A stretch of DNA of 64,000 nucleotides from contig JAAFIV010000003.1 of NCBI GenBank assembly GCA_013298775.1, forward strand, positions 62,001 through 126,000, given 5' to 3'. This DNA is from Ignavibacteria bacterium (GTDB lineage Bacteria; Bacteroidota; Ignavibacteria; Kapaibacteriales; UBA4661). Below the pieces are notes generated by a model. That model did not search any database. It was given only the letters and a program-made list of their open reading frames with translations, and was not told the DNA's origin. The position numbers were made by a program, and so were the translations under genes. This document shows positions 1 through 64,000 of this stretch, in pieces. The number at the start of each line of letters is the position of its first letter. Position 1 is the first letter of the stretch.

Positions 1-2
1 CA

Positions 3-557
3 AAAGTGCAGTATCGCAAAAGTACGAATCTTGCCGCAGAGACCGCACAGATGCTTGCTGCTGGGAAAATTGTGGCATGGATGCAAGGCGCAATGGAAGT
101 TGGCGCACGTGCCTTAGGAGCGCGGTCAATCCTTGCTTCGCCGATATTTCCCGATATGAAAGACAAGCTCAATCTCGAAGTAAAACACCGTGAAACTTGG
201 CGACCCTTTTGCCCGTCTATCAAAGCAGAAAGCTACGAGCGATTTATTCCAAGCGGCGTAGATTCAGCATTTATGGTGGTTGCGCTGCCATTCTCCGAGA
301 AAGAAAAATCAAACGTGCCGTCGTGCGTCCATGTTGATGGAACCGCTCGCACACAGCGCGTTACGAAGGAAGCACATCCCTTGTTCTGGAGCGTGTTGGA
401 CGAATTTGAAAAACTCACAAGCTACGGCATTTTGATAAACACATCCTTCAATGTGCAAGGCGAACCAACGGTTTGTACGCCCCAAGACGCGCTTCGGTGC
501 TACTTCTCGACGGGTTTAGACGCGCTTGTGATAGGTAGTTTTATTTTGACGAAATAA
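3..557 (+). CDS. carbamoyltransferase, C-terminal part (5' truncated by window)
   Basis: The reading frame is open to the left edge, so only the last ~185 residues are present. They match the C-terminal domain of the NodU/CmcH/TobZ O-carbamoyltransferase family, which uses carbamoyl phosphate and ATP to carbamoylate a hydroxyl on a sugar or natural product. Visible family motifs are MEVGARALGARSI near the start, the KHRETWRPFCPSI stretch, and GILINTSFNVQGEPTVCTP near the end. The GTG at position 6 is only an in-frame codon, not a believable start. The next gene begins 18 bp after the stop, so the two may be co-transcribed. The acceptor substrate cannot be told from this fragment. Confidence 0.85.
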   Translation, partial: KVQYRKSTNLAAETAQMLAAGKIVAWMQGAMEVGARALGARSILASPIFPDMKDKLNLEVKHRETWRPFCPSIKAESYERFIPSGVDSAFMVVALPFSEKEKSNVPSCVHVDGTARTQRVTKEAHPLFWSVLDEFEKLTSYGILINTSFNVQGEPTVCTPQDALRCYFSTGLDALVIGSFILTK

Positions 558-575
558 CTTTACGGAAAAAACATC

Positions 576-1235
576 ATGGATTTTCAAGCAATTTTCCAAA
601 ATCTGCTCGTAACGATGCCGATTTTCCTTCTCTCGCTCTCGGTTCACGAAGCTGCACACGCAGCAACGGCGTACTATCTCGGCGACCCAACGGCGCGGGA
701 TTTGGGGCGCGTTACCATCAATCCCGTGCCGCATATTGACCCCATTGGCACGATTCTCATGCCGATTATTTCCTCGCTCATGGGCGGTTTTGCGATGATT
801 GGCTGGGCAAAACCCGTCCCGATTGATTGGCGAAACTTGCGCAATATCAAACGCGATGACACCTTGATTGCCGTTGCGGGACCAATATCAAACCTTATCT
901 TGGCGTTTGTCTTTGTGGCAGGATTAGCCGTCGTTGGCTCTGGCGTGATTGATACCGCTCCCGGCACGGCTGGCGAGCTTTTGTACCGCTTTTCGCGCTA
1001 CGGCTTGATTATCAACGTCGCGCTTGCCATGTTCAATATGATTCCTATTCCGCCTCTGGACGGCTCGCACGTGCTTGCAAACGCCCTTCCGAACGACCTT
1101 GCGGAAAAGTATCGCTCCTTCAGTATGTACGGTATTTTTCTTTTGCTGATTTTGCTGAATTTCACGCCGCTCAGCCGCGTTCTCAATACCGTGATTGGCA
1201 GCGTGGTAAGCCTGTATTTACGCCTTGTTCCGTAG
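576..1235 (+). CDS. site-2 protease family (M50) membrane metalloprotease
   Basis: 219 residues with about five or six hydrophobic segments. The zinc motif HEAAH lies at residues 24-28 in the first membrane segment, and the third ligand is probably Asp162 in the PPLDGSH motif, which is the M50 arrangement. There is no PDZ domain, so this is the short, RseP-unlike class of rhomboid-size site-2 proteases found widely in bacteria and archaea. The family cleaves transmembrane segments; the substrate here is unknown. ATG start at 576 follows the carbamoyltransferase stop by 18 bp. Confidence 0.9.
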   Translation: MDFQAIFQNLLVTMPIFLLSLSVHEAAHAATAYYLGDPTARDLGRVTINPVPHIDPIGTILMPIISSLMGGFAMIGWAKPVPIDWRNLRNIKRDDTLIAVAGPISNLILAFVFVAGLAVVGSGVIDTAPGTAGELLYRFSRYGLIINVALAMFNMIPIPPLDGSHVLANALPNDLAEKYRSFSMYGIFLLLILLNFTPLSRVLNTVIGSVVSLYLRLVP

Positions 1236-1364
1236 TTATGATGATGCAATGTTTGCCGTAACAATTTTCTCACAATCTCTCCTTCTTTCGCCTTCCTGTT
1301 GCTTGACTTGGGGCTTCTCATGGTGCATAAAGCAGAAATCATACTTCAGCAAAAGAGTTTGGCA

Positions 1365-4300
1365 ATGAGCAGACAAAAGAGTCTGTTCTACCGAAGCCAG
1401 TATTCATCCGTAGCGCAGACACTCTTGTCTGCGCCAAACATCTGTGCGCCAAACATCACTTTGTGCATCATTGCATTTTTTTTCCTTCATACACTTCTTT
1501 TCGCACAGCTCACTTCCTCTCGCCAAACACAAGCAATGACAAGGCTTGGCGGGGATTTATCCTTCCAGCATATTTCCGTCGAGCAGGGACTTTCGCAGCC
1601 GAATGTGTATTCGATTGCGCAAGACCGCACTGGCTTTATTTGGGTGGCAACCGCCGACGGACTGAGCCGCTACGATGGCTCTACCTTCAAGGTTTTTCGC
1701 CGTGTTGCGGGCGATAAAACGTCCTTATCCGATAACTTTGTTGTCAAATTATTTTCCGATAGCAAAGGCACACTCTGGATTGGCACACGCGATGGCGGCT
1801 TGAATCGCTACAATCCAATACAAAGTACCTTCACGCACTTCAAACATCGTGCAAACGACGCGCAGAGTTTGAGTCATAATTTCGTTACTTCATTTGCGGA
1901 GGATGCCGAAGGAAGGCTCTGGGTTGGCACAGAGGACGGTCTGAATGTGCTGAATGCGCAAACAGGCGTGTGTACGCGCTTTCTGCCTGGCACCAATGTT
2001 ACTGCGCTGACCAACGATGTAAACGGCTTGCTCTGGATTGGCACGGATAAAGGCTTGTTGCTGTGGAATCCGCGTACGGCAAGTATTGTACAAACATTTC
2101 GCTACAACCCGCTTGATTCCTCGACCTTGAGCGGCAACGATATTATTTCTCTTTGCCAAGAAGCCGACCGCACCTTGTGGATTGCCACCAGTGCGCACGG
2201 ACTGAACCGTTTGCGTCCGCAATCCCGCGTCATGGAACGCTTTGAGGAACAACGCTCGCGCGAGCATGGCATGGTGGATAACAATCTGCGCGTCGTTGCG
2301 ACAGATGGCATGGGCAATGTGTGGGTGGGAACGCAGGGAAATGGTGCGCTTGTTGTTGATAAAGCTACGGGAAAATTTCGTTCCTATCGCTACGAAGGCT
2401 CGAATCCACGCAGCTTGAGCGGGAATATTGTGTTTGCATTTTTCCAAGACCGTTCGGGCGCGTTTTGGGTTGGCACCTTTGGAAATGGCTTGAATGTGTG
2501 TTCCGATGCCTCTCGCGCCTTTCGCACGTATCTCTGCGACGCGCTGAACCCCAGCAATATCACCGCAAATGGCGTGTATGCTCTTTGCGAAGACAAGCAC
2601 GGTATTTTGTGGATTGGCACAGAAAATGGTCTTGTTCGTATGAATCGCGCAAGCGGCTCGGTAGAACGCTTCCCACGACTTGGGCAAGCGGCAAGCGCGA
2701 CAAACAAAGATAATTTCTTCGTCTATGCCATTCGCCAAACCCGCGACGGAATGCTGTGGATTGGGACGGGAAAGGGATTGTTTAAGCTCGACCCAGCAAC
2801 GATGCGCTTTACAAGCTATGCTAGTGCTCAAAGCGAAACCGCGCCCACACTTCTCCCAGCAAGTATTCGTGCGAATGAAAACCGTATTTTTGCGATTCAC
2901 GAAAGCGCACGTGGCGACCTTTGGCTTGGGACGCTCGGCGGCGGACTGCGGCAATTCAACCCGCAAAAGGGCGTATTTACTGGGCAATTTACCACGCATA
3001 CTTCTGGCTTGTCGCACAATATCGTGCGGGCAGTCGCTGAGGACGCGGCGGGCAATCTTTGGCTCGGCACACGCGGTGGCGGCTTGTGTAGATTCAATCC
3101 CTCAGAACCCAGCAATGAAAAGGCGTGGCGGGTTTTTCGACATGATGATGAACGCCCAAAAACACTCAGTTACGATGCGATTTTTAGTTTGCATTGCGAC
3201 CGCAATCAAGCTCTATGGATTGGCACGCAAGGCGGTGGTTTGTGCAAAATAGACACACGCATTATTGACGCAAACACAAGCAATAAAGCGGATTCTATCG
3301 AATTCCATACATGGAAAGAAGAACAAGGTTTGGCAAATAATGTGGTCTATGGCATCGTCGAGGACGAGCGTGGTGCGCTGTGGATGAGTACACATCAAGG
3401 TTTGTCGCGCTTTACGCCGAACAGTACGGCATTCACGAAGTTTAAAAACTACGATTGGCGCGACGGCTTGCAAAACAACGAATTCAATGCGGGCGCGTAC
3501 ACACGTGGCGCGGGCGGACGCGTGTATTTTGGCGGTATTCAGGGCGTGAATGAATTTTATCCCGATAGCATCAAGGAAAATAGCTTTGTTCCGCCCGTTG
3601 TGATAACATCCTTCAAGCGATTTGGCGAAGAAGTGCGCTTGGAGCGTGATATTTCCTTGCTCGATACGCTTTGCATTTCTTACAAAGACAACTTTTTTTC
3701 GCTCGAATTTTCCGCGCTCAGTTTCGTGCAGGACGATAAAAACCGCTTCAAATATATGCTGGAAGGCTTCGATGCGAAATGGGTGCAAGCGGGCGCACGC
3801 CACGAAGTACGCTATACAAATTTGCAAGGCGGCGACTACGTTTTTCGCGTAAAAGCGAGCAACAACGACGGCGTGTGGAACACGGAAGGACGCGCCCTGC
3901 GCGTTATCGTGATGCCACCTTTTTGGGAGCGGTGGTGGTTTCGTTTAAGTGCGGGAATTCTTGGTGCGTTGCTCGTTGTTGCTGGATATAGAGCGCGAGT
4001 ACGATTCTTGGAACTGCGTACCCAAACGCTCGAAGAGCAAGTAAATAAGCGCACCGTAGAGCTGCGCGAAAGTTACGAGCAGTTGCAGTCTGCGAATGAG
4101 GAAATTCAGCGACAGGTGGAATTATTGGACGAACAAAGCCGCGAAACCGAGCTTGCGAACTCGACCTTGCAGGAAAAAAATCTGGAAATTGAGGAAGAGC
4201 GCAAAAAAGCAGATGCGTTGCTCTTGAACGTGCTTCCCCCAAAGATTGCAGAACGCTTGAAAGCGGGCGAAAGCACAATTGCCGAGCGGTTTGATAACGT

Positions 4301-4832
4301 CAGCGTTTTATTTGCCGATATTGTCGGCTTTACCGAGCTAGCAGCAGAGCGGTCTCCAGAGGAAGTTGTTGATATTTTGAATACGATTTTTTCCGCGTTT
4401 GATATTTTCTCGGAACGCTATAAATTGGAAAAAATCAAAACTATTGGCGATGCGTACATGATTGTCGGTGGCGTTCCGAACCCGCACCCGCATCACGCTG
4501 AAGCCACTGCGGATATGGCTCTGGAAATGCTGGAGACGCTTGAAATTCTGCGCTACACAATGAAAGCAAACGTGCGGGTGCGAATTGGTATGAATACTGG
4601 TCCCGTTGTGGCAGGAATTATTGGGCAAAAGAAATTTTCCTACGACCTCTGGGGCGATACAGTAAACACCGCAAGCCGCATGGAGTCTCACGGTGAGGCG
4701 AATAAGATTCATTGTACCGAAGAAGTGTATGAGCTGTTGAAAGACACATTTGTTTTTGAAGAGCGCGAGAAAATAGACATCAAAGGTAAGGGACTCATGC
4801 AGACGTATTTTTTGCTAGCGCGGAAGAAATAA
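1365..4832 (+). CDS. two-propeller periplasmic sensor fused to class III adenylate cyclase
   Basis: About 1155 residues from ATG 1365. Order: short N-terminus, one hydrophobic export segment (CIIAFFFLHTLLFAQ), many propeller blades with repeated LWIGT...GL(N/S)R motifs (about residues 50-730, enough for two seven-bladed propellers), a Y_Y_Y-type beta domain, a membrane segment, a coiled coil, and a class III cyclase domain at the C-terminus. Metal aspartates are visible in FADIVGFT (Asp985) and TIGDAYM (Asp1029). The Lys of LEKIKT and the Asp, Asn and Arg of LWGDTVNTASRMES are those of adenylate rather than guanylate cyclases. The sensor half is the one used by Bacteroidota hybrid two-component systems, so a periplasmic ligand, probably a glycan, controlling cAMP is inferred. 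The start is uncertain: an upstream ATG exists at 1299, and the first 24 residues from 1365 are encoded by a dispersed repeat. Confidence 0.88.
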   Translation: MSRQKSLFYRSQYSSVAQTLLSAPNICAPNITLCIIAFFFLHTLLFAQLTSSRQTQAMTRLGGDLSFQHISVEQGLSQPNVYSIAQDRTGFIWVATADGLSRYDGSTFKVFRRVAGDKTSLSDNFVVKLFSDSKGTLWIGTRDGGLNRYNPIQSTFTHFKHRANDAQSLSHNFVTSFAEDAEGRLWVGTEDGLNVLNAQTGVCTRFLPGTNVTALTNDVNGLLWIGTDKGLLLWNPRTASIVQTFRYNPLDSSTLSGNDIISLCQEADRTLWIATSAHGLNRLRPQSRVMERFEEQRSREHGMVDNNLRVVATDGMGNVWVGTQGNGALVVDKATGKFRSYRYEGSNPRSLSGNIVFAFFQDRSGAFWVGTFGNGLNVCSDASRAFRTYLCDALNPSNITANGVYALCEDKHGILWIGTENGLVRMNRASGSVERFPRLGQAASATNKDNFFVYAIRQTRDGMLWIGTGKGLFKLDPATMRFTSYASAQSETAPTLLPASIRANENRIFAIHESARGDLWLGTLGGGLRQFNPQKGVFTGQFTTHTSGLSHNIVRAVAEDAAGNLWLGTRGGGLCRFNPSEPSNEKAWRVFRHDDERPKTLSYDAIFSLHCDRNQALWIGTQGGGLCKIDTRIIDANTSNKADSIEFHTWKEEQGLANNVVYGIVEDERGALWMSTHQGLSRFTPNSTAFTKFKNYDWRDGLQNNEFNAGAYTRGAGGRVYFGGIQGVNEFYPDSIKENSFVPPVVITSFKRFGEEVRLERDISLLDTLCISYKDNFFSLEFSALSFVQDDKNRFKYMLEGFDAKWVQAGARHEVRYTNLQGGDYVFRVKASNNDGVWNTEGRALRVIVMPPFWERWWFRLSAGILGALLVVAGYRARVRFLELRTQTLEEQVNKRTVELRESYEQLQSANEEIQRQVELLDEQSRETELANSTLQEKNLEIEEERKKADALLLNVLPPKIAERLKAGESTIAERFDNVSVLFADIVGFTELAAERSPEEVVDILNTIFSAFDIFSERYKLEKIKTIGDAYMIVGGVPNPHPHHAEATADMALEMLETLEILRYTMKANVRVRIGMNTGPVVAGIIGQKKFSYDLWGDTVNTASRMESHGEANKIHCTEEVYELLKDTFVFEEREKIDIKGKGLMQTYFLLARKK
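1368..1435. repeat. family A palindromic element (copy A1, inside the cyclase N-terminus)
   Basis: Two opposed arms: GCAGACAAAAGAGTCTGTTC-type at about 1368-1391 and GTAGCGCAGACACTCTTGTC-type at 1410-1435. The second arm is itself a hairpin (CGCAGACA, loop CTCT, TGTCTGCG). It is the same element seen in gaps at 40086, 41508 and 43941, but here it lies directly after the ATG at 1365 and is in frame with the cyclase gene. Confidence 0.8.
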
Positions 4833-4949
4833 TGCTGGTGGCGCAGTCTTCAACGAAAAATCTTTTTCGCTCGTCTATGCTCTAAAGAGCAAATACACCA
4901 CAAAAATTTTGCTCATTTTTCATCAACACCATCATCATAAAAACTCACT

Positions 4950-5384
4950 ATGAAAACGACCGTAAATCCTCTTCGGAGCTTGTGTACAGCATTGTTTGCT
5001 GTTACGATGATATTCGCCACCATGCCCGTAATGGCGCAAGACAAAGCCGCGCTTATGAAAAAAGGCGAAACCGTGTACAAAAGCTATTGTCAAACCTGTC
5101 ATCAGGCGAATGGTCAGGGTTTATCAACGGTATATCCGCCGCTTGCTGCTTCGGATTATATCAAAAGCAAACCCAAAAAAGAAATTATCAGCAGCGTGGT
5201 CAATGGCTTGAATGGTGAAATCACCGTGAATGGCAAAAAATTTAATGGCGTAATGGTCGCACTTCCAAAGAATTACACCGATGAAGATGCCGCAGCAGCA
5301 ATTACCTACGTGCTGAATAGCTGGGGCAATCCAGGCGGTGTGGTGAGCGTTGCCGAAGTAAAAGCAGCGCGGAAGAAGAAGTAA
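4950..5384 (+). CDS. secreted monohaem cytochrome c
   Basis: 144 residues with a Sec signal peptide (hydrophobic core about residues 11-28, ending VMAQ). The haem c attachment site CQTCH is at residues 47-51, followed by the usual NGQGLSTVYPPL loop. A distal Met ligand is probably in GVMVALPK, and the last helix has the ITYVLNSWGN pattern of class I cytochromes c related to those in oxidase or reductase modules. It should carry electrons in the periplasm. No oxidase or other redox genes are adjacent, so its partner is unknown. The gene stands alone, followed by a probable terminator. Confidence 0.92.
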   Translation: MKTTVNPLRSLCTALFAVTMIFATMPVMAQDKAALMKKGETVYKSYCQTCHQANGQGLSTVYPPLAASDYIKSKPKKEIISSVVNGLNGEITVNGKKFNGVMVALPKNYTDEDAAAAITYVLNSWGNPGGVVSVAEVKAARKKK

Positions 5385-5426
5385 GCAGAATTGAAGTAAG
5401 CAGAATTTCAAGATTATTGGTAACTT

Positions 5427-5493
5427 GCAAAAGCATTTATCGTGAAGAGCGCGTCCAATCTCGCTTTCGTGGTAAATGCTTTTGCTGTTTTTT
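5427..5493 (+). terminator. probable terminator of cytochrome c gene
   Basis: A 13-bp perfect inverted repeat (GCAAAAGCATTTA at 5427-5439 with TAAATGCTTTTGC at 5473-5485) is followed by TGTTTTTTA. The loop is long (33 nt), which makes the call less than certain. Confidence 0.5.
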
Positions 5494-5518
5494 ACAGCAC
5501 TGTGTAAAAATCTTCAGT

Positions 5519-5596
5519 AGTGGCACAGACATTCTTGTCTGTGAGTGTTGGTGCGGGTTTCAAGCGAGAAACACAGGCAAGAATGCCTATGCCACT
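5519..5596. repeat. family A palindromic element (copy A2)
   Basis: Two inverted 25-bp arms at 5519-5543 and 5572-5596. The left arm carries the family core CACAGACATTCTTGTCTGTG, itself a hairpin with 8-bp stem and TTCT loop; the right arm has diverged by a few bases but still pairs. It lies 75 bp upstream of fmt. Confidence 0.85.
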
Positions 5597-5670
5597 AAAG
5601 CCTGTTTTATGGGGCTTATGAGAGCTTTGTATGGTACTGAATATTTTGTCTCATCTTTTGCTTTTTGAAT

Positions 5671-6621
5671 ATGAACATCGTTTTTATGGGAACACCCGAT
5701 TTTGCTGTCGCCTCGCTCCGCGCCATTTATGCGCAATTCCCCGTCGCGGCGGTCGTAACTGTCCCCGACAAGCCCAAAGGGCGTGGCTTGGAGGTGCAGC
5801 CCTCTGCCATGAAACAAGCAGCCTTGGAACTCGGAATCGCTACCATTTTACAGCCAGAATCTCTCCGTGACCCAGATTTTATCAAGGCTTTGAGCGACAT
5901 CGCACCTGATATTATTGCGGTTGTCGCGTTTCGGATTTTACCCCGCGAAGTCTATACACTGGCGCGGCTTGGCGCGTTCAACATTCACGGAAGTTTGCTG
6001 CCGAAATATCGCGGTGCTGCACCAATAAACTGGGCAATCGTGAGTGGTGATGCGGTCTCTGGCGTTACTTCGTTCTTGCTGGCAGAAAGCGTAGATACAG
6101 GTGCGATGCTTGGAACACGCACCATTGCCATTCCCGATGGCATGACGGCTGGCGAACTCCACGACGCGCTCATGCCACTCGGCGCAGAGCTTGCCGTAGA
6201 AACCTGCTCAATGCTTGCTTCTGGGACAATTACGCCGCTTCTGCAAAATGATACCGAAGCCACAAAAGCTCCAAAGATTTTCCGCGAAACCTGCCGCATT
6301 GATTGGTCAAAAGCCGCAACACCGCTTCGGAACTTCATTCACGGAATGTCGCCGCATCCAGGCGCGTGGACGCGGATGCCTGATGGAAAAACAATGAAAA
6401 TTCTGCGTTGTGCAATCATCCCCGCAGAGAAGCACGGTTTTACACCACCTCTGGAGCAAGGCGCGTTCCGCATTCAGCAAGGAGAATGGTTTGTTGGCTG
6501 TGGTAATGCTGGTGTGCTACAATTAACCAGCATTCAAGCCGAAGGCAAGCGCGTGATGGATGTACATGAGTATTTGCGCGGGTATCGGGGGGAAAGCGTA
6601 GGAAAGTTTGCTGGAGAATAA
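5671..6621 (+). CDS. fmt: methionyl-tRNA formyltransferase
   Basis: 316 residues from ATG 5671; a TTG two codons earlier is less likely as a start. The enzyme formylates initiator Met-tRNA with 10-formyltetrahydrofolate. The N-terminus MNIVFMGTPDFA, the PDKPKGRG loop (the tRNA-contacting loop region) and the catalytic HGSLLPKYRGAAPINWAI segment (Asn-His-Asp triad region) are typical, and the C-terminal OB-like domain is present. Length is normal for the family. def, the usual partner, is not next to it. Confidence 0.96.
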   Translation: MNIVFMGTPDFAVASLRAIYAQFPVAAVVTVPDKPKGRGLEVQPSAMKQAALELGIATILQPESLRDPDFIKALSDIAPDIIAVVAFRILPREVYTLARLGAFNIHGSLLPKYRGAAPINWAIVSGDAVSGVTSFLLAESVDTGAMLGTRTIAIPDGMTAGELHDALMPLGAELAVETCSMLASGTITPLLQNDTEATKAPKIFRETCRIDWSKAATPLRNFIHGMSPHPGAWTRMPDGKTMKILRCAIIPAEKHGFTPPLEQGAFRIQQGEWFVGCGNAGVLQLTSIQAEGKRVMDVHEYLRGYRGESVGKFAGE

Positions 6622-6654
6622 ACTTTTTGCGGGTTAGTTTTTTTGATTTCATTC

Positions 6655-6674
6655 GTAGCACAGAGGTCTGTGCC
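6655..6674. repeat. degenerate single arm of family A
   Basis: A 20-bp stretch (GTAGCACAGAGGTCTGTGCC) with a small hairpin resembles one decayed family A arm. No partner arm is seen nearby. Confidence 0.4.
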
Positions 6675-6828
6675 AATGAAGCCCAAGAAATTTACTGTTT
6701 TATGCTTCTGTCCCCCAAAGTAACGATGCAGATATTCCTAAGCCGCGCACGCATATTCGCAAAAAACCCGTAACAATGCTATATTTGCAGGCAAGAAAAT
6801 TCACCAAACCAATTTCATACAATTTTCA

Positions 6829-6844
6829 TACAATCACGATTGTA
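6829..6844. promoter_or_regulatory. candidate operator upstream of ferritin gene
   Basis: A perfect inverted repeat, TACAAT-CACG-ATTGTA, ends 21 bp before the ferritin ATG, and its left half is part of a nine-base direct repeat TCATACAAT (6815-6823 and 6826-6834). It does not match the classical Fur or DtxR/IdeR consensus, so the regulator is not identified. Confidence 0.35.
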
Positions 6845-6865
6845 CAACCCTTTTGAAAGACCACT

Positions 6866-7399
6866 ATGCATAAGCAAGTATTAGAGGGCTTAAACAAGCA
6901 ACTCAACATGGAATTTTCATCGGCGTATGTTTATTTGGCAATGTCGTCCTACTTCGAGGAGATAGATTTGGAGGGCTTTTCAGCATGGTTCAAAGTAAAA
7001 GCGCACGAAGAGATGTTCCATGCAATGAAAATTTATGATTACATCGGCGACCGACGCGGTAAGCGCAGCATGACGGCGATTGACCTTCCCGCAAAATCGT
7101 GGAAAAGCCCCGTTGCGGCAGCAGAAGACGCATTCAAGCATGAATGCAAGGTTTCTGCTTCCATTCACAGTATCGTCGAAACGTGCCGTCAGCACAAAGA
7201 CCATTCTACCGAAGCATTTTTGCATTGGTTTGTGATGGAGCAGATTGAGGAAGAGACACAAGCAGACCGCATTTTCCAAAAAGCAAAAATGGTTGCCGAC
7301 AACCCAAGCGGAATGTTTATGCTTGACAACTATATGCTGGAACGCGCCAATGCAGATGCTGCCAACATTGGCAAAGAAGAAGGCGAAGGCGCGGAATAA
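6866..7399 (+). CDS. ftnA: bacterial non-haem ferritin
   Basis: 177 residues, the size of FtnA-type ferritins that oxidise Fe(II) and store iron in a 24-subunit shell. The diiron centre residues can be placed by comparison with E. coli FtnA: Glu16, Glu49 and His52 in KAHEEMFHAMK, Glu93, and Gln126/Glu129 in MEQIEEE. The last residues are acidic (KEEGEGAE). No ferroxidase-site residue is missing. The gene is monocistronic and preceded by a short inverted repeat that may be an operator. Confidence 0.95.
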   Translation: MHKQVLEGLNKQLNMEFSSAYVYLAMSSYFEEIDLEGFSAWFKVKAHEEMFHAMKIYDYIGDRRGKRSMTAIDLPAKSWKSPVAAAEDAFKHECKVSASIHSIVETCRQHKDHSTEAFLHWFVMEQIEEETQADRIFQKAKMVADNPSGMFMLDNYMLERANADAANIGKEEGEGAE

Positions 7400-7424
7400 T
7401 AACTTGAATTCAAGTAATCTTAAT

Positions 7425-7510
7425 TGTGCGGTACAGACAAAAGTGTCTATGCAAGCGAAGCCGCGCAAAATCTAACGCCAATGGTAACGCAGACACTCTT
7501 GTTACGCGCC
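7425..7510. repeat. degenerate family A element (copy A4)
   Basis: Two arms, about 7425-7451 and 7483-7510, each with the CAGACA/TGTCT hairpin pattern, the second of the GTAACGCAGACACTCTTG type. Several mismatches show decay. With the hairpin at 7540 it is the only structure seen in the 441-bp gap between ferritin and the kinase. Confidence 0.65.
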
Positions 7511-7539
7511 ATTTGCAAAAATCCAAACGCAAGAAGGAC

Positions 7540-7577
7540 AAGGCTTGAGGAGTAGTGCGCTCTTTAAGCCTTTTTTA
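7540..7577 (+). terminator. rho-independent terminator
   Basis: Stem AAGGCTT (7540-7546) / AAGCCTT (7566-7572) followed by a T-rich tract. It lies 141 bp beyond the ferritin stop, after a repeat, and probably ends that transcript. Confidence 0.55.
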
Positions 7578-7840
7578 TTTGGTATTTTGTGCGCCATTGA
7601 AAAAGAAATTCACAAAATGAAAAAAGATAAAAAAATCTCTTGTAATTCTCCCAAAGAAACAGGATTATTGTGATTCTTTATGCGTATCTTCATCTTCTTT
7701 AGAGGGACACACACACTGTATCGGCAGCAGTGTATCAGCACGACGACATTCTGCAAGATTTTTGAACAATAACACTTCTTCAACGTTCTTGTGGAATCTT
7801 GCCCCTTCAAGCATACTTACCTTGTTAAATTATTGATATT

Positions 7841-9304
7841 ATGAAACGTCGCATCGGTATTCAGCAGAAATTTGTTTCGATTGTGTTGGTGCTTTTGGTC
7901 ATTATCGCGGTGTTTATTGCGTTCTTTTTCCCGCAACGCCAGACTGCACAAATGAACAAATACATGAACGAAAAAATCCTCGTAACAACCCAGATGATTG
8001 CTTTCAACGCATCAACGGGGATGGCGTTCGACGATGCACAAGCTGTTCAGCAAACACTTGCAATATTGCCCTCGCTTTCGGGAGTGAAGTTTGTGAGCGT
8101 CGTAAAACCGACGGGCGAAGAAGTGGCGTTTTATCGGCTTGATTCGGTTGCATACAAGAATTTATTACCCAATACAAAAGCCGTATTAGCAGCAGCACAA
8201 CGCCCTGCAAACCTGAATATCACAAGCGTTGGCGACATTGCCCTATACGCTGAACCCGTTATTTTTCAAGGAACAACCTACGGCAAAGTCGTGGCGGGAA
8301 TCAGCCGAACCGAGCTTGAAAACGATGCGAAGGAAAGTATTTTTATTGCACTTGGTGTTGGTGCGGGAATTATCGTGCTGGGGGGCGTAATTATGCTCTT
8401 TCTGAGCAGCCGCTTGGTGAACCCGATTCGCGTGTTGGCGCGGGCTGCGGGGCAAGTATCGGCGGGTAATTTGGAAGCTAGCGTGAGAGTAAACACCAAT
8501 GATGAAATTGAGGTGCTGGGTAATGCGTTCAACCACATGGTAGGCAATATTCGCAAAGCACTGGAGGAAGTGCAAAGTTCATTGAAAAAGGCAGAAGATG
8601 CAAACTCGCGCAAAACCGAGCTTCTCAGTATTGTTTCGCACGACCTCAAAAGCCCGCTTGCATCGGTGCTTGCGGCATTGAAGCTCGTTGAATTAGGCGA
8701 TATTACTGCCGAAGAATTTCCCGAAATGGGCGCAATGATTCGTCAATCTTGCGAGCGAATGATTGACCTTATCGAAAGTCTTTTGGCAAGCTCCGCGCTC
8801 GAAATGGGGCGCATTCAGGTAAATAAAGCCGACGGCAATGCAAAAGAGCTAATGGAGCGCGTGGTGGATAGTAATAATCTCAAAGCCGAAGGTAAAGGGC
8901 AAAAACTGCTTGTACAGCACGTCGGCGAGCATTTTAATCTCTACGCCGACAACGGACTTATGCACCAAGTATTGGAAAATTTCGTTTCCAATGCGCTCAA
9001 ATATTCCCCACCAGAAACCACCATCACCGCACGGGTACTTGCTTCGCCAGAAACTATTCGCTTTGAAGTGCAGGACGAAGGTCCAGGCTTGACCGAAGAG
9101 GATAAACAAAAACTTTTCGGCTTTTTCCAACGCCTTTCTGCCAAACCAACCGGTGGCGAATCCTCGCACGGTGTGGGCTTGGCAATTACAAAGCGCGTGG
9201 TGGATTTGCATAACGGAAAAATCTGGGCTGAAAGCGAAGTTGGCAAAGGCACAACCTTTGTCGTCGTTCTCCCACGCAACACGGATAAAGCCTTAGCTGC
9301 ATAA
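7841..9304 (+). CDS. membrane sensor histidine kinase (orphan)
   Basis: 487 residues. A membrane segment at about residues 9-30 is followed by a ~140-residue periplasmic region, a second membrane segment (about 168-187), a HAMP domain, a HisKA dimerisation domain with the phosphorylated His267 in SIVSHDLKSPLAS, and an HATPase domain with the N box (NFVSNALKYS), G1 (DEGPGL) and G2 (HGVGLAI) motifs. It should autophosphorylate in response to an external signal. No response regulator gene is adjacent, so the partner lies elsewhere. The stimulus is unknown. Confidence 0.93.
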   Translation: MKRRIGIQQKFVSIVLVLLVIIAVFIAFFFPQRQTAQMNKYMNEKILVTTQMIAFNASTGMAFDDAQAVQQTLAILPSLSGVKFVSVVKPTGEEVAFYRLDSVAYKNLLPNTKAVLAAAQRPANLNITSVGDIALYAEPVIFQGTTYGKVVAGISRTELENDAKESIFIALGVGAGIIVLGGVIMLFLSSRLVNPIRVLARAAGQVSAGNLEASVRVNTNDEIEVLGNAFNHMVGNIRKALEEVQSSLKKAEDANSRKTELLSIVSHDLKSPLASVLAALKLVELGDITAEEFPEMGAMIRQSCERMIDLIESLLASSALEMGRIQVNKADGNAKELMERVVDSNNLKAEGKGQKLLVQHVGEHFNLYADNGLMHQVLENFVSNALKYSPPETTITARVLASPETIRFEVQDEGPGLTEEDKQKLFGFFQRLSAKPTGGESSHGVGLAITKRVVDLHNGKIWAESEVGKGTTFVVVLPRNTDKALAA

Positions 9305-9403
9305 GTATTGTGAGAAATCTTGGCACGATGATATTTTCTTGAAAATCCTGTTGTAGAGCGGTTTTTACGCCTTTCCTTCTCTTTTTTGTACGGAGTTTTC
9401 GCA

Positions 9404-10534
9404 ATGACGATTCCACACACACTCTCCATTTTCATTGACGAAAATATCCCTCTCATTGCTGAAGCTCTTGCGCCTTTTCTTCCCTCAAACCTTCGTATTC
9501 ATCGCTTTCATGGGCGAAATCTACGCCGCAATGACCTACACGATGCGCATTGTGTAGCGTTATGTGTTCGCTCTACAACCCGCGTCAATGCTGACTTGCT
9601 TGATAGTACACCCGTGCGCTTTGTCGGCACAGCAACAAGTGGTACCGAGCATATTGACATTGAATATGTACACAATTCTGGACGAGAATTTCACCACGCA
9701 GGCGGCTCCAATGCTCATTCTGTTGCAGAATACGTTGTGTTCGCGCTCTTGCATTGGGAGAAACAATATGCCACACAGCTTCAGGGCAAAACGATTGGTA
9801 TTGTGGGATATGGCAATATCGGGCGGCGTGTTGCAGAATTGGCGTATAAACTGGGCTTGCGGGTAGTCGTATGCGACCCCGTGCTGCGAGAAGCAGGCGG
9901 ACACATTGCGCCATATTGCCACGAACTGAGCTTTAATGAGCTTTGCAGCAGTTCTGATATTATCACAAACCATGTTCCTTTCGTACAGAGCGGCGCGTAT
10001 CCAACATCTGGCTTATTCGACAGACCAGTATTGGAGCGGCTTCTGCCGAATGGTTTGTTTATTCATGCTTCGCGGGGCGGCATTGTTGAGGAAAGAGCAT
10101 TATGGGAAATCGTACAAGAGCGAAACATCGCTACGGTGCTAGATGTATGGGAGAATGAACCAAGTATTCATGCTGCTTTAGTACGCCACTCGTTGCTCGC
10201 CACGCCACATATTGCGGGCTATTCCTACGAAGGAAAAGTGCGTGGTTCGATGATGATTGCGCGTGCATGCGTGCAATTTTTACAAAATACTCTTGGAGCC
10301 AGTATTGATGCAGACTGGAGCGTTTTTGAACGTGCCTTTGCGCGTCCCGATGTACCACTCGTCGGTTTTAGTAATCATGCAATACTGTACGCTGCATTGC
10401 AGCAATCACGCGCTCTTGAGCAAGATACGATGCGGCTTGTAGCAACACTTGATAGCGCAATAAAAACGCCAGAAGCCTCTTTTGATGAGCTTCGCAAGCA
10501 CTATCCCGTGCGGCGCGAGATACTTTTAGGGTAA
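9404..10534 (+). CDS. pdxB: 4-phosphoerythronate dehydrogenase
   Basis: 376 residues from ATG 9404, chosen because CGGAG at 9391-9395 sits at a proper distance and the TTG at 9386 adds nothing. It is a D-2-hydroxyacid dehydrogenase: NAD-binding GIVGYGNIGRRVAE, the catalytic Arg in ASRGGIVEE, Glu in ENEPSI and His in TPHIAGYS. The long C-terminal part after the His distinguishes PdxB from SerA-like enzymes. It oxidises 4-phosphoerythronate in the DXP-dependent pyridoxal phosphate pathway. Other pdx genes are not nearby. Confidence 0.88.
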   Translation: MTIPHTLSIFIDENIPLIAEALAPFLPSNLRIHRFHGRNLRRNDLHDAHCVALCVRSTTRVNADLLDSTPVRFVGTATSGTEHIDIEYVHNSGREFHHAGGSNAHSVAEYVVFALLHWEKQYATQLQGKTIGIVGYGNIGRRVAELAYKLGLRVVVCDPVLREAGGHIAPYCHELSFNELCSSSDIITNHVPFVQSGAYPTSGLFDRPVLERLLPNGLFIHASRGGIVEERALWEIVQERNIATVLDVWENEPSIHAALVRHSLLATPHIAGYSYEGKVRGSMMIARACVQFLQNTLGASIDADWSVFERAFARPDVPLVGFSNHAILYAALQQSRALEQDTMRLVATLDSAIKTPEASFDELRKHYPVRREILLG

Positions 10535-10612
10535 CGTGGCAGCACACGCGCATTTATGTACTCGTTGCTCTCTTCCCTTCAACGCAAGGAAATACGCTCT
10601 TTTCAGATAATC

Positions 10613-12118
10613 ATGACCACAGAACAATCTTCTTCTTCCCCACATCGCATCAAGCAGTTAGCTGGCGCAACAGGCATTCTCCTTGTCGCACAAATACTGG
10701 GCGCAGCATTGCAGCTTTTCTCGCTTCGCACCGTGCAGGACGCGCTCTCAAAATCCGCCAATGGTGAGTTTTTCTGGGTGCAACAAGTAAGTATGTTCGT
10801 GTACTTTATTTTCGTAGAAATGGGTATGAACGCCGTTGCTACGCGTATGGTCGTGCAGGAGCCAGAACGCCGCGAACGCATTATCACGAGTTTTTTCAAA
10901 TTGCGCTTTCTGCTGTTTTGTGCAGCCACCGTGCTGCTGCTCGGCTACACCGCTTTTTTTGTGCCAATGGCAGTGCCGCAAATGGCTATCTACGCGCTTT
11001 TTTCCTTGCTCTCAGCGCGTTCTCTGATGCTGCGTTCGGTGTTGGAATTGCAGCACAGGTCGCAGAATTTCCAGCTTTTACCAGCCCTTACGACCATTTT
11101 AGACGCACTCCTTTTTGCAATGTTTGTTGCTATTGATAGTGCGTCGCTTACGCCGCTCCGCGTGATGTTTTGGTTGTTATGCTCGTCGCTTCCAGGCTTT
11201 TTCGTGATGCTTCTTGCCCGCAAGCAATGGCAAATGCTCTGGAAAATACCGTTTGAATGGACGATTGCGCAAGAACTTCTGCGCGAAGCATTACCAATTT
11301 TCTCGACCGCCATTTTGCTGCAAATCCAAGATAAAGCCGATACGTTTGTGTTAGATTTCTTTCATGGCAAGGAAGCCGTCGGCGTGTACGGCGCGGCAGT
11401 GCGCGTTGTAGCGCAAGGTATCACGCTCCTGATGATTCTCCCCACCGTGATTGCACCTGTTGCGAGTGCGCTTCAAACCTCGAATCTTGAAAAGTGTAAA
11501 CGATATGTGCTGGAAGGTTTATCGCTCACCGTCCTTGTTGCGATGCTGATTGCAAGCGGAATTACGGTGCTGGTGAAGTTCATTATTTTCATCACGGCTG
11601 GTGCAAAATATACCCAAAACCCTCTTGAATTCACACTCGCTGTGTGGTCATTGCCCTTTAGCATGATTGTTTCCTACACGCTCGCACTGTTTATTGCGCT
11701 TGGCAAGCAGCGTACATTATTTGGAATGTTTTGGGCATTGTGCATTACCTCTCTTTTCTGTAACCTTGTCATCACGCCACATTGGGGGACATCTGGTGCG
11801 CTTATGTGCAAAATTCTCGCCAATGGCGCGGGTGCTGTTTTCGGTGTTCGTGTTGTCCATCATTTTATTGGTGAAAAGGCTGTTTGGCAAGCAATAATAC
11901 GCCTTTGTGTCATTTTCTTTGTGATGATTTTTATCTCTGTATTCATGCAATATTTCTCAGAACGCGCTTCATTTCTGCTTTCTCTGCCCTCACCATTCCA
12001 AATACTCTTGCTGGGAACAAGTATCTGTGTGGCATTCGTGGCAGCATGCTTCGCACTGGGCATTCTCTCTAAAGAACGCCTTCAATTCCTCCGTTCCTTG
12101 CTCCAAAGAACCGCATAA
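10613..12118 (+). CDS. polysaccharide flippase-like (MOP superfamily) membrane protein
   Basis: 501 residues from ATG 10613; an upstream ATG at 10556 is possible, but the added residues are not membrane-like. About 12-14 hydrophobic segments start with GATGILLVAQILGAALQLFS, the pattern of Wzx/RfbX oligosaccharide flippases. It would move lipid-linked sugars across the inner membrane. There are no glycosyltransferase genes around it, so the substrate is unknown. It starts 79 bp after pdxB. Confidence 0.8.
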   Translation: MTTEQSSSSPHRIKQLAGATGILLVAQILGAALQLFSLRTVQDALSKSANGEFFWVQQVSMFVYFIFVEMGMNAVATRMVVQEPERRERIITSFFKLRFLLFCAATVLLLGYTAFFVPMAVPQMAIYALFSLLSARSLMLRSVLELQHRSQNFQLLPALTTILDALLFAMFVAIDSASLTPLRVMFWLLCSSLPGFFVMLLARKQWQMLWKIPFEWTIAQELLREALPIFSTAILLQIQDKADTFVLDFFHGKEAVGVYGAAVRVVAQGITLLMILPTVIAPVASALQTSNLEKCKRYVLEGLSLTVLVAMLIASGITVLVKFIIFITAGAKYTQNPLEFTLAVWSLPFSMIVSYTLALFIALGKQRTLFGMFWALCITSLFCNLVITPHWGTSGALMCKILANGAGAVFGVRVVHHFIGEKAVWQAIIRLCVIFFVMIFISVFMQYFSERASFLLSLPSPFQILLLGTSICVAFVAACFALGILSKERLQFLRSLLQRTA

Positions 12119-12151
12119 AAACTACGCTCTGTGGCAACAATGTACCAAAGC

Positions 12152-12183
12152 GTGAGGCTCTCACTTTCAAGTGAGGGTCTCAC
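12152..12183. repeat. family B palindromic element (copy B1)
   Basis: A single 32-bp near-palindrome, GTGAGGCTCTCAC-loop-GTGAGGGTCTCAC, repeated in pairs at 25744, 33489 and 63224. It is followed by a short direct repeat of ACTCACGTTCCAC. Confidence 0.75.
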
Positions 12184-12321
12184 TGTACACACTCACGTTC
12201 CACGCACTCACGTTCCACACACTTTTCCAACAAACGAAAAAAAATATCTTCACCATGTGACTTTTTTCCTGCGTATGTTTCTTCCCTCATAGATGCAGCA
12301 CAATTTATTGTCCGATAGCCA

Positions 12322-12948
12322 ATGAAATCCGAACAGACCGATAAACAACAGCGTTTTTGCGCCTTGCTTGAGCCAAACCATGACCGGTTGGCGCGGTTTG
12401 CTCGTGCCATGACGAAAACCCGCGAGGACGCACAAGACCTTGTTGCCGACACGATTGAGCAAGCATACAAACACTTCGATAAATTACAGACCGAAGAAGC
12501 ATTTTTGAGTTGGCTTTTCACCATTGCACGCCGCATTCAGAACCGCCGACGTTGGCGCATGAGCATTTTCGACCGCTTTGAAGCACGCGATGATACCGAG
12601 ATTTCCGACGCACACACTACGCTTTCACCCGAAAACTACGTTGATACGCAAATCCTCTACGAAGCTCTTGAACACTTGCCGCACAAGCAACGCGAGGCAT
12701 TTGTTCTCTTTGAAATTTCAGGCTTTTCTTTGCAGGAAATCCAAGAACAACAAGGCGATTCGCTTTCTGCCGTGAAAATGCGCCTCGTGCGAGCGCGAGA
12801 AACACTCCGCACCATGCTTGAAGCGAAGGGCATTACAGGCACTTCCGACGAGCCAACGAAAGCGAAAATCCATCATTTGACCAATCCGCAGGATTCACCA
12901 CCAAGCGGCGCAACCCAAGCAAGAATCAGCTCTCTACGACGCTCGTGA
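12322..12948 (+). CDS. ECF-type RNA polymerase sigma factor
   Basis: 208 residues. Region 2 is seen in the RFARAMTKTREDAQDLVADT segment and region 4 in EALEHLPHKQREAFVLFEISGF with the SLSAVKMRLVRARETLR helix; region 3 is absent, as in extracytoplasmic-function sigma factors. A ~40-residue Ser/Pro/Thr-rich tail follows region 4. It is 70 bp upstream of a membrane protein whose cytoplasmic N-terminus could be the anti-sigma domain, so the pair is likely a cell-surface stress module. Confidence 0.92.
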   Translation: MKSEQTDKQQRFCALLEPNHDRLARFARAMTKTREDAQDLVADTIEQAYKHFDKLQTEEAFLSWLFTIARRIQNRRRWRMSIFDRFEARDDTEISDAHTTLSPENYVDTQILYEALEHLPHKQREAFVLFEISGFSLQEIQEQQGDSLSAVKMRLVRARETLRTMLEAKGITGTSDEPTKAKIHHLTNPQDSPPSGATQARISSLRRS

Positions 12949-13018
12949 TAACGAGTTGGTAAAAAACACAACATTACATCTCCCTTGCAAACACTACTCT
13001 TTTTTCAAAGGTTTCACC

Positions 13019-14587
13019 ATGAAGAAGAAAAACCACACCCTTGAAGAGCTTCTCCGCGTCGCCCGCGAGGAATCGCCTGTGGTTTCCTTTTCCGACACCG
13101 CCGAGCAGATTGCCCGCTTAGAAGCCAAAAGCCAGAAACGAAGCGGCTTTGCATGGTTTTCCGCGCGAGCATTTGCCTTTCCGAATGCGGCGTGGAAATC
13201 CATTCAAACCTCTACACAGAGTTTTCTGGACGCTGCGAATAATGCGAGCAATGCTGCTATTTTTAGCCCTCTCTCGACGCGCCTTGTGCGTGGTGTGTCG
13301 CTTGCCGCGCTTGTTCTGATGCTCTTTCCCGCGCTCACACACGATGTGCATGTTGGCGACATCAACCCCCTACGCAACCTCCTTCCAGAACATGCTTCCA
13401 ATCAAGCAACGGCGGCATTGCAGATGGAAAATACAAGCGCGAAAAGCAATACAACGATAAGTCGCACGACAAGCCGCACGACGAATCGTACAGCAAGCAA
13501 TCATGCTGCATACAGCGCATTTGTTTCAAACAATGCGGTAAGCAATACGTCGGACAATGAATCTAGCACACAGCCCGTAAACACAGCAACAGAGCCGAGT
13601 GCAAGCGCATCTGGCACAAGCACCTATTCATCGCTCGCTGAGGAAACACGCCGTTTTCAGGAACGCGTAGCATCAGAAAAATCGCTCTCAGAAAAATCGC
13701 TTGCATTCAAAAATGATGTCAATGAAAATGAATTGAAAGCACAACCAACGGACAATCCCGCAAACACAAGTACGGAAGCGTCTTTCTGGCAACGCCTCAG
13801 CGTGGAAGCGCGTGTGGCAAGCCGCACCGACCTTGCCAGCACAGGCGCAGGAAACGGTACTGCGTCAGCTCTTACACCAATCAGAACAGATGCACAATTT
13901 ACCTCAGCTCGCTCAATACTGGATGCGAAATCGCAGCAGCAATTTGCTTCAGAGAGCGCATCACCACTACAAAATATCGCATTGGGCGTACAATTTGCGC
14001 TGGATGAACATCACAGTATCGGTCTGGAAGGCGGTACAGAGCCGTTCTTGAGCGCAATTCCCTCTACAAGAAACTTCTCGCTTGCTCAACAAGGCGACCC
14101 AAACCGCATAGAATCTATCAACGTACAACAACCAACCGACGGCAATCAGCCTCGTGCAGGAATTACAAGTGTCGTAACGCCATCAACAACACAGCCTGGA
14201 CAGGGCAATGGTGGTGGCGGAATGCCCATCGGTGGAACCATAGACCCCGTTCCACCACCCACCAACACTGCGCAGCGCACCATCTTCGCCGAAACCAGAA
14301 ACCGTGCGTGGTTTGGGGCATCGTATCAGTATAGCTTTAGTATTATTCCTGTGCTTGGTGGTGTCCAGCCGCTTGCTCGTGTGAGTGTGGGTGGCGGCGA
14401 AATCGGGTTGGTTTCGCGCGGCATTATCGGTGTACGCTTTTTACCGCAGAGCCAAGTATCGGTGCTACTTGCAGGCGAAGGCACAGGTATTGCGCGGCAA
14501 AGTATTTTATCGGAAAATGCTGCTGGTGCTACGTGGGAATTTGCCCCGCGACTAGGAATGACGCTGGGTATAGCCGTAAAATTTTAA
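13019..14587 (+). CDS. putative membrane anti-sigma factor with long extracytoplasmic domain
   Basis: 522 residues from ATG 13019; the GTG at 12956 lies upstream without support. An N-terminal soluble part of ~85 residues (helical, EELLRVAREES), a single membrane segment at about 89-106 (SLAALVLMLFPAL), a Ser/Thr/Asn-rich linker, and a C-terminal domain rich in alternating beta-like stretches that resembles an outer-membrane barrel-like fold (WFGASYQYSFS, GVRFLPQSQVSVLLAGEG). The position after an ECF sigma gene suggests an anti-sigma role. No zinc anti-sigma motif (HxxxCxxC) is present, so this is context-based. Confidence 0.55.
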   Translation: MKKKNHTLEELLRVAREESPVVSFSDTAEQIARLEAKSQKRSGFAWFSARAFAFPNAAWKSIQTSTQSFLDAANNASNAAIFSPLSTRLVRGVSLAALVLMLFPALTHDVHVGDINPLRNLLPEHASNQATAALQMENTSAKSNTTISRTTSRTTNRTASNHAAYSAFVSNNAVSNTSDNESSTQPVNTATEPSASASGTSTYSSLAEETRRFQERVASEKSLSEKSLAFKNDVNENELKAQPTDNPANTSTEASFWQRLSVEARVASRTDLASTGAGNGTASALTPIRTDAQFTSARSILDAKSQQQFASESASPLQNIALGVQFALDEHHSIGLEGGTEPFLSAIPSTRNFSLAQQGDPNRIESINVQQPTDGNQPRAGITSVVTPSTTQPGQGNGGGGMPIGGTIDPVPPPTNTAQRTIFAETRNRAWFGASYQYSFSIIPVLGGVQPLARVSVGGGEIGLVSRGIIGVRFLPQSQVSVLLAGEGTGIARQSILSENAAGATWEFAPRLGMTLGIAVKF

Positions 14588-14702
14588 ATCCTAAAAAAAT
14601 CAAGAATCCATTCTGAAATCATCTTCATCATGGAAATCATGGAAATCTGCGTCCAAAAAATCAAGACCAGAACCCCTGTTTTTCACCATTCACCATACAA
14701 CC

Positions 14703-15974
14703 ATGAAAACCAGTATTCAAGCTATTCGCAAGTACAGCCTTGCTTCGACGCTCGTATCCTTCCTGCTCATTTCTTGCAACGTGATTACGCCTCCCGACAC
14801 CCCACCACGCGCCCTCACCAGCACAGAGGCGCGGGTGGCGGAGGCGAACACTACTTTTGCTATCGAAATGCTGAAGCAAAACGCGCGTTTTGAACCAAAT
14901 ACCAATTCCTTTTTGTCACCATTTTCGTACATGCAAGCACTCGCCATGACGAGCAACGGTGCGGCAAACGCAACCCGCGACTCCATGAACCGCGCTCTGC
15001 AACTCGCTGGCGTGCCGCAAAGCGAGATAAATAGCGGCATGAAGAGCCTCACCGAGTACGTGCTTGGTCTCGACCGTAAAATCGAACTCCGCGCCGCAAA
15101 TGGTATTTGGTACAATAAGCAAATCAGCATTGAACAGCCTTTTCTTACGACCGTCCGCGATGATTTTGGTGCGGAAGTGCGCGGCATGGACTTCGAGCGC
15201 GAGGACGTAAAAACCGACATCAATCGCTGGGTGGAAGGCAAAACGAATAATCGTATCAAAGACCTCATCAAAGAGAATTTCAGTGCAAATGATGTGATGT
15301 GTCTCGTGAACGCGGTCTATTTCAATGCCGAGTGGAAAGCCAAGTTTGATGCGGCTTCCACGAAAGATGAACCTTTCAAGAACGAAGACGGCTCGCAGCA
15401 AACCGTGAAAATGATGAAGCTCACCAAAGCCGCCGACCTCCGCTTTGCGATGCTTCCCAACGCTGGAAACAGCTATATTGCTGAGATTCCGTACAGCAAC
15501 GGACAATTCAGCATGACGGTGATTGTGCCAGACAGCGCACGAAAACTCGCTTCCGTGATTGCCGCACTCACACCAAGCGTGTGGAAACAAGCCGTGAATG
15601 CCTTACAGCCACGTACATTGCTTGTCGAAATGCCAAAATTCAAAATGGAAACCCGTTACAAAGAAACACGCAGTACGCCACGCGAACTTCACGGATTGGG
15701 CATGGGAGCAGCCTTCACGCCGCAAGCAGATTTCTCCAGCATGGTAAAGCCGCCCTTGCGAGCAAATATCAGCTTCGTGATTCACCAAACCTTTTTGCAA
15801 GTAGATGAACGCGGCACAGAAGCTGCCGCCGCAACAGCAGTCGGAATCGAACTTACAAGCGCACCGCCGCCACCGCAAAAACTTCGTCTCGACCGCCCTT
15901 TTGCGTTTATCATTCGCGAAAAAAGTACGGGCGTGATTTTATTTGCTGGAACACTGTACAAGCCACAAGTCTAA
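14703..15974 (+). CDS. lipoprotein serpin 1
   Basis: 423 residues. A lipobox LISC puts the acylated cysteine at residue 25, so the mature protein is membrane-anchored. The serpin core is complete: SPFSYMQALAM, NAVYFNAEWKAKF, the hinge DERGTEAAAATAV and the closing DRPFAFIIREKSTGVILFAG signature. Counting from the hinge Glu as P17, P1 falls near Thr in GIELTSAPPPP. An all-alanine hinge predicts an inhibitory serpin that traps serine or cysteine proteases. It is paralogous to the next serpin gene with a different reactive loop. Confidence 0.93.
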   Translation: MKTSIQAIRKYSLASTLVSFLLISCNVITPPDTPPRALTSTEARVAEANTTFAIEMLKQNARFEPNTNSFLSPFSYMQALAMTSNGAANATRDSMNRALQLAGVPQSEINSGMKSLTEYVLGLDRKIELRAANGIWYNKQISIEQPFLTTVRDDFGAEVRGMDFEREDVKTDINRWVEGKTNNRIKDLIKENFSANDVMCLVNAVYFNAEWKAKFDAASTKDEPFKNEDGSQQTVKMMKLTKAADLRFAMLPNAGNSYIAEIPYSNGQFSMTVIVPDSARKLASVIAALTPSVWKQAVNALQPRTLLVEMPKFKMETRYKETRSTPRELHGLGMGAAFTPQADFSSMVKPPLRANISFVIHQTFLQVDERGTEAAAATAVGIELTSAPPPPQKLRLDRPFAFIIREKSTGVILFAGTLYKPQV

Positions 15975-15990
15975 AATTAAAACCTTGAAT

Positions 15991-16068
15991 AGTGGCACAG
16001 ACATTCCTGTCTGTGTTCTCCATCTGAACCTCGCACCAACACTCACAGACAAGAATGTCTGTGCCACT
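15991..16068. repeat. family A palindromic element (copy A5)
   Basis: Two 25-bp inverted arms, 15991-16015 and 16044-16068, differing at one base (C for T in the left loop). It separates the two serpin genes. Confidence 0.9.
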
Positions 16069-16130
16069 ATTGAGTTGGTGGTATGTATCTAAAGTAAATC
16101 ACTGAAAACACAATTTTTTCATCAATCACC

Positions 16131-17405
16131 ATGAATACAACCATTTCTGCACACCGCGCCAGCTACACGCTTGCCGCTCTCTGCCTTGCTTGCGCGGGAT
16201 TGTGCCTTGCGCTTGCATCGTGCAATCCTTCGCCAATTGTGCCGACAAATGGCTCAAATACTGGCACACCAAGCGAGCGTCTTGCTGCCACGAACAACGA
16301 TTTCGCGCTGACGCTCTTCAAAGAAATCGCGGCGACCGAGAGCAATAGCAATGTTTTCTGCTCACCGTTTTCTTACATGCAAGCACTCACCATGACGTGG
16401 AATGGCGCGAATGCTGCAACGCGGGATTCCATGACCAAAACACTCCGTTTGCAGGGAATCAGTGAACAGGACGCAAACGCAGGTTTGAAGAGCCTGAGCG
16501 ATACCTTCCGCACGCTCGACACCAACGTAGAATTCCGCACTGCCAATGGTATTTGGTATAATTCCCGCTTTACGCCAGAGCCGAATTTCGTCAGTACGGT
16601 GCAGAATGCCTTTGGCGCGGAAGTGCGTGGAAAGGTCTTTGGAACTGATGCCGTGAAGGATGACATTAACAAATGGGTAGAAAACAAAACGAACAATCGT
16701 ATCAAAGATTTGATTCAAAAAGAATTTACCCGCGAAGATTTGATGTGCCTTGTGAACGCTGTATATTTCAACGGCGCGTGGAAATTTCCTTTCAATGCCA
16801 CCCTCACGGGCGACGGAATGTTTACTCGCGAAAACGGCTCAACGCGCCTTGCAAAGCTGATGGCTACTGGCACGGCGCAAAGCATTCGTCAAGCAAATCT
16901 GGGGAATGCAAAAATGGTGGAGCTTCCCTACGGCAACGACCGCTTTGTCATGACGGCACTTCTGCCCAATCACGGCACAAAACTCGGCGACGTGATTGGC
17001 GGATTAACCCTCACTTCGTGGAATGCTGCCGTTCAACAACTGAGTTCATCAGCAACAGCGATTGTGATGCCGAAATTCACCATGAAAACCCGCTACGAAG
17101 AGCGTTCTAATGCACCACGCGAATTGCACAAAATGGGAATGGGACTTGCCTTCACAGACCGTGCGGATTTCAGCAAAATGTACCGTCCGCCGCTTACCGC
17201 AGCCATTAGTTTCGTGATTCACCAAACGTTTTTGCAAGTAGATGAGCGCGGAACAGAAGCCGCCGCCGCAACAGCCGTTGGCATTATTCGCACCACAGCG
17301 ATTGAAACGCCCGCCGTTGTGCGCTTCGACAAACCATTTGCCTTCGTCATCCGAGACCGCACAACAGGAACGATTCTGTTTGCGGGCGCAGTGTATGAGC
17401 CGTAA
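16131..17405 (+). CDS. lipoprotein serpin 2
   Basis: 424 residues, with a lipobox LASC (Cys31). It shares the full serpin fold with its neighbour (NAVYFNGAWKFPF, hinge DERGTEAAAATAVGI, DKPFAFVIRDRTTGTILFAG), but after the hinge the reactive loop reads IRTTAIETPAVV, so P1 falls around Arg-Thr-Thr. An Arg at or near P1 would suggest trypsin-like targets, unlike serpin 1. The pair arose by tandem duplication and then diverged most in the target-recognition loop. Confidence 0.93.
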   Translation: MNTTISAHRASYTLAALCLACAGLCLALASCNPSPIVPTNGSNTGTPSERLAATNNDFALTLFKEIAATESNSNVFCSPFSYMQALTMTWNGANAATRDSMTKTLRLQGISEQDANAGLKSLSDTFRTLDTNVEFRTANGIWYNSRFTPEPNFVSTVQNAFGAEVRGKVFGTDAVKDDINKWVENKTNNRIKDLIQKEFTREDLMCLVNAVYFNGAWKFPFNATLTGDGMFTRENGSTRLAKLMATGTAQSIRQANLGNAKMVELPYGNDRFVMTALLPNHGTKLGDVIGGLTLTSWNAAVQQLSSSATAIVMPKFTMKTRYEERSNAPRELHKMGMGLAFTDRADFSKMYRPPLTAAISFVIHQTFLQVDERGTEAAAATAVGIIRTTAIETPAVVRFDKPFAFVIRDRTTGTILFAGAVYEP

Positions 17406-17536
17406 AGAAAGGATGAAATCTGAAATTGGAGGGATGAAATGAGGAGCGCAATGCTCAAGAACAACAGGAACATCGAATGTCTAGCAGCGAGGTGTGATGC
17501 GGCTCCTGCCCGTATCACGCCAAAATATCACCACAC

Positions 17537-17571
17537 AAGAGCGGTTGCCTTTCAGCAATCGCTCTTTTTTT
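17537..17571. terminator. bidirectional terminator between serpin 2 and phosphatase genes
   Basis: A 12-bp perfect stem, AAGAGCGGTTGC (17537-17548) with GCAATCGCTCTT (17555-17566, one G-T pair), followed by a T run on the plus strand. It serves two converging genes. Confidence 0.75.
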
Positions 17572-17592
17572 ATGGACAGAGACAGTTAAGGC

Positions 17593-19443
17593 TTACCGAC
17601 ACGGAAGCGGCGTACCATCAAGATTTTGCATCGTTATACCAAGTATTTGCGCAAGCGTGGGGGCAATATCAGAAGGCGCAACCTTCGCATCCTTGTAATA
17701 ACCAGGCTTCACACCTGCGCCCATGAGAATAAGCGGCGAATGGCGGTCGTAGTCGTGCGGTGTGCCGTGTGTGGCAGTTACCGTTCCCCAAACCCAGTAT
17801 TTATCAGGGTAGCAGACGATTTCACCAGTGCGCTGTGGGAAATAATCATTGCGAATAAGATTGTATTGCCACGACGAAAGCCATTGTGGACAGATGCCCG
17901 ATTGCAACTGTGTTTCGGTCAGGACAATCCCCATTCCCCGATAACGTTGCAAAAAGGCTTGCGCTGAATCCAGCACCATTTGGCGTGTTGGCGTGGTATA
18001 GCTTGGAATCGTGGTAGTCGTTACCATTTCCAACGTCTGCTGATTGAAGAAAAACGAGGGTTGTTCGTGGTCATCAATCCACTTCGAGGCAGAGCCCGCG
18101 ATGAATGTTTGCCGTAAGTAATTTTCTACATCCTCAATTACATCCAGCGAGCGCAAGCGTCCAGCATCCGCGCCTGGATTGGTATATTTCCAATACTCTG
18201 GCATAGGGGCTACGCCGTGGTCGGAGGTAATGACGAGCGTGTAATTTTTCCGCCCAACTTCGGTATCTAAATAATCAATCCACTCTGCCACGTATTTATC
18301 CACGTTGAGGTAGAGTTCTTGCAATTCGCGGCTGTCTGGACCGAAGGTGTGTCCTGCATAATCCGTCGCCGAAACGCTGAGGCACAGCACATCGGGAATG
18401 GTATCTGCGCCCAGCTTTTCTTCTTTCAGCACCGATTTTGCAAATTTGAAAAAATGCTCTACTGAATACGGCGTAACCGTAAACGTGCTGGAGCTATACA
18501 CATCAATTGTTCCCGTCGTATTCATGTTCGGAATGGTGTAGGGGAACACGTTGCGCTGCTTGCCGCCCGCTTCCCAGCGAATGGTATCTTTCAAGCCCGC
18601 ATCATCACTGATTTGTTTATCCCAGACTTTGCCTGAATAATCACGAAAGTTATTTTTTTGATTCCATTTTTTCAGCCACGCTGGAAGTTCCTTGAAATAA
18701 TACTCCGAACTCGTGTAACCACCTGCTTCGTACTCGAACCAATACGCAGCATCGGCGGTATGTCCAGACATTAAAATCGCGGCGCGATCTTTTTGCGAAA
18801 TGCCCACTACACGGCTTTTCGGCGAGATTTTCTTGAGATAATCGCCCAGCGTCGGCACTTTCAAGTTTATCGGCGAACACCATTCATCGGGCTTCGACAT
18901 GCCGAATGTTTTATTCACGGTATCTTGCACGCAGTAGAGTTTGCGCCCCGCCGTGCGGTCGTTGTAATCATTCGAGACAATACCCGATTTTGCTGGATAT
19001 ACGCCCGTCAGATGTACCGAATGCCCAGGCGCAGTGATATTTGACGCATGATTGAAATAGCATTGCGGAAAATATGCACCCTGCCGTATAACGCGGTTAA
19101 AACCTTGCTGCGTCCACAAATGTCCCCAACGATTTGGGTAATCGCCACGCATTTGGTCGAACGACATCACGACGACAAGTTTTACGCCACCAGTTGTAGA
19201 GCGCATCGTTGCTTGCGTTGTGGCAACACTGAGCGCAGGAGCGAGTTTGGTAAATCCCTGCGAGACTGGCAGATTGGCTTGCACCAATGCCGCATCGGTA
19301 CTGCTTCCGGTGGATTTACCCGCAGCAGCTTTTTTCTCTGCTTTGGAGGATTGTGCAAACACAGTGCTTGGCAAAAGCGCAGGAAGTATCACTGCTTGGA
19401 GGAATACTATTTGTACACACCACACACACAAACGTAGAATCAT
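17593..19443 (-). CDS. PafA-type secreted alkaline phosphatase
   Basis: 616 residues from ATG 19443; the extra upstream residues of the longer frame are not needed and would bury the signal peptide (LRLCVWCVQIVFLQAVILPALL, ending VFAQ). Alkaline phosphatase superfamily motifs in order: metal Asp in SFDQMRGDYPN, nucleophile Thr in NITAPGHSVHLTG, the KDR pair in ISQKDRAAILMSG (PafA Lys162/Arg164 equivalents), and metal ligands in SATDYAGHTFGPDS, TSDHGVAPMPEYW and THGTPHDYDRHSPLILMG. This is the phosphate-irrepressible PafA group of Bacteroidota, a periplasmic phosphomonoesterase. Confidence 0.9.
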   Translation of the reverse strand: MILRLCVWCVQIVFLQAVILPALLPSTVFAQSSKAEKKAAAGKSTGSSTDAALVQANLPVSQGFTKLAPALSVATTQATMRSTTGGVKLVVVMSFDQMRGDYPNRWGHLWTQQGFNRVIRQGAYFPQCYFNHASNITAPGHSVHLTGVYPAKSGIVSNDYNDRTAGRKLYCVQDTVNKTFGMSKPDEWCSPINLKVPTLGDYLKKISPKSRVVGISQKDRAAILMSGHTADAAYWFEYEAGGYTSSEYYFKELPAWLKKWNQKNNFRDYSGKVWDKQISDDAGLKDTIRWEAGGKQRNVFPYTIPNMNTTGTIDVYSSSTFTVTPYSVEHFFKFAKSVLKEEKLGADTIPDVLCLSVSATDYAGHTFGPDSRELQELYLNVDKYVAEWIDYLDTEVGRKNYTLVITSDHGVAPMPEYWKYTNPGADAGRLRSLDVIEDVENYLRQTFIAGSASKWIDDHEQPSFFFNQQTLEMVTTTTIPSYTTPTRQMVLDSAQAFLQRYRGMGIVLTETQLQSGICPQWLSSWQYNLIRNDYFPQRTGEIVCYPDKYWVWGTVTATHGTPHDYDRHSPLILMGAGVKPGYYKDAKVAPSDIAPTLAQILGITMQNLDGTPLPCR

Positions 19444-19495
19444 GGTCTTGAAGAAAAAGAAAAAAATAAGTATTGAATACATTGCGAAGATAGCC

Positions 19496-20245
19496 TCACG
19501 AAAAGATATGCCGCAGTAAACACCGCTTCGCCACTGGCAAAATGGTCTCTTGAAAGGGAAACTCAAGCTCGGTAGCAATGGAATACGTGGCTGGATTCGG
19601 CAATTCGGGAAATTCTTGGACAAGCTCCAACTTCAGTGTTTGCGCGGGCTGCTGAATAATGGATTGCTGAACGGATTTGACAATATGCGTTTTCAAGCTA
19701 CGATATTTCTCCTCCGCGCCTGTGAAAATAGAAATTTCATACTTCATCAAATGCAAGCTCTGATGCGCATTGTCGGGGATAAACACGTAGCCTTCTTCCA
19801 AATACGACGGCAAAATACCGACCACTTCCAACTGCAAATTTTCCTCAACAAATTCAAAAATCGTTGAGCCTTCATCAATCGCGGTAAGGATGTATGGCAT
19901 TGCCCAGTTGATGAGGTCTCGAATCTGGTCGAAATGGTCATCGGCTAAGGGAACATCAGAATAGATGAGTTTGCGCTCATCAAGGTTTATTTCTCTGAGC
20001 GTGCGTGGTTGCTTTTGTTGGAGCGCGTCGGCATTCTCCACGATGGCTTGCAGGGAATGATGCAAGTCTATCAAGTGCGATAAATCGGGATAGATTTTAT
20101 TGTGATGAAAATTCTGGCGAATCTTCTTTAAGCCGCTTAAAACCTGAAATTGTGTCCGCTCCACATCCTGAACCGCCGCAACAAACGTTTCCAAGGAAAG
20201 CGCGTGTGGCGAGTTCTGGTGCGAGTTGTAAGGGATGATTGACAT
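19496..20245 (-). CDS. conserved-looking protein of unknown function
   Basis: 249 residues starting MSIIPYNSHQNSP at 20245. This start is well supported: GGAGG lies at 20252-20256, six bases upstream. The protein has no signal peptide or membrane segment; it is largely helical and acidic, with a long EEGYVFIPDNAHQSLHLM stretch in the middle and an Arg-containing end (KRCLLRHIFS). I do not recognise the family. It lies 52 bp upstream of the phosphatase gene on the same strand, so they may share a transcript. Confidence 0.7.
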   Translation of the reverse strand: MSIIPYNSHQNSPHALSLETFVAAVQDVERTQFQVLSGLKKIRQNFHHNKIYPDLSHLIDLHHSLQAIVENADALQQKQPRTLREINLDERKLIYSDVPLADDHFDQIRDLINWAMPYILTAIDEGSTIFEFVEENLQLEVVGILPSYLEEGYVFIPDNAHQSLHLMKYEISIFTGAEEKYRSLKTHIVKSVQQSIIQQPAQTLKLELVQEFPELPNPATYSIATELEFPFQETILPVAKRCLLRHIFS

Positions 20246-20513
20246 AGAAAACCTCCGCAGAGTGTTCAACAAATGCTTGGCAATATGTACCGTGCCACAA
20301 ATACGTCTGCCGAATGTTACGGGAAAAATATGATTATTTCAAGGCGTTTTTTCTCTTTACTGCGTGGAATGAAAAAAAATGTGCGCTTTGTACCCTTCGC
20401 GCTTTGTTCTTCGCTCTTTCTGTGATATGTTCGTGGTGTCAAAATGAGCATCTTCTTCTGAACAATGAGGTAAAATTTACCGAACATTCTTCATCATCAC
20501 ATAATCTTCCGCT

Positions 20514-21632
20514 ATGCGCTTCTTTTCACCTTCTTTTTCAAGAAAACTTCTTGCTGCTTTCGCACTCACAGGCGCGTCATTCCTCGTTTCTACGTCTGTT
20601 TCTTGTGAACGAAATACTGGTACAACCACACCAAGCGATACAACTCGCCCCACAACAAGCATTCAGCCGCCAGAATGGTTTTTAGGTGCGTCTGGCGACA
20701 CCAGCGACGTGCAAGCACAAGGCGCGGGAACACAGGCGGGGCTTGTTCTCATGGGCGGTAGCACCGACGTGGACGAAGCAATGCGCTGGATGCTTGAGCG
20801 AGCTGGTGGTGGCGATGTCGTCATCCTCCGAGCAACGGGTAGCACGGGCTACAATGATTATCTCTTTACACTTGGCGCGAAAGTGAACTCCGTTGAAACA
20901 ATACGCATCAATTCTCGCGCCAATGCCAACGACCCTGCACTGGAGCGGCGACTCCGCAATGCTGAAATGGTCTTCATTGCTGGTGGCGACCAAGCAAACT
21001 ATGTGAATTTCTGGCGCGGAACCCGGGTGCAGGAAGCCCTGAACTGGCTCGCAAAAGTAAAAAAAATACCCATTGGCGGCACGAGCGCGGGCTGCGCAGT
21101 TCTTGGTAGTACCTATTTTACGGCATTGCAGGGGACAATTCGCTCGGAAACGGCATTGCAAAATCCCTACGACGCGCTTGTCGTCTTGGGTCGCAATGAT
21201 TTTCTCACAATGCCATTTTTGGAAAATACGATTACCGATACGCATTACGACAATCCGATTCGCGTTGGGCGGCATATTACCTTTATGGCACGCATGATTC
21301 AAGATTCCAGCGTTGCACCCCAGCAAATGCGCGGGATTGGCGTGGAAGAGCGCACGGCAGTTGCGGTAAATGCGGAAGGACGCGCAACAGTGTTCGGAAG
21401 CGGACGCGCCTTTTTCCTTCGCGGACATTCTGCTCAATCCACACCAGAGGTCTGCCGTGCTGGACAACCACTGACCTGGAACCGTGATAAACAGGCAGTT
21501 CGTGGCTATCTCATCAATGGCTCGCGTGCTGGCAATGGCGCGTTTAATCTTGCAACGTGGTCAGATTCTGCTGCAAGCGGTGGAACATGGCTTCAATACT
21601 GGGTTGTGAACGGTGTACAGGAAGAGCGGTGA
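20514..21632 (+). CDS. cyanophycinase-like S51 peptidase, lipoprotein
   Basis: 372 residues. The N-terminal lipobox ends at Cys31 (STSVSC). The S51/cyanophycinase fold is shown by GLVLMGGSTDVDEAM, VVILRATGSTGYNDYLFTLG, the IAGGDQANYVNFW motif and the nucleophile Ser191 in GGTSAGCAVLG. Cyanophycinases cut beta-Asp-Arg dipeptides from the storage polymer cyanophycin; outer-membrane or secreted forms let non-producers feed on the polymer. No cyanophycin synthetase gene is present here, so scavenging, or another isopeptide substrate, is likely. Confidence 0.88.
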   Translation: MRFFSPSFSRKLLAAFALTGASFLVSTSVSCERNTGTTTPSDTTRPTTSIQPPEWFLGASGDTSDVQAQGAGTQAGLVLMGGSTDVDEAMRWMLERAGGGDVVILRATGSTGYNDYLFTLGAKVNSVETIRINSRANANDPALERRLRNAEMVFIAGGDQANYVNFWRGTRVQEALNWLAKVKKIPIGGTSAGCAVLGSTYFTALQGTIRSETALQNPYDALVVLGRNDFLTMPFLENTITDTHYDNPIRVGRHITFMARMIQDSSVAPQQMRGIGVEERTAVAVNAEGRATVFGSGRAFFLRGHSAQSTPEVCRAGQPLTWNRDKQAVRGYLINGSRAGNGAFNLATWSDSAASGGTWLQYWVVNGVQEER

Positions 21633-21657
21633 AGACAGGATGAAGTCGGAAATATGA

Positions 21658-21833
21658 AATAGACATTATACAGATTAAGCTCTGAAGGGCTGGGAATAGC
21701 GTAAATACTGGCTTCAGTGGCTTGAGACTTCTTGTCTGTGTTTGTCGCCTGAACCCCGCACCAATGCTCACAGACAAGAAGTCTCAAGCCACTATTTGAA
21801 GAGCAAAAACAGCTAATCTGTATAATGTCTATT
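21658..21833. repeat. nested element: family A variant (A6) inside unrelated 23-bp inverted arms
   Basis: Outer arms 21658-21681 and 21811-21833 are near-perfect inverted repeats (AATAGACATTATACAGATTA, then one extra A). Within them are the perfectly paired 25-bp arms 21716-21740 and 21769-21793 of family A, but with GGCTTGAGACTTCTTG in place of GGCACAGACATTCTTG, so arm-to-arm pairing is kept and the hairpin within each arm is shortened. With the tail 21834-22033, where no gene is seen, it fills the 401-bp gap. Confidence 0.85.
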
Positions 21834-22033
21834 ATGAAAACCGCATAAATGCTTGATACGTGATTCTTGAATTATACAACGACTACGGGAACGCTGATGA
21901 AGCCCAGACTTTCAGGATTGTAAGGACTTTTTTCCATCCTCAACATCCTCTGAATCATCACATCCGCGTTCATAAATCAAGACCTGACTAGGTACAAAAG
22001 AAGAAAAATATCATTGTTAATTCACACCATACT

Positions 22034-24199
22034 ATGCTCAAACGTAGATATTACCTTGCTTTCAGCACGCTGCTTCTTTTGCAGCGTGCGGGCATTGTGC
22101 TGGTATGGTGTACGCTATTTTTTGTGTGGTGCGCTCGCCCAAGTATTGCCCAGACCGTTGATATTGATTCCCTGAAAGCCGCATTGCGCAAGCCTTTGCC
22201 AGATACCGCCCGCGTACAAACCTTGCTCACCTTAGCTCGAAGGCTCTATGCCGTGAACCCGTCTGAAATGGACACCATTGCGCATGAGGCATTACGTCTG
22301 TCGGAGCGAATTGGCTTTGAGCGCGGTATTGCAGGTGCGCTGTTGCAAATTGGGCGTGGATATGCTACGCGTGGGCATTCTATGGAAGCACGAGAATACA
22401 TTGAAAAAGCGCGGCAACTCGCCGAAGAAATGAACGACACCCTCACGATGAGTGCTTCGTGGCACGCGCTCGGCAATGTTGCCCTCGACCAAGCTCAGTA
22501 TGAATTAGCATTAAGCAACTACCTCACCGCACTCCGCCTCCGCGAGGCAAGCCGCGACCGACGCGGCATTTCTACAACCCTGAATGGCATTGGCATTCTC
22601 TACAAGCAACAGCGCAATAATACAGAAGCTCTGCGCTATTACCGTAAATCGCTGGCAATTGATGAAGAAGAAAATAATCGCTCCGGCATCGCATCTTCGA
22701 TGAATAACATCGGGCTAATTTTTCAAGCAGAAAAGCAGTATGATTCTGCAAATCAGTATTTACGCCGTTCTTTGGAGATTGAACGCTCGCTTGCTCGCAA
22801 AAGTGGGATTGCTCTTTCGCTGAATAATTTGGGTGTGCTGTACGACCTTCGCGGCAAGCCAGATTCGGCATTGCCTTTATTGTACGAGGCGTTGAATTTG
22901 AAAATAAGCATTGGCGACATGCGCAGCCAACTTTTTACGCAAAATAGTCTTGCGTCTGCTTTGCGCAATTTGGGACGCGTTCAAGAATCCGTGCGCCTTG
23001 CGCAGCAAACATTCGACACGGCGCGGAGCATTGATTCCAAGCCGCATATCCAGCAAGCCGCAGAAAACCTTGCGGCAGGTTACAAAGCTCTTGGTGCATT
23101 CCAGCGTGCGCTTGATTTTACCGAGATTGCCGCTCGTTACCGCGATTCCCTTTTTACACTCGACCGCGACCGCGACTTGAATAGGCTGGAAACCACGTAC
23201 AAACTGGAAATACAACAACGCGAAAACGACCGCTTGCGCACAGATAATGCCGCACAGCAACGTGTTTTGATTGCGATAAGTCTTGCAGGACTGATTGGTA
23301 CTGCATTTCTCATCTTTTTTGTGCGAATAAATGCGCAGAAAAAACGAGCAAATGCACAACTTCAGCAACAGCAAAAAATGCTCGAAGACCAAGCACAAGA
23401 AATTGAAATTGCCAATACTGCCCTTCAAGAAGCGCATGAACGCTCGGAATTGCTTCTCAGAAACACCTTGCCCGCGCAAATTGCCGAGCGTTTGAAAGCA
23501 GGAGAAACAAAAATTGCCGAACGCTTCGAGAATGTAAGCATTTTATTTGCGGATATTGTTGGCTTCACCGAGCTTGCAAGCCGCTTAGAACCTGTTGTGT
23601 TGGTTGCATTATTGGATGAAATTTTTACGGCATTTGATGGCATTGCAGCACGATTTCAGCTGGAAAAAATCAAGACCATTGGCGATGCGTATATGCTCGT
23701 GGCGGGAATTCCTGAAAAACTCACAGGAGGCGCAGAAAAACTAGCATTGGCGGCACTGGCGATGCAGGAAGAAATCAACTTAAAAACCGATATTTTGCGC
23801 CGAATGAATCTTCGTGTACAGGTGCGTATCGGCATTCACACAGGTGAGGTTGTTGCGGGTGTTATTGGTACGAGCAAGTTTGCATACGACCTTTGGGGCG
23901 ACACAGTAAATATTGCAAACCGCTTGGAATCACACGGAATTGCGGGACAAATACAGGTTTCGGAGGCATTCGTACAGCAATTCGACACAACCATCTGGGA
24001 ACGCGACCTCCACAATCACGCACGGCGCATTATTGCCTACCCGCGCTCGGAGAAAGAATTTACCAACGCTCAGGACGCAAAGCCCGTCATAGCTGGTCTG
24101 CCAACATCTTTTCTTTTTGAAGGGCGCGGGGAAATTGAACTCAAAGGCAAGGGGAAAATGAAAACCTATTTGCTAATGGCGCGGCAAAACGAGCAGTAA
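22034..24199 (+). CDS. TPR-domain membrane-bound class III adenylate cyclase
   Basis: 721 residues. An N-terminal signal or anchor (about residues 9-38), then seven or so tetratricopeptide repeats (about 60-385; motifs such as ALNGIGILYKQQRNN and SLNNLGVLYDLRGK), a coiled stretch, one membrane segment (about 412-432), another coiled coil, and the cyclase domain. Metal aspartates are Asp507 (FADIVGFT) and Asp551 (TIGDAYM); the Lys in LEKIKT and the Asp/Asn/Arg in DLWGDTVNIANR indicate ATP as substrate. Between ESHG and GEIELKGKG it has about 33 more residues than the propeller-cyclase. TPRs outside and cyclase inside suggest sensing through protein-protein contact. Confidence 0.9.
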   Translation: MLKRRYYLAFSTLLLLQRAGIVLVWCTLFFVWCARPSIAQTVDIDSLKAALRKPLPDTARVQTLLTLARRLYAVNPSEMDTIAHEALRLSERIGFERGIAGALLQIGRGYATRGHSMEAREYIEKARQLAEEMNDTLTMSASWHALGNVALDQAQYELALSNYLTALRLREASRDRRGISTTLNGIGILYKQQRNNTEALRYYRKSLAIDEEENNRSGIASSMNNIGLIFQAEKQYDSANQYLRRSLEIERSLARKSGIALSLNNLGVLYDLRGKPDSALPLLYEALNLKISIGDMRSQLFTQNSLASALRNLGRVQESVRLAQQTFDTARSIDSKPHIQQAAENLAAGYKALGAFQRALDFTEIAARYRDSLFTLDRDRDLNRLETTYKLEIQQRENDRLRTDNAAQQRVLIAISLAGLIGTAFLIFFVRINAQKKRANAQLQQQQKMLEDQAQEIEIANTALQEAHERSELLLRNTLPAQIAERLKAGETKIAERFENVSILFADIVGFTELASRLEPVVLVALLDEIFTAFDGIAARFQLEKIKTIGDAYMLVAGIPEKLTGGAEKLALAALAMQEEINLKTDILRRMNLRVQVRIGIHTGEVVAGVIGTSKFAYDLWGDTVNIANRLESHGIAGQIQVSEAFVQQFDTTIWERDLHNHARRIIAYPRSEKEFTNAQDAKPVIAGLPTSFLFEGRGEIELKGKGKMKTYLLMARQNEQ

Positions 24200-24592
24200 T
24201 AGCGCGAGGAGTAATAACGCAAGCAGTAATGATAGTGCGCCTTTCCACTCCAGTTTTGAACAGAAAATTTCTTGCACATTTTTTGTACACACTCCAGTCC
24301 TCGTACTGGTTTGAAAACTCCTGTACTCACCCAATTCTGACGGCTCTTGCAGTTGGAAGTCTCGTTTACGGCTCAATACGCTTGCGGATTACCTCAAAAG
24401 TTGTAGAGCAATGAACGAAATTCCCCACGCCTCGCCCCATATTCCAAACGCTTCACCTGCAATTTCCTCCGCTTCGCTGCATATTTTTTCCCTGCCTCGC
24501 ACACTTTTCCGATGTTTGTTACAGGATTAACACTGAACAACAATGTTGATGAACAACGCAAACGATATTTCCATTTTACTTCATGTGATGCT
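24200..24592. other. 393-bp gap without a recognised gene
   Basis: No credible gene, palindrome or terminator was found. The first 40 bases hold a short imperfect repetition of GAGTAATAACGC-like words. The sequence probably includes the promoter of the adaptor gene at 24593. Confidence 0.5.
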
Positions 24593-25720
24593 ATGAAAAC
24601 CAAACAACAAAAACTTCTGAGTGTATTGATTTTATGCGGCATTGGGGGAATGACGGCTGCATTCATGCACTCATGTAAAAAAAGTGACAACCTCGCCAAA
24701 CCCGAATACCGCGCCCTCACTGAAGCCGTCTATGCGTCGGGCAATATCGTTCCGCGCAAGGAATACAAGGTCTTCGCAATGGCGGACGGCGTTGTTACGG
24801 CAAAGCTCGTCAGCGAGGGAACGAGCGTGAATGCGGGTGATATTCTCTTCCGCATTGACAACGACGAGCAGGCAGCCCGCACCAATGCTGCCCGCGATGT
24901 CTTTCGCACGGCGCAGTCCAATTACGGCGGCTCGTCGCCAGCACTTGCCGAAAGCGAAGCAATGATGCGCTCTTCCGTCTCGAAGTTTCGTAATGATTCG
25001 TTGCAATTTGCCCGCATGAAGGATTTGTACGAATCCAAAGCCATTGCGCAAGCGGAGTTTGACAAGTCGCAGTTAGCTTTTACGGTTTCCAAAAACGACA
25101 TGACTGCCGCCCGCGACCGCTACGAAAGCTCCAAACGCCGCTTGTTTGTTGATTTGCAGAATGCCGAAAGTCAGTACAAAGTGAACGCCAAGCAGGAATC
25201 GAACGCGCTCGTGAAAAGCCGCATCAATGGTATGGTCTATGAAATTTACAAGCAAGACGGCGAAGCAGTGCGCCGCAACGACCAACTCGCGCTCTTAGGC
25301 GATGCAAAAGAAGTATTTGTGCGGCTTTCGGTGGATGAATTGGATATTCGCAAAGTGCAAGTAGGGCAGGAAGTATTGGTAAAAATTGATATGTACGGCG
25401 AACAGCCCTTCAAAGCTCGCGTGGAGAAAATTTACCCGATGCTCACCAAGCAAGACCAGTCCTTCCGTGTAGATGCTTCCTTCGTGGACGCGCTTCCTGC
25501 TACGTTTGCAGGCGTTACGGTCGAGGCAAATATCATTGTTTCGCAGAAAGAAAAAGCTCTGGTTATCCCGAAAACACTGGTTTTGAAGGGCGACAGCGTG
25601 CTAGTGAAAACGGCAAACGGCGAACAGAAAGTAAAAATCCGCAAAGGAGCAGAGAACTTTGATGTGGTCGAGGTTTTGGGCGGTTTGGAAGCGCAATCAG
25701 AACTTATCACCAAAAAATAA
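24593..25720 (+). CDS. HlyD/MacA-like membrane-fusion (adaptor) lipoprotein
   Basis: 375 residues from ATG 24593, chosen because it gives a clean lipoprotein signal (lipobox ending MHSC, Cys28). The order is a beta-barrel/lipoyl half (ASGNIVPRKEYKVFAMADGVVTA), an alpha-hairpin (about 95-195), the second lipoyl half (ALVKSRINGMVYEIYKQDGE) and a barrel with the VRLSVDELDIRKVQVGQEV segment. This is the periplasmic adaptor of an ABC tripartite exporter. The matching FtsX-type permease (28135) and ATPase (30282) lie downstream on the same strand, in the DevB-DevC-DevA order. Confidence 0.9.
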   Translation: MKTKQQKLLSVLILCGIGGMTAAFMHSCKKSDNLAKPEYRALTEAVYASGNIVPRKEYKVFAMADGVVTAKLVSEGTSVNAGDILFRIDNDEQAARTNAARDVFRTAQSNYGGSSPALAESEAMMRSSVSKFRNDSLQFARMKDLYESKAIAQAEFDKSQLAFTVSKNDMTAARDRYESSKRRLFVDLQNAESQYKVNAKQESNALVKSRINGMVYEIYKQDGEAVRRNDQLALLGDAKEVFVRLSVDELDIRKVQVGQEVLVKIDMYGEQPFKARVEKIYPMLTKQDQSFRVDASFVDALPATFAGVTVEANIIVSQKEKALVIPKTLVLKGDSVLVKTANGEQKVKIRKGAENFDVVEVLGGLEAQSELITKK

Positions 25721-25743
25721 TTGTAACCAATGAACGTGTAGAA

Positions 25744-25821
25744 GTGAGAGCTTCACTCGGACGTGAGACCCTCACTCAAGCAAGTATTGGTGAGGCTCTC
25801 ACGTCTTCGTGAGGGTCTCAC
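25744..25821. repeat. family B palindromic pair (copy B2)
   Basis: Two 32-bp near-palindromes, 25744-25775 and 25790-25821, in opposite sense and 14 bp apart. The right one ends 35 bp before the chemoreceptor ATG. Confidence 0.85.
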
Positions 25822-25856
25822 TTCCTCTCAAGTTCAAACTCAATACTACACCAACT

Positions 25857-27623
25857 ATGCTCAATTTCTTTCTCCGCGCCATCCCCGCGCATTTGCAAGA
25901 AGATATTCAATCGAAACGCCGCGCACTAATTATCATTGCAACATCAATGTTCATGGCGGTATTTTTTGCCTTGCAAGTGATTCGCGCAATCGCCACAAAG
26001 CTCCTGAATGTGCAGGGTGTGGGCGATTGGACAGTTGTTGCGCCGATTCCGCTTGTTGCTTCGATTATCTTGGCGGCAATTCCGTTTATTCTCCGCAAGT
26101 CAGGTTCTATCGTGCTTGTGCGGGAGATACTGCTGTCGGTACTTGCTCTCAGCATCACACTTTTAGCAGTATTTACGGGCGGTCCGAACAGTGTATTTCT
26201 TGCAATGCTCAGTTTTATTCCGCTTTTGGCAATCAATCTTCACGGATTGCGCGGGACATGGCTTTCGCTCTTGGTTTGTGTGGGAATTGTGTTTGTACTG
26301 GCGGGCGTGAAGCAAGCAGGTATCGTGTTTCCGCAGATTATTCCCCAAGAAGGCGTAGGGCTTGTAAGCATGGTCGTTGCTGGTGGGATGATTGTGATAA
26401 TGGTTGGCACGGGCGCGATTCTGGAAAAAACGCAACAAGAATCCTTCGCAATGATGGAGCAGATGCGCCTGAATGCCGCACAGCAAGCCGCCGCCGACTA
26501 CGAGAAACTTTCCGCAATGAAAGCCGAAAATGAGCGCGTAGCGGCAGAAAATTTGGCAACTATCCACGCACAACGGGAATACCTAGAACGCAGTGTTCAT
26601 GCGATGTTGGAAGCAACCGAGCGGCTTTCGGAAGGAGACCTTACCGTTGCTCTTCAGGGAGAACGCAATGACGAAATTGCAAAAATGTTTCACGGGTTCA
26701 CAGGCAGCATTCGCACGATTAGCCAAATGCTGGCGCAAATACAGGCTTCGGTGGATGACACGGTGGAAGCTGCAACGATGATTAGTTCCACTTCGCACCA
26801 GATGGCAAGCGGCACACAGTCAGGCGCGGCACAGGTGCAGCAGGTAGCAAGCGCGATGCAGCAAATGACAAGCACTATCAGCGAAAACACGCGCCAAACC
26901 TCGCTTGCAGCCTTTGAAGCCGCCGAAGCACACAGCGAAGCCGAACAGGGCGGAACTGCCATGACGAACATGATTCAGAACGTGCGGAATATCGGCGCAG
27001 TGGTCGTGGAATCCGCACAAACAGTGGGTGCGCTGGGGCAGCGCAGCGAGCAGATTGGCGATATTGTTTCCACGATTGACGAAATAGCCGACCAAACAAA
27101 CCTTCTTGCGCTGAACGCTGCGATTGAAGCTGCCCGTGCAGGCGAGGCGGGACGCGGCTTTGCGGTTGTTGCTGATGAAGTGCGCAAACTCGCCGAGCGT
27201 ACACAAAAAGCCACGAAGGAAATTTCCACCATGATTGCCAAAATTCAGCATGAAATGGGCGATGCCGTGAAAGCAATGGCGCGGGGTAAAGAGCTTGTTG
27301 ATGAAAGCGGTTCGCTTATCAATGCGACTTCCACGACGTTTCAAACGATTGTGCGCAAAACCGCTAGCGTTTCGGACGTGATGTCGCAAGTGGCAACCGC
27401 CAGCGAGGAACAGTCCGCAACGAGTACGCAAATCGCAGATTCTATGCGGGTTCTGGCAGACCTTATCACGGAAGCCAGCGCGGGCAATGCAAGCAACGTG
27501 GAGCGCGTTGAGGCTTTGCTGCATCAGGCAAATGAGGTGGATGCGCTCGTAAGCCGCTTCCGCATTGATGCCGACACAACACGAGCCTTACCGAAAGCGC
27601 AACAACGCTTGATTTCGCTGTGA
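25857..27623 (+). CDS. methyl-accepting chemotaxis protein with membrane-embedded sensor
   Basis: 588 residues from ATG 25857. The N-terminal ~190 residues form about six membrane segments with very short loops and no periplasmic domain. A coiled stretch with a HAMP-like region ([25 protein letters not shown]) and a full signalling domain follow; the hairpin tip is in [38 protein letters not shown]. It should act on CheA/CheW, but no chemotaxis genes are in the window. It splits the exporter adaptor from its permease. The membrane part may sense a lipid-soluble or energy-related cue. Confidence 0.9.
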
Positions 27624-27685
27624 TGTGTGATTGATGCAGGAACGCGGATTTGGAGGATTGACAGGATAAAGAGGATTACTGAGAG

Positions 27686-27820
27686 AGTGTCTGAAAATTA
27701 TGCCGCCCTCATCCCAACCCTTCTCCCAGAGGGAGAAGGGCAAGACACAGAGCCATCTCTGGAACCCTCTCCCTCTGGGAGAGGGCAGGGTGAGGGGTTG
27801 TAAGTGCATTCTCAGACACT
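27686..27820. repeat. nested element: family C (C1) within 13-bp inverted arms
   Basis: Outer arms AGTGTCTGAAAAT (27686-27698) and ATTCTCAGACACT (27808-27820) enclose a family C core at about 27706-27797, made of two hairpins (CTTCTCCCAGAGGGAGAAGG and CCCTCTCCCTCTGGGAGAGG type) with CCCTCATCCC/GGGTGAGGGG ends. The right outer arm abuts the hicB stop. Confidence 0.85.
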
Positions 27821-27822
27821 TT

Positions 27823-27996
27823 CTAAGCAGAAACAGCGATTGCCTCATCCGGCTCAAGGTATGATTCAATCGCCTCGCAGATGTTTTGCAATGCCTCTTC
27901 CCGCGTTTTTCCTTGCGACCAGCAACTTTTCAGTGCAGGTGCGTGGGCAACGAAGAAACCGTCATCGCCGCGTTCCAGTACGATTTGGATATTCAT
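27823..27996 (-). CDS. HicB-family antitoxin-like protein (orphan)
   Basis: 57 residues beginning MNIQIVLERGDDGFFVAHAP at 27996. This is the HicB/UPF0150 partial RNase H-like fold: edge strand, GFFVAHAPALKSCWSQGKT, then the helix REEALQNICEAIESYLE. There is no C-terminal DNA-binding domain and no HicA mRNA interferase gene on either side, so it is an orphan of the short class often found alone. It lies opposite the exporter genes, between a repeat and the permease leader. A function as antitoxin cannot be claimed. Confidence 0.75.
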   Translation of the reverse strand: MNIQIVLERGDDGFFVAHAPALKSCWSQGKTREEALQNICEAIESYLEPDEAIAVSA

Positions 27997-28078
27997 AATA
28001 AAAGCAGAATTGGTGAAACAGCATTGTGCGTGTATTCTGAAAATTGCAAAAAAAATCGCCCTTCTGCAAGGACAAACC

Positions 28079-28134
28079 AAGTAACCAAGCCCCAAGTAAC
28101 CAAGCCCCAAGCAACCAAGACCCAAGCAATCACC
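28079..28134. repeat. 15-bp tandem repeat directly before permease start
   Basis: Units AAGTAACCAAGCCCC at 28079, 28094 and (two changes) 28109, and an 11-bp partial unit that ends at the base before the ATG. It takes up the ribosome-binding region, so copy number could change translation. Confidence 0.85.
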
Positions 28135-29388
28135 ATGAATCTCCATTTTTCCATCGCAACGACGCATCTTCTCTCGAAGAAGAAGCAAACGATTACCGCC
28201 ATGCTCGGCGTTACCTTCGGTATCGGGATGTTTATCCTGATGATTGGCGTAATTACGGGCGTGAACGGGTATCTGACCGAGTCCATGCTCGAATCCACCG
28301 CGCACGTGCGGATGTTCAATGATTTAGCGTCGTCCAATCGCAAATCTATTGTCGAGGAAACGCTCTCCAGCCCGCACGAAATCGGGACAATTCAGCATCA
28401 GAAGCCGAAAAACATCAAGCTCAGTATCCACAACGGAATGCAGATTGTGAGCGATTTGAAAAACAATCCGAATGTGCTGGGAGTCTCGCCACAAGTGAGT
28501 TCGCAGGTGTTTTACAATTATGGTCCGGTGCAGTTGAACGGGCAGATTGCGGGCGTGAACATCACGGACGAAGATAGACTCTTCGATGTAGCAGGAAAAA
28601 TCAAGGACGGGCGCATGGAAAGCCTCTTGTCGGCGGGTAATGGCTTGATAATGGGGGCGGGTTTGGCGAAAAAATTGAACGCAAAAGTGGGCGACCGCGT
28701 GATGATTACCACACCGCTCGGAGGCTCATTAACACTGAAGATTGTGGCAACGTTTGCCACGGGAAATGGCATGGTAGATAATATCAAAAGCTACGCCAGT
28801 CTCAGCACGGTGCAGAAGATTTTGCAACGCGACCCAGGCTATATCACGACAATCAGCGTGAACCTCAAAAACATGAACGATGCGAAGCTCCTCGCTCCCG
28901 AATTGCACGCCAAATATGGCGTAGAATCTGAGGATTGGGAAACAGCAAACGCGGTCATTTTGCAAAGTTTTGTGATTCGTAACATCATGACCTACGTGGT
29001 CGTAATAACGTTGCTTGTCGTGGCAGGCTTCGGCATTTACAACATTATGAGCATGACCATCAACGACAAAATGAAGGACATTGCGATAATGAAAGCAACG
29101 GGCTTCACGGCGCGAGATATTGTGCTGGTCTTCATGCTGCAAGCCGTGATTGTGGGCTTTGGTGGGGCGAGTTTGGGTTTGGTCATCGGCGGTGCGCTTG
29201 CGTACTGGGTTTCGACCATTCCCTTTGATTTTGGCGAATTTGCTTCCATGACGCATTTCCCCGTGAACTTCGACCCGATGCACTATGTGTTTGGTCTGCT
29301 CTTCGGTATCGGTTCGACGTGTTTGGCGGGCTTTCTGCCGTCGCGGAAGGCTGGGAAGATAGACCCGGTGCAGATTATACGTGGATAG
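28135..29388 (+). CDS. FtsX/MacB-type ABC exporter permease (DevC-like)
   Basis: 417 residues from ATG 28135; a longer open frame back to 27886 runs through the tandem repeat and is not credible. Layout: membrane segment 1 (about 20-42, AMLGVTFGIGMFILMIGVITG), a ~230-residue periplasmic domain, then three membrane segments with the MacB_PCD/FtsX pattern (IMTYVVVITLLVVAGFGIYNIMSM, then DKMKDIAIMKATGFTARDI). Ends PSRKAGKIDPVQIIRG, typical of the family. It works with the adaptor at 24593 and ATPase at 30282 to export a lipid, peptide or glycolipid. Confidence 0.93.
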   Translation: MNLHFSIATTHLLSKKKQTITAMLGVTFGIGMFILMIGVITGVNGYLTESMLESTAHVRMFNDLASSNRKSIVEETLSSPHEIGTIQHQKPKNIKLSIHNGMQIVSDLKNNPNVLGVSPQVSSQVFYNYGPVQLNGQIAGVNITDEDRLFDVAGKIKDGRMESLLSAGNGLIMGAGLAKKLNAKVGDRVMITTPLGGSLTLKIVATFATGNGMVDNIKSYASLSTVQKILQRDPGYITTISVNLKNMNDAKLLAPELHAKYGVESEDWETANAVILQSFVIRNIMTYVVVITLLVVAGFGIYNIMSMTINDKMKDIAIMKATGFTARDIVLVFMLQAVIVGFGGASLGLVIGGALAYWVSTIPFDFGEFASMTHFPVNFDPMHYVFGLLFGIGSTCLAGFLPSRKAGKIDPVQIIRG

Positions 29389-29406
29389 AATCACGCATTT
29401 CTGTCA

Positions 29407-29556
29407 TGCCGACGTAGGTCGGCAACCATATCACACGAAGGCACAGGTATTATTTCAAATTGAGCTTCCGCAAACTGCTCAATTTCTGTCATTCCGACGT
29501 ATGTCGGAATCTATCGGAAACGTGTACACGGTATGGATACCGACCTGCGTCGGTAT
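29407..29556. repeat. family D palindromes (copies D1, D2)
   Basis: Three short perfect palindromes: TGCCGACGTAGGTCGGCA (29407-29424), ATTCCGACGTATGTCGGAAT (29491-29510) and ATACCGACCTGCGTCGGTAT (29537-29556). The last two are linked by CTATCGGAAACGTGTACACG, the inverse of the spacer in the 29961 array. Confidence 0.85.
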
Positions 29557-29611
29557 GACTGATGCCAGTTACGAAAGCCCCCTAAAAATGAATACATCTA
29601 TAGTTTACACA

Positions 29612-29920
29612 ATGAAAATGTATTACGTCTATATCCTTGCCAGTGCGAAGTATGGTACCTTGTACATCGGCTCAACAAGCAATCTTTCCAAAAGAATGTA
29701 TGAGCATAGCAATTCCCTTTTTGAGGGATTCACGCAGAAATATTCTGTCCACGACCTTGTTTGGTATGAATCTACAAGCGACGCAAGTGCAATAGTTACG
29801 AGAGAGCGGCAAATGAAAGAGTGGAAGCGGGCTTGGAAGATAAATCTTATCAATGACCATAATCCAGAATGGCAAAATCTGTATCAAAATGGAGAAATTC
29901 TGCCATTACCGATTCCATAA
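29612..29920 (+). CDS. GIY-YIG domain endonuclease-like protein
   Basis: 102 residues starting MKMYYVYILASAKYGTLYIG at 29612. It is a single GIY-YIG domain of the UPF0213/YhbQ type: YYVYILAS, GTLYIGSTSNLSKRMYEHSN (catalytic Tyr and Arg), FTQKYSVHDLVWYE and RERQMKEWKRAWKINLI. Family members are DNA-cutting or DNA-repair-linked, mostly uncharacterised. It sits between family D palindromes on both sides and between two exporter genes, which suggests a later arrival. Whether it acts on those repeats is unknown. Confidence 0.9.
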   Translation: MKMYYVYILASAKYGTLYIGSTSNLSKRMYEHSNSLFEGFTQKYSVHDLVWYESTSDASAIVTRERQMKEWKRAWKINLINDHNPEWQNLYQNGEILPLPIP

Positions 29921-29960
29921 AAATATCCACGAAACGATTCGCACAAAACATTAGCCTGTC

Positions 29961-30240
29961 ATACCGACGCAGGTCAGTATTGATGACACATATACGTTTC
30001 CGATAGATGCCGACCTACGTCGGCATGACAGCAATCTGGCTCGTGTGCGAAAGCCGACACTTGTTATACCGACGCAGGTCGGTATCAGTGACGCATACAC
30101 GTTTCCGATAGATGCCGACCTGTGTCGGCATGACAGCAATCTGGCTCGTGTGCGAAAGCCGACGCTTGTTATACCGACGCAGGTCGGTATCAATGACGCA
30201 TACACGTTTCCGATAGATGCCGACCTGTGTCGGCATGACA
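29961..30240. repeat. family D tandem array, 105-bp period (D3)
   Basis: Two full units and a partial (29961, 30066, 30171). Each unit has a 20-bp palindrome ATACCGACGCAGGTCGGTAT, a ~27-bp spacer, the palindrome TGCCGACCTGTGTCGGCA, then a 38-bp linker (GCAATCTGGCTCGTGTGCGA...). Units are more than 95% alike. This fills nearly all of the 361-bp gap before the ATPase gene. Confidence 0.92.
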
Positions 30241-30281
30241 AGTCGATTTCAATCAAAAATTTATCCGAGAAGCATATCATT

Positions 30282-30968
30282 ATGAATACCCCCGTCCTCC
30301 AAACCCAAGGAATCATCAAGTATTTCCACGAACCTGAAACCTTCGCCGTTCTCAAGAACGTAAGTTTTGACGTGCAGAAGGGCGAATTTGTGAGTATTGT
30401 CGGCAAATCCGGCTGTGGTAAATCCACGTTGTTGTACGTGCTTTCGACAATGGATACCGACTTCGAGGGCGCATTGACCCTGAATGGAACGCCTATTCAC
30501 GGAAAAACGCAGGACGAATTAGCAAAATTTCGCGGTGAACACATCGGCTTTGTGTTTCAGTTTCACTATCTTTTGCCCGAATTTACGTGCATAGAAAATG
30601 TGATGATTCCGGCACTAAAGCTCGGCAAATACAGCCGCGAAGAGGTGAGGGAACGCGCCGTAGAAAAATTGCGTCTTCTGGGTGTAGCGGAGCAAGCAGA
30701 AAAGCGAGCATCCAAACTCTCTGGCGGACAGCAACAGCGCGTGGCAATAGCCCGTGCGCTTATCAACGACCCCACGATTATCATGGGTGACGAACCAACG
30801 GGAAACCTTGATTCCACCAATACTCGCGTGGTGTTTGATATTTTGAAAGACCTTAGCCGCACATTTCACCAAACCATTATCACCGTTACGCACGACCAAG
30901 AATTTGCGGCATTGACCGACCGAATAATTGAGATGCAGGATGGTCAGATTATTTCGCATGGGAATTAG
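30282..30968 (+). CDS. ABC exporter ATPase (DevA/MacB/LolD type)
   Basis: 228 residues from ATG 30282; the open frame extends upstream through the repeat array, but that is an artefact. All ATPase motifs are present: Walker [11 protein letters not shown] loop [10 protein letters not shown], signature [15 protein letters not shown], Walker B IIMGDEP, and the switch His in VTHD. The phenotype (short, LolD-like) fits the permease at 28135. Its stop is only 7 bp from the stop of the converging fic gene. Confidence 0.95.
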
Positions 30969-30975
30969 GCAAAGG

Positions 30976-32142
30976 CTAGTCTTTAATGGGCAAGAAGCCC
31001 TTTTTGTCCAACGCGTGGATGATGCCGCGTAGGAGGAAGTTATTGTCGAAGCGAATCACATATTTGCGAGCATTCTCTTTTTCTGGTTGGAGCATTTGAT
31101 TATCCAGCAGTTTTCGTATGTGCCGTGATATTTCCGACGGTGATTTATCGGGCAAAATATCCTGTACATCCGATGCTTGAATCACTTGGCGTTCTACAGC
31201 GCGGCGGAGCATTTTTGCTTCTACATCCGTGATGTATTGCCGCTCAAGGGAATAATGCACGGCGGGCAAAAGCACTTCTTTCCGAAGATAATCGTAACTC
31301 ATCAGCTTATCAATTTTTTCAATCTCATTCTTTAAGCCTGAAAGAACGTACTCACACCAGAGAAGAATGCCCTTGTCCGTGCCTGTATCTGCCTGTGAAA
31401 GATAGGTGTAGTAGTCAGAACGATTGCTGCAAAAAATGGCAGTGGGATTGATAATGCGCCCAATATTGACGTTGAAGCCTGTTTTTATCAGCATTGCGTA
31501 GGTGAAAAGCCGTACCGTGCGCCCATTACCGTTACCAAAAGGATGTATCCATACAAAGCGATGATGTGCGATGGCGGCTTTCAAAAGGTCGTATTTAGGA
31601 CTTTCCGTGCGATTCACAAAATCGAAAAGCATTGTCATGTATGGCTCAACCTGCGTCCATTCTGGTGGTGTGTGGTCGGCTTTGTGAATAGCTAAATTTA
31701 CGGCGCGATAGATTCCAGGCGAGCGGTCTCCTTCGCCGTCTGGCGGAGGCAATAAATGTTCAACAATCATTTTGTGCATTTCGCTGACAAATGCCCTATT
31801 TATCGGCTGTTCGGCAATGTTTTCTTCAATAAAAGTCATTGCTTGTTCGATATTCACAATCTCGCGGATGTTTTGCGGCAAGTCTCCGCTCACGGCTTCA
31901 GGATTGGTGCGCGTCATCTTTGTTTCGATGTACTCCGCAATCGTCGTGTTATTCCCCTCAATTCGTGCAGAACCAATACTTTCAAGTGTATGAAATATCT
32001 TCTTGAGCTGAAAAAAAACAAGTGGATGCGTTGTGCCGCTCAATGTTTTTTTTCGCAGATAATCAAGCTCAATGATTAAATCGGTCAAGGAAGAATTGAA
32101 CGATGGTTCAATCAAACGTAAATCATGGTGAGTAAATGCCAT
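30976..32142 (-). CDS. Fic-domain AMP-transferase, class II, with winged-helix tail
   Basis: 388 residues. The N-terminal inhibitory helix motif SARIEGN (58-64) places it in class II, where the Glu blocks ATP binding. The Fic motif is HPFGNGNGRTVR at 200-211; the acidic residue that usually precedes GNGR and binds Mg is Asn here. A C-terminal helix-turn-helix-like region (ASDVQDILPDKSPSEISRHIRKLLDNQML) follows, as in many DNA-binding Fic proteins. Such enzymes transfer AMP to proteins and autoregulate. The target is unknown; no antitoxin gene is adjacent. Confidence 0.92.
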   Translation of the reverse strand: MAFTHHDLRLIEPSFNSSLTDLIIELDYLRKKTLSGTTHPLVFFQLKKIFHTLESIGSARIEGNNTTIAEYIETKMTRTNPEAVSGDLPQNIREIVNIEQAMTFIEENIAEQPINRAFVSEMHKMIVEHLLPPPDGEGDRSPGIYRAVNLAIHKADHTPPEWTQVEPYMTMLFDFVNRTESPKYDLLKAAIAHHRFVWIHPFGNGNGRTVRLFTYAMLIKTGFNVNIGRIINPTAIFCSNRSDYYTYLSQADTGTDKGILLWCEYVLSGLKNEIEKIDKLMSYDYLRKEVLLPAVHYSLERQYITDVEAKMLRRAVERQVIQASDVQDILPDKSPSEISRHIRKLLDNQMLQPEKENARKYVIRFDNNFLLRGIIHALDKKGFLPIKD

Positions 32143-32382
32143 AACCTGAAAAACTTAAAAAGGACACCAAAGAATTCCATAAGAAATTCATGTAAAATAT
32201 GGATGCAAAACGTGTCCATAAAACATGGAGAAGAACTACATAGATAATTTGCAACATTTTACAAAATCATACAAAAAAGTATTTATTGACAACGCTTTAC
32301 AAAAACCAAACAAAGCTCAATATTTGACAAGTACCGTTTTCAACATTTGCGCTTTCCACCATGACAACCTGCATTCCCACAC

Positions 32383-33444
32383 CTACTTTCTCGCTCCCGC
32401 AATCAACTTAAAAATTTCAGGGTCTTCTTGTCCCAAACGCCATGCGCAGATGCCGCGCAGATTGTACTTCTTTGCCAGTTCCAATCGAGCTTGGAAAGAT
32501 TTTGCATTTTCAAAAAACATATATTCGTAGAGCGTATCGCGCTCGAACATCGTGAAATGCACCTTGTCGCGCTCGTACCATTGCAGTGTGCCGCCGTTTG
32601 CTTCCATGATAGCAAGCGCGTCGGGATAAGTGAGGGAACGCCCCGCCGACGAGATTTGCTGCGGGTTTTGAAAAGTTTGCTGCCAATAATACGAGTATAA
32701 CGCCAAGCCAAGCGAGATTTTCTCACGCGGAACCTGCTGCAAAATGTATTTCAAACACGCTTCCACCCACGTAAACCCTGCCGTTGGACCAGGCGTGGTG
32801 CGGCGTGTGTGCTGGTCGTAGCTCATAAAGGAGACAAAATCCGCAATTTGCCCAAGAGCTTTGTAGTCGTAGCCGCCGCGCCAATACTCGTACATATACT
32901 TTTGGTAATCGCCCGCACCAGAAAATTCGCTGGAACGCGGCACAACGGCAATGCTGATGCCGTAGCCGTATTTCCGTAAGCTGTCCGCCGCTTTCTTGAA
33001 AAAGCCTGTAAACAAGTCGCGGTCGGCGATGTGGATGTTTTCAAAATCGAACTGAATGCCGTGCAGAGCGTTCACGCGGCATACGTCCAGCATACCAGCA
33101 ACGGCGCGGTCTTGCGCTGATTGCGAGAGCAACAGTTTGTGCAAGGTTTCCTGATTAAATCCGGGATTGACAATAAGCGCAATTACCTTAATTTTTTTCT
33201 TTGCCGCAAGCACCAACACCCGCTTATCTACTGCGCCCCAGACGATACCGTTTTCATCCACCTTCAAACATTGCGGTCCAATCATGTCGATATTATCGGC
33301 ATTGCGCTCGAAACTTCGGTAGGAATCTTCGGAGTCAATCATGTAGAAAATACGCTCCATGACGCTTGATTGCTGGGCAAGAGCAATATTGTTGCTGCTT
33401 ACAAAACCTGCAGCAATCAAACAGAAGAACAAAATGCAGCGCAT
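32383..33444 (-). CDS. secreted GH18-like glycosidase
   Basis: 353 residues from ATG 33444, which gives a clear signal peptide (CILFFCLIAAGFVSSNNIALAQQ). The GH18 barrel is seen in NALHGIQFDFENIH (strand 4, catalytic Glu in the DFE part of DxxDxDxE), SIAVVPRSSEF, DFVSFMSYDQHTR (Met-Tyr-Asp motif) and KISLGLALYSYYW, ending in GICAWRLGQEDPEIF. It resembles the YaaH/spore-lytic side of the family, which acts on N-acetylglucosamine linkages in peptidoglycan or chitin. The first Asp residues of the motif are replaced (HGIQ), so activity should be tested. Confidence 0.88.
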   Translation of the reverse strand: MRCILFFCLIAAGFVSSNNIALAQQSSVMERIFYMIDSEDSYRSFERNADNIDMIGPQCLKVDENGIVWGAVDKRVLVLAAKKKIKVIALIVNPGFNQETLHKLLLSQSAQDRAVAGMLDVCRVNALHGIQFDFENIHIADRDLFTGFFKKAADSLRKYGYGISIAVVPRSSEFSGAGDYQKYMYEYWRGGYDYKALGQIADFVSFMSYDQHTRRTTPGPTAGFTWVEACLKYILQQVPREKISLGLALYSYYWQQTFQNPQQISSAGRSLTYPDALAIMEANGGTLQWYERDKVHFTMFERDTLYEYMFFENAKSFQARLELAKKYNLRGICAWRLGQEDPEIFKLIAGARK

Positions 33445-33488
33445 AGTCAGTTTCAAAAAAGTGAGGAAGAATAAGTGTTCATAATGAT

Positions 33489-33615
33489 GTGAGGCTCTCA
33501 CTTCGTAGTGAGGGTCTCACTTTGCACGGGAAAACAAGAGCTTTGCTACGCGAAAAGACAAGCCCCTAACTGCGCGTGGAAAGTGAGACCCTCGCTTGAG
33601 AAGCGAGAGCCTCAC
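33489..33615. repeat. family B palindromic pair (copy B3)
   Basis: Near-palindromes at 33489-33520 and 33583-33615 in opposite sense, 62 bp apart. The second has GCGAG for GTGAG in its inner stem on both sides, a compensated change. Confidence 0.85.
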
Positions 33616-33629
33616 AAAGACAAAGAGGT

Positions 33630-34253
33630 TTACAAGCTCTTTGCGTCGTACTCCATATACTCCGCCGTCGCACGAGCTTTATCGCGCCCTAAGAGCTTGC
33701 CGACAAGGTAGAGCGACATATCAATTCCTGCCGAAATACCACCCGCCGTGATAATTTTTCCTGTATCCACAAAGCGTGTTTCCCGCCAATCGCCGTCGGC
33801 ACGCCATTCTACCTGCGGCGCGAGTTCGCGGACGTTCTCCAGTGCCTCGTGGTGCGTGGTTGCGGGCAAACCGTTCAGCAAACCCGCTTTGGCGAGAATC
33901 CGTGCGCCTGTGCAGACCGACAGCACGTACTCGGCTTCCACTGCCATTTTCTGCACCCACTGAATGACGCGCTCGTCCTGCATGGCTTGTTTCGAGCCAA
34001 TTCCGCCTGGAATCACGACAATTTCTGCCGTTGGATTACTATTCAAGGCGTGTTCGGGATTCAGCGACAAGCCATTTTTTGCCACCACCACGCGCTTTTC
34101 TGGCGCGACCGTCATCACGCGAAACGGCTTGTATTCATTGAGTTCGGAGGCAACGGAGAAGACTTCAAAGGGTCCAGCGAAGTCCAGCACTTCTACGTCG
34201 TCGAAGAGTAAAATAGCAACGTTGCGTAAAATCATTTTATTTTTTGCTTCCAT
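33630..34253 (-). CDS. DJ-1/PfpI family protein (InhA-like)
   Basis: 207 residues. The nucleophile elbow Cys is in YVLSVCTGARILAKAGLL, with the early Glu in VLDFAGPFEVF and VIPGGIGSKQA loop typical of the isonitrile hydratase/AraC-linked branch of the DJ-1/PfpI superfamily. Members of this branch hydrate isonitriles or act as glyoxalase-like detoxifiers; the substrate here is unknown. The ATG at 34235 (MILRNVAILLF) is an equally good start. The AraC DNA-binding domain seen in some relatives is missing. Confidence 0.88.
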   Translation of the reverse strand: MEAKNKMILRNVAILLFDDVEVLDFAGPFEVFSVASELNEYKPFRVMTVAPEKRVVVAKNGLSLNPEHALNSNPTAEIVVIPGGIGSKQAMQDERVIQWVQKMAVEAEYVLSVCTGARILAKAGLLNGLPATTHHEALENVRELAPQVEWRADGDWRETRFVDTGKIITAGGISAGIDMSLYLVGKLLGRDKARATAEYMEYDAKSL

Positions 34254-34296
34254 AATTTTTGAGAAATGAAGAGTACAAACTCACCTTGTGCATCAG

Positions 34297-34400
34297 CCCC
34301 TCACCCCAACCCCTCTCCCAGAGGTAGAGGGGCAAGATGTAGAGCCAGTTTCTTCACCCTCGCCCTCTGGGAGAGGGTCGCTCGCAGAGCGGGGTGAGGG
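34297..34400. repeat. family C palindromic element with extra hairpin (copy C2)
   Basis: Two main hairpins (CCCCTCTCCCAGAGGTAGAG and CCCTCGCCCTCTGGGAGAGGG type) with CCCCTCACCCC/GGGGTGAGGG ends. Between the right hairpin and the end an additional small hairpin CGCTCGCAGAGCG is inserted. Confidence 0.88.
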
Positions 34401-34425
34401 AAATACGTGCGATGCGTAAGATGAA

Positions 34426-36243
34426 TTACAAATTTTTTAACCACGCTTCGCGCAGCATCACTTGTCTGCGATACGCATTCGGACTCACCTCGAAAACATA
34501 TTGCTGCTCTTTTTGCTGCGAGAGAATTGGCACCGAAAGTTCTACTTCGTTGCCGTCGCGGAAGACCGTAAGCGTGTAAGTGCTGCCCGCCGCCATTTTG
34601 CTGACCATTGCCAGAAAAGCTCGTGATTCTTTGCTTGTGAGGCGTTGTCTGTTTACTGCCAAAATAACATCACCAAAGCGCAAACCAGTGTTGGCGAGGT
34701 TTTCACGGAAATCATAGACAACTAATCCCGCATTCTCCGCACGTGTTCGTATGCCAATATCCGCTGAAAGCGTGTCGGAGAGCCGCTTTTCGTGGTAATT
34801 GATGCCAATTTTCGCGTAGTAATCTTTGAGTGGCAAAGGCGTTGCTTTTTTGATGTAGAGTTCGATAAAATCAGCAATTTCGGGATAGGTGAGTTTCACC
34901 ACTGTTTGGAAAAACTCTTTTTCAGAAAAGGATTTATTCGGACCGTAGAGCGTTGCAAGCTGTCGTACAAGCTCGCGCAAGCCGCGCTTGCCGTCGGACA
35001 ATTCCAAGAGGCGAATATCCAGCAAACCCGCCACGAGTGCGCCGCGATAGTAAATGTTGGAATACTGCTTTTGTCCTGAGTCGGAAAAGCAGGTCAAACT
35101 GAGCTTGCTGAGGCTATATTCTTTGTCGAAATAGGAATTGTCCACCAGAACTTTATTGGAAAGGTCGGCGCAATATTGGGGCAAGGATTTGAGTCCGCCG
35201 CGCAGTTGCATGGCGTGGGAAGCCCATTCCGTCGTGCCTTCGTAGAGCCAGAGATGCTCGGATGCGGTTGGTTTGACGAAGTTAAATTTTTCAATGAGTT
35301 CGCTGTGAATGTTAAGCGGCGTAACGATGTGAAAAAACTCGTGCGCGGCAATATCCGTGATGTATTGCCCATATTCCTCCGAATACGGACGCTCCTCCAA
35401 GACATAGCCCGAACTGTATGAATGCTCCCACGCGCCCGCACTCACATCTTCCAAGTGAAATAAAAACGCATAGCGTTTCACGGGCAATTCCACGAGAAAT
35501 TCTCCTGCTGCGGTCAGCATTTTGCTCATCGCGCCCAACAACTGCTCGGACTTGATTGCGCCCGACACCGAGTACGTGTAAATTTCAATTTGCGCACCAC
35601 GCACCGTCGTTGCAGCTTTGGTGATATTTCCCAGCAAAATGGGCGAATCTACGGCGAAATCGTAGTTCTTTGCAAAAAATGCACCCGCGCTATCTTGCTC
35701 AAGCGGCGTACCAATGCTCCATTCTTTCGGATGCTGAAACAAGAGCCGAAGCGGTCTGGACTGCATTCCCGTCGGAAAACCGATAGCAGTGTGCGGATTA
35801 AAAAGCGCGTGGTCGTTTTCAAGCGACGAGCCGCACATACGATAGATTTCATCCCGCGTGACGGGCGTATCGAAGGTTTCTGCAATGGCATAGCGAATTT
35901 CCGCAACCTTCTCTGGCTTGGAAATACGCCATTGGTTGGTGGAAATTTGCTTGGTGGGAATTTCTTTTCCGCTTTGGTCAAGAGCTTGAAATTTCCGTAC
36001 AAATCGTCCAATATCCATGACTTGATACGTGCCGGGAGCCGTCGCCGCGAACTGATACACAGCGTTTTCCGCTTTCAAATCCCGCACGGTAAGGCGCACT
36101 TTGAAGGTATCATCCGAGCGGTCGTTCAGATTGATTTCATACAAAAGTGGCTCAGGTTTATTCACCAAAGCGAGCAATGATGCGGTATTGAAAACAGTGC
36201 AATACAACACAACAAACAATAAAAAACAACGACGAACATTCAT
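34426..36243 (-). CDS. M61 family aminopeptidase with C-terminal PDZ domain
   Basis: 605 residues from ATG 36243, which gives a signal peptide (RCFLLFVVLYCTVFNTASLLA). A beta-rich N-terminal domain precedes the catalytic domain with HEFFH at 301-305 and the third zinc ligand Glu335 in YEGTTEW, the M61 glycyl-aminopeptidase pattern. A PDZ domain (LRFGDVILAVNRQRLTS) lies at about 515-600. The enzyme should trim N-terminal residues of peptides in the periplasm. It diverges from dnaX across the nested palindrome at 36421. Confidence 0.92.
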   Translation of the reverse strand: MNVRRCFLLFVVLYCTVFNTASLLALVNKPEPLLYEINLNDRSDDTFKVRLTVRDLKAENAVYQFAATAPGTYQVMDIGRFVRKFQALDQSGKEIPTKQISTNQWRISKPEKVAEIRYAIAETFDTPVTRDEIYRMCGSSLENDHALFNPHTAIGFPTGMQSRPLRLLFQHPKEWSIGTPLEQDSAGAFFAKNYDFAVDSPILLGNITKAATTVRGAQIEIYTYSVSGAIKSEQLLGAMSKMLTAAGEFLVELPVKRYAFLFHLEDVSAGAWEHSYSSGYVLEERPYSEEYGQYITDIAAHEFFHIVTPLNIHSELIEKFNFVKPTASEHLWLYEGTTEWASHAMQLRGGLKSLPQYCADLSNKVLVDNSYFDKEYSLSKLSLTCFSDSGQKQYSNIYYRGALVAGLLDIRLLELSDGKRGLRELVRQLATLYGPNKSFSEKEFFQTVVKLTYPEIADFIELYIKKATPLPLKDYYAKIGINYHEKRLSDTLSADIGIRTRAENAGLVVYDFRENLANTGLRFGDVILAVNRQRLTSKESRAFLAMVSKMAAGSTYTLTVFRDGNEVELSVPILSQQKEQQYVFEVSPNAYRRQVMLREAWLKNL

Positions 36244-36420
36244 GGAGAGCGCGAAAATACTGGTGAGGAAAGGGAATTGCGGTGCTGTGCGGGCGAGTGC
36301 TTGCACAAGTACCATCTGCAATATAGCATTTGCACTCAGCATTCTCGCCCTTTTTTCCATGTTCTGCGCGGAAAATTCTGTATTTTGCGGCGCATTTTTT
36401 ACTGGGAATTATTGATAACT

Positions 36421-36670
36421 GGACTGGGATTTTTTGGGATTCGTGGGATTACTGGGATTTTTTGGTAATTGCTTAGGTATTCCCGTCCTACGTTTTCCCA
36501 AGCGTAGAACGGGTTTCGCGGTAATACTTATATCGCCCAGAAAAATCGTATCGTGAAACCCGCTCTACCGTGAAGAAACGGTAGGACGGGAAGAACAAAG
36601 CCGAAGCAATGACAACAAACATGACGCAAAAAATCCCAGCAATCCCACTAATCCAACAAAATCCCAGTCC
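36421..36670. repeat. 250-bp nested palindrome (element F), MITE-like
   Basis: Outer 43-bp arms at 36421-36463 and 36628-36670 pair with about four mismatches (GGACTGGGATTTT...); inside are a second pair of ~44-bp arms, 36482-36525 and 36548-36591 (CCCGTCCTAC...GTAGGACGGG), with some mismatches. No open frame lies within. It occupies the divergent space between the M61 and dnaX genes and ends 27 bp before the dnaX ATG. Only one copy is in this window. Confidence 0.85.
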
Positions 36671-36697
36671 ATTCTCGCTCAACACCCATCCACAACT

Positions 36698-38653
36698 ATG
36701 GCTGAACATCTCACAAATACGGACTCTGAGCAATATATCGTTACCGCCCGCAAATGGCGACCACAGCGTTTTGCTGATGTGGTCGGACAGGAACACGTTT
36801 CGCGGACGTTGCGCAATGCGGTGGAATCGAAGCGGATTCACCATGCGTATATTTTCAACGGTCCGCGTGGTGTGGGCAAGACCACAACGGCGCGGATTCT
36901 GGCAAAAGCGGTGAATTGCGAAAATCCAAGTGCGGAATGTGAGCCGTGCAACGTGTGCGCATCCTGCACAGACATCAACACGGGACGCTCAATGGATGTG
37001 ATTGAAATTGACGGCGCGTCCAACAACAGCGTGGACGACATCCGCAAACTCCGCGAAAATGCGAAGTATCCGCCCGTCAAGGGGCAGTACAAAATGTACA
37101 TCATTGATGAAATCCATATGTTGTCGAGTTCGGCGTTCAACGCGCTCTTGAAAACGCTTGAAGAGCCGCCTCGCCACTTATTGTTCGTCTTTGCCACGAC
37201 CGAGCCGCATAAAATCCCCGCCACGATTTTAAGCCGTTGTCAGCGATTTGATTTCCGCCGAATGCAGATAGATGAAATTGCCGCGCAACTGCGTTACATC
37301 TCTGAGCAAGAAGGTATTTCGATTGACGATGAAACGCTTGCAATTATCGGCAAAAAAGGCGATGGTTCCATGCGCGACTCGCAAAGTATTTTCGACCAAG
37401 TGCTGGCATTTTGCGGGAAAAATGTAGAATACGCTCGCGTGAATGAGGCATTAAACCTCATTGATACGGAATTTTACTTCACGCTGGGGCGGGCTATTCG
37501 TGAGCATGATGTGGCGAAAATTTTGGAGATTGCCCGCGAAGTCTTCATGCGTGGCTACGACCTGCAAGAGTGTCTGCATGGGCTTGCCGAGCATTTTCGC
37601 AATCTGCTCACCGTGCTGGCAACAGGGAGCGCGAGCTTGATTGAGGCTTCCAAGCTGCACCGCGAGCAGTACATGAGCGAATCCACGCACTTCACCCAAG
37701 CCGACGTGCTGCAATACATGACCATCATCATGAATACCGAGCAGCAGCTTCGCTACGCCCCACAGCCGCGTCTGCGCTTCGAGTTCGCGCTTGTGCAAAT
37801 GGCAAAACTTGATTCCGCCGTGCTTCTCTCAGAACTTCTCGCTGAACTTGCCGAGCTAAAAAAAAAACTCCCTGAACTTGGGGAAGGGATAAAGGAGAAG
37901 GGCAAAGGGGTAAAGGTTGAAGAAGAAGATGATGACTTGGAAGACTTGTCAGTGCTTGATTCTTCGCCTGTTGATGTTGCGCCGAATGATGTGCCAGAAG
38001 AGCTTTCTGTGGAACACATTTCATCAGAAAATCTTGATGAAAATCTAGCAGAATCACAAGCAGAAATTCCCGCGCAGTCAGCACCAAAAGCCGCACCGCG
38101 CTTTATCACAGCCGCAATCTTGCAAGCAGAATGGCGCGAGGCATTGGAAGGACACGAAAAATTAGATGCTGCAATCAAAACCTACTTGCAAACACCAGCA
38201 ATGGTGAGGGTTCAGTGCGGTGATGCAGAACTCGTTTTTTCGGCAGATATGGATTTTGTTGCTGATAAATTTGTGGAATGCAAACAACAACTCAGCGAGA
38301 TGTTGAGCGCGGCGTTGGGGGGCGAGGTGCGTATTCGCGTGGTGGGTGGTTCGGCGGCAGGCGGCGCGGCATCTCTCTTTCAGGCTTTTGTGGAGAATTC
38401 TGGCGAAGAAAGCAAAACCCTAGAAAGCGTACCAGAGCTTGCTGTACAGGAACAAGAGCAAATATCTTCTTCGCCAACGACAATCCAATCTAGCGCGAAC
38501 ACCAGCAACGACGGTCTGTTTAGCGGAAAAGCCTTTCAAATGAAGGAACAAGCTCCGCCGCCGCCTAAAAAGCCTTCCGCCGCAGAACTGCACGAACTCG
38601 ACCGCGCTATTATTGAACATTTTGGAGCAACGGAAATTCTGGTGCGGACGTGA
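36698..38653 (+). CDS. dnaX: DNA polymerase III subunits tau and gamma
   Basis: 651 residues (tau). The clamp-loader ATPase is complete: Walker A GPRGVGKTTTA, four zinc cysteines (ENPSAECEPCNVCASC), Walker B with the DEIH variant, sensor 1 (FVFATTEPHKIPATILSRCQ). Domain III ends near residue 370, then an acidic Glu/Ser/Asp-rich linker and a tau C-terminal part follow. An A10 run at codons 387-390 is placed just at the domain III/linker border, where other bacteria make the shorter gamma by slippage or frameshift. The start ATG 36698 precedes the typical ARKWRPQRFADVVGQEH. Confidence 0.96.
   Translation: MAEHLTNTDSEQYIVTARKWRPQRFADVVGQEHVSRTLRNAVESKRIHHAYIFNGPRGVGKTTTARILAKAVNCENPSAECEPCNVCASCTDINTGRSMDVIEIDGASNNSVDDIRKLRENAKYPPVKGQYKMYIIDEIHMLSSSAFNALLKTLEEPPRHLLFVFATTEPHKIPATILSRCQRFDFRRMQIDEIAAQLRYISEQEGISIDDETLAIIGKKGDGSMRDSQSIFDQVLAFCGKNVEYARVNEALNLIDTEFYFTLGRAIREHDVAKILEIAREVFMRGYDLQECLHGLAEHFRNLLTVLATGSASLIEASKLHREQYMSESTHFTQADVLQYMTIIMNTEQQLRYAPQPRLRFEFALVQMAKLDSAVLLSELLAELAELKKKLPELGEGIKEKGKGVKVEEEDDDLEDLSVLDSSPVDVAPNDVPEELSVEHISSENLDENLAESQAEIPAQSAPKAAPRFITAAILQAEWREALEGHEKLDAAIKTYLQTPAMVRVQCGDAELVFSADMDFVADKFVECKQQLSEMLSAALGGEVRIRVVGGSAAGGAASLFQAFVENSGEESKTLESVPELAVQEQEQISSSPTTIQSSANTSNDGLFSGKAFQMKEQAPPPPKKPSAAELHELDRAIIEHFGATEILVRT
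37858..37867 (+). promoter_or_regulatory. A10 slippage tract in dnaX (candidate gamma-producing site)
   Basis: Ten consecutive A make CTA-AAA-AAA-AAA (Leu-Lys-Lys-Lys, ending at residue 390). A -1 shift or one extra transcribed A gives two further codons (ACT CCC) and then TGA at 37873-37875; the other shift reaches a stop after eight codons. Both fit production of a gamma-size protein, as known for Thermus (transcript slippage) and E. coli (frameshift). Confidence 0.6.
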
Positions 38654-38735
38654 GACAGGAAAACCAACGTGCCTAAAAAACTCTGTGTCACTGGTGAATT
38701 TGACCACTTTTTCTACCATTTCTCGCTTCCTCATT

Positions 38736-38854
38736 TCTGAAACTTTCTCAAATCTGAAACTTTCTCAAATCTGAAACTTTCTCAAATCTGAAACTTTCTC
38801 AAATCTGAAACTTTCTCAAATCTGAAACTTTCTCAAATCTGAAACTTTCTCAAA
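38736..38854. repeat. seven 17-bp tandem repeats overlapping the 3' end of the permease gene
   Basis: Unit TCTGAAACTTTCTCAAA (17 bp), seven identical copies at 38736, 38753, 38770, 38787, 38804, 38821 and 38838. The last copy contains the stop codon of the minus-strand gene that ends at 38850, and each other copy repeats that stop downstream. Confidence 0.95.
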
Positions 38855-40043
38855 TTCCCAATGCCTGAAAAATCATGGTAAAAACAGCATCGGCAAGAAT
38901 AATCAGAAAAATACCTGTTACGACGGCGGCTGTAGTGAAATGACCAACACTTTCCGCGCCGCCGCGCACCTGCAAGCCGCGCATACAGCCCACGAGCGAG
39001 ATAATCATACCCAAAACACCACCTTTTATCAGCCCTGTGAGTAAGTGCGCATACGTGAGAGCCATTTTCGTTTCGTTCATGTAGCCGCTCACGCTGAGTT
39101 TGAGGACAGTTGTGCCAATCAGCAAGCCGCCTAAAATTCCCGCAAGGTCGGAAAACAGCACCAGAAGCGGCATCACAAGCGTAACGGCGAGAACACGCGG
39201 CATAATGAGAAAGCGCATGACGCTGAAACCCATTGTTTTTAAGGCATCAATTTCTTCGGAAACCTGCATTGTTCCTAGCTCGGCGGCAAAGGCAGCACCA
39301 GAGCGACCCGCCACGATAATTGCCGTCATCAAGGGTGCAAGTTCGCGTGCCATCGAAATAGCGACCATATCTGCCAAATACACTTCCGCGCCAAACTGCG
39401 CAAGCTGCATCGCGCCTTGATAGCCAATGATAACGCCCATGAGAAAGCCAATCAGCGCAACAATCGGGACTGCGCCTACGCCCGCTTTGGTGATATGCGC
39501 TGGAAAGTCGCGCCACCGCATCGTTCTGGGGTGAAGAATCGTTTGCAGCAAACTCGACGAAAATTCTCCAATAAACTCAATTAAGGTGCGGGAATCCTTT
39601 GCAAATTCTCGTGCTGCAAGCCCAATACTTTCCACGTATCGGTACCACGATGTTGGCTCTGGTTCTGGCTCAATGTGGCGTAGCAAGGGCTTTTCAAGCA
39701 AGGTGATAAATGCTTCCATTTGCTGCGTCATTCCTTGCACATTCAGCGCAATGCCTTCATCAGCGCAGAAACGCTTGATTCCTGCCACCCAGACTACAAG
39801 AAACGAATCATATTCTACCATGCCTGTTGCATCCAGAATCAAGCGTTTGTGCTGTTTCTGCTGTAATGCTTGGAACAATTCTCCTTGCCCGCGCTCGTAT
39901 TCCTCTGAATGCTCCAGTGTACACGGCAAGAGCAAACGAAAGTAGGTGTACATCTGAAACGATTGTACATCGAAGGCGAATTCTTTGATTGTTGCAGCGT
40001 CTTCGGAATGAGTATTCATGCGGTTTCCAAAAAGAAAGCCCAT
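38850..40043 (-). CDS. STAS-MlaE family ABC transporter permease
   Basis: 397 residues; ATG 40019 is an alternative start. The N-terminal ~110 residues form a STAS-like domain (LILDATGMVEYDSFLVVWVAGIKRF), followed by the MlaE permease with four or five membrane segments and the family motifs VPIVALIGFLMGVIIGYQGAMQL, TAIIVAGRSGAAFAAELGTM and DALKTMGF. MlaE moves phospholipids between the two membranes. Fusion of an MlaB-like STAS domain to MlaE is known. The ATPase (MlaF) and MCE (MlaD) genes are not adjacent. The gene ends within a tandem repeat. Confidence 0.9.
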   Translation of the reverse strand: MGFLFGNRMNTHSEDAATIKEFAFDVQSFQMYTYFRLLLPCTLEHSEEYERGQGELFQALQQKQHKRLILDATGMVEYDSFLVVWVAGIKRFCADEGIALNVQGMTQQMEAFITLLEKPLLRHIEPEPEPTSWYRYVESIGLAAREFAKDSRTLIEFIGEFSSSLLQTILHPRTMRWRDFPAHITKAGVGAVPIVALIGFLMGVIIGYQGAMQLAQFGAEVYLADMVAISMARELAPLMTAIIVAGRSGAAFAAELGTMQVSEEIDALKTMGFSVMRFLIMPRVLAVTLVMPLLVLFSDLAGILGGLLIGTTVLKLSVSGYMNETKMALTYAHLLTGLIKGGVLGMIISLVGCMRGLQVRGGAESVGHFTTAAVVTGIFLIILADAVFTMIFQALGI

Positions 40044-40085
40044 ATTTTTTCAAATACGGGCTTGAGGTAGTATTCGTCAGTTGTT

Positions 40086-40173
40086 GGTAGCGCAAACACT
40101 CTTGTCTGCGAGTCTTCATGCGGTATTGAAGAGGCGCAGACAAGTTGAGGGAAACCCTCAAGTCTGTGCTACC
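40086..40173. repeat. family A element with a hairpin inserted in one loop (copy A7)
   Basis: Left arm 40086-40110 (GGTAGCGCAAACACTCTTGT...). In the right arm (40133-40173) the four-base loop is replaced by TTGAGGGAAACCCTCAA, a seven-bp hairpin of its own, so there is a palindrome inside a palindrome. Confidence 0.85.
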
Positions 40174-40214
40174 GAAGCCCAAAGAATTTGAGGGCGTCAT
40201 TTCTCGAGCGTTCT

Positions 40215-41456
40215 TTACAATTTATCCACTGTTTGTTTTACTTTCGCTGCGGCTTCTTCGAGCGTCGTGCCGACAGAGAACGTCAAGCCCGATTTTTCCA
40301 AGATTTCACGCGCTTCAGGAGCATTTGTGCCATCCAAGCGAATGATACACGGAACGGTAAGCTGCACTTCTTTCGAGGCTTGAATAATGCCATTTGCAAC
40401 ACGGTCGCAACGCACAATACCGCCGAAAATGTTGATGAATACTGCTTTTACATTCGGGTCGGAAAGCATGATACGGAAGGCGTTTGCGATGCGGTTTACA
40501 TTTGCTCCACCCCCAACGTCCAGGAAGTTCGCGGGTTTGCCGCCAGCAAGCTGGATAACGTCCATTGTTGCCATTGCCAAGCCTGCGCCATTCACCATAC
40601 AACCAACGTTTCCATCGAGCTTGATGTAATTCAAATCGTACTTGGAAGCCTCGATTTCAAGCGGTTCTTCTTCGCTCGTGTCGCGGAGTTCCGCATATTC
40701 TGGGTGGCGGTAGAGTGCGTTATCGTCGAATGTTACTTTTGCGTCGAGTGCAATCCATTTGTCGTCATTCGTGCGCACAAGTGGGTTCACTTCGAGCATT
40801 GCGCAATCCATGTCCTCGTAAGCGCGATAGAGCGTTTGGATGAAGGGAACGAAATTTTTGAGTGCATCGCCCGTCAAGCCCAGCCCCATACCTAAGCGGC
40901 GAGCTTGGAAGCCACGAAAACCGATAACGGGGTCAATATGCTCACGGATGATTTTTTCAGGATGATGCTCTGCCACTTCTTCAATTTCCATACCGCCTTC
41001 GGTGGAAGCCATGATGAGGTTTTGCGAAGTGTTGCGGTCGAGCAAGATGCTCAAATAGTATTCTTTGGCAATGTTTACGCCTTCTTCGATGAACATTCGG
41101 CGCACAACTTTACCTTCTTTGCCGGTTTGTATGGTAACGAGTTTATTGCCAATCGTTGCTTTCGCAAGTTTGTATGCGCGGTCGGCGAGATTGCCGCTTG
41201 TCAAGACTGATACACCACGCACGTCTTTGTCATCTACTTGCAATGGCTTGTCGGTGTGAATATCATGCACAACGCCCTTTCCGCGCCCGCCAGCATGAAT
41301 CTGCGATTTCAACACAATCACTTTCGTGCCTTTCGAGGCAAATTCTTTATACGCAATTTCTCCGGCTTGCTCCGGCGAAAACACCGCATGACCATTCGGC
41401 ACGGGAACACCGTGTTTCCGTAACAGCGATTTGGCTTGGTACTCATGGATATTCAT
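40215..41456 (-). CDS. sucC: succinate-CoA ligase (ADP-forming) subunit beta
   Basis: 413 residues starting MNIHEYQAKSLLRKHGVPVP, as is standard. The ATP-grasp nucleotide site (LKSQIHAGGRGKGVV), the EVNPLVRTNDDKWIALDAKVTFDDNALYR metal-binding segment and the C-terminal CoA-ligase part (GGGANVNRIANAFRIMLSD, FINIFGGIVRCD) are intact. It makes succinate from succinyl-CoA in the TCA cycle with substrate-level phosphorylation. sucD is not adjacent, which is common in this group of bacteria. Confidence 0.97.
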   Translation of the reverse strand: MNIHEYQAKSLLRKHGVPVPNGHAVFSPEQAGEIAYKEFASKGTKVIVLKSQIHAGGRGKGVVHDIHTDKPLQVDDKDVRGVSVLTSGNLADRAYKLAKATIGNKLVTIQTGKEGKVVRRMFIEEGVNIAKEYYLSILLDRNTSQNLIMASTEGGMEIEEVAEHHPEKIIREHIDPVIGFRGFQARRLGMGLGLTGDALKNFVPFIQTLYRAYEDMDCAMLEVNPLVRTNDDKWIALDAKVTFDDNALYRHPEYAELRDTSEEEPLEIEASKYDLNYIKLDGNVGCMVNGAGLAMATMDVIQLAGGKPANFLDVGGGANVNRIANAFRIMLSDPNVKAVFINIFGGIVRCDRVANGIIQASKEVQLTVPCIIRLDGTNAPEAREILEKSGLTFSVGTTLEEAAAKVKQTVDKL

Positions 41457-41507
41457 AGCAGTACGATGGGTTTATGGTTGAAAAAATTGATGCGAAATAT
41501 TTCCAAT

Positions 41508-41571
41508 AGTAGCGCAAACACTCTTGTCTGCGTAGTTTTTCAATGGCGCAGACAAGAGTGTCCACGCTACC
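41508..41571. repeat. family A element, GTAGCGC subtype (copy A8)
   Basis: Arms 41508-41532 and 41545-41571 with inner hairpins of the CGCAGACA/TGTCTGCG kind; spacer only 12 bp. Confidence 0.88.
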
Positions 41572-41663
41572 GAAGTCGAAAAAGAAATTTTGCCACAGAA
41601 GCGCAAATTTACAAGAGAGAAGTGCAACTTTCAAACTATTTCATTGATATACGTTCATAGAAC

Positions 41664-41720
41664 AAAAAAAAGCGCAGAACACAAGGAATGATGAGCTGTT
41701 CATCCTGTGTGTTCTACGCT
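41664..41720 (-). terminator. terminator of the large lipoprotein gene
   Basis: Inverted repeat AGCGCAGAACACAAGG (41671-41686) with CCTGTGTGTTCTACGCT (41704-41720); on the minus strand it is followed by a run of seven T. Confidence 0.75.
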
Positions 41721-41761
41721 GTTGTTTTTCAAACTTCCTCCCTCAGATTTCATCCTTTCTT

Positions 41762-43756
41762 TTAGTCTCCGCCGCCTTTTTTGCCGCCTGTGGGCTGAGG
41801 AGCAGTAGAAGCGGGTGCTTCTTGGCGCGGCTGTCCGAATGGATTCGATTTGCCGCCAGATGGCTGCGGAGCTTCGTATTTTGGAGCTTCGTATTTTGGA
41901 GCTTCATTGCGGGGTTGTTCCTGACGCGGTTGCTCTTGACGTTGCGGAGCTTCTTGGCGTGGTTGTCCGAATGGATTCGACTTGCCAGAAGACGGCTGCG
42001 GAGCTTCATTGCGGGGTTGCTCTTGACGTTGCGGAGCTTCTTGGCGTGGTTGCCCGAATGGGTTGGACTTGCCGCCAGACGGCTGCGGAGCTTCGTAGCG
42101 CGGTTGCTCCTGACGCGGTTGTTCCTGACGTGGTTGTTCCTGACGTGGTTGCTCGAATGGATTAGCTTTCCGCTCGGTGCTTGGTGCGGGAAGCGTTTCT
42201 ATGCGCGGCGATTCCTGTTGCGTTGTTGGGATTTGTGGCTCGGTGGTGGCAGGAACACTGATATTTGACGACTTTCCAAATCGCCGTACACCAGTATTAT
42301 CGGGTGTTATGGGAGTATTGGACATGTCTTGCGGATTCACAGATTTTTTGCCACCTGTGCCACGCGGGTCAGTGTCTGCGCCACTTCCAGAGCCTGAGCC
42401 ATTGCCAGCACCGCCACGCGGCATTTCTGTATCGGCGGGTGTAGGCATTGCCACAGGACGCGACTTGCCATCTGTGCCGACCGACGAACCATTATTTGGT
42501 GCGGGGTTGGGGACAGGGCGAATTTCCACTGGCGAATTGGGGTTGTCTTGCGGCGAAACAGGTTCATTGCCATCAACCGACAAGCCTGCTTTGCCTTTTG
42601 TTGCGCGAGCGGCGGGCGTGAAGTTCACAGGGCGCATATCTGCTGCGTTCTCGGTCTGTGTAGGCGTTTGAAAGGACGGCGCGAAAATACTCACGTTACC
42701 ACCTTGTTCATTGACAACGCTTGCTCCAGCTTGGTTCAAATTGCGCAGTCCGTAGGGCATAACTTTTCCACCGGTGTAGCGCGAAACATCATCAACGCTT
42801 GGTCCGGCGGGATAGGTTACGGGATTGCTTACGTTGATATTATTCACATACACATTGTTGATGATGGTTGTATTATTCACAAAACGCCCGAACTGCGAGT
42901 AGGGAAGCGCGTAGCGTTGGCAAAAGGGGTTGGTAAAATAACGTGCTGGAACGACATTCCATGCACGCGGCAAATACACGACATTTGCGCGAAAACCCGC
43001 ACCAAATCCTGCTTCTGGCGCAAGCGGCACCCACCAGTAATTGCCGTCGAATTGCCGCCATTCCACCCATGCCGGACCCCAGACATTGCCCGGAACCCAG
43101 TACCAGCCGTAGTAGGGGTCGAGCTTCCAGCGTCCGTAGTGGAAGGGCGCCCAGCCCCAGGAGTAGTTAGAAACCCACGTCCAGCCGTAGCGCGTATTCA
43201 CCCAGCGACCATTGGTGAGATACGGTTGCCAGTTCGCATCAACGTTGTAGGGTCGCCAGACGAAGCCGTATTCTGGCACGTTCAGCCACTCGCCGTGCGG
43301 GTAGAGTTCATCGTAAAAAGTTTGAAAATTTGTAACGCGACTAATACCGCGTTGCCAGTCCATATCGGCTATGTTCCCGTTCATTCCTTGATTGAAATTC
43401 GGGTTGTAATTCGGATTGACATTGGGATTGACATTCGGATTCATGTTCGGATTCACATTCGGATTATAGCCATTTTGCGGCGGCGGAGCTTGGTTCGGGT
43501 CGAACTGCTGTGGCGGCGCGTAGCCATTCTGCGAGTATCCACCTTGCGGGAAATTGCCCTGTGGAGAGCCATTTTGCGGAAAACCGTTTTGTGGAGAACC
43601 ATTTTGCGGAAACTGATTTTGTGAACGCGTCCGCAACGACGATTCATACACGACGCAGCCGCTTAAAACCACGCTTGCCAGCACAACAAAGCTGAAACAA
43701 AGCGCGAGGCGGCGGCAGATGTGCGTTACAGATGCGTGATTGGATGCGGGTTTCAT
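41762..43756 (-). CDS. DUF6600-like lipoprotein with Pro/Gln/Asn-rich repeats
   Basis: 664 residues from ATG 43756, supported by GAGAGG nine bases upstream. Lipobox LSGC (Cys34). Then an Asn/Pro/Gln-rich low-complexity stretch (repeats such as QNGSPQNGFPQNG and NPNVNPNMNPN), a compact aromatic domain rich in Trp-Gly motifs (HGEWLNVPEYGFVWRP, GWTWVSNYSWGWAPFHYGRW, GWYWVPGNVWGPAWVEW) as in the DUF6600/YXWGXW group, and a C-terminal tail of repeated GGKSNPFGQPRQEAPQ units. It is probably an envelope structural protein. The tail units are nearly identical in DNA, so unit number may vary between strains. Confidence 0.85.
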   Translation of the reverse strand: MKPASNHASVTHICRRLALCFSFVVLASVVLSGCVVYESSLRTRSQNQFPQNGSPQNGFPQNGSPQGNFPQGGYSQNGYAPPQQFDPNQAPPPQNGYNPNVNPNMNPNVNPNVNPNYNPNFNQGMNGNIADMDWQRGISRVTNFQTFYDELYPHGEWLNVPEYGFVWRPYNVDANWQPYLTNGRWVNTRYGWTWVSNYSWGWAPFHYGRWKLDPYYGWYWVPGNVWGPAWVEWRQFDGNYWWVPLAPEAGFGAGFRANVVYLPRAWNVVPARYFTNPFCQRYALPYSQFGRFVNNTTIINNVYVNNINVSNPVTYPAGPSVDDVSRYTGGKVMPYGLRNLNQAGASVVNEQGGNVSIFAPSFQTPTQTENAADMRPVNFTPAARATKGKAGLSVDGNEPVSPQDNPNSPVEIRPVPNPAPNNGSSVGTDGKSRPVAMPTPADTEMPRGGAGNGSGSGSGADTDPRGTGGKKSVNPQDMSNTPITPDNTGVRRFGKSSNISVPATTEPQIPTTQQESPRIETLPAPSTERKANPFEQPRQEQPRQEQPRQEQPRYEAPQPSGGKSNPFGQPRQEAPQRQEQPRNEAPQPSSGKSNPFGQPRQEAPQRQEQPRQEQPRNEAPKYEAPKYEAPQPSGGKSNPFGQPRQEAPASTAPQPTGGKKGGGD

Positions 43757-43885
43757 GGCATTACCTCTCTTATTGATGAAATTGTGAAGAAAGAATATCA
43801 ATCCTAAAACAGACGTGGTTCTCAAATTTTGATTGCTGTGCGGGCGAAAAGGTTTATTCTTAGGACTTTCGCACAATGCTCATTT

Positions 43886-43967
43886 TGCGGCACAGACAAG
43901 AGTGTCTGTGCTACCGAAGACGCGTACAATCTGTATCAAGTGGTAGCGCAAACACTCCTGTCTGCGC
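43886..43967. repeat. family A mosaic element (copy A9)
   Basis: Left arm 43886-43913 is a CACAGACA/TGTCTGTG-type hairpin, right arm 43941-43967 a CGCAAACA/TGTCTGCG type, so two subtypes are joined in one element. It is the only feature seen in the 495-bp divergent gap 43757-44251. Confidence 0.82.
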
Positions 43968-44251
43968 CATTTGCGAACGTCCTCGTTCTGTATGCTTGTG
44001 TGCTTATGCTTGTGGGCTGCCGCCTTGCATGCGTGTTCTCCATAAGAAGTCTTCCTAAGAAGAAGGCGAAAAGTACAAGAAAGTTACTTCTTTGGCGACA
44101 CAAGGAATCATGCGCTTTTGAGGGAAATAAATTTCAATTTGAGAAATTGCTCACATCTCCGTAATTTGCGTTTCTATGTAATAACTGTCCTAACTATCAC
44201 ACCTCATCAAACGGGCATCCTTAATTTACCACGCAAAATTTACCACGCTAT

Positions 44252-45175
44252 ATGAATATTGCAGTTGCAGGCGGAGCGGGCTTTATTGGCTCACACATCG
44301 TTGATGCGTATATCGCTGAAGGACATAATGTTATCATTATTGACGACATGAGTTCGGGTGAAAAAAAGAATATCAATCCAGCAGCAAAATTCCACAAAAT
44401 GGGAATTGGCGATGCGAAAATGCACCAGCTTTTAGCGGATGAAAAAATTGAAATTTTAAGTAATCATGCGGCGCAAATCAGTGTGCGCATTTCAGTCGAA
44501 AAGCCGAAAGAAGATGCGCAAGTGAATATCGTTGATACGCTCAATCTCTACGAAGCAGCACGCATCGCAAAAGTACGTCGGATTATCTTCGCCTCCAGTG
44601 GCGGCGCGATTTACGGCGAACAAGATTACTATCCCGCCGATGAAAAACACTCCAAACGCCCCTTATCGCCGTATGGCGTAACCAAGCTCGCGAATGAAAA
44701 GTATCTTGGCTATTACAAAAGCGTTCACGGTATTGAAAACGTAATTTTCCGCTATACCAACGTGTATGGTCCGCGCCAAAACCCGCATGGTGAAGCGGGT
44801 GTGATTGGTATTTTTGCACAAAAAATGCTCAAGGGCGAAGTGCCAATTATCAACGGCGACGGCACGCAAACACGTGATTACGTCTATGGTCTGGACGTTG
44901 CGCGGGCAAATGTTTTGGCATTGGGAGAGAATGCTCGCGGCATCTACAACTGCTGCACGGGAACAGAATATAGCGTGAATACGCTTCATCAGCTCTTGCA
45001 ATTGAAAGTTGGCAAAGTGGTCAAACGCCAACACGCCCCCGCAAAAGCTGGCGAGCAACGCCGCAGCCTGTGTACACCGTCGAAAATCAGAAACTTGCTG
45101 GGCTGGAATCCAAGCGTTACCTTCGAGCAAGGTTTGTCGCATACGGTGGATTGGTTTCGCGAGAATATGAAGTAA
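44252..45175 (+). CDS. NAD-dependent sugar epimerase/dehydratase (extended SDR)
   Basis: 307 residues. NAD-binding GGAGFIGSHI at residues 7-16, the DDMSSG segment that follows strand 2, catalytic Ser in FASSGGAIYGE and Tyr-Lys in SPYGVTKLANEKY. It looks like GalE-type UDP-glucose 4-epimerases or dTDP/UDP-sugar enzymes, but the exact sugar cannot be told. It would supply nucleotide sugars for envelope glycans. It is followed by a family A repeat and a terminator-like hairpin. Confidence 0.9.
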   Translation: MNIAVAGGAGFIGSHIVDAYIAEGHNVIIIDDMSSGEKKNINPAAKFHKMGIGDAKMHQLLADEKIEILSNHAAQISVRISVEKPKEDAQVNIVDTLNLYEAARIAKVRRIIFASSGGAIYGEQDYYPADEKHSKRPLSPYGVTKLANEKYLGYYKSVHGIENVIFRYTNVYGPRQNPHGEAGVIGIFAQKMLKGEVPIINGDGTQTRDYVYGLDVARANVLALGENARGIYNCCTGTEYSVNTLHQLLQLKVGKVVKRQHAPAKAGEQRRSLCTPSKIRNLLGWNPSVTFEQGLSHTVDWFRENMK

Positions 45176-45208
45176 GAAAATAGTGGAAATCAAGTATCAA
45201 AATTCAAT

Positions 45209-45285
45209 GGTGGCACAGACATTCTTGTCTGTGTTTATCGCCTGAGAGCCTCACCAATACTCACAGACAGGAATGTCTGTGCCAC
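45209..45285. repeat. family A palindromic element (copy A10)
   Basis: Arms 45209-45233 and 45262-45285 carry the CACAGACATTCTTGTCTGTG core and its complement (one base different). Located after the epimerase gene. Confidence 0.9.
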
Positions 45286-45350
45286 GAAGTATTACGTTTA
45301 TCCGCTTGTTTTTGAGCATTCCTCAGCAGAATTTAGAATAATATTGTATC

Positions 45351-45406
45351 AGTCGCGTAGGCACGTCTGCAAGAGCTTTGCAGCAGGCTGTACGCGACTT
45401 TTTCTT
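45351..45406 (+). terminator. terminator-like hairpin before pgsA
   Basis: Stem AGTCGCGTA (45351-45359) / TACGCGACT (45391-45399), with an inner stem CTGCAA/TTGCAG, followed by TTTTTCTTT. It lies 176 bp after the epimerase stop and may end that transcript or be a leader structure of the next gene. Confidence 0.6.
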
Positions 45407-45429
45407 TCTCTCCAATAGCTACACCCATC

Positions 45430-45978
45430 ATGCCAACACCAACAAAATCAATTTGGAACTACTCCAACGGACTCAGCTTCCTTCGTGCCTTGCTCACGAT
45501 TCCCTCTGCAATTCTGCTCTGGCAAGGGCATAACTACATCGCTCTTGGCGTGGGTGTGCTTGCGTATATCACGGATATTTTGGATGGATGGCTCGCACGA
45601 AAACTTGACGAAGTAACCGAAGCTGGTAAAATTATCGACCCACTTGCCGATAAAATCTATGTTGCCGTGATTACGTCTATTTTGGTGATTCAAGACCGCT
45701 TGCCGCTGTGGTTTGTGTTGATTGTACTGTCGCGTGATTTTATCATTATGCTCGCAGGAAGCTACATCGCCAAGCGTACAGGATTTGTGCTGCCTTCAAA
45801 TGTGCCGGGAAAAATTGCTGTCTTTTGTATTATCGTGATGATGGTCTGCATTGTAGCATATTTACCCCCAGTTTCTATTCAAGCCAGCATGATTGCTGCC
45901 TTGGTAATGATGGCAGTCTCGTTTGTATTGTACACGATTCGCTTCTTTCAGACCGTGAAAAATATTGAAAAAGCATAG
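45430..45978 (+). CDS. pgsA: CDP-alcohol phosphatidyltransferase, probable phosphatidylglycerophosphate synthase
   Basis: 182 residues and about four to five membrane segments. The family signature DGx2ARx8Gx3Dx3D is read in DILDGWLARKLDEVTEAGKIIDPLADK. Length and the short N-terminus are those of PgsA, which joins CDP-diacylglycerol and glycerol-3-phosphate at the inner membrane. A phosphatidylinositol or other CDP-alcohol enzyme cannot be fully excluded. Confidence 0.85.
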   Translation: MPTPTKSIWNYSNGLSFLRALLTIPSAILLWQGHNYIALGVGVLAYITDILDGWLARKLDEVTEAGKIIDPLADKIYVAVITSILVIQDRLPLWFVLIVLSRDFIIMLAGSYIAKRTGFVLPSNVPGKIAVFCIIVMMVCIVAYLPPVSIQASMIAALVMMAVSFVLYTIRFFQTVKNIEKA

Positions 45979-46010
45979 AGAAAAAGCATAGAGAAGAAGT
46001 AAAAAATTTC

Positions 46011-46160
46011 TGTAACTGGTCAGGTACTATCTCGTCGGGCGGCTGTTATTACAAGTGCAGTAGCCGTCCGGCGAGTGGTGTGCAAGCGACGCATCCGCCG
46101 TAAGGAAGCGTTTACGCACTCTTCAGCCGCCCGACGGGGGGATATACCTGACTAGTTACA
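46011..46160. repeat. nested element: family E (copy E1, reverse) within 16-bp inverted arms
   Basis: Outer arms TGTAACTGGTCAGGTA (46011-46026) and TACCTGACTAGTTACA (46145-46160) enclose a family E core at 46033-46138 (CGTCGGGCGGCTG...CAGCCGCCCGACG). The core is in reverse orientation to E2 and E3 and more diverged. It is the only structure seen in the 334-bp gap between the pgsA and acyltransferase genes. Confidence 0.88.
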
Positions 46161-46312
46161 AATTTCTCTTTGAAAGCCTTCTGCATAAGATGATATCAAG
46201 GTGAGAAGCCTGTTTTTTCATTTTTGCACTTTTGTACCTCATCCTCTGCAAGTTAGATACAGCCTTCTGTTTAGGGCTTTTAGTGTTCAGGGTCGGTGAA
46301 TCTTTTTGTACG

Positions 46313-47593
46313 TTACTTTGCTGTTTTCTTCGCCCTCAACCATTCAGCACAGCGTTTTCCTGCTTCGATGCCAGTTTTCTCAATACAAATATGTGCAAGA
46401 CTTGCCACACACACTGCACCAATACTTACTCCGCAAGCACAAAGACAAAAAAGTATCGGATTGGGTTGCTCGGTAGAATTCGCCCAAAAGCGCACACAGA
46501 CTTGGCAGCCGAACCATAGCACTAATCCGTGCAGCAAATACACGCCATAGCTAATTTCGCCCAACCATAGAACCGAAGCGGGTTTTAAGAGACCAAGCAA
46601 TGTATTTCCCGATGCTACCGCAGCGAAAACACAACCAAGTAAACACAACGATACCACTGAATACGCCGATGGTGCAAAGCACAGCACACCAAGCACCGCA
46701 CCCAGCGAAGTAATGCCCACGCTCCAGTGCTGAAGCCATGTTCGAGCTTGTATGGCAAAGGAATGTTTGCTGGCGCAAAGATACGCTGCGGCAAGTCCAC
46801 CCAAAAAAGCGGCACATTGACGAGGAACAAAGCGGTGTGCAGGGTCGAAAATAGCAATGCCTCCCATGAGCAATATTCCCACCAAAAGCCCCCAGTAATG
46901 CCGTTTTGTCGCAGCAAATACCGATGCCGCAATGGGAAAAATCCCATAAAAAAACCACTCATAGCGCAGCGACCACTCCACGCGGGCAATCAGAATACTT
47001 GTATCGGGAAGGCGGTTCAAATCGGAAGCGTAGAACGTACACCAACGCACGCATTCACGCAGGGTTTGGGCGATTGTCTCGCGGTGCTGCCAGTCCTGCA
47101 AGGCAAAACTCAAGAACAGCACCACCACAAGAACGGCGAGGTATAATGGGTAAATCCGAAAAATCCGTCCAATCACAAAGGCTGGGATGTCGAGTTTTCC
47201 TGCGCTTCTGAGGAGTTTTTGCCAAAAAAGAAAACCCGTCGCCATGAAGAATAATGCAACGCTGACTTCCCCCAAGAGCGCATACACATTGGAGTCATTC
47301 AAAAAAAACCACTTCCCACGTGTGATGTACGCCCACGTCATAGGTACATGGCTTGCCATTACGCCCAATGCCAGCAGACCGCGCAGTCCATCCAACGCCT
47401 GAAAGCGTGATGTTTCCTTGTCTGCAAGGATAGTGCGCACAGGCGCAACAAGGCGAAGAATGAGTGCCGAAGCCGCAACAGCAATCCCCACGAGTAGAAG
47501 CGCGGACAGTGGATGCCCCAGCAACGTGAGGGCAAATTCTTGAAGAGTAAATCCTTGAAGAGTAAATCCTTGAAGAGCAGGTGCGTTCAGCAT
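46313..47593 (-). CDS. acyltransferase 3 family membrane protein
   Basis: 426 residues, ten or so membrane segments. The family landmarks are FQALDGLRGLLALGVMASHV (with the His of the R/K-x10-H motif), WFFLNDSN, VALFFMATGFLFW and RIFRIYPLYLAVL. OafA/YrhL-type proteins transfer acetyl or other acyl groups to surface sugars. The N-terminus is odd: it begins with LQGFTLQGFTLQEF, encoded by a 15-bp DNA triplication, so the true start may be later. Downstream of BatD, but probably unrelated to it. Confidence 0.88.
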   Translation of the reverse strand: MLNAPALQGFTLQGFTLQEFALTLLGHPLSALLLVGIAVAASALILRLVAPVRTILADKETSRFQALDGLRGLLALGVMASHVPMTWAYITRGKWFFLNDSNVYALLGEVSVALFFMATGFLFWQKLLRSAGKLDIPAFVIGRIFRIYPLYLAVLVVVLFLSFALQDWQHRETIAQTLRECVRWCTFYASDLNRLPDTSILIARVEWSLRYEWFFYGIFPIAASVFAATKRHYWGLLVGILLMGGIAIFDPAHRFVPRQCAAFLGGLAAAYLCASKHSFAIQARTWLQHWSVGITSLGAVLGVLCFAPSAYSVVSLCLLGCVFAAVASGNTLLGLLKPASVLWLGEISYGVYLLHGLVLWFGCQVCVRFWANSTEQPNPILFCLCACGVSIGAVCVASLAHICIEKTGIEAGKRCAEWLRAKKTAK

Positions 47594-47652
47594 AAAGTGA
47601 GTATAATCTGGAGAGCTATGGAATGGTAAAAAAATAAGTAGTCCAAGTCAGT

Positions 47653-47730
47653 AGTGGCACAGACATTCTTGTCTGTGTTTGTCGCCTGAAGCTAACACTA
47701 GCACTCACAGACAAGAATGTCTGTGCCACT
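47653..47730. repeat. family A palindromic element (copy A11)
   Basis: Two perfectly complementary 25-bp arms, 47653-47677 and 47706-47730. Faint outer inverted arms (AAAATAAGT 47632-47640 and ACTTATTTT 47753-47761) may extend it. Confidence 0.92.
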
Positions 47731-47771
47731 AAATATTATTGAAGTTTTATCCACTTATTTTTTGAGCCTTC

Positions 47772-49673
47772 CTATTTCTTTTTCAACGCCTGTTCCAACG
47801 AGGAAATAAGGTTTTCTGCATTGGTGTAGAGCTGTTGCATTTCTCCAGCCGCATGGGCGGGCGCGAAGCGAGCAAATTCGCAGGTGTCTTGGGTTTTGGT
47901 GAAATTCAAACGCAATTCTTCGTTCACACCGCGTTCCTTCAATGCCGCATCAACAGTCTCTCGCGAGAGATTGGCAGGTGGAATGGTGAGTTTATCGCTC
48001 ATGTAACCCCAGAGAGCTTTCGAGATTTCATCATGAAATTTTCCTGCTTCGCCGCTTGCCAGAGCCTTCTTTGCTTCGCCCAGACGCTTTGTTGCAATGC
48101 GGGTTGCAGAGCGATTTTTCATCAGCGCAATATCACTGCGGAGCTGTTCATCTCGCCGACGATAAAAAATAAAACCTGCGAAAAGAACAAATGGCAATGC
48201 CAGCAAACCCAGCATTTGCGGGCTTCCGTAGAAACCTTCGCCCCTACGCGGCAAGCGTTCTCCGCTCTTGCCCATCTTGATAAAGCGAATATCGCTGTTG
48301 AACGCATTTACGCTTTCTTGTGTGTATTTCCCGCCCACCACTGCCGCTTCGTCCTTGCCTTTTTCGACAGCAAGCGTGTATTCTTCGGATTGAAGCGTGG
48401 TGTAGCGTTTTTTCTCAAGGTCGAAATACGCAAAACTGACGGGCGGAATTTTGAAATCACCCGCAAAGCGTGGAATGAGCAAATACTCGAAAATCCGCGT
48501 GCCAGAAGCACCGTCTTCGCTCACATCTATGTTGTCTTTTGTGGTTGGCTCGTAGGTCTCAATGTCTGGCGGAAGCTGGAGTTTGATAGGGTCAATCAAT
48601 TTCAAATTTCCCTTGCCAGTAATTTTTACCACGAGTTTCACTGGCTCGTTTGTTTTTGTTGTGCGCGGAGTCATGCTTGTTTCCAAGCTAAATGAACCCA
48701 CTGCGCCCGTAAATTCTGCTGGAACGTCGTTTTGCGGCAAAGCGCGGACGTTTATCTTCACAGGCAAGCTCCGAAGCGGTACGCGAACTTCTTGTACATT
48801 GCCAAAGGGGTCGCTGAAGGGGTCGCCGTGCCGAAAGAAAGCATCAAAAGGGTCATTGGATTGACCATTCCCGCCACCACTCCGCCGCGCTGGAACTTGC
48901 ACTCTGGCAAGAACTTCCGCTTCCATTGGGTCGAGTTCCAACGCGCCACTTTGCTGCGGAAAAAGAACGAGCTTTTTCACCGCCGCCACGCGATAGACTT
49001 GCCCGCCAATGACTTCATCATTAAAAAGAAGCTGCTGTGGGCTGTCAATATCCTGATTCCAAAAGCCCGTCAGAGCTGGCATTTTCTTGGGTGTGTAGTT
49101 CGTCAGTGTGAGACGCGTGTAGAGTTTGTACGTTGCCACAATCTGCTCGCCGCGCAGCACGGACGTTTTATTTACAGAGGCTTTCAAATACACGCCTTTT
49201 TGCAATTCCCTCATCAACACTGATTCCGCCGCACGTTCTTCCTGCTTTTGTTGTGCTTGTACTTGGCTCATTTTCAGCACTTGCACGGTTACGGGTGCCG
49301 ATTGCACGCGCTTTCCGCCAACATCCGCCATCGCGGCTTGAATAGTGAATTTTCCTTCGCTTTTCGCTTGTAAAATGTACGTGTAGGAAATACTCCGCGT
49401 TGTTACGCCATTGATAATTTGCATGCTTTGCGACTGCATGGGACCATTCAGTAGCGTAAAGCCATCGAAGGAAGGAGCGCGGAAATTGGTCATTGCATCG
49501 CTGCTTGTAAAACTCACTTGAAAGCGTTCTCCAGCAGTAATGGGATTGGGTTGCACAATCGCTGTCATTTCCTGCGCGGAAAGCCGTGCAGAAGCAAACG
49601 TGAGCAAAGAAAGAGAGCAATAAAGAATGTTCCAAGCAAGGAACGAAATGGGAGAGCGGTACCGTGAAAACAT
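47772..49673 (-). CDS. batD: BatD-family protein
   Basis: 633 residues from ATG 49673 (signal peptide ending ARLSAQE). The N-terminal Ig-like domains (MTAIVQPNPITAGERFQVSF, FRAPSFDGFTLLNGP, the MTPRTTKTNEPVKLVVKITGKGNLKLIDP segment) and the membrane segment near residue 455 (MLGLLALPFVLFAGFIFYRRR) are those of BatD of the Bacteroides aerotolerance proteins. A ~150-residue cytoplasmic helical tail follows. The usual batA-C/E and MoxR genes are missing beside it; an OmpA-FecR protein gene precedes it by 40 bp and is probably in one operon. Confidence 0.88.
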   Translation of the reverse strand: MFSRYRSPISFLAWNILYCSLSLLTFASARLSAQEMTAIVQPNPITAGERFQVSFTSSDAMTNFRAPSFDGFTLLNGPMQSQSMQIINGVTTRSISYTYILQAKSEGKFTIQAAMADVGGKRVQSAPVTVQVLKMSQVQAQQKQEERAAESVLMRELQKGVYLKASVNKTSVLRGEQIVATYKLYTRLTLTNYTPKKMPALTGFWNQDIDSPQQLLFNDEVIGGQVYRVAAVKKLVLFPQQSGALELDPMEAEVLARVQVPARRSGGGNGQSNDPFDAFFRHGDPFSDPFGNVQEVRVPLRSLPVKINVRALPQNDVPAEFTGAVGSFSLETSMTPRTTKTNEPVKLVVKITGKGNLKLIDPIKLQLPPDIETYEPTTKDNIDVSEDGASGTRIFEYLLIPRFAGDFKIPPVSFAYFDLEKKRYTTLQSEEYTLAVEKGKDEAAVVGGKYTQESVNAFNSDIRFIKMGKSGERLPRRGEGFYGSPQMLGLLALPFVLFAGFIFYRRRDEQLRSDIALMKNRSATRIATKRLGEAKKALASGEAGKFHDEISKALWGYMSDKLTIPPANLSRETVDAALKERGVNEELRLNFTKTQDTCEFARFAPAHAAGEMQQLYTNAENLISSLEQALKKK

Positions 49674-49713
49674 AATTTTTGCGAAGATTGGAGGAAGAAC
49701 GTTCGGAGCAGTC

Positions 49714-51462
49714 TTACTGCCAAACAATATACATTCCCAGCAAGAAACTGAGTGCTGCCAAAGAACGCATAATGAGCAAGAGTGAGCGGTGGTCGAGTGT
49801 CCAATTCAAAAAGCGATAGAGCAAATACGAGGAGTTCTGCTGCATGGAAAATTGCAAGGTTTGATTCTCCACCGCCCACGCACGAATGGTGCGTACTTGA
49901 AAGGGCGTATTGGCGAGAACACTTGCCCAGACAAGTGCTGCTGCTATCAAGAACAAGATAAAACCTGCAATGCGGAAAAGCGGTCGCGCTCCAGCCCCAC
50001 CAACCATGAAACTACCTTCGATTGGCTTACTTTCAATGTTGAACTCATCAATACTGGTCAGGCGAAAATAGTAAGTGCCGGAGTCTAATTTTACGGCAAG
50101 CGAATCATTTTTTGAAAAGACTTGGCGCGTGAGAACCTGTGCAAATCCAGCATCGGCGGCAATTTCCAAGCGCGTAAGCGGTGCGCGGCGCGACCACTGA
50201 AAAATCACAGGTGTCGGCAATACAAGTGTTTCCGACATGCTGAGGTCGGGCGATAACAGCTCTGGTTGAGATGGAATGCGGCGTTTCGATGAGCCGCCGC
50301 CTTGCTGCAATGCCACACCGAAGCCTTCTCCGACTTCAAGCTCGGAATTGCCCTGCGTTGTATCGTTCAAGCGTACTTTTGCCGTTCCACCGAAGACCGA
50401 AACCGTAGAACGCCCGCCGCTATCAATGCCAATACGCGCCGAACTGGTGTCCAGTGAAATAGAAGACTGCGTTGTTTGAACAAGGAATGGTGAGGTTCCT
50501 GCGGAATCATTACCATTCAATTTTACAAACAAATTTCCTTCGATGAGTTTCACGTTTTCGCGTGGTTTATCGCCAGAACGCCCGCTACTGGGGCTGTAAA
50601 TAATCATCGAGGTATTTTCATAGACCTGAATTTTGCTGCTGTCGAAAAAGGTAATTTCTGCGCGAGAATTTTCGCCCGTTACGATGCGGTGATACTCGAA
50701 AATACGCTCGCCAACGTGTGTGTTGTGGAAGTCCAATTCCCACGGAGCGCGAATCTGCACACGTCCCAGCATGGAGGTAACACGTCCGTCGCCGCTTGCT
50801 GCGGTACCAGATTCTGTGGTCAAACTCTTCTGGGTTGCTGAGGATAAACCGACAATCTCCACGCGCCGATTTTGCGCTCGTCCGCGTTCATTATCGTTGG
50901 AAAGGAGTGGAGCTTTATCGCCAAAACCGCGTATTCTGATGCGGCTCTCAGCAATGCCATAGAAATCTACCAAGTATTTACGCGCTGTTGCGGCACGTTC
51001 TTCGGAAAGGCGTTGATTGGTGGCGGGGTCGCCTTCGGAAGAAGCGTGTCCGCGTATTTCCACCTCAAGTTCAGGACGCGCTTTCAGATATTCACCTAGT
51101 GCCTCAAACCAAGGAATAATCGCGGGTTCAATGGCTGCACTTCCGTTTTTGAAGGCAGAATCTTTAATGGTGAGTTTGCCACCCGGACCCAAGTCGAAGG
51201 TTGGGCGAACAATGGTTTTGCTTGGTTGCACTTGTGTATTTGTGCCTACTCCTGATATTCCTGATACGGTTTGTGCTTGTATTCCTTTTGTGGGAACAGC
51301 TTTATTTCCCGAACCCTGATTTTGTGCGCTTGGTGCTGGCGGGAAGAAGCCTTTGGACTGGGCAAATGCGCTCTGTCCTACGAGTAAAGACAAAGAAACA
51401 ATGCACCAGAACAGTGCAAGCCTGCCGTAGCACAAAAGATAATTTTTGAAGGTATTGCTCAC
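49714..51462 (-). CDS. OmpA-domain and FecR-domain fusion protein
   Basis: 582 residues. A signal peptide (ending SAFAQ), an OmpA-like peptidoglycan-binding domain (about 85-215: LEVEIRGHASSEGDPATNQRLSEERAATARKYLV, GFGDKAPL, RAQNRRVEI), a FecR-like beta domain (about 225-385, MLGRVQIRAP to VSVFGGTAKVRL), an Ig-like region (LSPDLSMSETLVLPTPVIFQWS) and two membrane segments at the end (RIAGFILFLIAAALVWASVL and LIMRSLAALSFLLGMYIVW). OmpA plus FecR in a single chain, with an inner-membrane C-terminus, would bridge cell wall and membrane. It is upstream of batD. Confidence 0.82.
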   Translation of the reverse strand: MSNTFKNYLLCYGRLALFWCIVSLSLLVGQSAFAQSKGFFPPAPSAQNQGSGNKAVPTKGIQAQTVSGISGVGTNTQVQPSKTIVRPTFDLGPGGKLTIKDSAFKNGSAAIEPAIIPWFEALGEYLKARPELEVEIRGHASSEGDPATNQRLSEERAATARKYLVDFYGIAESRIRIRGFGDKAPLLSNDNERGRAQNRRVEIVGLSSATQKSLTTESGTAASGDGRVTSMLGRVQIRAPWELDFHNTHVGERIFEYHRIVTGENSRAEITFFDSSKIQVYENTSMIIYSPSSGRSGDKPRENVKLIEGNLFVKLNGNDSAGTSPFLVQTTQSSISLDTSSARIGIDSGGRSTVSVFGGTAKVRLNDTTQGNSELEVGEGFGVALQQGGGSSKRRIPSQPELLSPDLSMSETLVLPTPVIFQWSRRAPLTRLEIAADAGFAQVLTRQVFSKNDSLAVKLDSGTYYFRLTSIDEFNIESKPIEGSFMVGGAGARPLFRIAGFILFLIAAALVWASVLANTPFQVRTIRAWAVENQTLQFSMQQNSSYLLYRFLNWTLDHRSLLLIMRSLAALSFLLGMYIVWQ

Positions 51463-51559
51463 AGTATTGGAAAGAAAAACAAACGAAAGAGAATCTGCAA
51501 ATCAGACAAGCAGAACAATTCTTGCTCCCACAAAGATAGATTCTTCCAAAGGAATATCC

Positions 51560-51599
51560 AAAAAAACAGAAAGCGCATAAACACGTGCTTATGCGCTTT
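51560..51599 (-). terminator. terminator downstream of rplY
   Basis: An 11-bp perfect stem AAAGCGCATAA (51570-51580) / TTATGCGCTTT (51589-51599); on the minus strand it is followed by TCTG and seven T. Confidence 0.8.
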
Positions 51600-51633
51600 G
51601 TGATATTTTCCTGATGCTCGTGCTTTACAGCAT

Positions 51634-52224
51634 TTACGCTTTCACAGCAGCTGGAGCCGCAGCATCTTCAGCGCGAACTTTTTTCGCGTGAACCGCAACA
51701 ATGCTTGTGCTAGGATTGGTCATAAATTTTACGCCCGGTACTTTGAGGTCGCCAACGTGAACAGATTTGCCAACTTCAAGCGGAGTTACATCAATTTCGA
51801 TGTGTTCTGGCAATGCTGCGGGCAAGCACTCAATTTGTACTTTGTGTAAGGTGTGTTCGAGAAGTCCGCCAGCAAGCACTACGCCTTTTGCTTGACCTTT
51901 CAAGGTAATCGGTACTTCCACGTGCAAGGTTTGACCTTCGATAATACCTAACACATCGAAGTGTACGATTTCATCGGTGATGGGGTCGAAATCTACGTCT
52001 TTAATCACACAATCCATTTTGCCCGAACCTTCAACGTTCAAGGTAATAATGTGTGTATCGGCGGTATAGACAGCCGGACGAAGTTGTTTGAAGGTGGTTG
52101 CAATTGCAATCGGGTCTTTGCCTTTTGCATAAAATACACCCGGAATCATTCCGGCATTGCGAACTGCTTTCGAGGCTTTTTTGCCGAGTTCACGTTTTTT
52201 TGCGTCAATGGTGAGCGCACTCAT
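51634..52224 (-). CDS. rplY: 50S ribosomal protein L25/Ctc
   Basis: 196 residues, the long form with a C-terminal TL5/CTC domain. The N-terminal 5S rRNA-binding part (MSALTIDAKKRELGKKASKAVRNAG, MIPGVFYAKGKDPIAIATTF) and the second domain (FDVLGIIEGQTLHVEVPITLKGQAKGV) are plain. The tail ends in Ala-rich AAAPAAVKA. It precedes a clear terminator and follows prs on the same strand, an arrangement (prs-rplY) found in many bacteria. Confidence 0.96.
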   Translation of the reverse strand: MSALTIDAKKRELGKKASKAVRNAGMIPGVFYAKGKDPIAIATTFKQLRPAVYTADTHIITLNVEGSGKMDCVIKDVDFDPITDEIVHFDVLGIIEGQTLHVEVPITLKGQAKGVVLAGGLLEHTLHKVQIECLPAALPEHIEIDVTPLEVGKSVHVGDLKVPGVKFMTNPSTSIVAVHAKKVRAEDAAAPAAVKA

Positions 52225-52301
52225 GTTGTTCTCCAGTTAAAAATGTGTAAGATGTTGTTTTTTCAATGGTTTTTGTATTTCATTCTTCATCCCTCAGCTT
52301 T

Positions 52302-52341
52302 CATCCTTTACGTCGGAATCACATCCTTTACGTCGGAATCA
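52302..52341. repeat. 20-bp tandem duplication at prs 3' end
   Basis: CATCCTTTACGTCGGAATCA occurs twice back to back. The upstream copy on the coding strand holds the prs stop codon; the other copies it just downstream. Confidence 0.95.
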
Positions 52342-53350
52342 AGTCGGTTTCAAAGAGGGACGTGATAGATTCGTTGTTGTGGGTGCGCAAAATTGCTTCA
52401 GCAAAAATATCTGCGACAGACTGCACAACAATTTTGCTGCTATTGACAAAAAGCGGATGTTTCTGGTGAATGGAGTCGGTAACGAAGAGCTTAGAAACAA
52501 CGCTACTCTCAATTTTTTCCAGTGCCTGACCCGAAAAAACGGGGTGCGTACACGCACCGAAAATCTGTTCCGCGCCAGCATCTTTCAGAGCGCGAGCGCA
52601 TGCAACAAAGGTTCCGCCTGTATCAATGAGGTCGTCAATAATGATGATGTTTTTACCTTTGGGGTCGCCGATGATGTTGAACACTTCGCTGACGTTGTGC
52701 GCTGGACGGCGTTTGTCAATCAAAATCAAGCCAGCATTTAAGCGTTTCGCATACGCACGAGCTGTTTTCGCGCCGCCCACATCGGGCGAAGCAACAACAA
52801 GATTTGGAAGGTCGAGCGAGCGAAGTTTTTTAACAAGAACAGTAGAGGCGTAGAGATGGTCGAGCGGCAGGTCGAAAAATCCCTGAATTTGCGGGACGTG
52901 TAAGTCCATGGTGATAACGTGGTCGGCTCCGGCATTGGCAATAAGGTTTGCCATCAATTTCGCGGTAATGGACACGCGTGGTTGGTCTTTGCGGTCTTGG
53001 CGGGCATAACCAAAGTACGGAATAACAGCAGTGATGCGGGCTGCCGATGCACGACGCGCGGCATCAATAAGCATGAGCAATTCCACCAGATTATCGCCTG
53101 GCGCGTGGGTGGATTGGATGATAAACAAATCGCCACCACGGATGCTATCTTCGTATTTTACCCAAATCTCACCATCACTGAAATTGCGGATAATCGTTTT
53201 ATCCAACTGTTCAGCAAAGTTGATTTCCGCTTTATTTTCGCCCGTTTTTTTCTCAAGCGATTTGGCAATTTTTTGTGCGAGGTCTGTGTTCGACCGCCCC
53301 GCAGCAAGGCGGAAATTCGATTTGATTTTGAGTTTTTGCTTTTTCGCCAT
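52328..53350 (-). CDS. prs: ribose-phosphate pyrophosphokinase
   Basis: 340 residues from ATG 53350; the longer upstream frame is not needed. It makes PRPP from ribose-5-phosphate and ATP. Seen: FSDGEIWVKYEDSIRGGDLFI, PYFGYARQDRKDQPRVSI (flexible/catalytic loop region), VVASPDVGGAKTARAYAKRL and the PRPP-binding IIIIDDLIDTGGT. The last few codons with the stop lie in the second copy of a perfect 20-bp tandem duplication (52302-52321 and 52322-52341). Confidence 0.97.
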   Translation of the reverse strand: MAKKQKLKIKSNFRLAAGRSNTDLAQKIAKSLEKKTGENKAEINFAEQLDKTIIRNFSDGEIWVKYEDSIRGGDLFIIQSTHAPGDNLVELLMLIDAARRASAARITAVIPYFGYARQDRKDQPRVSITAKLMANLIANAGADHVITMDLHVPQIQGFFDLPLDHLYASTVLVKKLRSLDLPNLVVASPDVGGAKTARAYAKRLNAGLILIDKRRPAHNVSEVFNIIGDPKGKNIIIIDDLIDTGGTFVACARALKDAGAEQIFGACTHPVFSGQALEKIESSVVSKLFVTDSIHQKHPLFVNSSKIVVQSVADIFAEAILRTHNNESITSLFETDLIPT

Positions 53351-53554
53351 GATATTATTCACTACTTCACTATGATACTTCACGTGAGGAAAACGTGCTG
53401 TAAATGTGATTATTACATGCTTTACAGCATTCAAAGCTCGTATGAACGACAGACCAAACAGACTATAAACAATTCAAGCGCTTTCGCAGAGTGAGCCGCG
53501 TGAAGCGCTTGAAGAGAGCTTGGAAGCTAAAAACTTAGAAGCTAAAAAGTTGTG

Positions 53555-53626
53555 CTGGGGAGGCTGGATTCGAACCAACGAATGGCGGAACCAAAAACCG
53601 CTGCCTTGCCACTTGGCGACACCCCA
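53555..53626 (-). tRNA. tRNA-Gln (anticodon TTG)
   Basis: 72 nt without encoded CCA. The 5' TGGGGTG pairs with CTCCCCA (one T-T mismatch at the sixth pair); the D arm has GCCAAGTGGCAAGGC, the anticodon loop TTTTGGT reads TTG, and the T arm has the GGTTCGAATCC box. It matches bacterial tRNA-Gln(UUG) in pattern and length. It lies between prs and the CADD-like gene. Confidence 0.93.
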
Positions 53627-53854
53627 GTCTGAAAAGAACTTTCAGAATGCTTCTCCCTTGTCGAGAAGCGAAAGAGATTACAAACTTAACGGTTTCATTT
53701 TATTTGTGCAAATTTTTTTACCATTTTTTTAGGATTTTTTTCAGAACTGCTGGTATTCTTCTGTAACCGCCGAATAATGCGGTCGTCCGTTACTACTACG
53801 CTTGTGGGTTTGTAGATTTGATAGAGGCTTTGCAGAGGTATTTTTGGAGTAATT

Positions 53855-53887
53855 CTTACGCATTCCTTACGTATTCCTTACGTATTC
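53855..53887. repeat. 11-bp tandem repeat adjoining a stop codon
   Basis: Three units of CTTACG(C/T)ATTC at 53855, 53866 and 53877 are followed by a partial unit CTTACGC that contains the stop codon (53889-53891, minus) of the CADD-like gene. Confidence 0.92.
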
Positions 53888-53888
53888 C

Positions 53889-54569
53889 TTACGCAGCAAC
53901 GCAGTAGGTTTCGTAAATACCATCCAACAGCAGGTTGATAGCGTCGGCGGCTTCCCGTGCGGCTTCCAGCGCGACGTTTTGTTCCTTTTCGGTCGGACAC
54001 ATCCGCACGAGTGCTTCGCGGGTTACGCGGCTGTGAATCACGTCTGCTTCTTCGTGAACGCGGAAGAAAATGAGCGCATTGTCTGAGGTGAGACCGTAGC
54101 GGGTTTGTAAGCCGTGAATTTTCGTTTTTGCAACGTCGGGGATTTGCATTTCATACGCATATAACGCCGCCAAGCCCTCTGCAGGGTTTTTGCGTCCCGA
54201 AAGTTCGCGTAAGATGCGCACGGATTCTTTTGTTGTGGGCAGGTATTTCGCCGTTTTTACTTCCTCGCGCGAAACGCCCAGCGATTCAGCAAAACGCAAC
54301 CACAATTCAGGATGATTATTCGGTCCGTGTTCTTCTTCGATGAGATTTTCCAAGAGCATTTGCCGCACGTCCATGTCCTCGCAGTTCGCATGGGTCGCGC
54401 TCACAAACGTTGGAAAATAATAGACTTGCCAATAGTATTGCTTGGCGTATTCGCGGAGCATTTCCATCGTGAGTGTGCCTTCGTTCCACATTTGGTAAAA
54501 GGGATGCTCCAGCATTTTGCGTTCCAAAATGACGGTATCTAAGGAATTAAGGAATGATGCGCTTTCCAT
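53889..54569 (-). CDS. CADD-family diiron protein, probable pABA synthase
   Basis: 226 residues from ATG 54569; an open frame further upstream only reads through a family A repeat. It belongs to the TenA/PqqC-like haem-oxygenase fold and lines up with Chlamydia CADD at a constant offset of two: metal ligands Glu79, His86, Glu140, His172, Asp176, His179 (CADD 81, 88, 142, 174, 178, 181), with Tyr25, Tyr41 and Lys150 at the places of CADD Tyr27, Tyr43 and Lys152. CADD makes p-aminobenzoate from its own side chains and replaces PabABC. Folate role here is inferred. Another TenA-like role is possible but less likely. Confidence 0.85.
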   Translation of the reverse strand: MESASFLNSLDTVILERKMLEHPFYQMWNEGTLTMEMLREYAKQYYWQVYYFPTFVSATHANCEDMDVRQMLLENLIEEEHGPNNHPELWLRFAESLGVSREEVKTAKYLPTTKESVRILRELSGRKNPAEGLAALYAYEMQIPDVAKTKIHGLQTRYGLTSDNALIFFRVHEEADVIHSRVTREALVRMCPTEKEQNVALEAAREAADAINLLLDGIYETYCVAA

Positions 54570-54614
54570 AGCTTTGGAGATAATCAAGAACTCAGCACAA
54601 AAAACATTGTTTTT

Positions 54615-54692
54615 AGTGGCACAGACATTCTTGTCTGTGAGTATTGGTGCGGTGTTCAAGTGAAAAATACAGACAAGAATGTCTGTGCCACT
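54615..54692. repeat. family A palindromic element (copy A12)
   Basis: Arms 54615-54639 and 54668-54692, almost perfect. It lies 45 bp upstream of the CADD-like start. Confidence 0.92.
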
Positions 54693-54697
54693 ACTTG

Positions 54698-54736
54698 TGT
54701 GATTGGATTGTGTGATTGGATTGTGTGATTGGATTG
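54698..54736. repeat. 13-bp tandem repeat
   Basis: Three copies of TGTGATTGGATTG, just after repeat A12 and in the spacer before the ATP-grasp gene end. Confidence 0.95.
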
Positions 54737-54902
54737 TCTCGGCAGAGATGAAAAGCAAAAAAGATTGCCGAGAGCAAGCATAGATAAGTAAAGATAGCAA
54801 AATTGTAGTATTTGAAAAAGAAAAACAAATAAGGGATACTGCACGGCTAAAACCCGCAATATCCCTTGTTTTCTGAGCATTTTGCTTCTGTCGTTTATCC
54901 GC

Positions 54903-55886
54903 TTATTTTTTCTTCGCTGGAGCTGCTTTTTTTGCTGCCGGAGCCGCGCCACCTTTATTGCCAGAAAGGAATTCCGACCAGGTGTAATCTTGCGGCATTT
55001 TGCGACCTTCTTGCGCCAATTCAATCAAATATTTCGCAGCGTGTTCCAGTACCCACTCGAAATTTTCTGGCTGAACCGATGATGCTTCTGCGTCTGGTGC
55101 GGGGTTCAAGAAGTCAATCGCGTAGGGAATATCATCTTGTACGGCAAATTCAATCGTATCGAAGTCGTAGCCGAGCGAGTTTACGATTTTCGCGCAAAGT
55201 TCTTCGAGTTGTTTTTTGCGGGCTGGCGTGAGCGTGAAATCCGCTACATAGCGCAAGTGGTGCGGGTTGCGGGGTTCGTAGGGCATGATGTGGAAATACT
55301 TTTTGCCAATCGCGTAGCAACGGTAGTATTCAGTAAAGTCCACGCCTGCTTGCAAGGTCATACAAATATCGGCGGTTTTGTGATATGCCTCGAAGAATTC
55401 TTGCGCATTATTCACTTTGTACACGTGCTTCCAACCGCCGCCGTCATGCGGTTTCAAGAATGCTGGAAAACCAACATACTCGAAAATTTCTTCCCAGTTA
55501 AGCGGGAACATAAGATTCCGCATTGATTCGCTGGTGGTGGTCGGCGGATGGTCTTTCGTGGGCAAAAGTACAGTGTTGGGAATCGGTACGCCGATTTGCG
55601 AAGCCATTGCGTAGTTGAAAAATTTATCGTCCGCGCTCCACCAGAAGGGGTTATTCACAACGCGCGTACCGTTCAACATCGCATTTTTCAGCATGGAGCG
55701 GTAGAAGGGAATATCTTGCGAAATGCGGTCGAGAATGACATCGTATTTCATCAAATCTGCCATTTTCACACCACCAATTTTTACAAACTCAGCACGAATA
55801 CCGTCTGGAGCGGTACTGTTGATGCGCTCTACAAGCGCGGGCGGGAAAGATTGTTCCATCCCAAAGAGCAAACCAATGACTTTCAT
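54903..55886 (-). CDS. ATP-grasp family protein of unknown specificity
   Basis: 327 residues from ATG 55886 (MKVIGLLFGMEQSFPPALVE). ATP-grasp features: PAFLKPHDGGGWKHVYKV (glycine-rich P-loop-like segment), DFTEYYRCYAIGKKYFHIMPY and the metal motif DTIEFAVQDDIPYAIDFLNPAPD. The tail is a lysine/alanine/proline stretch (GGAAPAAKKAAPAKKK) like histone H1 tails, perhaps for binding nucleic acid or anchoring. RimK-like ligases add amino acids to a carboxylate; the substrate here is not known. It is upstream of the CADD-like gene on the same strand, 333 bp away with repeats in between. Confidence 0.82.
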   Translation of the reverse strand: MKVIGLLFGMEQSFPPALVERINSTAPDGIRAEFVKIGGVKMADLMKYDVILDRISQDIPFYRSMLKNAMLNGTRVVNNPFWWSADDKFFNYAMASQIGVPIPNTVLLPTKDHPPTTTSESMRNLMFPLNWEEIFEYVGFPAFLKPHDGGGWKHVYKVNNAQEFFEAYHKTADICMTLQAGVDFTEYYRCYAIGKKYFHIMPYEPRNPHHLRYVADFTLTPARKKQLEELCAKIVNSLGYDFDTIEFAVQDDIPYAIDFLNPAPDAEASSVQPENFEWVLEHAAKYLIELAQEGRKMPQDYTWSEFLSGNKGGAAPAAKKAAPAKKK

Positions 55887-56154
55887 AAGAAAACCTTTGC
55901 GTAAAAAAATGAACAAAGAACTGTGATTTGAATGACCTGTTTTTATGTCCTCATTATCTCACAAACACTAGAAGGGAAGAGGTTTGCAGAGATTTTTACG
56001 AAAAATTGTCGGATAATTCCGAACAGAATGTTGATGACGCTTGAAGAATTTTTTAGCACACGTTCTGAACACAGGCGCAAAGATATAAAAATGTTGGTAG
56101 AAACCTGATGTATTGCAGGAAAAAAATGAAAAATTTTTCAGAAAACTTGAGCCT

Positions 56155-57585
56155 TTACTTTCCAATACAAAACTTCGCAAAAACGCTGTTCAAAATTTCC
56201 TCGTTCCACACTTCGCCCGTTATCTCGCCAATGCGCTTTAATGCTTCGCGGAGGTCTATTGCGGCAAATTCATTCGACGCGCCCATCTGCACTGCTTCTC
56301 TCGCCTTCGCTAGTGATGATGCGGCTTGCGTGAGCAATGAGGCTTGCCGTGCATTGATGAGCGCGTCGCTGACGGTCTGCACTGCACTTTGTGCCTCGCG
56401 TTCAATGAAGTGCTTGAGTTCTTTCATGCCGCGTTCTTCTTTGACGGAAAGGTATAAGCCCTCACCCAACCCTCTCCCAGAGGGAGAGGGCTTTTGGAGC
56501 GTCATAAAATCTTGCCCTTCTCCCTCTGGGAGAAGGGTTGGGATGAGGGTATCGCTTGCTTTTAGTAAATCAATCTTCGTCTGCACACACTCTACTCGCG
56601 CCTCCGAAAACTTCTCGCGAAGGCTGCGTACAAGCGGCTCGGAATGCTCTGCACCTTCCGAACTATCGTTCAGCACAAGTATCAAGTGGCATTCTTCCAA
56701 GAGCGTTTCGGCAAGCTGGATGCCCGCTACTTCAATCACATCGCTGCTTGCGCGAAAGCCCGCCGTATCAATGATGCGCACTGCCATTGAACCAATTTGC
56801 AAAGTTTCTTCGATGTAATCCCTCGTCGTTCCTGCAATTTCACTCACAATAGCGCGGTTCTTGCCCAAAAGCGCGTTCAAAAGCGAGGATTTACCTGCGT
56901 TTGGATAACCCACAATTCCCACACTAAAACCAGAGCGCAAAATCTCCGACGAGCGATGCGCCGAAGCCAGTTCCAAGCAGTATTCACGCGCTTCGTGGAT
57001 GCGATGCGCCAGCACAGTTTTGTCAATAAGTTCGATGTCTTCTTGGCTAAAATCCAGTTCTAATTCCAGCAAGCCGCATAATTCCAAGAGCTTCTCGCGC
57101 AATTCCGCCAAACGCCGCGTAAAACCTCCCATGAGCTGCCGCGCCGCCGTGTGGCTGCCGTGCGTGGAAACCGCATGGATTATATCGCCGACGGCTTCTG
57201 CTTGCGTAAGGTCGAGCTTGCGATTGAGGAAGGCTCGCTTGGTGAATTCCCCAGGCTCGGCGTGCCGCGCACCCGCCTCAATCAGGGCTTGCACGACTTC
57301 ATGCGCCACAATCGTCCCGCCATGACAGCCAAATTCAACAACGTCCTCGCCCGTGTAGGAATGCGGCGCACGATAGACAAATGCTGTTACTTGGTCAATT
57401 GCCTGTCCTCCGCTCCAAAATGTGCCGTAGAGAATTGTATGGCTGCGAGAGGCTTCAATACTGGTTTTTCCGCGAAAGCAGGTGTCAGCAATGGCAAAGC
57501 ACGAATCGCCGGAAAGCCTGATGATTGCTAGTCCGGCAGCACCTGGGGGCGTGGCGATGGCGCAAATAGGGTCGAAGGTGAGCAT
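56155..57585 (-). CDS. mnmE: tRNA uridine-34 modification GTPase MnmE with repeat-derived insertion
   Basis: 476 residues. The folate-binding N-terminal domain (TPPGAAGLAIIRLSG, DVVEFGCHGG, AEPGEFTKRAFLNRKLDLTQAEAV), the G domain with G1 GYPNAGKSS (226-234), DTAG (273-276) and TKID (336-339), and the C-terminal FCIGK are all present. MnmE with MnmG makes the cmnm5 group at U34 of certain tRNAs. Between G4 (TKID) and G5 (LSVKE), residues 346-376 are encoded by a family C repeat (TLLPEGEGQDFMTLQKPSPS...). Without them the protein would be ~445 residues, the family's usual size. Confidence 0.96.
   Translation of the reverse strand: MLTFDPICAIATPPGAAGLAIIRLSGDSCFAIADTCFRGKTSIEASRSHTILYGTFWSGGQAIDQVTAFVYRAPHSYTGEDVVEFGCHGGTIVAHEVVQALIEAGARHAEPGEFTKRAFLNRKLDLTQAEAVGDIIHAVSTHGSHTAARQLMGGFTRRLAELREKLLELCGLLELELDFSQEDIELIDKTVLAHRIHEAREYCLELASAHRSSEILRSGFSVGIVGYPNAGKSSLLNALLGKNRAIVSEIAGTTRDYIEETLQIGSMAVRIIDTAGFRASSDVIEVAGIQLAETLLEECHLILVLNDSSEGAEHSEPLVRSLREKFSEARVECVQTKIDLLKASDTLIPTLLPEGEGQDFMTLQKPSPSGRGLGEGLYLSVKEERGMKELKHFIEREAQSAVQTVSDALINARQASLLTQAASSLAKAREAVQMGASNEFAAIDLREALKRIGEITGEVWNEEILNSVFAKFCIGK
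56459..56549. repeat. family C element inside mnmE (copy C3)
   Basis: Two hairpins (CCCTCTCCCAGAGGGAGAGGG and CTTCTCCCTCTGGGAGAAGG type) with CTCACCCAACC and GGTTGGGATGAGGG ends, the same composition as C1, C2 and C4 in non-coding DNA. It has no stop in the mnmE frame and its length fits the frame. Confidence 0.92.
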
Positions 57586-57723
57586 GGGTAAAAATTGGGT
57601 GTATTTTTCAAAAAATTTGGAAACGAAACTTAAAAGTTTTATGTTTGTATTAGGTTTTACTTAACAAGTTTAGTCTTTTTTTAGTTTTTCTGCTTTTTAT
57701 TATTTTTTCTTTTTGTGTTCACC

Positions 57724-58263
57724 ATGGCTGTACCAATTCTGAATGACGTTGATAGAAAAATTTGCGACATCCTCCAGCGCAATGGACGTGCGCACTTCAA
57801 TGAACTTGCCGAAGTCGTGCATTTATCCGTGCCGGCGGTATCGGAGCGTGTGCGCAAGCTCGAAGAAAAGGGCATCATTCGGGGCTACACCGCGAAGCTA
57901 CATCCCGAAGCCTTTGGACTGAACATTGCGGCGTTTATTTGGGTAACGGTTGAAGGAAGTCATAATTACAAAAAATTTCTGGATAATTGCACAAACGAAC
58001 CCGAAATCATGGACTGCCACGCCATTACGGGCGATTCGTCGCACCTCGTGAAAGTTCGCACCACAAGCCCCGCCTCGCTGGAACGCCTTCTCTCGCGGAT
58101 TCAGGAATGGAGCGGCGTAAAGAAAACATTGACCAATATCATCCTTTCCACGCACTACGAATCGCTCACGATTGACACAGGCGCGACCATGCCCGCTGGA
58201 GGCGACATCGCACCAAAAGACGCGCATCACAAAAACGGGAATGGTAAAAAAGTAGTGGCGTAA
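57724..58263 (+). CDS. Lrp/AsnC family transcription regulator
   Basis: 179 residues from ATG 57724. An N-terminal helix-turn-helix (DVDRKICDILQRNGRAHFNELAEVVHLSVPAVSERVRKLEEKGII) and an RAM effector domain (GLNIAAFIWVTVEG, AITGDSSHLVKVRTTSPASLERLL). The C-terminal ~25 residues (AGGDIAPKDAHHKNGNGKK) are extra. It stands 166 bp before the type III glutamine synthetase gene on the same strand, so nitrogen or amino-acid control of that gene is a fair inference. Confidence 0.92.
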   Translation: MAVPILNDVDRKICDILQRNGRAHFNELAEVVHLSVPAVSERVRKLEEKGIIRGYTAKLHPEAFGLNIAAFIWVTVEGSHNYKKFLDNCTNEPEIMDCHAITGDSSHLVKVRTTSPASLERLLSRIQEWSGVKKTLTNIILSTHYESLTIDTGATMPAGGDIAPKDAHHKNGNGKKVVA

Positions 58264-58270
58264 ATGAAAA

Positions 58271-58375
58271 CCCTCACCCCGCTCTTGCGAGCGACCCTCT
58301 CCCAGAGGGCGAGGGTGCGAAGATTCTTGCCCCTCTACCCTGCGCTTCGCGTGGGAGAGGGGTTGGGGTGAGGGA
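58271..58375. repeat. family C element with two inserted hairpins (copy C4)
   Basis: Like C2 in reverse, with CGCTCTTGCGAGCG inserted at the left and, in the right hairpin loop, GCGCTTCGC. It separates the Lrp gene and glnN. Confidence 0.88.
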
Positions 58376-58429
58376 AAACCAAGCAAAACAATTTCCATTT
58401 TTTTCAAACATTCACATTTAGTTTTACCA

Positions 58430-60640
58430 ATGGCACAAACAGCATCCCGCCGTTACAGCGTTGTTGCGGCAGCAAAAAAAGGAGTCGTAAACGGCTCGAA
58501 TGGTTATTCTAACGGATATAGCAACGGCTACAAAGCTCCTGCATCCGATGAAATCTTTGGCGAAGATACATTCAGCATTGACGTAATGCGTCAGAAATTA
58601 CCCAAAGATGTCTTCAATGCAGTCATGGCGACGATTGAACTCGGCAAAGCGATTGACCCGAAAATTGCCGACATCGTTGCAGTGGCAATGAAAGATTGGG
58701 CAGTCGAAAAAGGCGCGACGCACTTCACGCACTGGTTCCAGCCGCTCACTGGCTCGACCGCAGAAAAGCATGATAGCTTCATTACGCCAAACTCTGGCGG
58801 TGGCGCGATTGCTCGTTTCTCTGGCAAAGAACTCATTCAAGGCGAACCCGATGCGTCGTCCTTCCCCTCAGGCGGCATCCGTGCTACCTTCGAGGCGCGT
58901 GGCTATACCGCGTGGGACGTAACCTCACCAGCTTTCATCATGAAAAACCCACGTGGCGCGACCTTGTGCATCCCGACCGCGTTTGCATCGTGGACGGGCG
59001 AGGCTTTGGACCACAAAACACCGCTTTTGCGCTCAATGGAATCCCTCAACAAGCAGGCTCTTCGCGCACTTGAGCTTTTCGGCGTGAAGAACGTGAGCAA
59101 GGTGTATTCGACGGTTGGCGCGGAACAAGAATATTTCCTCATTGATGAAGAATTTGCCTACAACCGCCCTGATTTGCTTTTGGCAGGACGCACACTCATT
59201 GGCGCGAAGCCACCGCGTGGACAGGAATTGGAAGACCACTATTTTGGTTCAATCCCCGACCGCGTGCTTGCGTACATGACCGACGTTGAGGAGCAGCTCT
59301 ATCGCTTGGGTGTTCCCATCAAAACTCGCCACAATGAGGTTGCTCCAGCGCAATACGAAATCGCGCCGATTTTTGAAAACACCAACATTGCCGCCGACCA
59401 CCAGCAATTAACCATGCAAGTTCTCCGCACAACAGCGCGTAAATACGGTCTTTTCTGCATTTTGCATGAAAAACCCTTTGCGGGCGTGAACGGAAGCGGC
59501 AAGCACGTGAATTGGTCAATGTCGTCGAATACAGGCATAAACTTGCTTGAACCAGGCGACACGCCGCACGACAATATGCAGTTCCTCTTTTTCTGTGCTG
59601 CCGTTATTCGCGCCGTGGATAAACACCAAGATTTGCTCCGTCTCAGCATCGCTACTGCCGCAAACGACCACCGTTTGGGCGCGAACGAAGCTCCTCCAGC
59701 GATTATCTCCATTTTCTTGGGCGACCAGTTGGAGAAAATTTTCGTACAACTTGAAAAAGGTAAACCGAAAAAAGGCGAAACCAAAGACCTTTTGGGCTTG
59801 GGAACGCCAGTATTGCCGCCCTTGCCGCTTCACGCTGGTGACCGCAACCGTACTTCGCCCTTTGCCTTCACGGGGAATAAATTCGAGTTCCGCGCCGTTG
59901 GTTCGAGCCAATCCATTTCCTTCCCGCTTGTTGTGTTGAACACGATTGCGGCACAAGCGATTGACGAACTTTCGACCGAAATCGAAAAACTCTTGAAGCA
60001 AAAGAAAACCTTCGAGGAAGCTCTCCAAACCGTGCTTCAGAACGTAGTCAAAGAACACAAACGCATCATTTTCGGCGGCGACGGCTACAGCGATGCGTGG
60101 AAAGCAGAAGCGAAAAAACGCGGTTTGTACATGAAAAATACCTCGCTCGAAGCGTACGGCGCATTCCACGACAAGAAAAACGTTGCACTCTTCAGCAAAT
60201 ACGAGGTGTTCAACGAGCGCGAGTGGATGGCACGTGAAGAAATCATGCTCGACCAATACTTCAAAACTATCAACATCGAAGGCGAAACAACTGCGTCTTT
60301 GGCGCAGCGCGTCGTGCTTCCAGCTGCTATTCGCTACTTGCGCGAATTGACCGCAACGGCGGAATCATCGAAGGTTGCGGGTATCAAATCGTCGGGCGTG
60401 GAAAAAACCACCAAAGACGTGAACGAGCTTGTTGATAGCTTGCGCAGCGCGTTGGATAAACTCGTTGCCGTCAATGCTGACGAAGGCGGCAAAGACCTCC
60501 ACAGCAAGTGCAAACATATGTACGGCAAAGTCATTCCAGCGATGTCGAAAGTACGCGAGTTCTCGGACGAATTGGAAAAAGTGATTCCGGATGATGTATG
60601 GCACTTGCCGACGTATCAGGAAATGTTGTTTGTGAAGTAA
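58430..60640 (+). CDS. glnN: glutamine synthetase type III
   Basis: 736 residues, the ~80 kDa GSIII kind of Bacteroidota and cyanobacteria, unlike the ~470-residue GSI. An N-terminal extension with an [11 protein letters not shown] repeat precedes [20 protein letters not shown]. Active-site stretches: [66 protein letters not shown] and [23 protein letters not shown]. It makes glutamine from glutamate, ammonia and ATP. Probably controlled by the upstream Lrp protein, and terminated by the hairpin at 60767. Confidence 0.97.
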
Positions 60641-60654
60641 GTTTGGTTAAATCT

Positions 60655-60751
60655 TCCCGTCGGGCGGTTTCTTCACCGTCCGGCGGGTGAGTCGCTTGCA
60701 CCGCACCCGCCGGACGGCTACTGCGCTTGTGATAACAGCCGCCCGACGGGA
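60655..60751. repeat. family E element (copy E2)
   Basis: Outer TCCCGTCGGGCGG/CCGCCCGACGGGA ends enclose CACCGTCCGGCGGGTGA-type and CCGCACCCGCCGGACGGC-type arms. Same orientation as E3; the two flank the DUF2256 gene. Confidence 0.92.
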
Positions 60752-60766
60752 TAAATACTGCTTACA

Positions 60767-60803
60767 AAAAGAGACGTTGCTTCAAAAAGGCAACGTCTCT
60801 TTT
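60767..60803. terminator. bidirectional terminator between glnN and DUF2256 gene
   Basis: A 14-bp stem AAAAGAGACGTTGC (60767-60780) / GCAACGTCTCTTTT (60790-60803) with a nine-base loop; T-rich on one side and A-rich on the other. Confidence 0.85.
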
Positions 60804-60806
60804 CGT

Positions 60807-60968
60807 TTACCGACCTTTTGTGCTATGCGCGATTTTCCCACTCCGACACGCATCGCTACAATACTTCACCTCATCCCACACTTTTTCCCATTTCTTGCGC
60901 CAAGCGAAAGGTCGTCCGCATGTTGCACAAATTTTTGTGGGGAAGTCAGATTTTTTGCGCATTTTCAT
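60807..60968 (-). CDS. DUF2256 zinc-ribbon-like small protein
   Basis: 53 residues starting MKMRKKSDFPTKICATCGRP at 60968 (60962 is an alternative). Two cysteine pairs, CATC and CSDAC, bracket the conserved FAWRKKWEKVWDEVKYCS stretch, matching the small DUF2256 family. A zinc ribbon or knuckle is likely, but the function is not known. It is framed by two copies of the family E repeat in the same orientation. Confidence 0.88.
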   Translation of the reverse strand: MKMRKKSDFPTKICATCGRPFAWRKKWEKVWDEVKYCSDACRSGKIAHSTKGR

Positions 60969-61002
60969 AGTCTGTAATTTTTTATGGTGAAGCTCTCGTT
61001 TT

Positions 61003-61112
61003 TCCCGTCGGGCGGCTGAGGAGTGAACATACGCTGCCGTCCGGCGGGTAAGTCGCTTGCACCGCACCCGCCGGACGGCTACTGCACTTGTGATAACAGC
61101 CGTCCGACGGGA
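61003..61112. repeat. family E element (copy E3)
   Basis: Very close to E2 in its right two thirds (GTCGCTTGCACCGCACCCGC through the end). It is 61 bp before the uvrB ATG and may affect its leader. Confidence 0.92.
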
Positions 61113-61173
61113 AGACTAGAGCAGTTCACACAAGCACTGAACGTATTCTCTCTCCCCAAAACACCAAATCGCT

Positions 61174-63210
61174 ATGGAACGTTTCAAACTCGTCTCAAAC
61201 TACAAACCCATGGGCGACCAGCCCGAAGCCATACGACAGCTTGCCGAAGGCATTGAGCGCGGCGACCGCACCCAAGTTTTGCTGGGAGTGACTGGCTCTG
61301 GCAAGACTTTTACGATGGCGAATGTAATTGAAAAAGTGCAAAAACCAACGCTGATTATTTCACACAACAAAACGCTTGCCGCCCAGTTATATGCGGAGTT
61401 CAAGCAGTTTTTTCCAGAAAATGCGGTTGAGTTTTTCATCAGCTACTACGATTATTATCAGCCAGAGGCATACGTGCCGACAACCGACACGTACATCGAA
61501 AAAGATTTCGCCATCAATGACGAAATAGACCGTTTGCGCCTTCGTGCCACCAGCGCACTCGTGGAGGACAGGCGCGATGCGATTGTCGTGTCGTCGGTGT
61601 CGTGTATTTACGGTTTGGGACGCAAGGAGTCCTTCAAGCAAATGCTGATGCCGCTTCGCAAGGGAATGCGCATTGACCGCCAAATGCTAATTCGCCGCCT
61701 CGCGGACTTGTATTATTCCCGCAACGACTTCGAGTTCACGCGCGGAACATTTCGTGTTCGCGGCGACGTTGTTGATATTATGCCCGCTTTCGAGGATAGT
61801 TCTGCAATTCGCGTGGAGCTTTTCGGCGATGAAATTGACCGCCTCAGCCTCATCACACCGATTGACGGCAAAGTTATTGATACGCTCGAAGCCACAACGC
61901 TCTATCCTGCGCGGCTTTTCGCCACTACTGAGCGCGAATTGGAACAAGCCGTGATTCTCATTCAAAACGAACTCCGCGACCGCTTAAAAGAATTGTACGA
62001 GATGGGAAAGCTCTTGGAAGCGCAGCGTTTGGAGCAACGCACGATGTTCGACCTCGAAATGATGCGGGAAGTAGGCTACTGTTCGGGCATTGAGAATTAT
62101 TCCATGCACCTTTCGGGACGCACCTTTGGCGAGCGTCCGACGTGTTTGCTGGATTATTTCCCCGATGATTATTTGCTCATCATTGACGAAAGCCACGTCA
62201 CTATCCCGCAAATACGCGCCATGTACACCGGCGACCGTGTGCGCAAGGGAACGCTCGTCGAACACGGATTCCGTCTGCCGTCGGCAATGGAAAATCGTCC
62301 GCAGCAGTTCGATGAATTTAACCAAATCGCTGGGCAACTCGTGTACGTGAGCGCGACTCCGGGCGATTACGAATTGGAGCAATCGGGCGGTGTGGTTGTG
62401 GAGCAGGTTATTCGCCCAACGGGACTGCTCGACCCAGAAATTAGTGTGCGTCCCATCAAAACGCAGATAGATGATTTGCTGAAGGAAATTCGCATTCGGC
62501 AGAAGAAGCAAGAGCGGGTGCTGGTGACAACGCTCACCAAGCGCATGGCAGAGGATTTGTCGGACTACTTGCGCAATTTGAACGTGGAAGTGGCGTATAT
62601 TCACTCCGACGTAGATGCGCTTGAGCGCGTCGAGATTTTGCGCGACTTGCGCTTGGGAAAACACGAAGTGTTGGTCGGCGTAAACCTTCTCCGCGAAGGC
62701 TTGGATATGCCTGAAGTCTCGCTGGTAGCGATTTTGGATGCCGACAAAGAAGGCTTTTTGCGCTCGGAGCGGTCGCTCTTGCAAACGGCGGGCAGAACGG
62801 CGCGGAACGCCGAGGGTTTGGTGATTTTGTATGCAGATAAAATCACGAAATCCATGCAAAAATTGATTGATGAAACCAATCGGCGGCGCACCTTGCAGAT
62901 GGCGTACAATGTTGAACACGGCATCAATCCAAAGACGGTGTATAAATCGCTGGAGGAAATTCTGCAAGGCACTTCGATTGCGGACATCAACGCCAAGCGC
63001 ACCGAAAAACGCCGCGAGGCGGAAATGTCAGAAATTCGCAGGAAAACCGCACCAATCCTCAAGCAAATGACCACCGAACAGCGCACAGAACTCGTGCAGC
63101 AGCTCAAAGACGAAATGAAAACAGCAGCCCGCGACCTTGATTTTGAGAGGGCTGCGGAATTGCGCGATGAAATCAAGCGTTTGGAAGATGCTGGTACGAT
63201 GTTGGTGTGA
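61174..63210 (+). CDS. uvrB: excinuclease ABC subunit B
   Basis: 678 residues. UvrB is the damage-verifying helicase of nucleotide excision repair. Helicase motif [15 protein letters not shown], the beta-hairpin region ([21 protein letters not shown]), motif II with [10 protein letters not shown], motif [11 protein letters not shown], and the C-terminal UVR motif ([24 protein letters not shown]) that binds UvrC. Length is normal. uvrA and uvrC are not in the window. Confidence 0.98.
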
Positions 63211-63223
63211 TTGCTTCGCCCGT

Positions 63224-63332
63224 GTGAGGGTCTCGCTTCTTCAGCGAGGCTCTCACTAAGCCATCTATCACTTGTCACTACCGAAGTGAGACCCTCGCTG
63301 ACGGCTTTGCGTCAAGAAGCGAAAGCCTCACA
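63224..63332. repeat. family B palindromic pair with a hairpin in one loop (copy B4)
   Basis: Near-palindromes at 63224-63255 and 63286-63332, in opposite sense. The second is longer because TGACGGCTTTGCGTCA, a small hairpin, stands in its loop. Confidence 0.85.
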
Positions 63333-63362
63333 GTATTATCCCTCACCACTCATAAAATTCGT

Positions 63363-64000
63363 ATGAAATCGAAAAGCTCATTTCCCTTCAAAGCCGCGTT
63401 ATTTCTTGCATTCATGGTAGCCGCACCGCACCTGACAGCGCAAGTAGAACGTAATCCTTTTGCTCAAAATTCGCTGGATGAATTTACGCCAAAACAAGCC
63501 GTATTTGGCGAAAAAGCAATGGTCGTCAGCGCACATCCCGAAGCCTCGCGTGTAGGCGCGGAAATCTTGAAACGTGGCGGCAATGCGGTGGATGCAGCTG
63601 TGGGCGTGCAGTTTGCGCTGGCGGTGGTCTTTCCAGTGGCGGGCAATATCGGCGGTGGCGGCTTTATGGTGCTGCGCCTTGCCAAGGGGCAATTTTACGG
63701 ATTAGATTTCCGCGAAGCCGCACCCAAACTTGCCTCACGCGATATGTTTTTGGATTCCGCTAAAAACGTGATTGAACTCTCCAGCACGCACGGACACAAG
63801 GCTTCAGGCGTTCCGGGCAGCGTGGACGGTATGGTGCAGGCGCACAAACGCTTTGGGAAATTATCATGGAAAAGTCTCGTGCAGCCCGCCGTAGAGCTTG
63901 CGCGGAAGGGCGTTGTGCTGACAAAGCGCGAGGCGATTGGCTTGAATTATATGAATGAATTTATGCCGAAGTATAATCCGGGAAAAACATACTTTGCAAA
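63363..64000 (+). CDS. ggt: gamma-glutamyltransferase, N-terminal part (truncated by window)
   Basis: The frame from ATG 63363 is open to the right edge (212 codons visible of ~560). A signal peptide (ALFLAFMVAAPHLTAQ) is followed by VFGEKAMVVSAHPEASRVGAEILKRGGNAVDAAVG and GNIGGGGFMVL, and by EAAPKLASRDMFLD, all typical of the large subunit of periplasmic gamma-glutamyltransferase, which cleaves glutathione and other gamma-glutamyl compounds. The catalytic Thr that begins the small subunit lies beyond the window. Confidence 0.95.
   Translation, partial: MKSKSSFPFKAALFLAFMVAAPHLTAQVERNPFAQNSLDEFTPKQAVFGEKAMVVSAHPEASRVGAEILKRGGNAVDAAVGVQFALAVVFPVAGNIGGGGFMVLRLAKGQFYGLDFREAAPKLASRDMFLDSAKNVIELSSTHGHKASGVPGSVDGMVQAHKRFGKLSWKSLVQPAVELARKGVVLTKREAIGLNYMNEFMPKYNPGKTYFA

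Follow-up and report, generated by a model that had tools for sequence, protein, structure and literature searches.

The closest described systems are CADD of Chlamydia trachomatis (CT610) and NePabS of Nitrosomonas europaea (NE1434), two enzymes that have been shown to make p-aminobenzoate (pABA) from a tyrosine and a lysine of their own, in a reaction that uses O2 and a dimetal centre (PMC11965152, PMC13108848). The roles of Tyr27, Lys152, Tyr141 and Tyr170 of CADD have been confirmed, and in the F148Y variant of NePabS the metal pairs Fe/Fe and Mn/Fe are reported to be about equally effective (PMC11965152). Since NE1434 had been recognized as a CADD-type enzyme of a free-living bacterium (PMC11965152), both the family of the protein described below and a free-living carrier are already known.

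In the stretch of 64,000 nucleotides analysed here (the window), an open reading frame on the minus strand, running from an ATG at 54569 to a stop at 53889 (53889..54569), encodes a protein of 226 amino acids that belongs to the CADD/PabS family, an assignment based on its TIGR04305 score, its active-site residues, the match of its structural model to 1RCW and the purifying selection acting on it. The score against TIGR04305 is 279 bits, over the curated cut-off of 200 and across the full length of the model (212 of 212 positions), and the identity to CT610 is about 39%; this resemblance to the CADD family is far beyond chance. Membership in the PqqC, BesC or TenA families was considered and discarded, because the model scores fall far below each cut-off. 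The best match in the PDB by sequence is 9pj4, with the title "4-aminobenzoate synthase", and with the predicted structure (pLDDT 92.7, from a set of 21 sequences from the window and the loci compared with it) the top hit of Foldseek is 1RCW, the structure of CT610 (E 1.3e-14, rmsd 1.9). Family score, residues and fold thus agree with the initial annotation, which had called the protein CADD-like, and the gene very probably encodes a self-sacrificing pABA synthase, a predicted heme-oxygenase-like dimetal oxygenase.

The alignment of the window protein to 1RCW has no gap before residue 180, and for this reason the numbering of the two proteins differs by a constant two. The conserved residues, compared position by position (CADD first), are Tyr27 and Y25, Tyr43 and Y41, Glu81 and E79, His88 and H86, Tyr141 and Y139, Glu142 and E140, Lys152 and K150, His174 and H172, Asp178 and D176, and His181 and H179. 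Six of them, three histidines and three carboxylates (E79, H86, E140, H172, D176 and H179), correspond to the metal ligands of CADD and would form the dimetal site. These six ligands, together with Tyr25, Tyr41 and Lys150, are the nine residues that had been matched to CADD at an offset of two in the initial annotation, and all of them were recovered; a substitution that it did not mention is that of CADD Tyr170 by Phe168. The residues equivalent to the sacrificed tyrosine and the amine-donor lysine are therefore in place, and their codons, computed from the start of the reading frame at 54569, lie on the minus strand at 54495..54497 (Tyr25, the predicted sacrificed tyrosine) and 54120..54122 (Lys150, the predicted amine donor). 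Y25, Y41, Y139, K150 and the six ligands are invariant in 51 of 51 orthologue rows, among which some genomes are represented twice, and the combination Tyr139/Phe168 is found in 50 of the same rows. An orthologue on a contig of a Neomarinimicrobiota MAG (L083, 1646-2299) has tyrosine at the Phe168 position, which is the CADD-like pattern.

Given that every required residue is present, the chemistry shown for CADD and NePabS may be extended to the window protein. The dimetal site would activate O2, and a radical would then be relayed through aromatic residues to Tyr25, whose side chain would be cut out and oxidized to the benzoate, while Lys150 would donate the amine. The excision of Tyr25 and the donation of the Lys150 amine would limit each protein molecule to a single turnover. 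An active synthase of the CADD/NePabS type is the best reading of the residue identities. As for the metals, Tyr139/Phe168, an order-wide combination adjoining the metal site, is the pattern of the NePabS F148Y variant, and by this analogy the Kapabacteria enzyme is predicted to tolerate naturally both Fe/Fe and Mn/Fe, which would place it between CADD and NePabS.

The host genome is a 5.19-Mb draft (99.2% complete), and the nearest public relatives of the protein come from Candidatus Kapaibacterium and from MAGs labelled 'Ignavibacteria', the closest with 96% protein identity. The host itself belongs to Candidatus Kapaibacterium (Kapabacteria), consistent with its earlier placement in the Bacteroidota group. 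The nearest MAG, PH2015_12D, presumably comes from the river-mat study PMC6776057, as suggested in part by its name. TIGR04305 is matched over its cut-off in 45 of the 61 genomes that represent the genus, the family and the order. In a sample of 198 genomes from the whole phylum 14 exceed it, 13 from the same order. The six distinct CADD proteins of the genus form one clade (97/90) beside those of other members of the family, which indicates vertical inheritance; CADD is thus an order-wide, vertically inherited protein of Kapabacteria. Divergent relatives that score 72-150 bits, under the CADD cut-off, occur in six further genomes (G011, G013, G020, G022, G029 and G049). A Microcoleus MAG has a 61% identical orthologue (L082, 5168-5836) on a contig where the neighbouring genes look cyanobacterial, and this orthologue is either a cyanobacterial CADD or the product of a transfer.

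The role of CADD in the order can be examined through the distribution of the folate genes. Chorismate-binding enzymes, counted by PF00425 (which covers PabB, TrpE and MenF), are missing from 41 of the 61 genomes. Outside the window's own genus CADD is present in 39 genomes; 33 of these 39 have no chorismate-binding enzyme at all, and about 30 of the 33 have both FolP and FolK (the FolK match of one of them, G023, being partial), two enzymes present in nearly all Kapabacteria outside the genus. Three genomes that have no CADD (G027, G039 and G053) have a PabB over the curated cut-off, and this exchange supports CADD as the source of pABA for folate in the order; one genome (G018) has both. Based on gene content, it is well supported that CADD is the only source of pABA for folate in most Kapabacteria genomes. 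Other genomes, for example G034, G044, G057 and G060, have FolP and neither CADD nor PabB, and presumably take up pABA. The literature search found no paper joining Kapabacteria with folate; as far as that search reached, the order-wide role of CADD in Kapabacteria is new, and so is its retention in a genus that has no FolB, FolK or FolP.

That genus is the one to which the window belongs. The host genome has only two chorismate-binding proteins: a TrpE-like protein, which scores 425 bits with the TrpE model (cut-off 518) and 260 with that of PabB-clade2, and an isochorismate synthase (MenF), whose gene adjoins a menD-like gene; PabB is absent from this genome. Among the eight genomes of the genus, all drafts and five of them 97-99% complete, FolC is found in all eight (348 bits in the host), GlyA in seven, and FolE is also retained. 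FolP, FolK and FolB are found in none of the eight; for FolB the queries came from both E. coli and Kapabacteria, and they detect it in G008, G009 and other genomes. The PF00809 matches in the genus lie in reading frames of 430-970 amino acids, the size of methionine synthase, and the single match of the host, which was considered as a possible FolP, was identified with family models as a MetH cut by the end of a contig. FolE was also set aside as evidence of folate synthesis, because both copies in the host (GTP cyclohydrolase I; L190 and L191, on contigs C2 and C17) are accompanied by further genes of pterin or queuosine metabolism: one belongs to a QueD-QueE-QueC-like queuosine cluster, and the other has a gene of the PTPS family beside it.

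Bacteria that salvage folate in its intact form are recognized by the lack of both FolK and FolP (PMC1971073), and by accepted criteria the members of this genus are folate salvagers, in which the salvaged folate is probably glutamylated by FolC. Matches to folate transporters of the BT1 family were weak, partial and of a general transporter type, none of them convincing. Methanopterin was excluded as a consumer of pABA, as far as it requires beta-RFAP synthase, since this enzyme (TIGR00144) was found in none of 14 genomes. The initial annotation had regarded the absence of pab genes in the presence of folP and folC as making a strong case, and had proposed that the protein extends the pathway to this bacterium. 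The absence of PabB and the presence of FolC stand, but FolP is missing, as are FolK and FolB; the extension of the pathway is supported for the approximately 30 relatives in the order that have CADD, FolP and FolK and no chorismate-binding enzyme, but not for this genome. In this genome pABA almost certainly does not enter folate through the known FolP route.

Any explanation of why CADD persists has to take into account how it evolves within the genus. It is present in six of the eight genomes and missing from two (G003 and G007, both 99% complete), from which it follows that it is not essential there. Synonymous sites are near saturation between species, and where they are unsaturated the pairwise dN/dS of CADD is close to 0.04, with a range of about 0.03-0.06; between the window and L066, dN is 0.14 for CADD and 0.22 for mnmE. 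The low dN/dS and the catalytic residues, invariant in six species, imply that selection kept the synthase after the loss of the folate branch that consumed its product. The notion that CADD is a leftover, neutral or decaying since that loss, would account for the two genomes that have none, but it conflicts with such values of dN/dS between species whose synonymous sites are almost saturated, and with complete catalytic residues in six species; it is already disfavoured and we consider it very unlikely. Less credible still is that FolB, FolK and FolP are present and were missed by the assemblies, so that folate is made normally with pABA from CADD: the genomes are indeed drafts, but all three genes are missing from eight of them, five 97-99% complete, and their former neighbours are found alone. 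In the sister genus an IMPase gene precedes folK by 73 bases (L087) and a PAP2 gene adjoins folP (L061), whereas in the host the IMPase gene is kept and followed by an unrelated gene in place of folK (L188), and PAP2 stands without folP (L187).

It has also been considered that CADD still feeds de novo folate synthesis, with FolB, FolK and FolP replaced by proteins of other families. The strong purifying selection on CADD and the conservation of FolC, FolE and GlyA are in line with this proposal, and there are precedents for the replacement of individual folate enzymes (PMC1971073); nevertheless, it requires the replacement of three consecutive enzymes, both FolE copies of the host have other likely jobs, and the joint loss of FolK and FolP is the salvage mark mentioned above. 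It is therefore unlikely, although the least unlikely of the rivals. The fold and its residues could instead have been recruited in the genus to another oxidation, or to a regulatory or binding role, as the chemical diversity of the HDO superfamily (PMC13108848) and the lack of a visible pABA consumer in the genus would allow, but the sacrificed tyrosine and lysine are invariant in the genus and make this improbable. The preferred reading is that the genus has lost the late pterin and folate steps and that selection has retained CADD, the most likely reason being that pABA serves some other purpose or goes to neighbours. We would give even chances to this reading as a whole (an active CADD/NePabS-type synthase in a genus that lost FolB, FolK and FolP, with pABA used otherwise or passed on), and other use or export of pABA in the genus, taken separately, is roughly a toss-up. 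Slightly better than even is the broader proposal that a costly, suicidal synthase under strong selection, in the absence of the known folate enzymes that use pABA, points to an unrecognised use of pABA (as a metabolite of the cell itself or as a good traded in cyanobacterial mats) or to novel late folate enzymes. Three readings of the fate of pABA remain: conversion into a different aromatic compound, export to partners in the mat that supply folate in return, and entry into folate through non-homologous FolB, FolK and FolP.

The surroundings of the gene vary. Directly upstream of CADD lies a gene for an ATP-grasp-like protein (54903..55916, minus strand), with no Pfam match and a weak match to the RimK family (26 bits). 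It is linked to CADD in the window, in L065 and in the sister genus (L072), where it is 87% identical and also adjoins CADD, and not elsewhere; in L066 and L084 a different, GSP-synthase-like ATP-grasp gene occupies the same place. There is no conserved neighbour of CADD across the genus, and this inconstancy led us to reject the operon context as a clue to the use of pABA. The intergenic regions also carry a dispersed palindromic element, GGCACAGACATTCTTGTCTGT, usually as inverted pairs whose starts are exactly 51 bases apart. The window has 10 copies (0 expected), at 5522, 15994/16045, 43892, 45212/45263, 47656/47707 and 54618/54669, the last pair lying a short distance upstream of the ATG of CADD; the element is also present in L002, L065 and loci of G005.

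In a whole free-living order, then, a suicide enzyme takes the place of PabABC, often in genomes with no chorismate-binding enzyme at all, which means that organisms other than parasites can evidently afford to spend one protein on each pABA. A genus that keeps costly CADD without FolB, FolK and FolP poses the concrete question of what other uses pABA may have. Compared with the known systems, the window protein shares with CADD (PDB 1RCW) the fold (rmsd 1.9), the six ligands and the equivalents of Tyr27, Tyr43, Tyr141 and Lys152, but has Phe168 where CADD has Tyr170; its gene, unlike that of CADD, has no adjoining folate genes, and its host does not live as an obligate intracellular parasite and belongs to a genus without FolB, FolK and FolP. 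The relatives PqqC, BesC and TenA have in common with it the heme-oxygenase-like fold, with scores far below their family cut-offs. With NePabS it shares a free-living host, the sacrificed Tyr25 and the lysine, phenylalanine at the position of CADD Tyr170 and a gene outside any folate operon, whereas Phe148 of NePabS corresponds to Tyr139 in the window protein.
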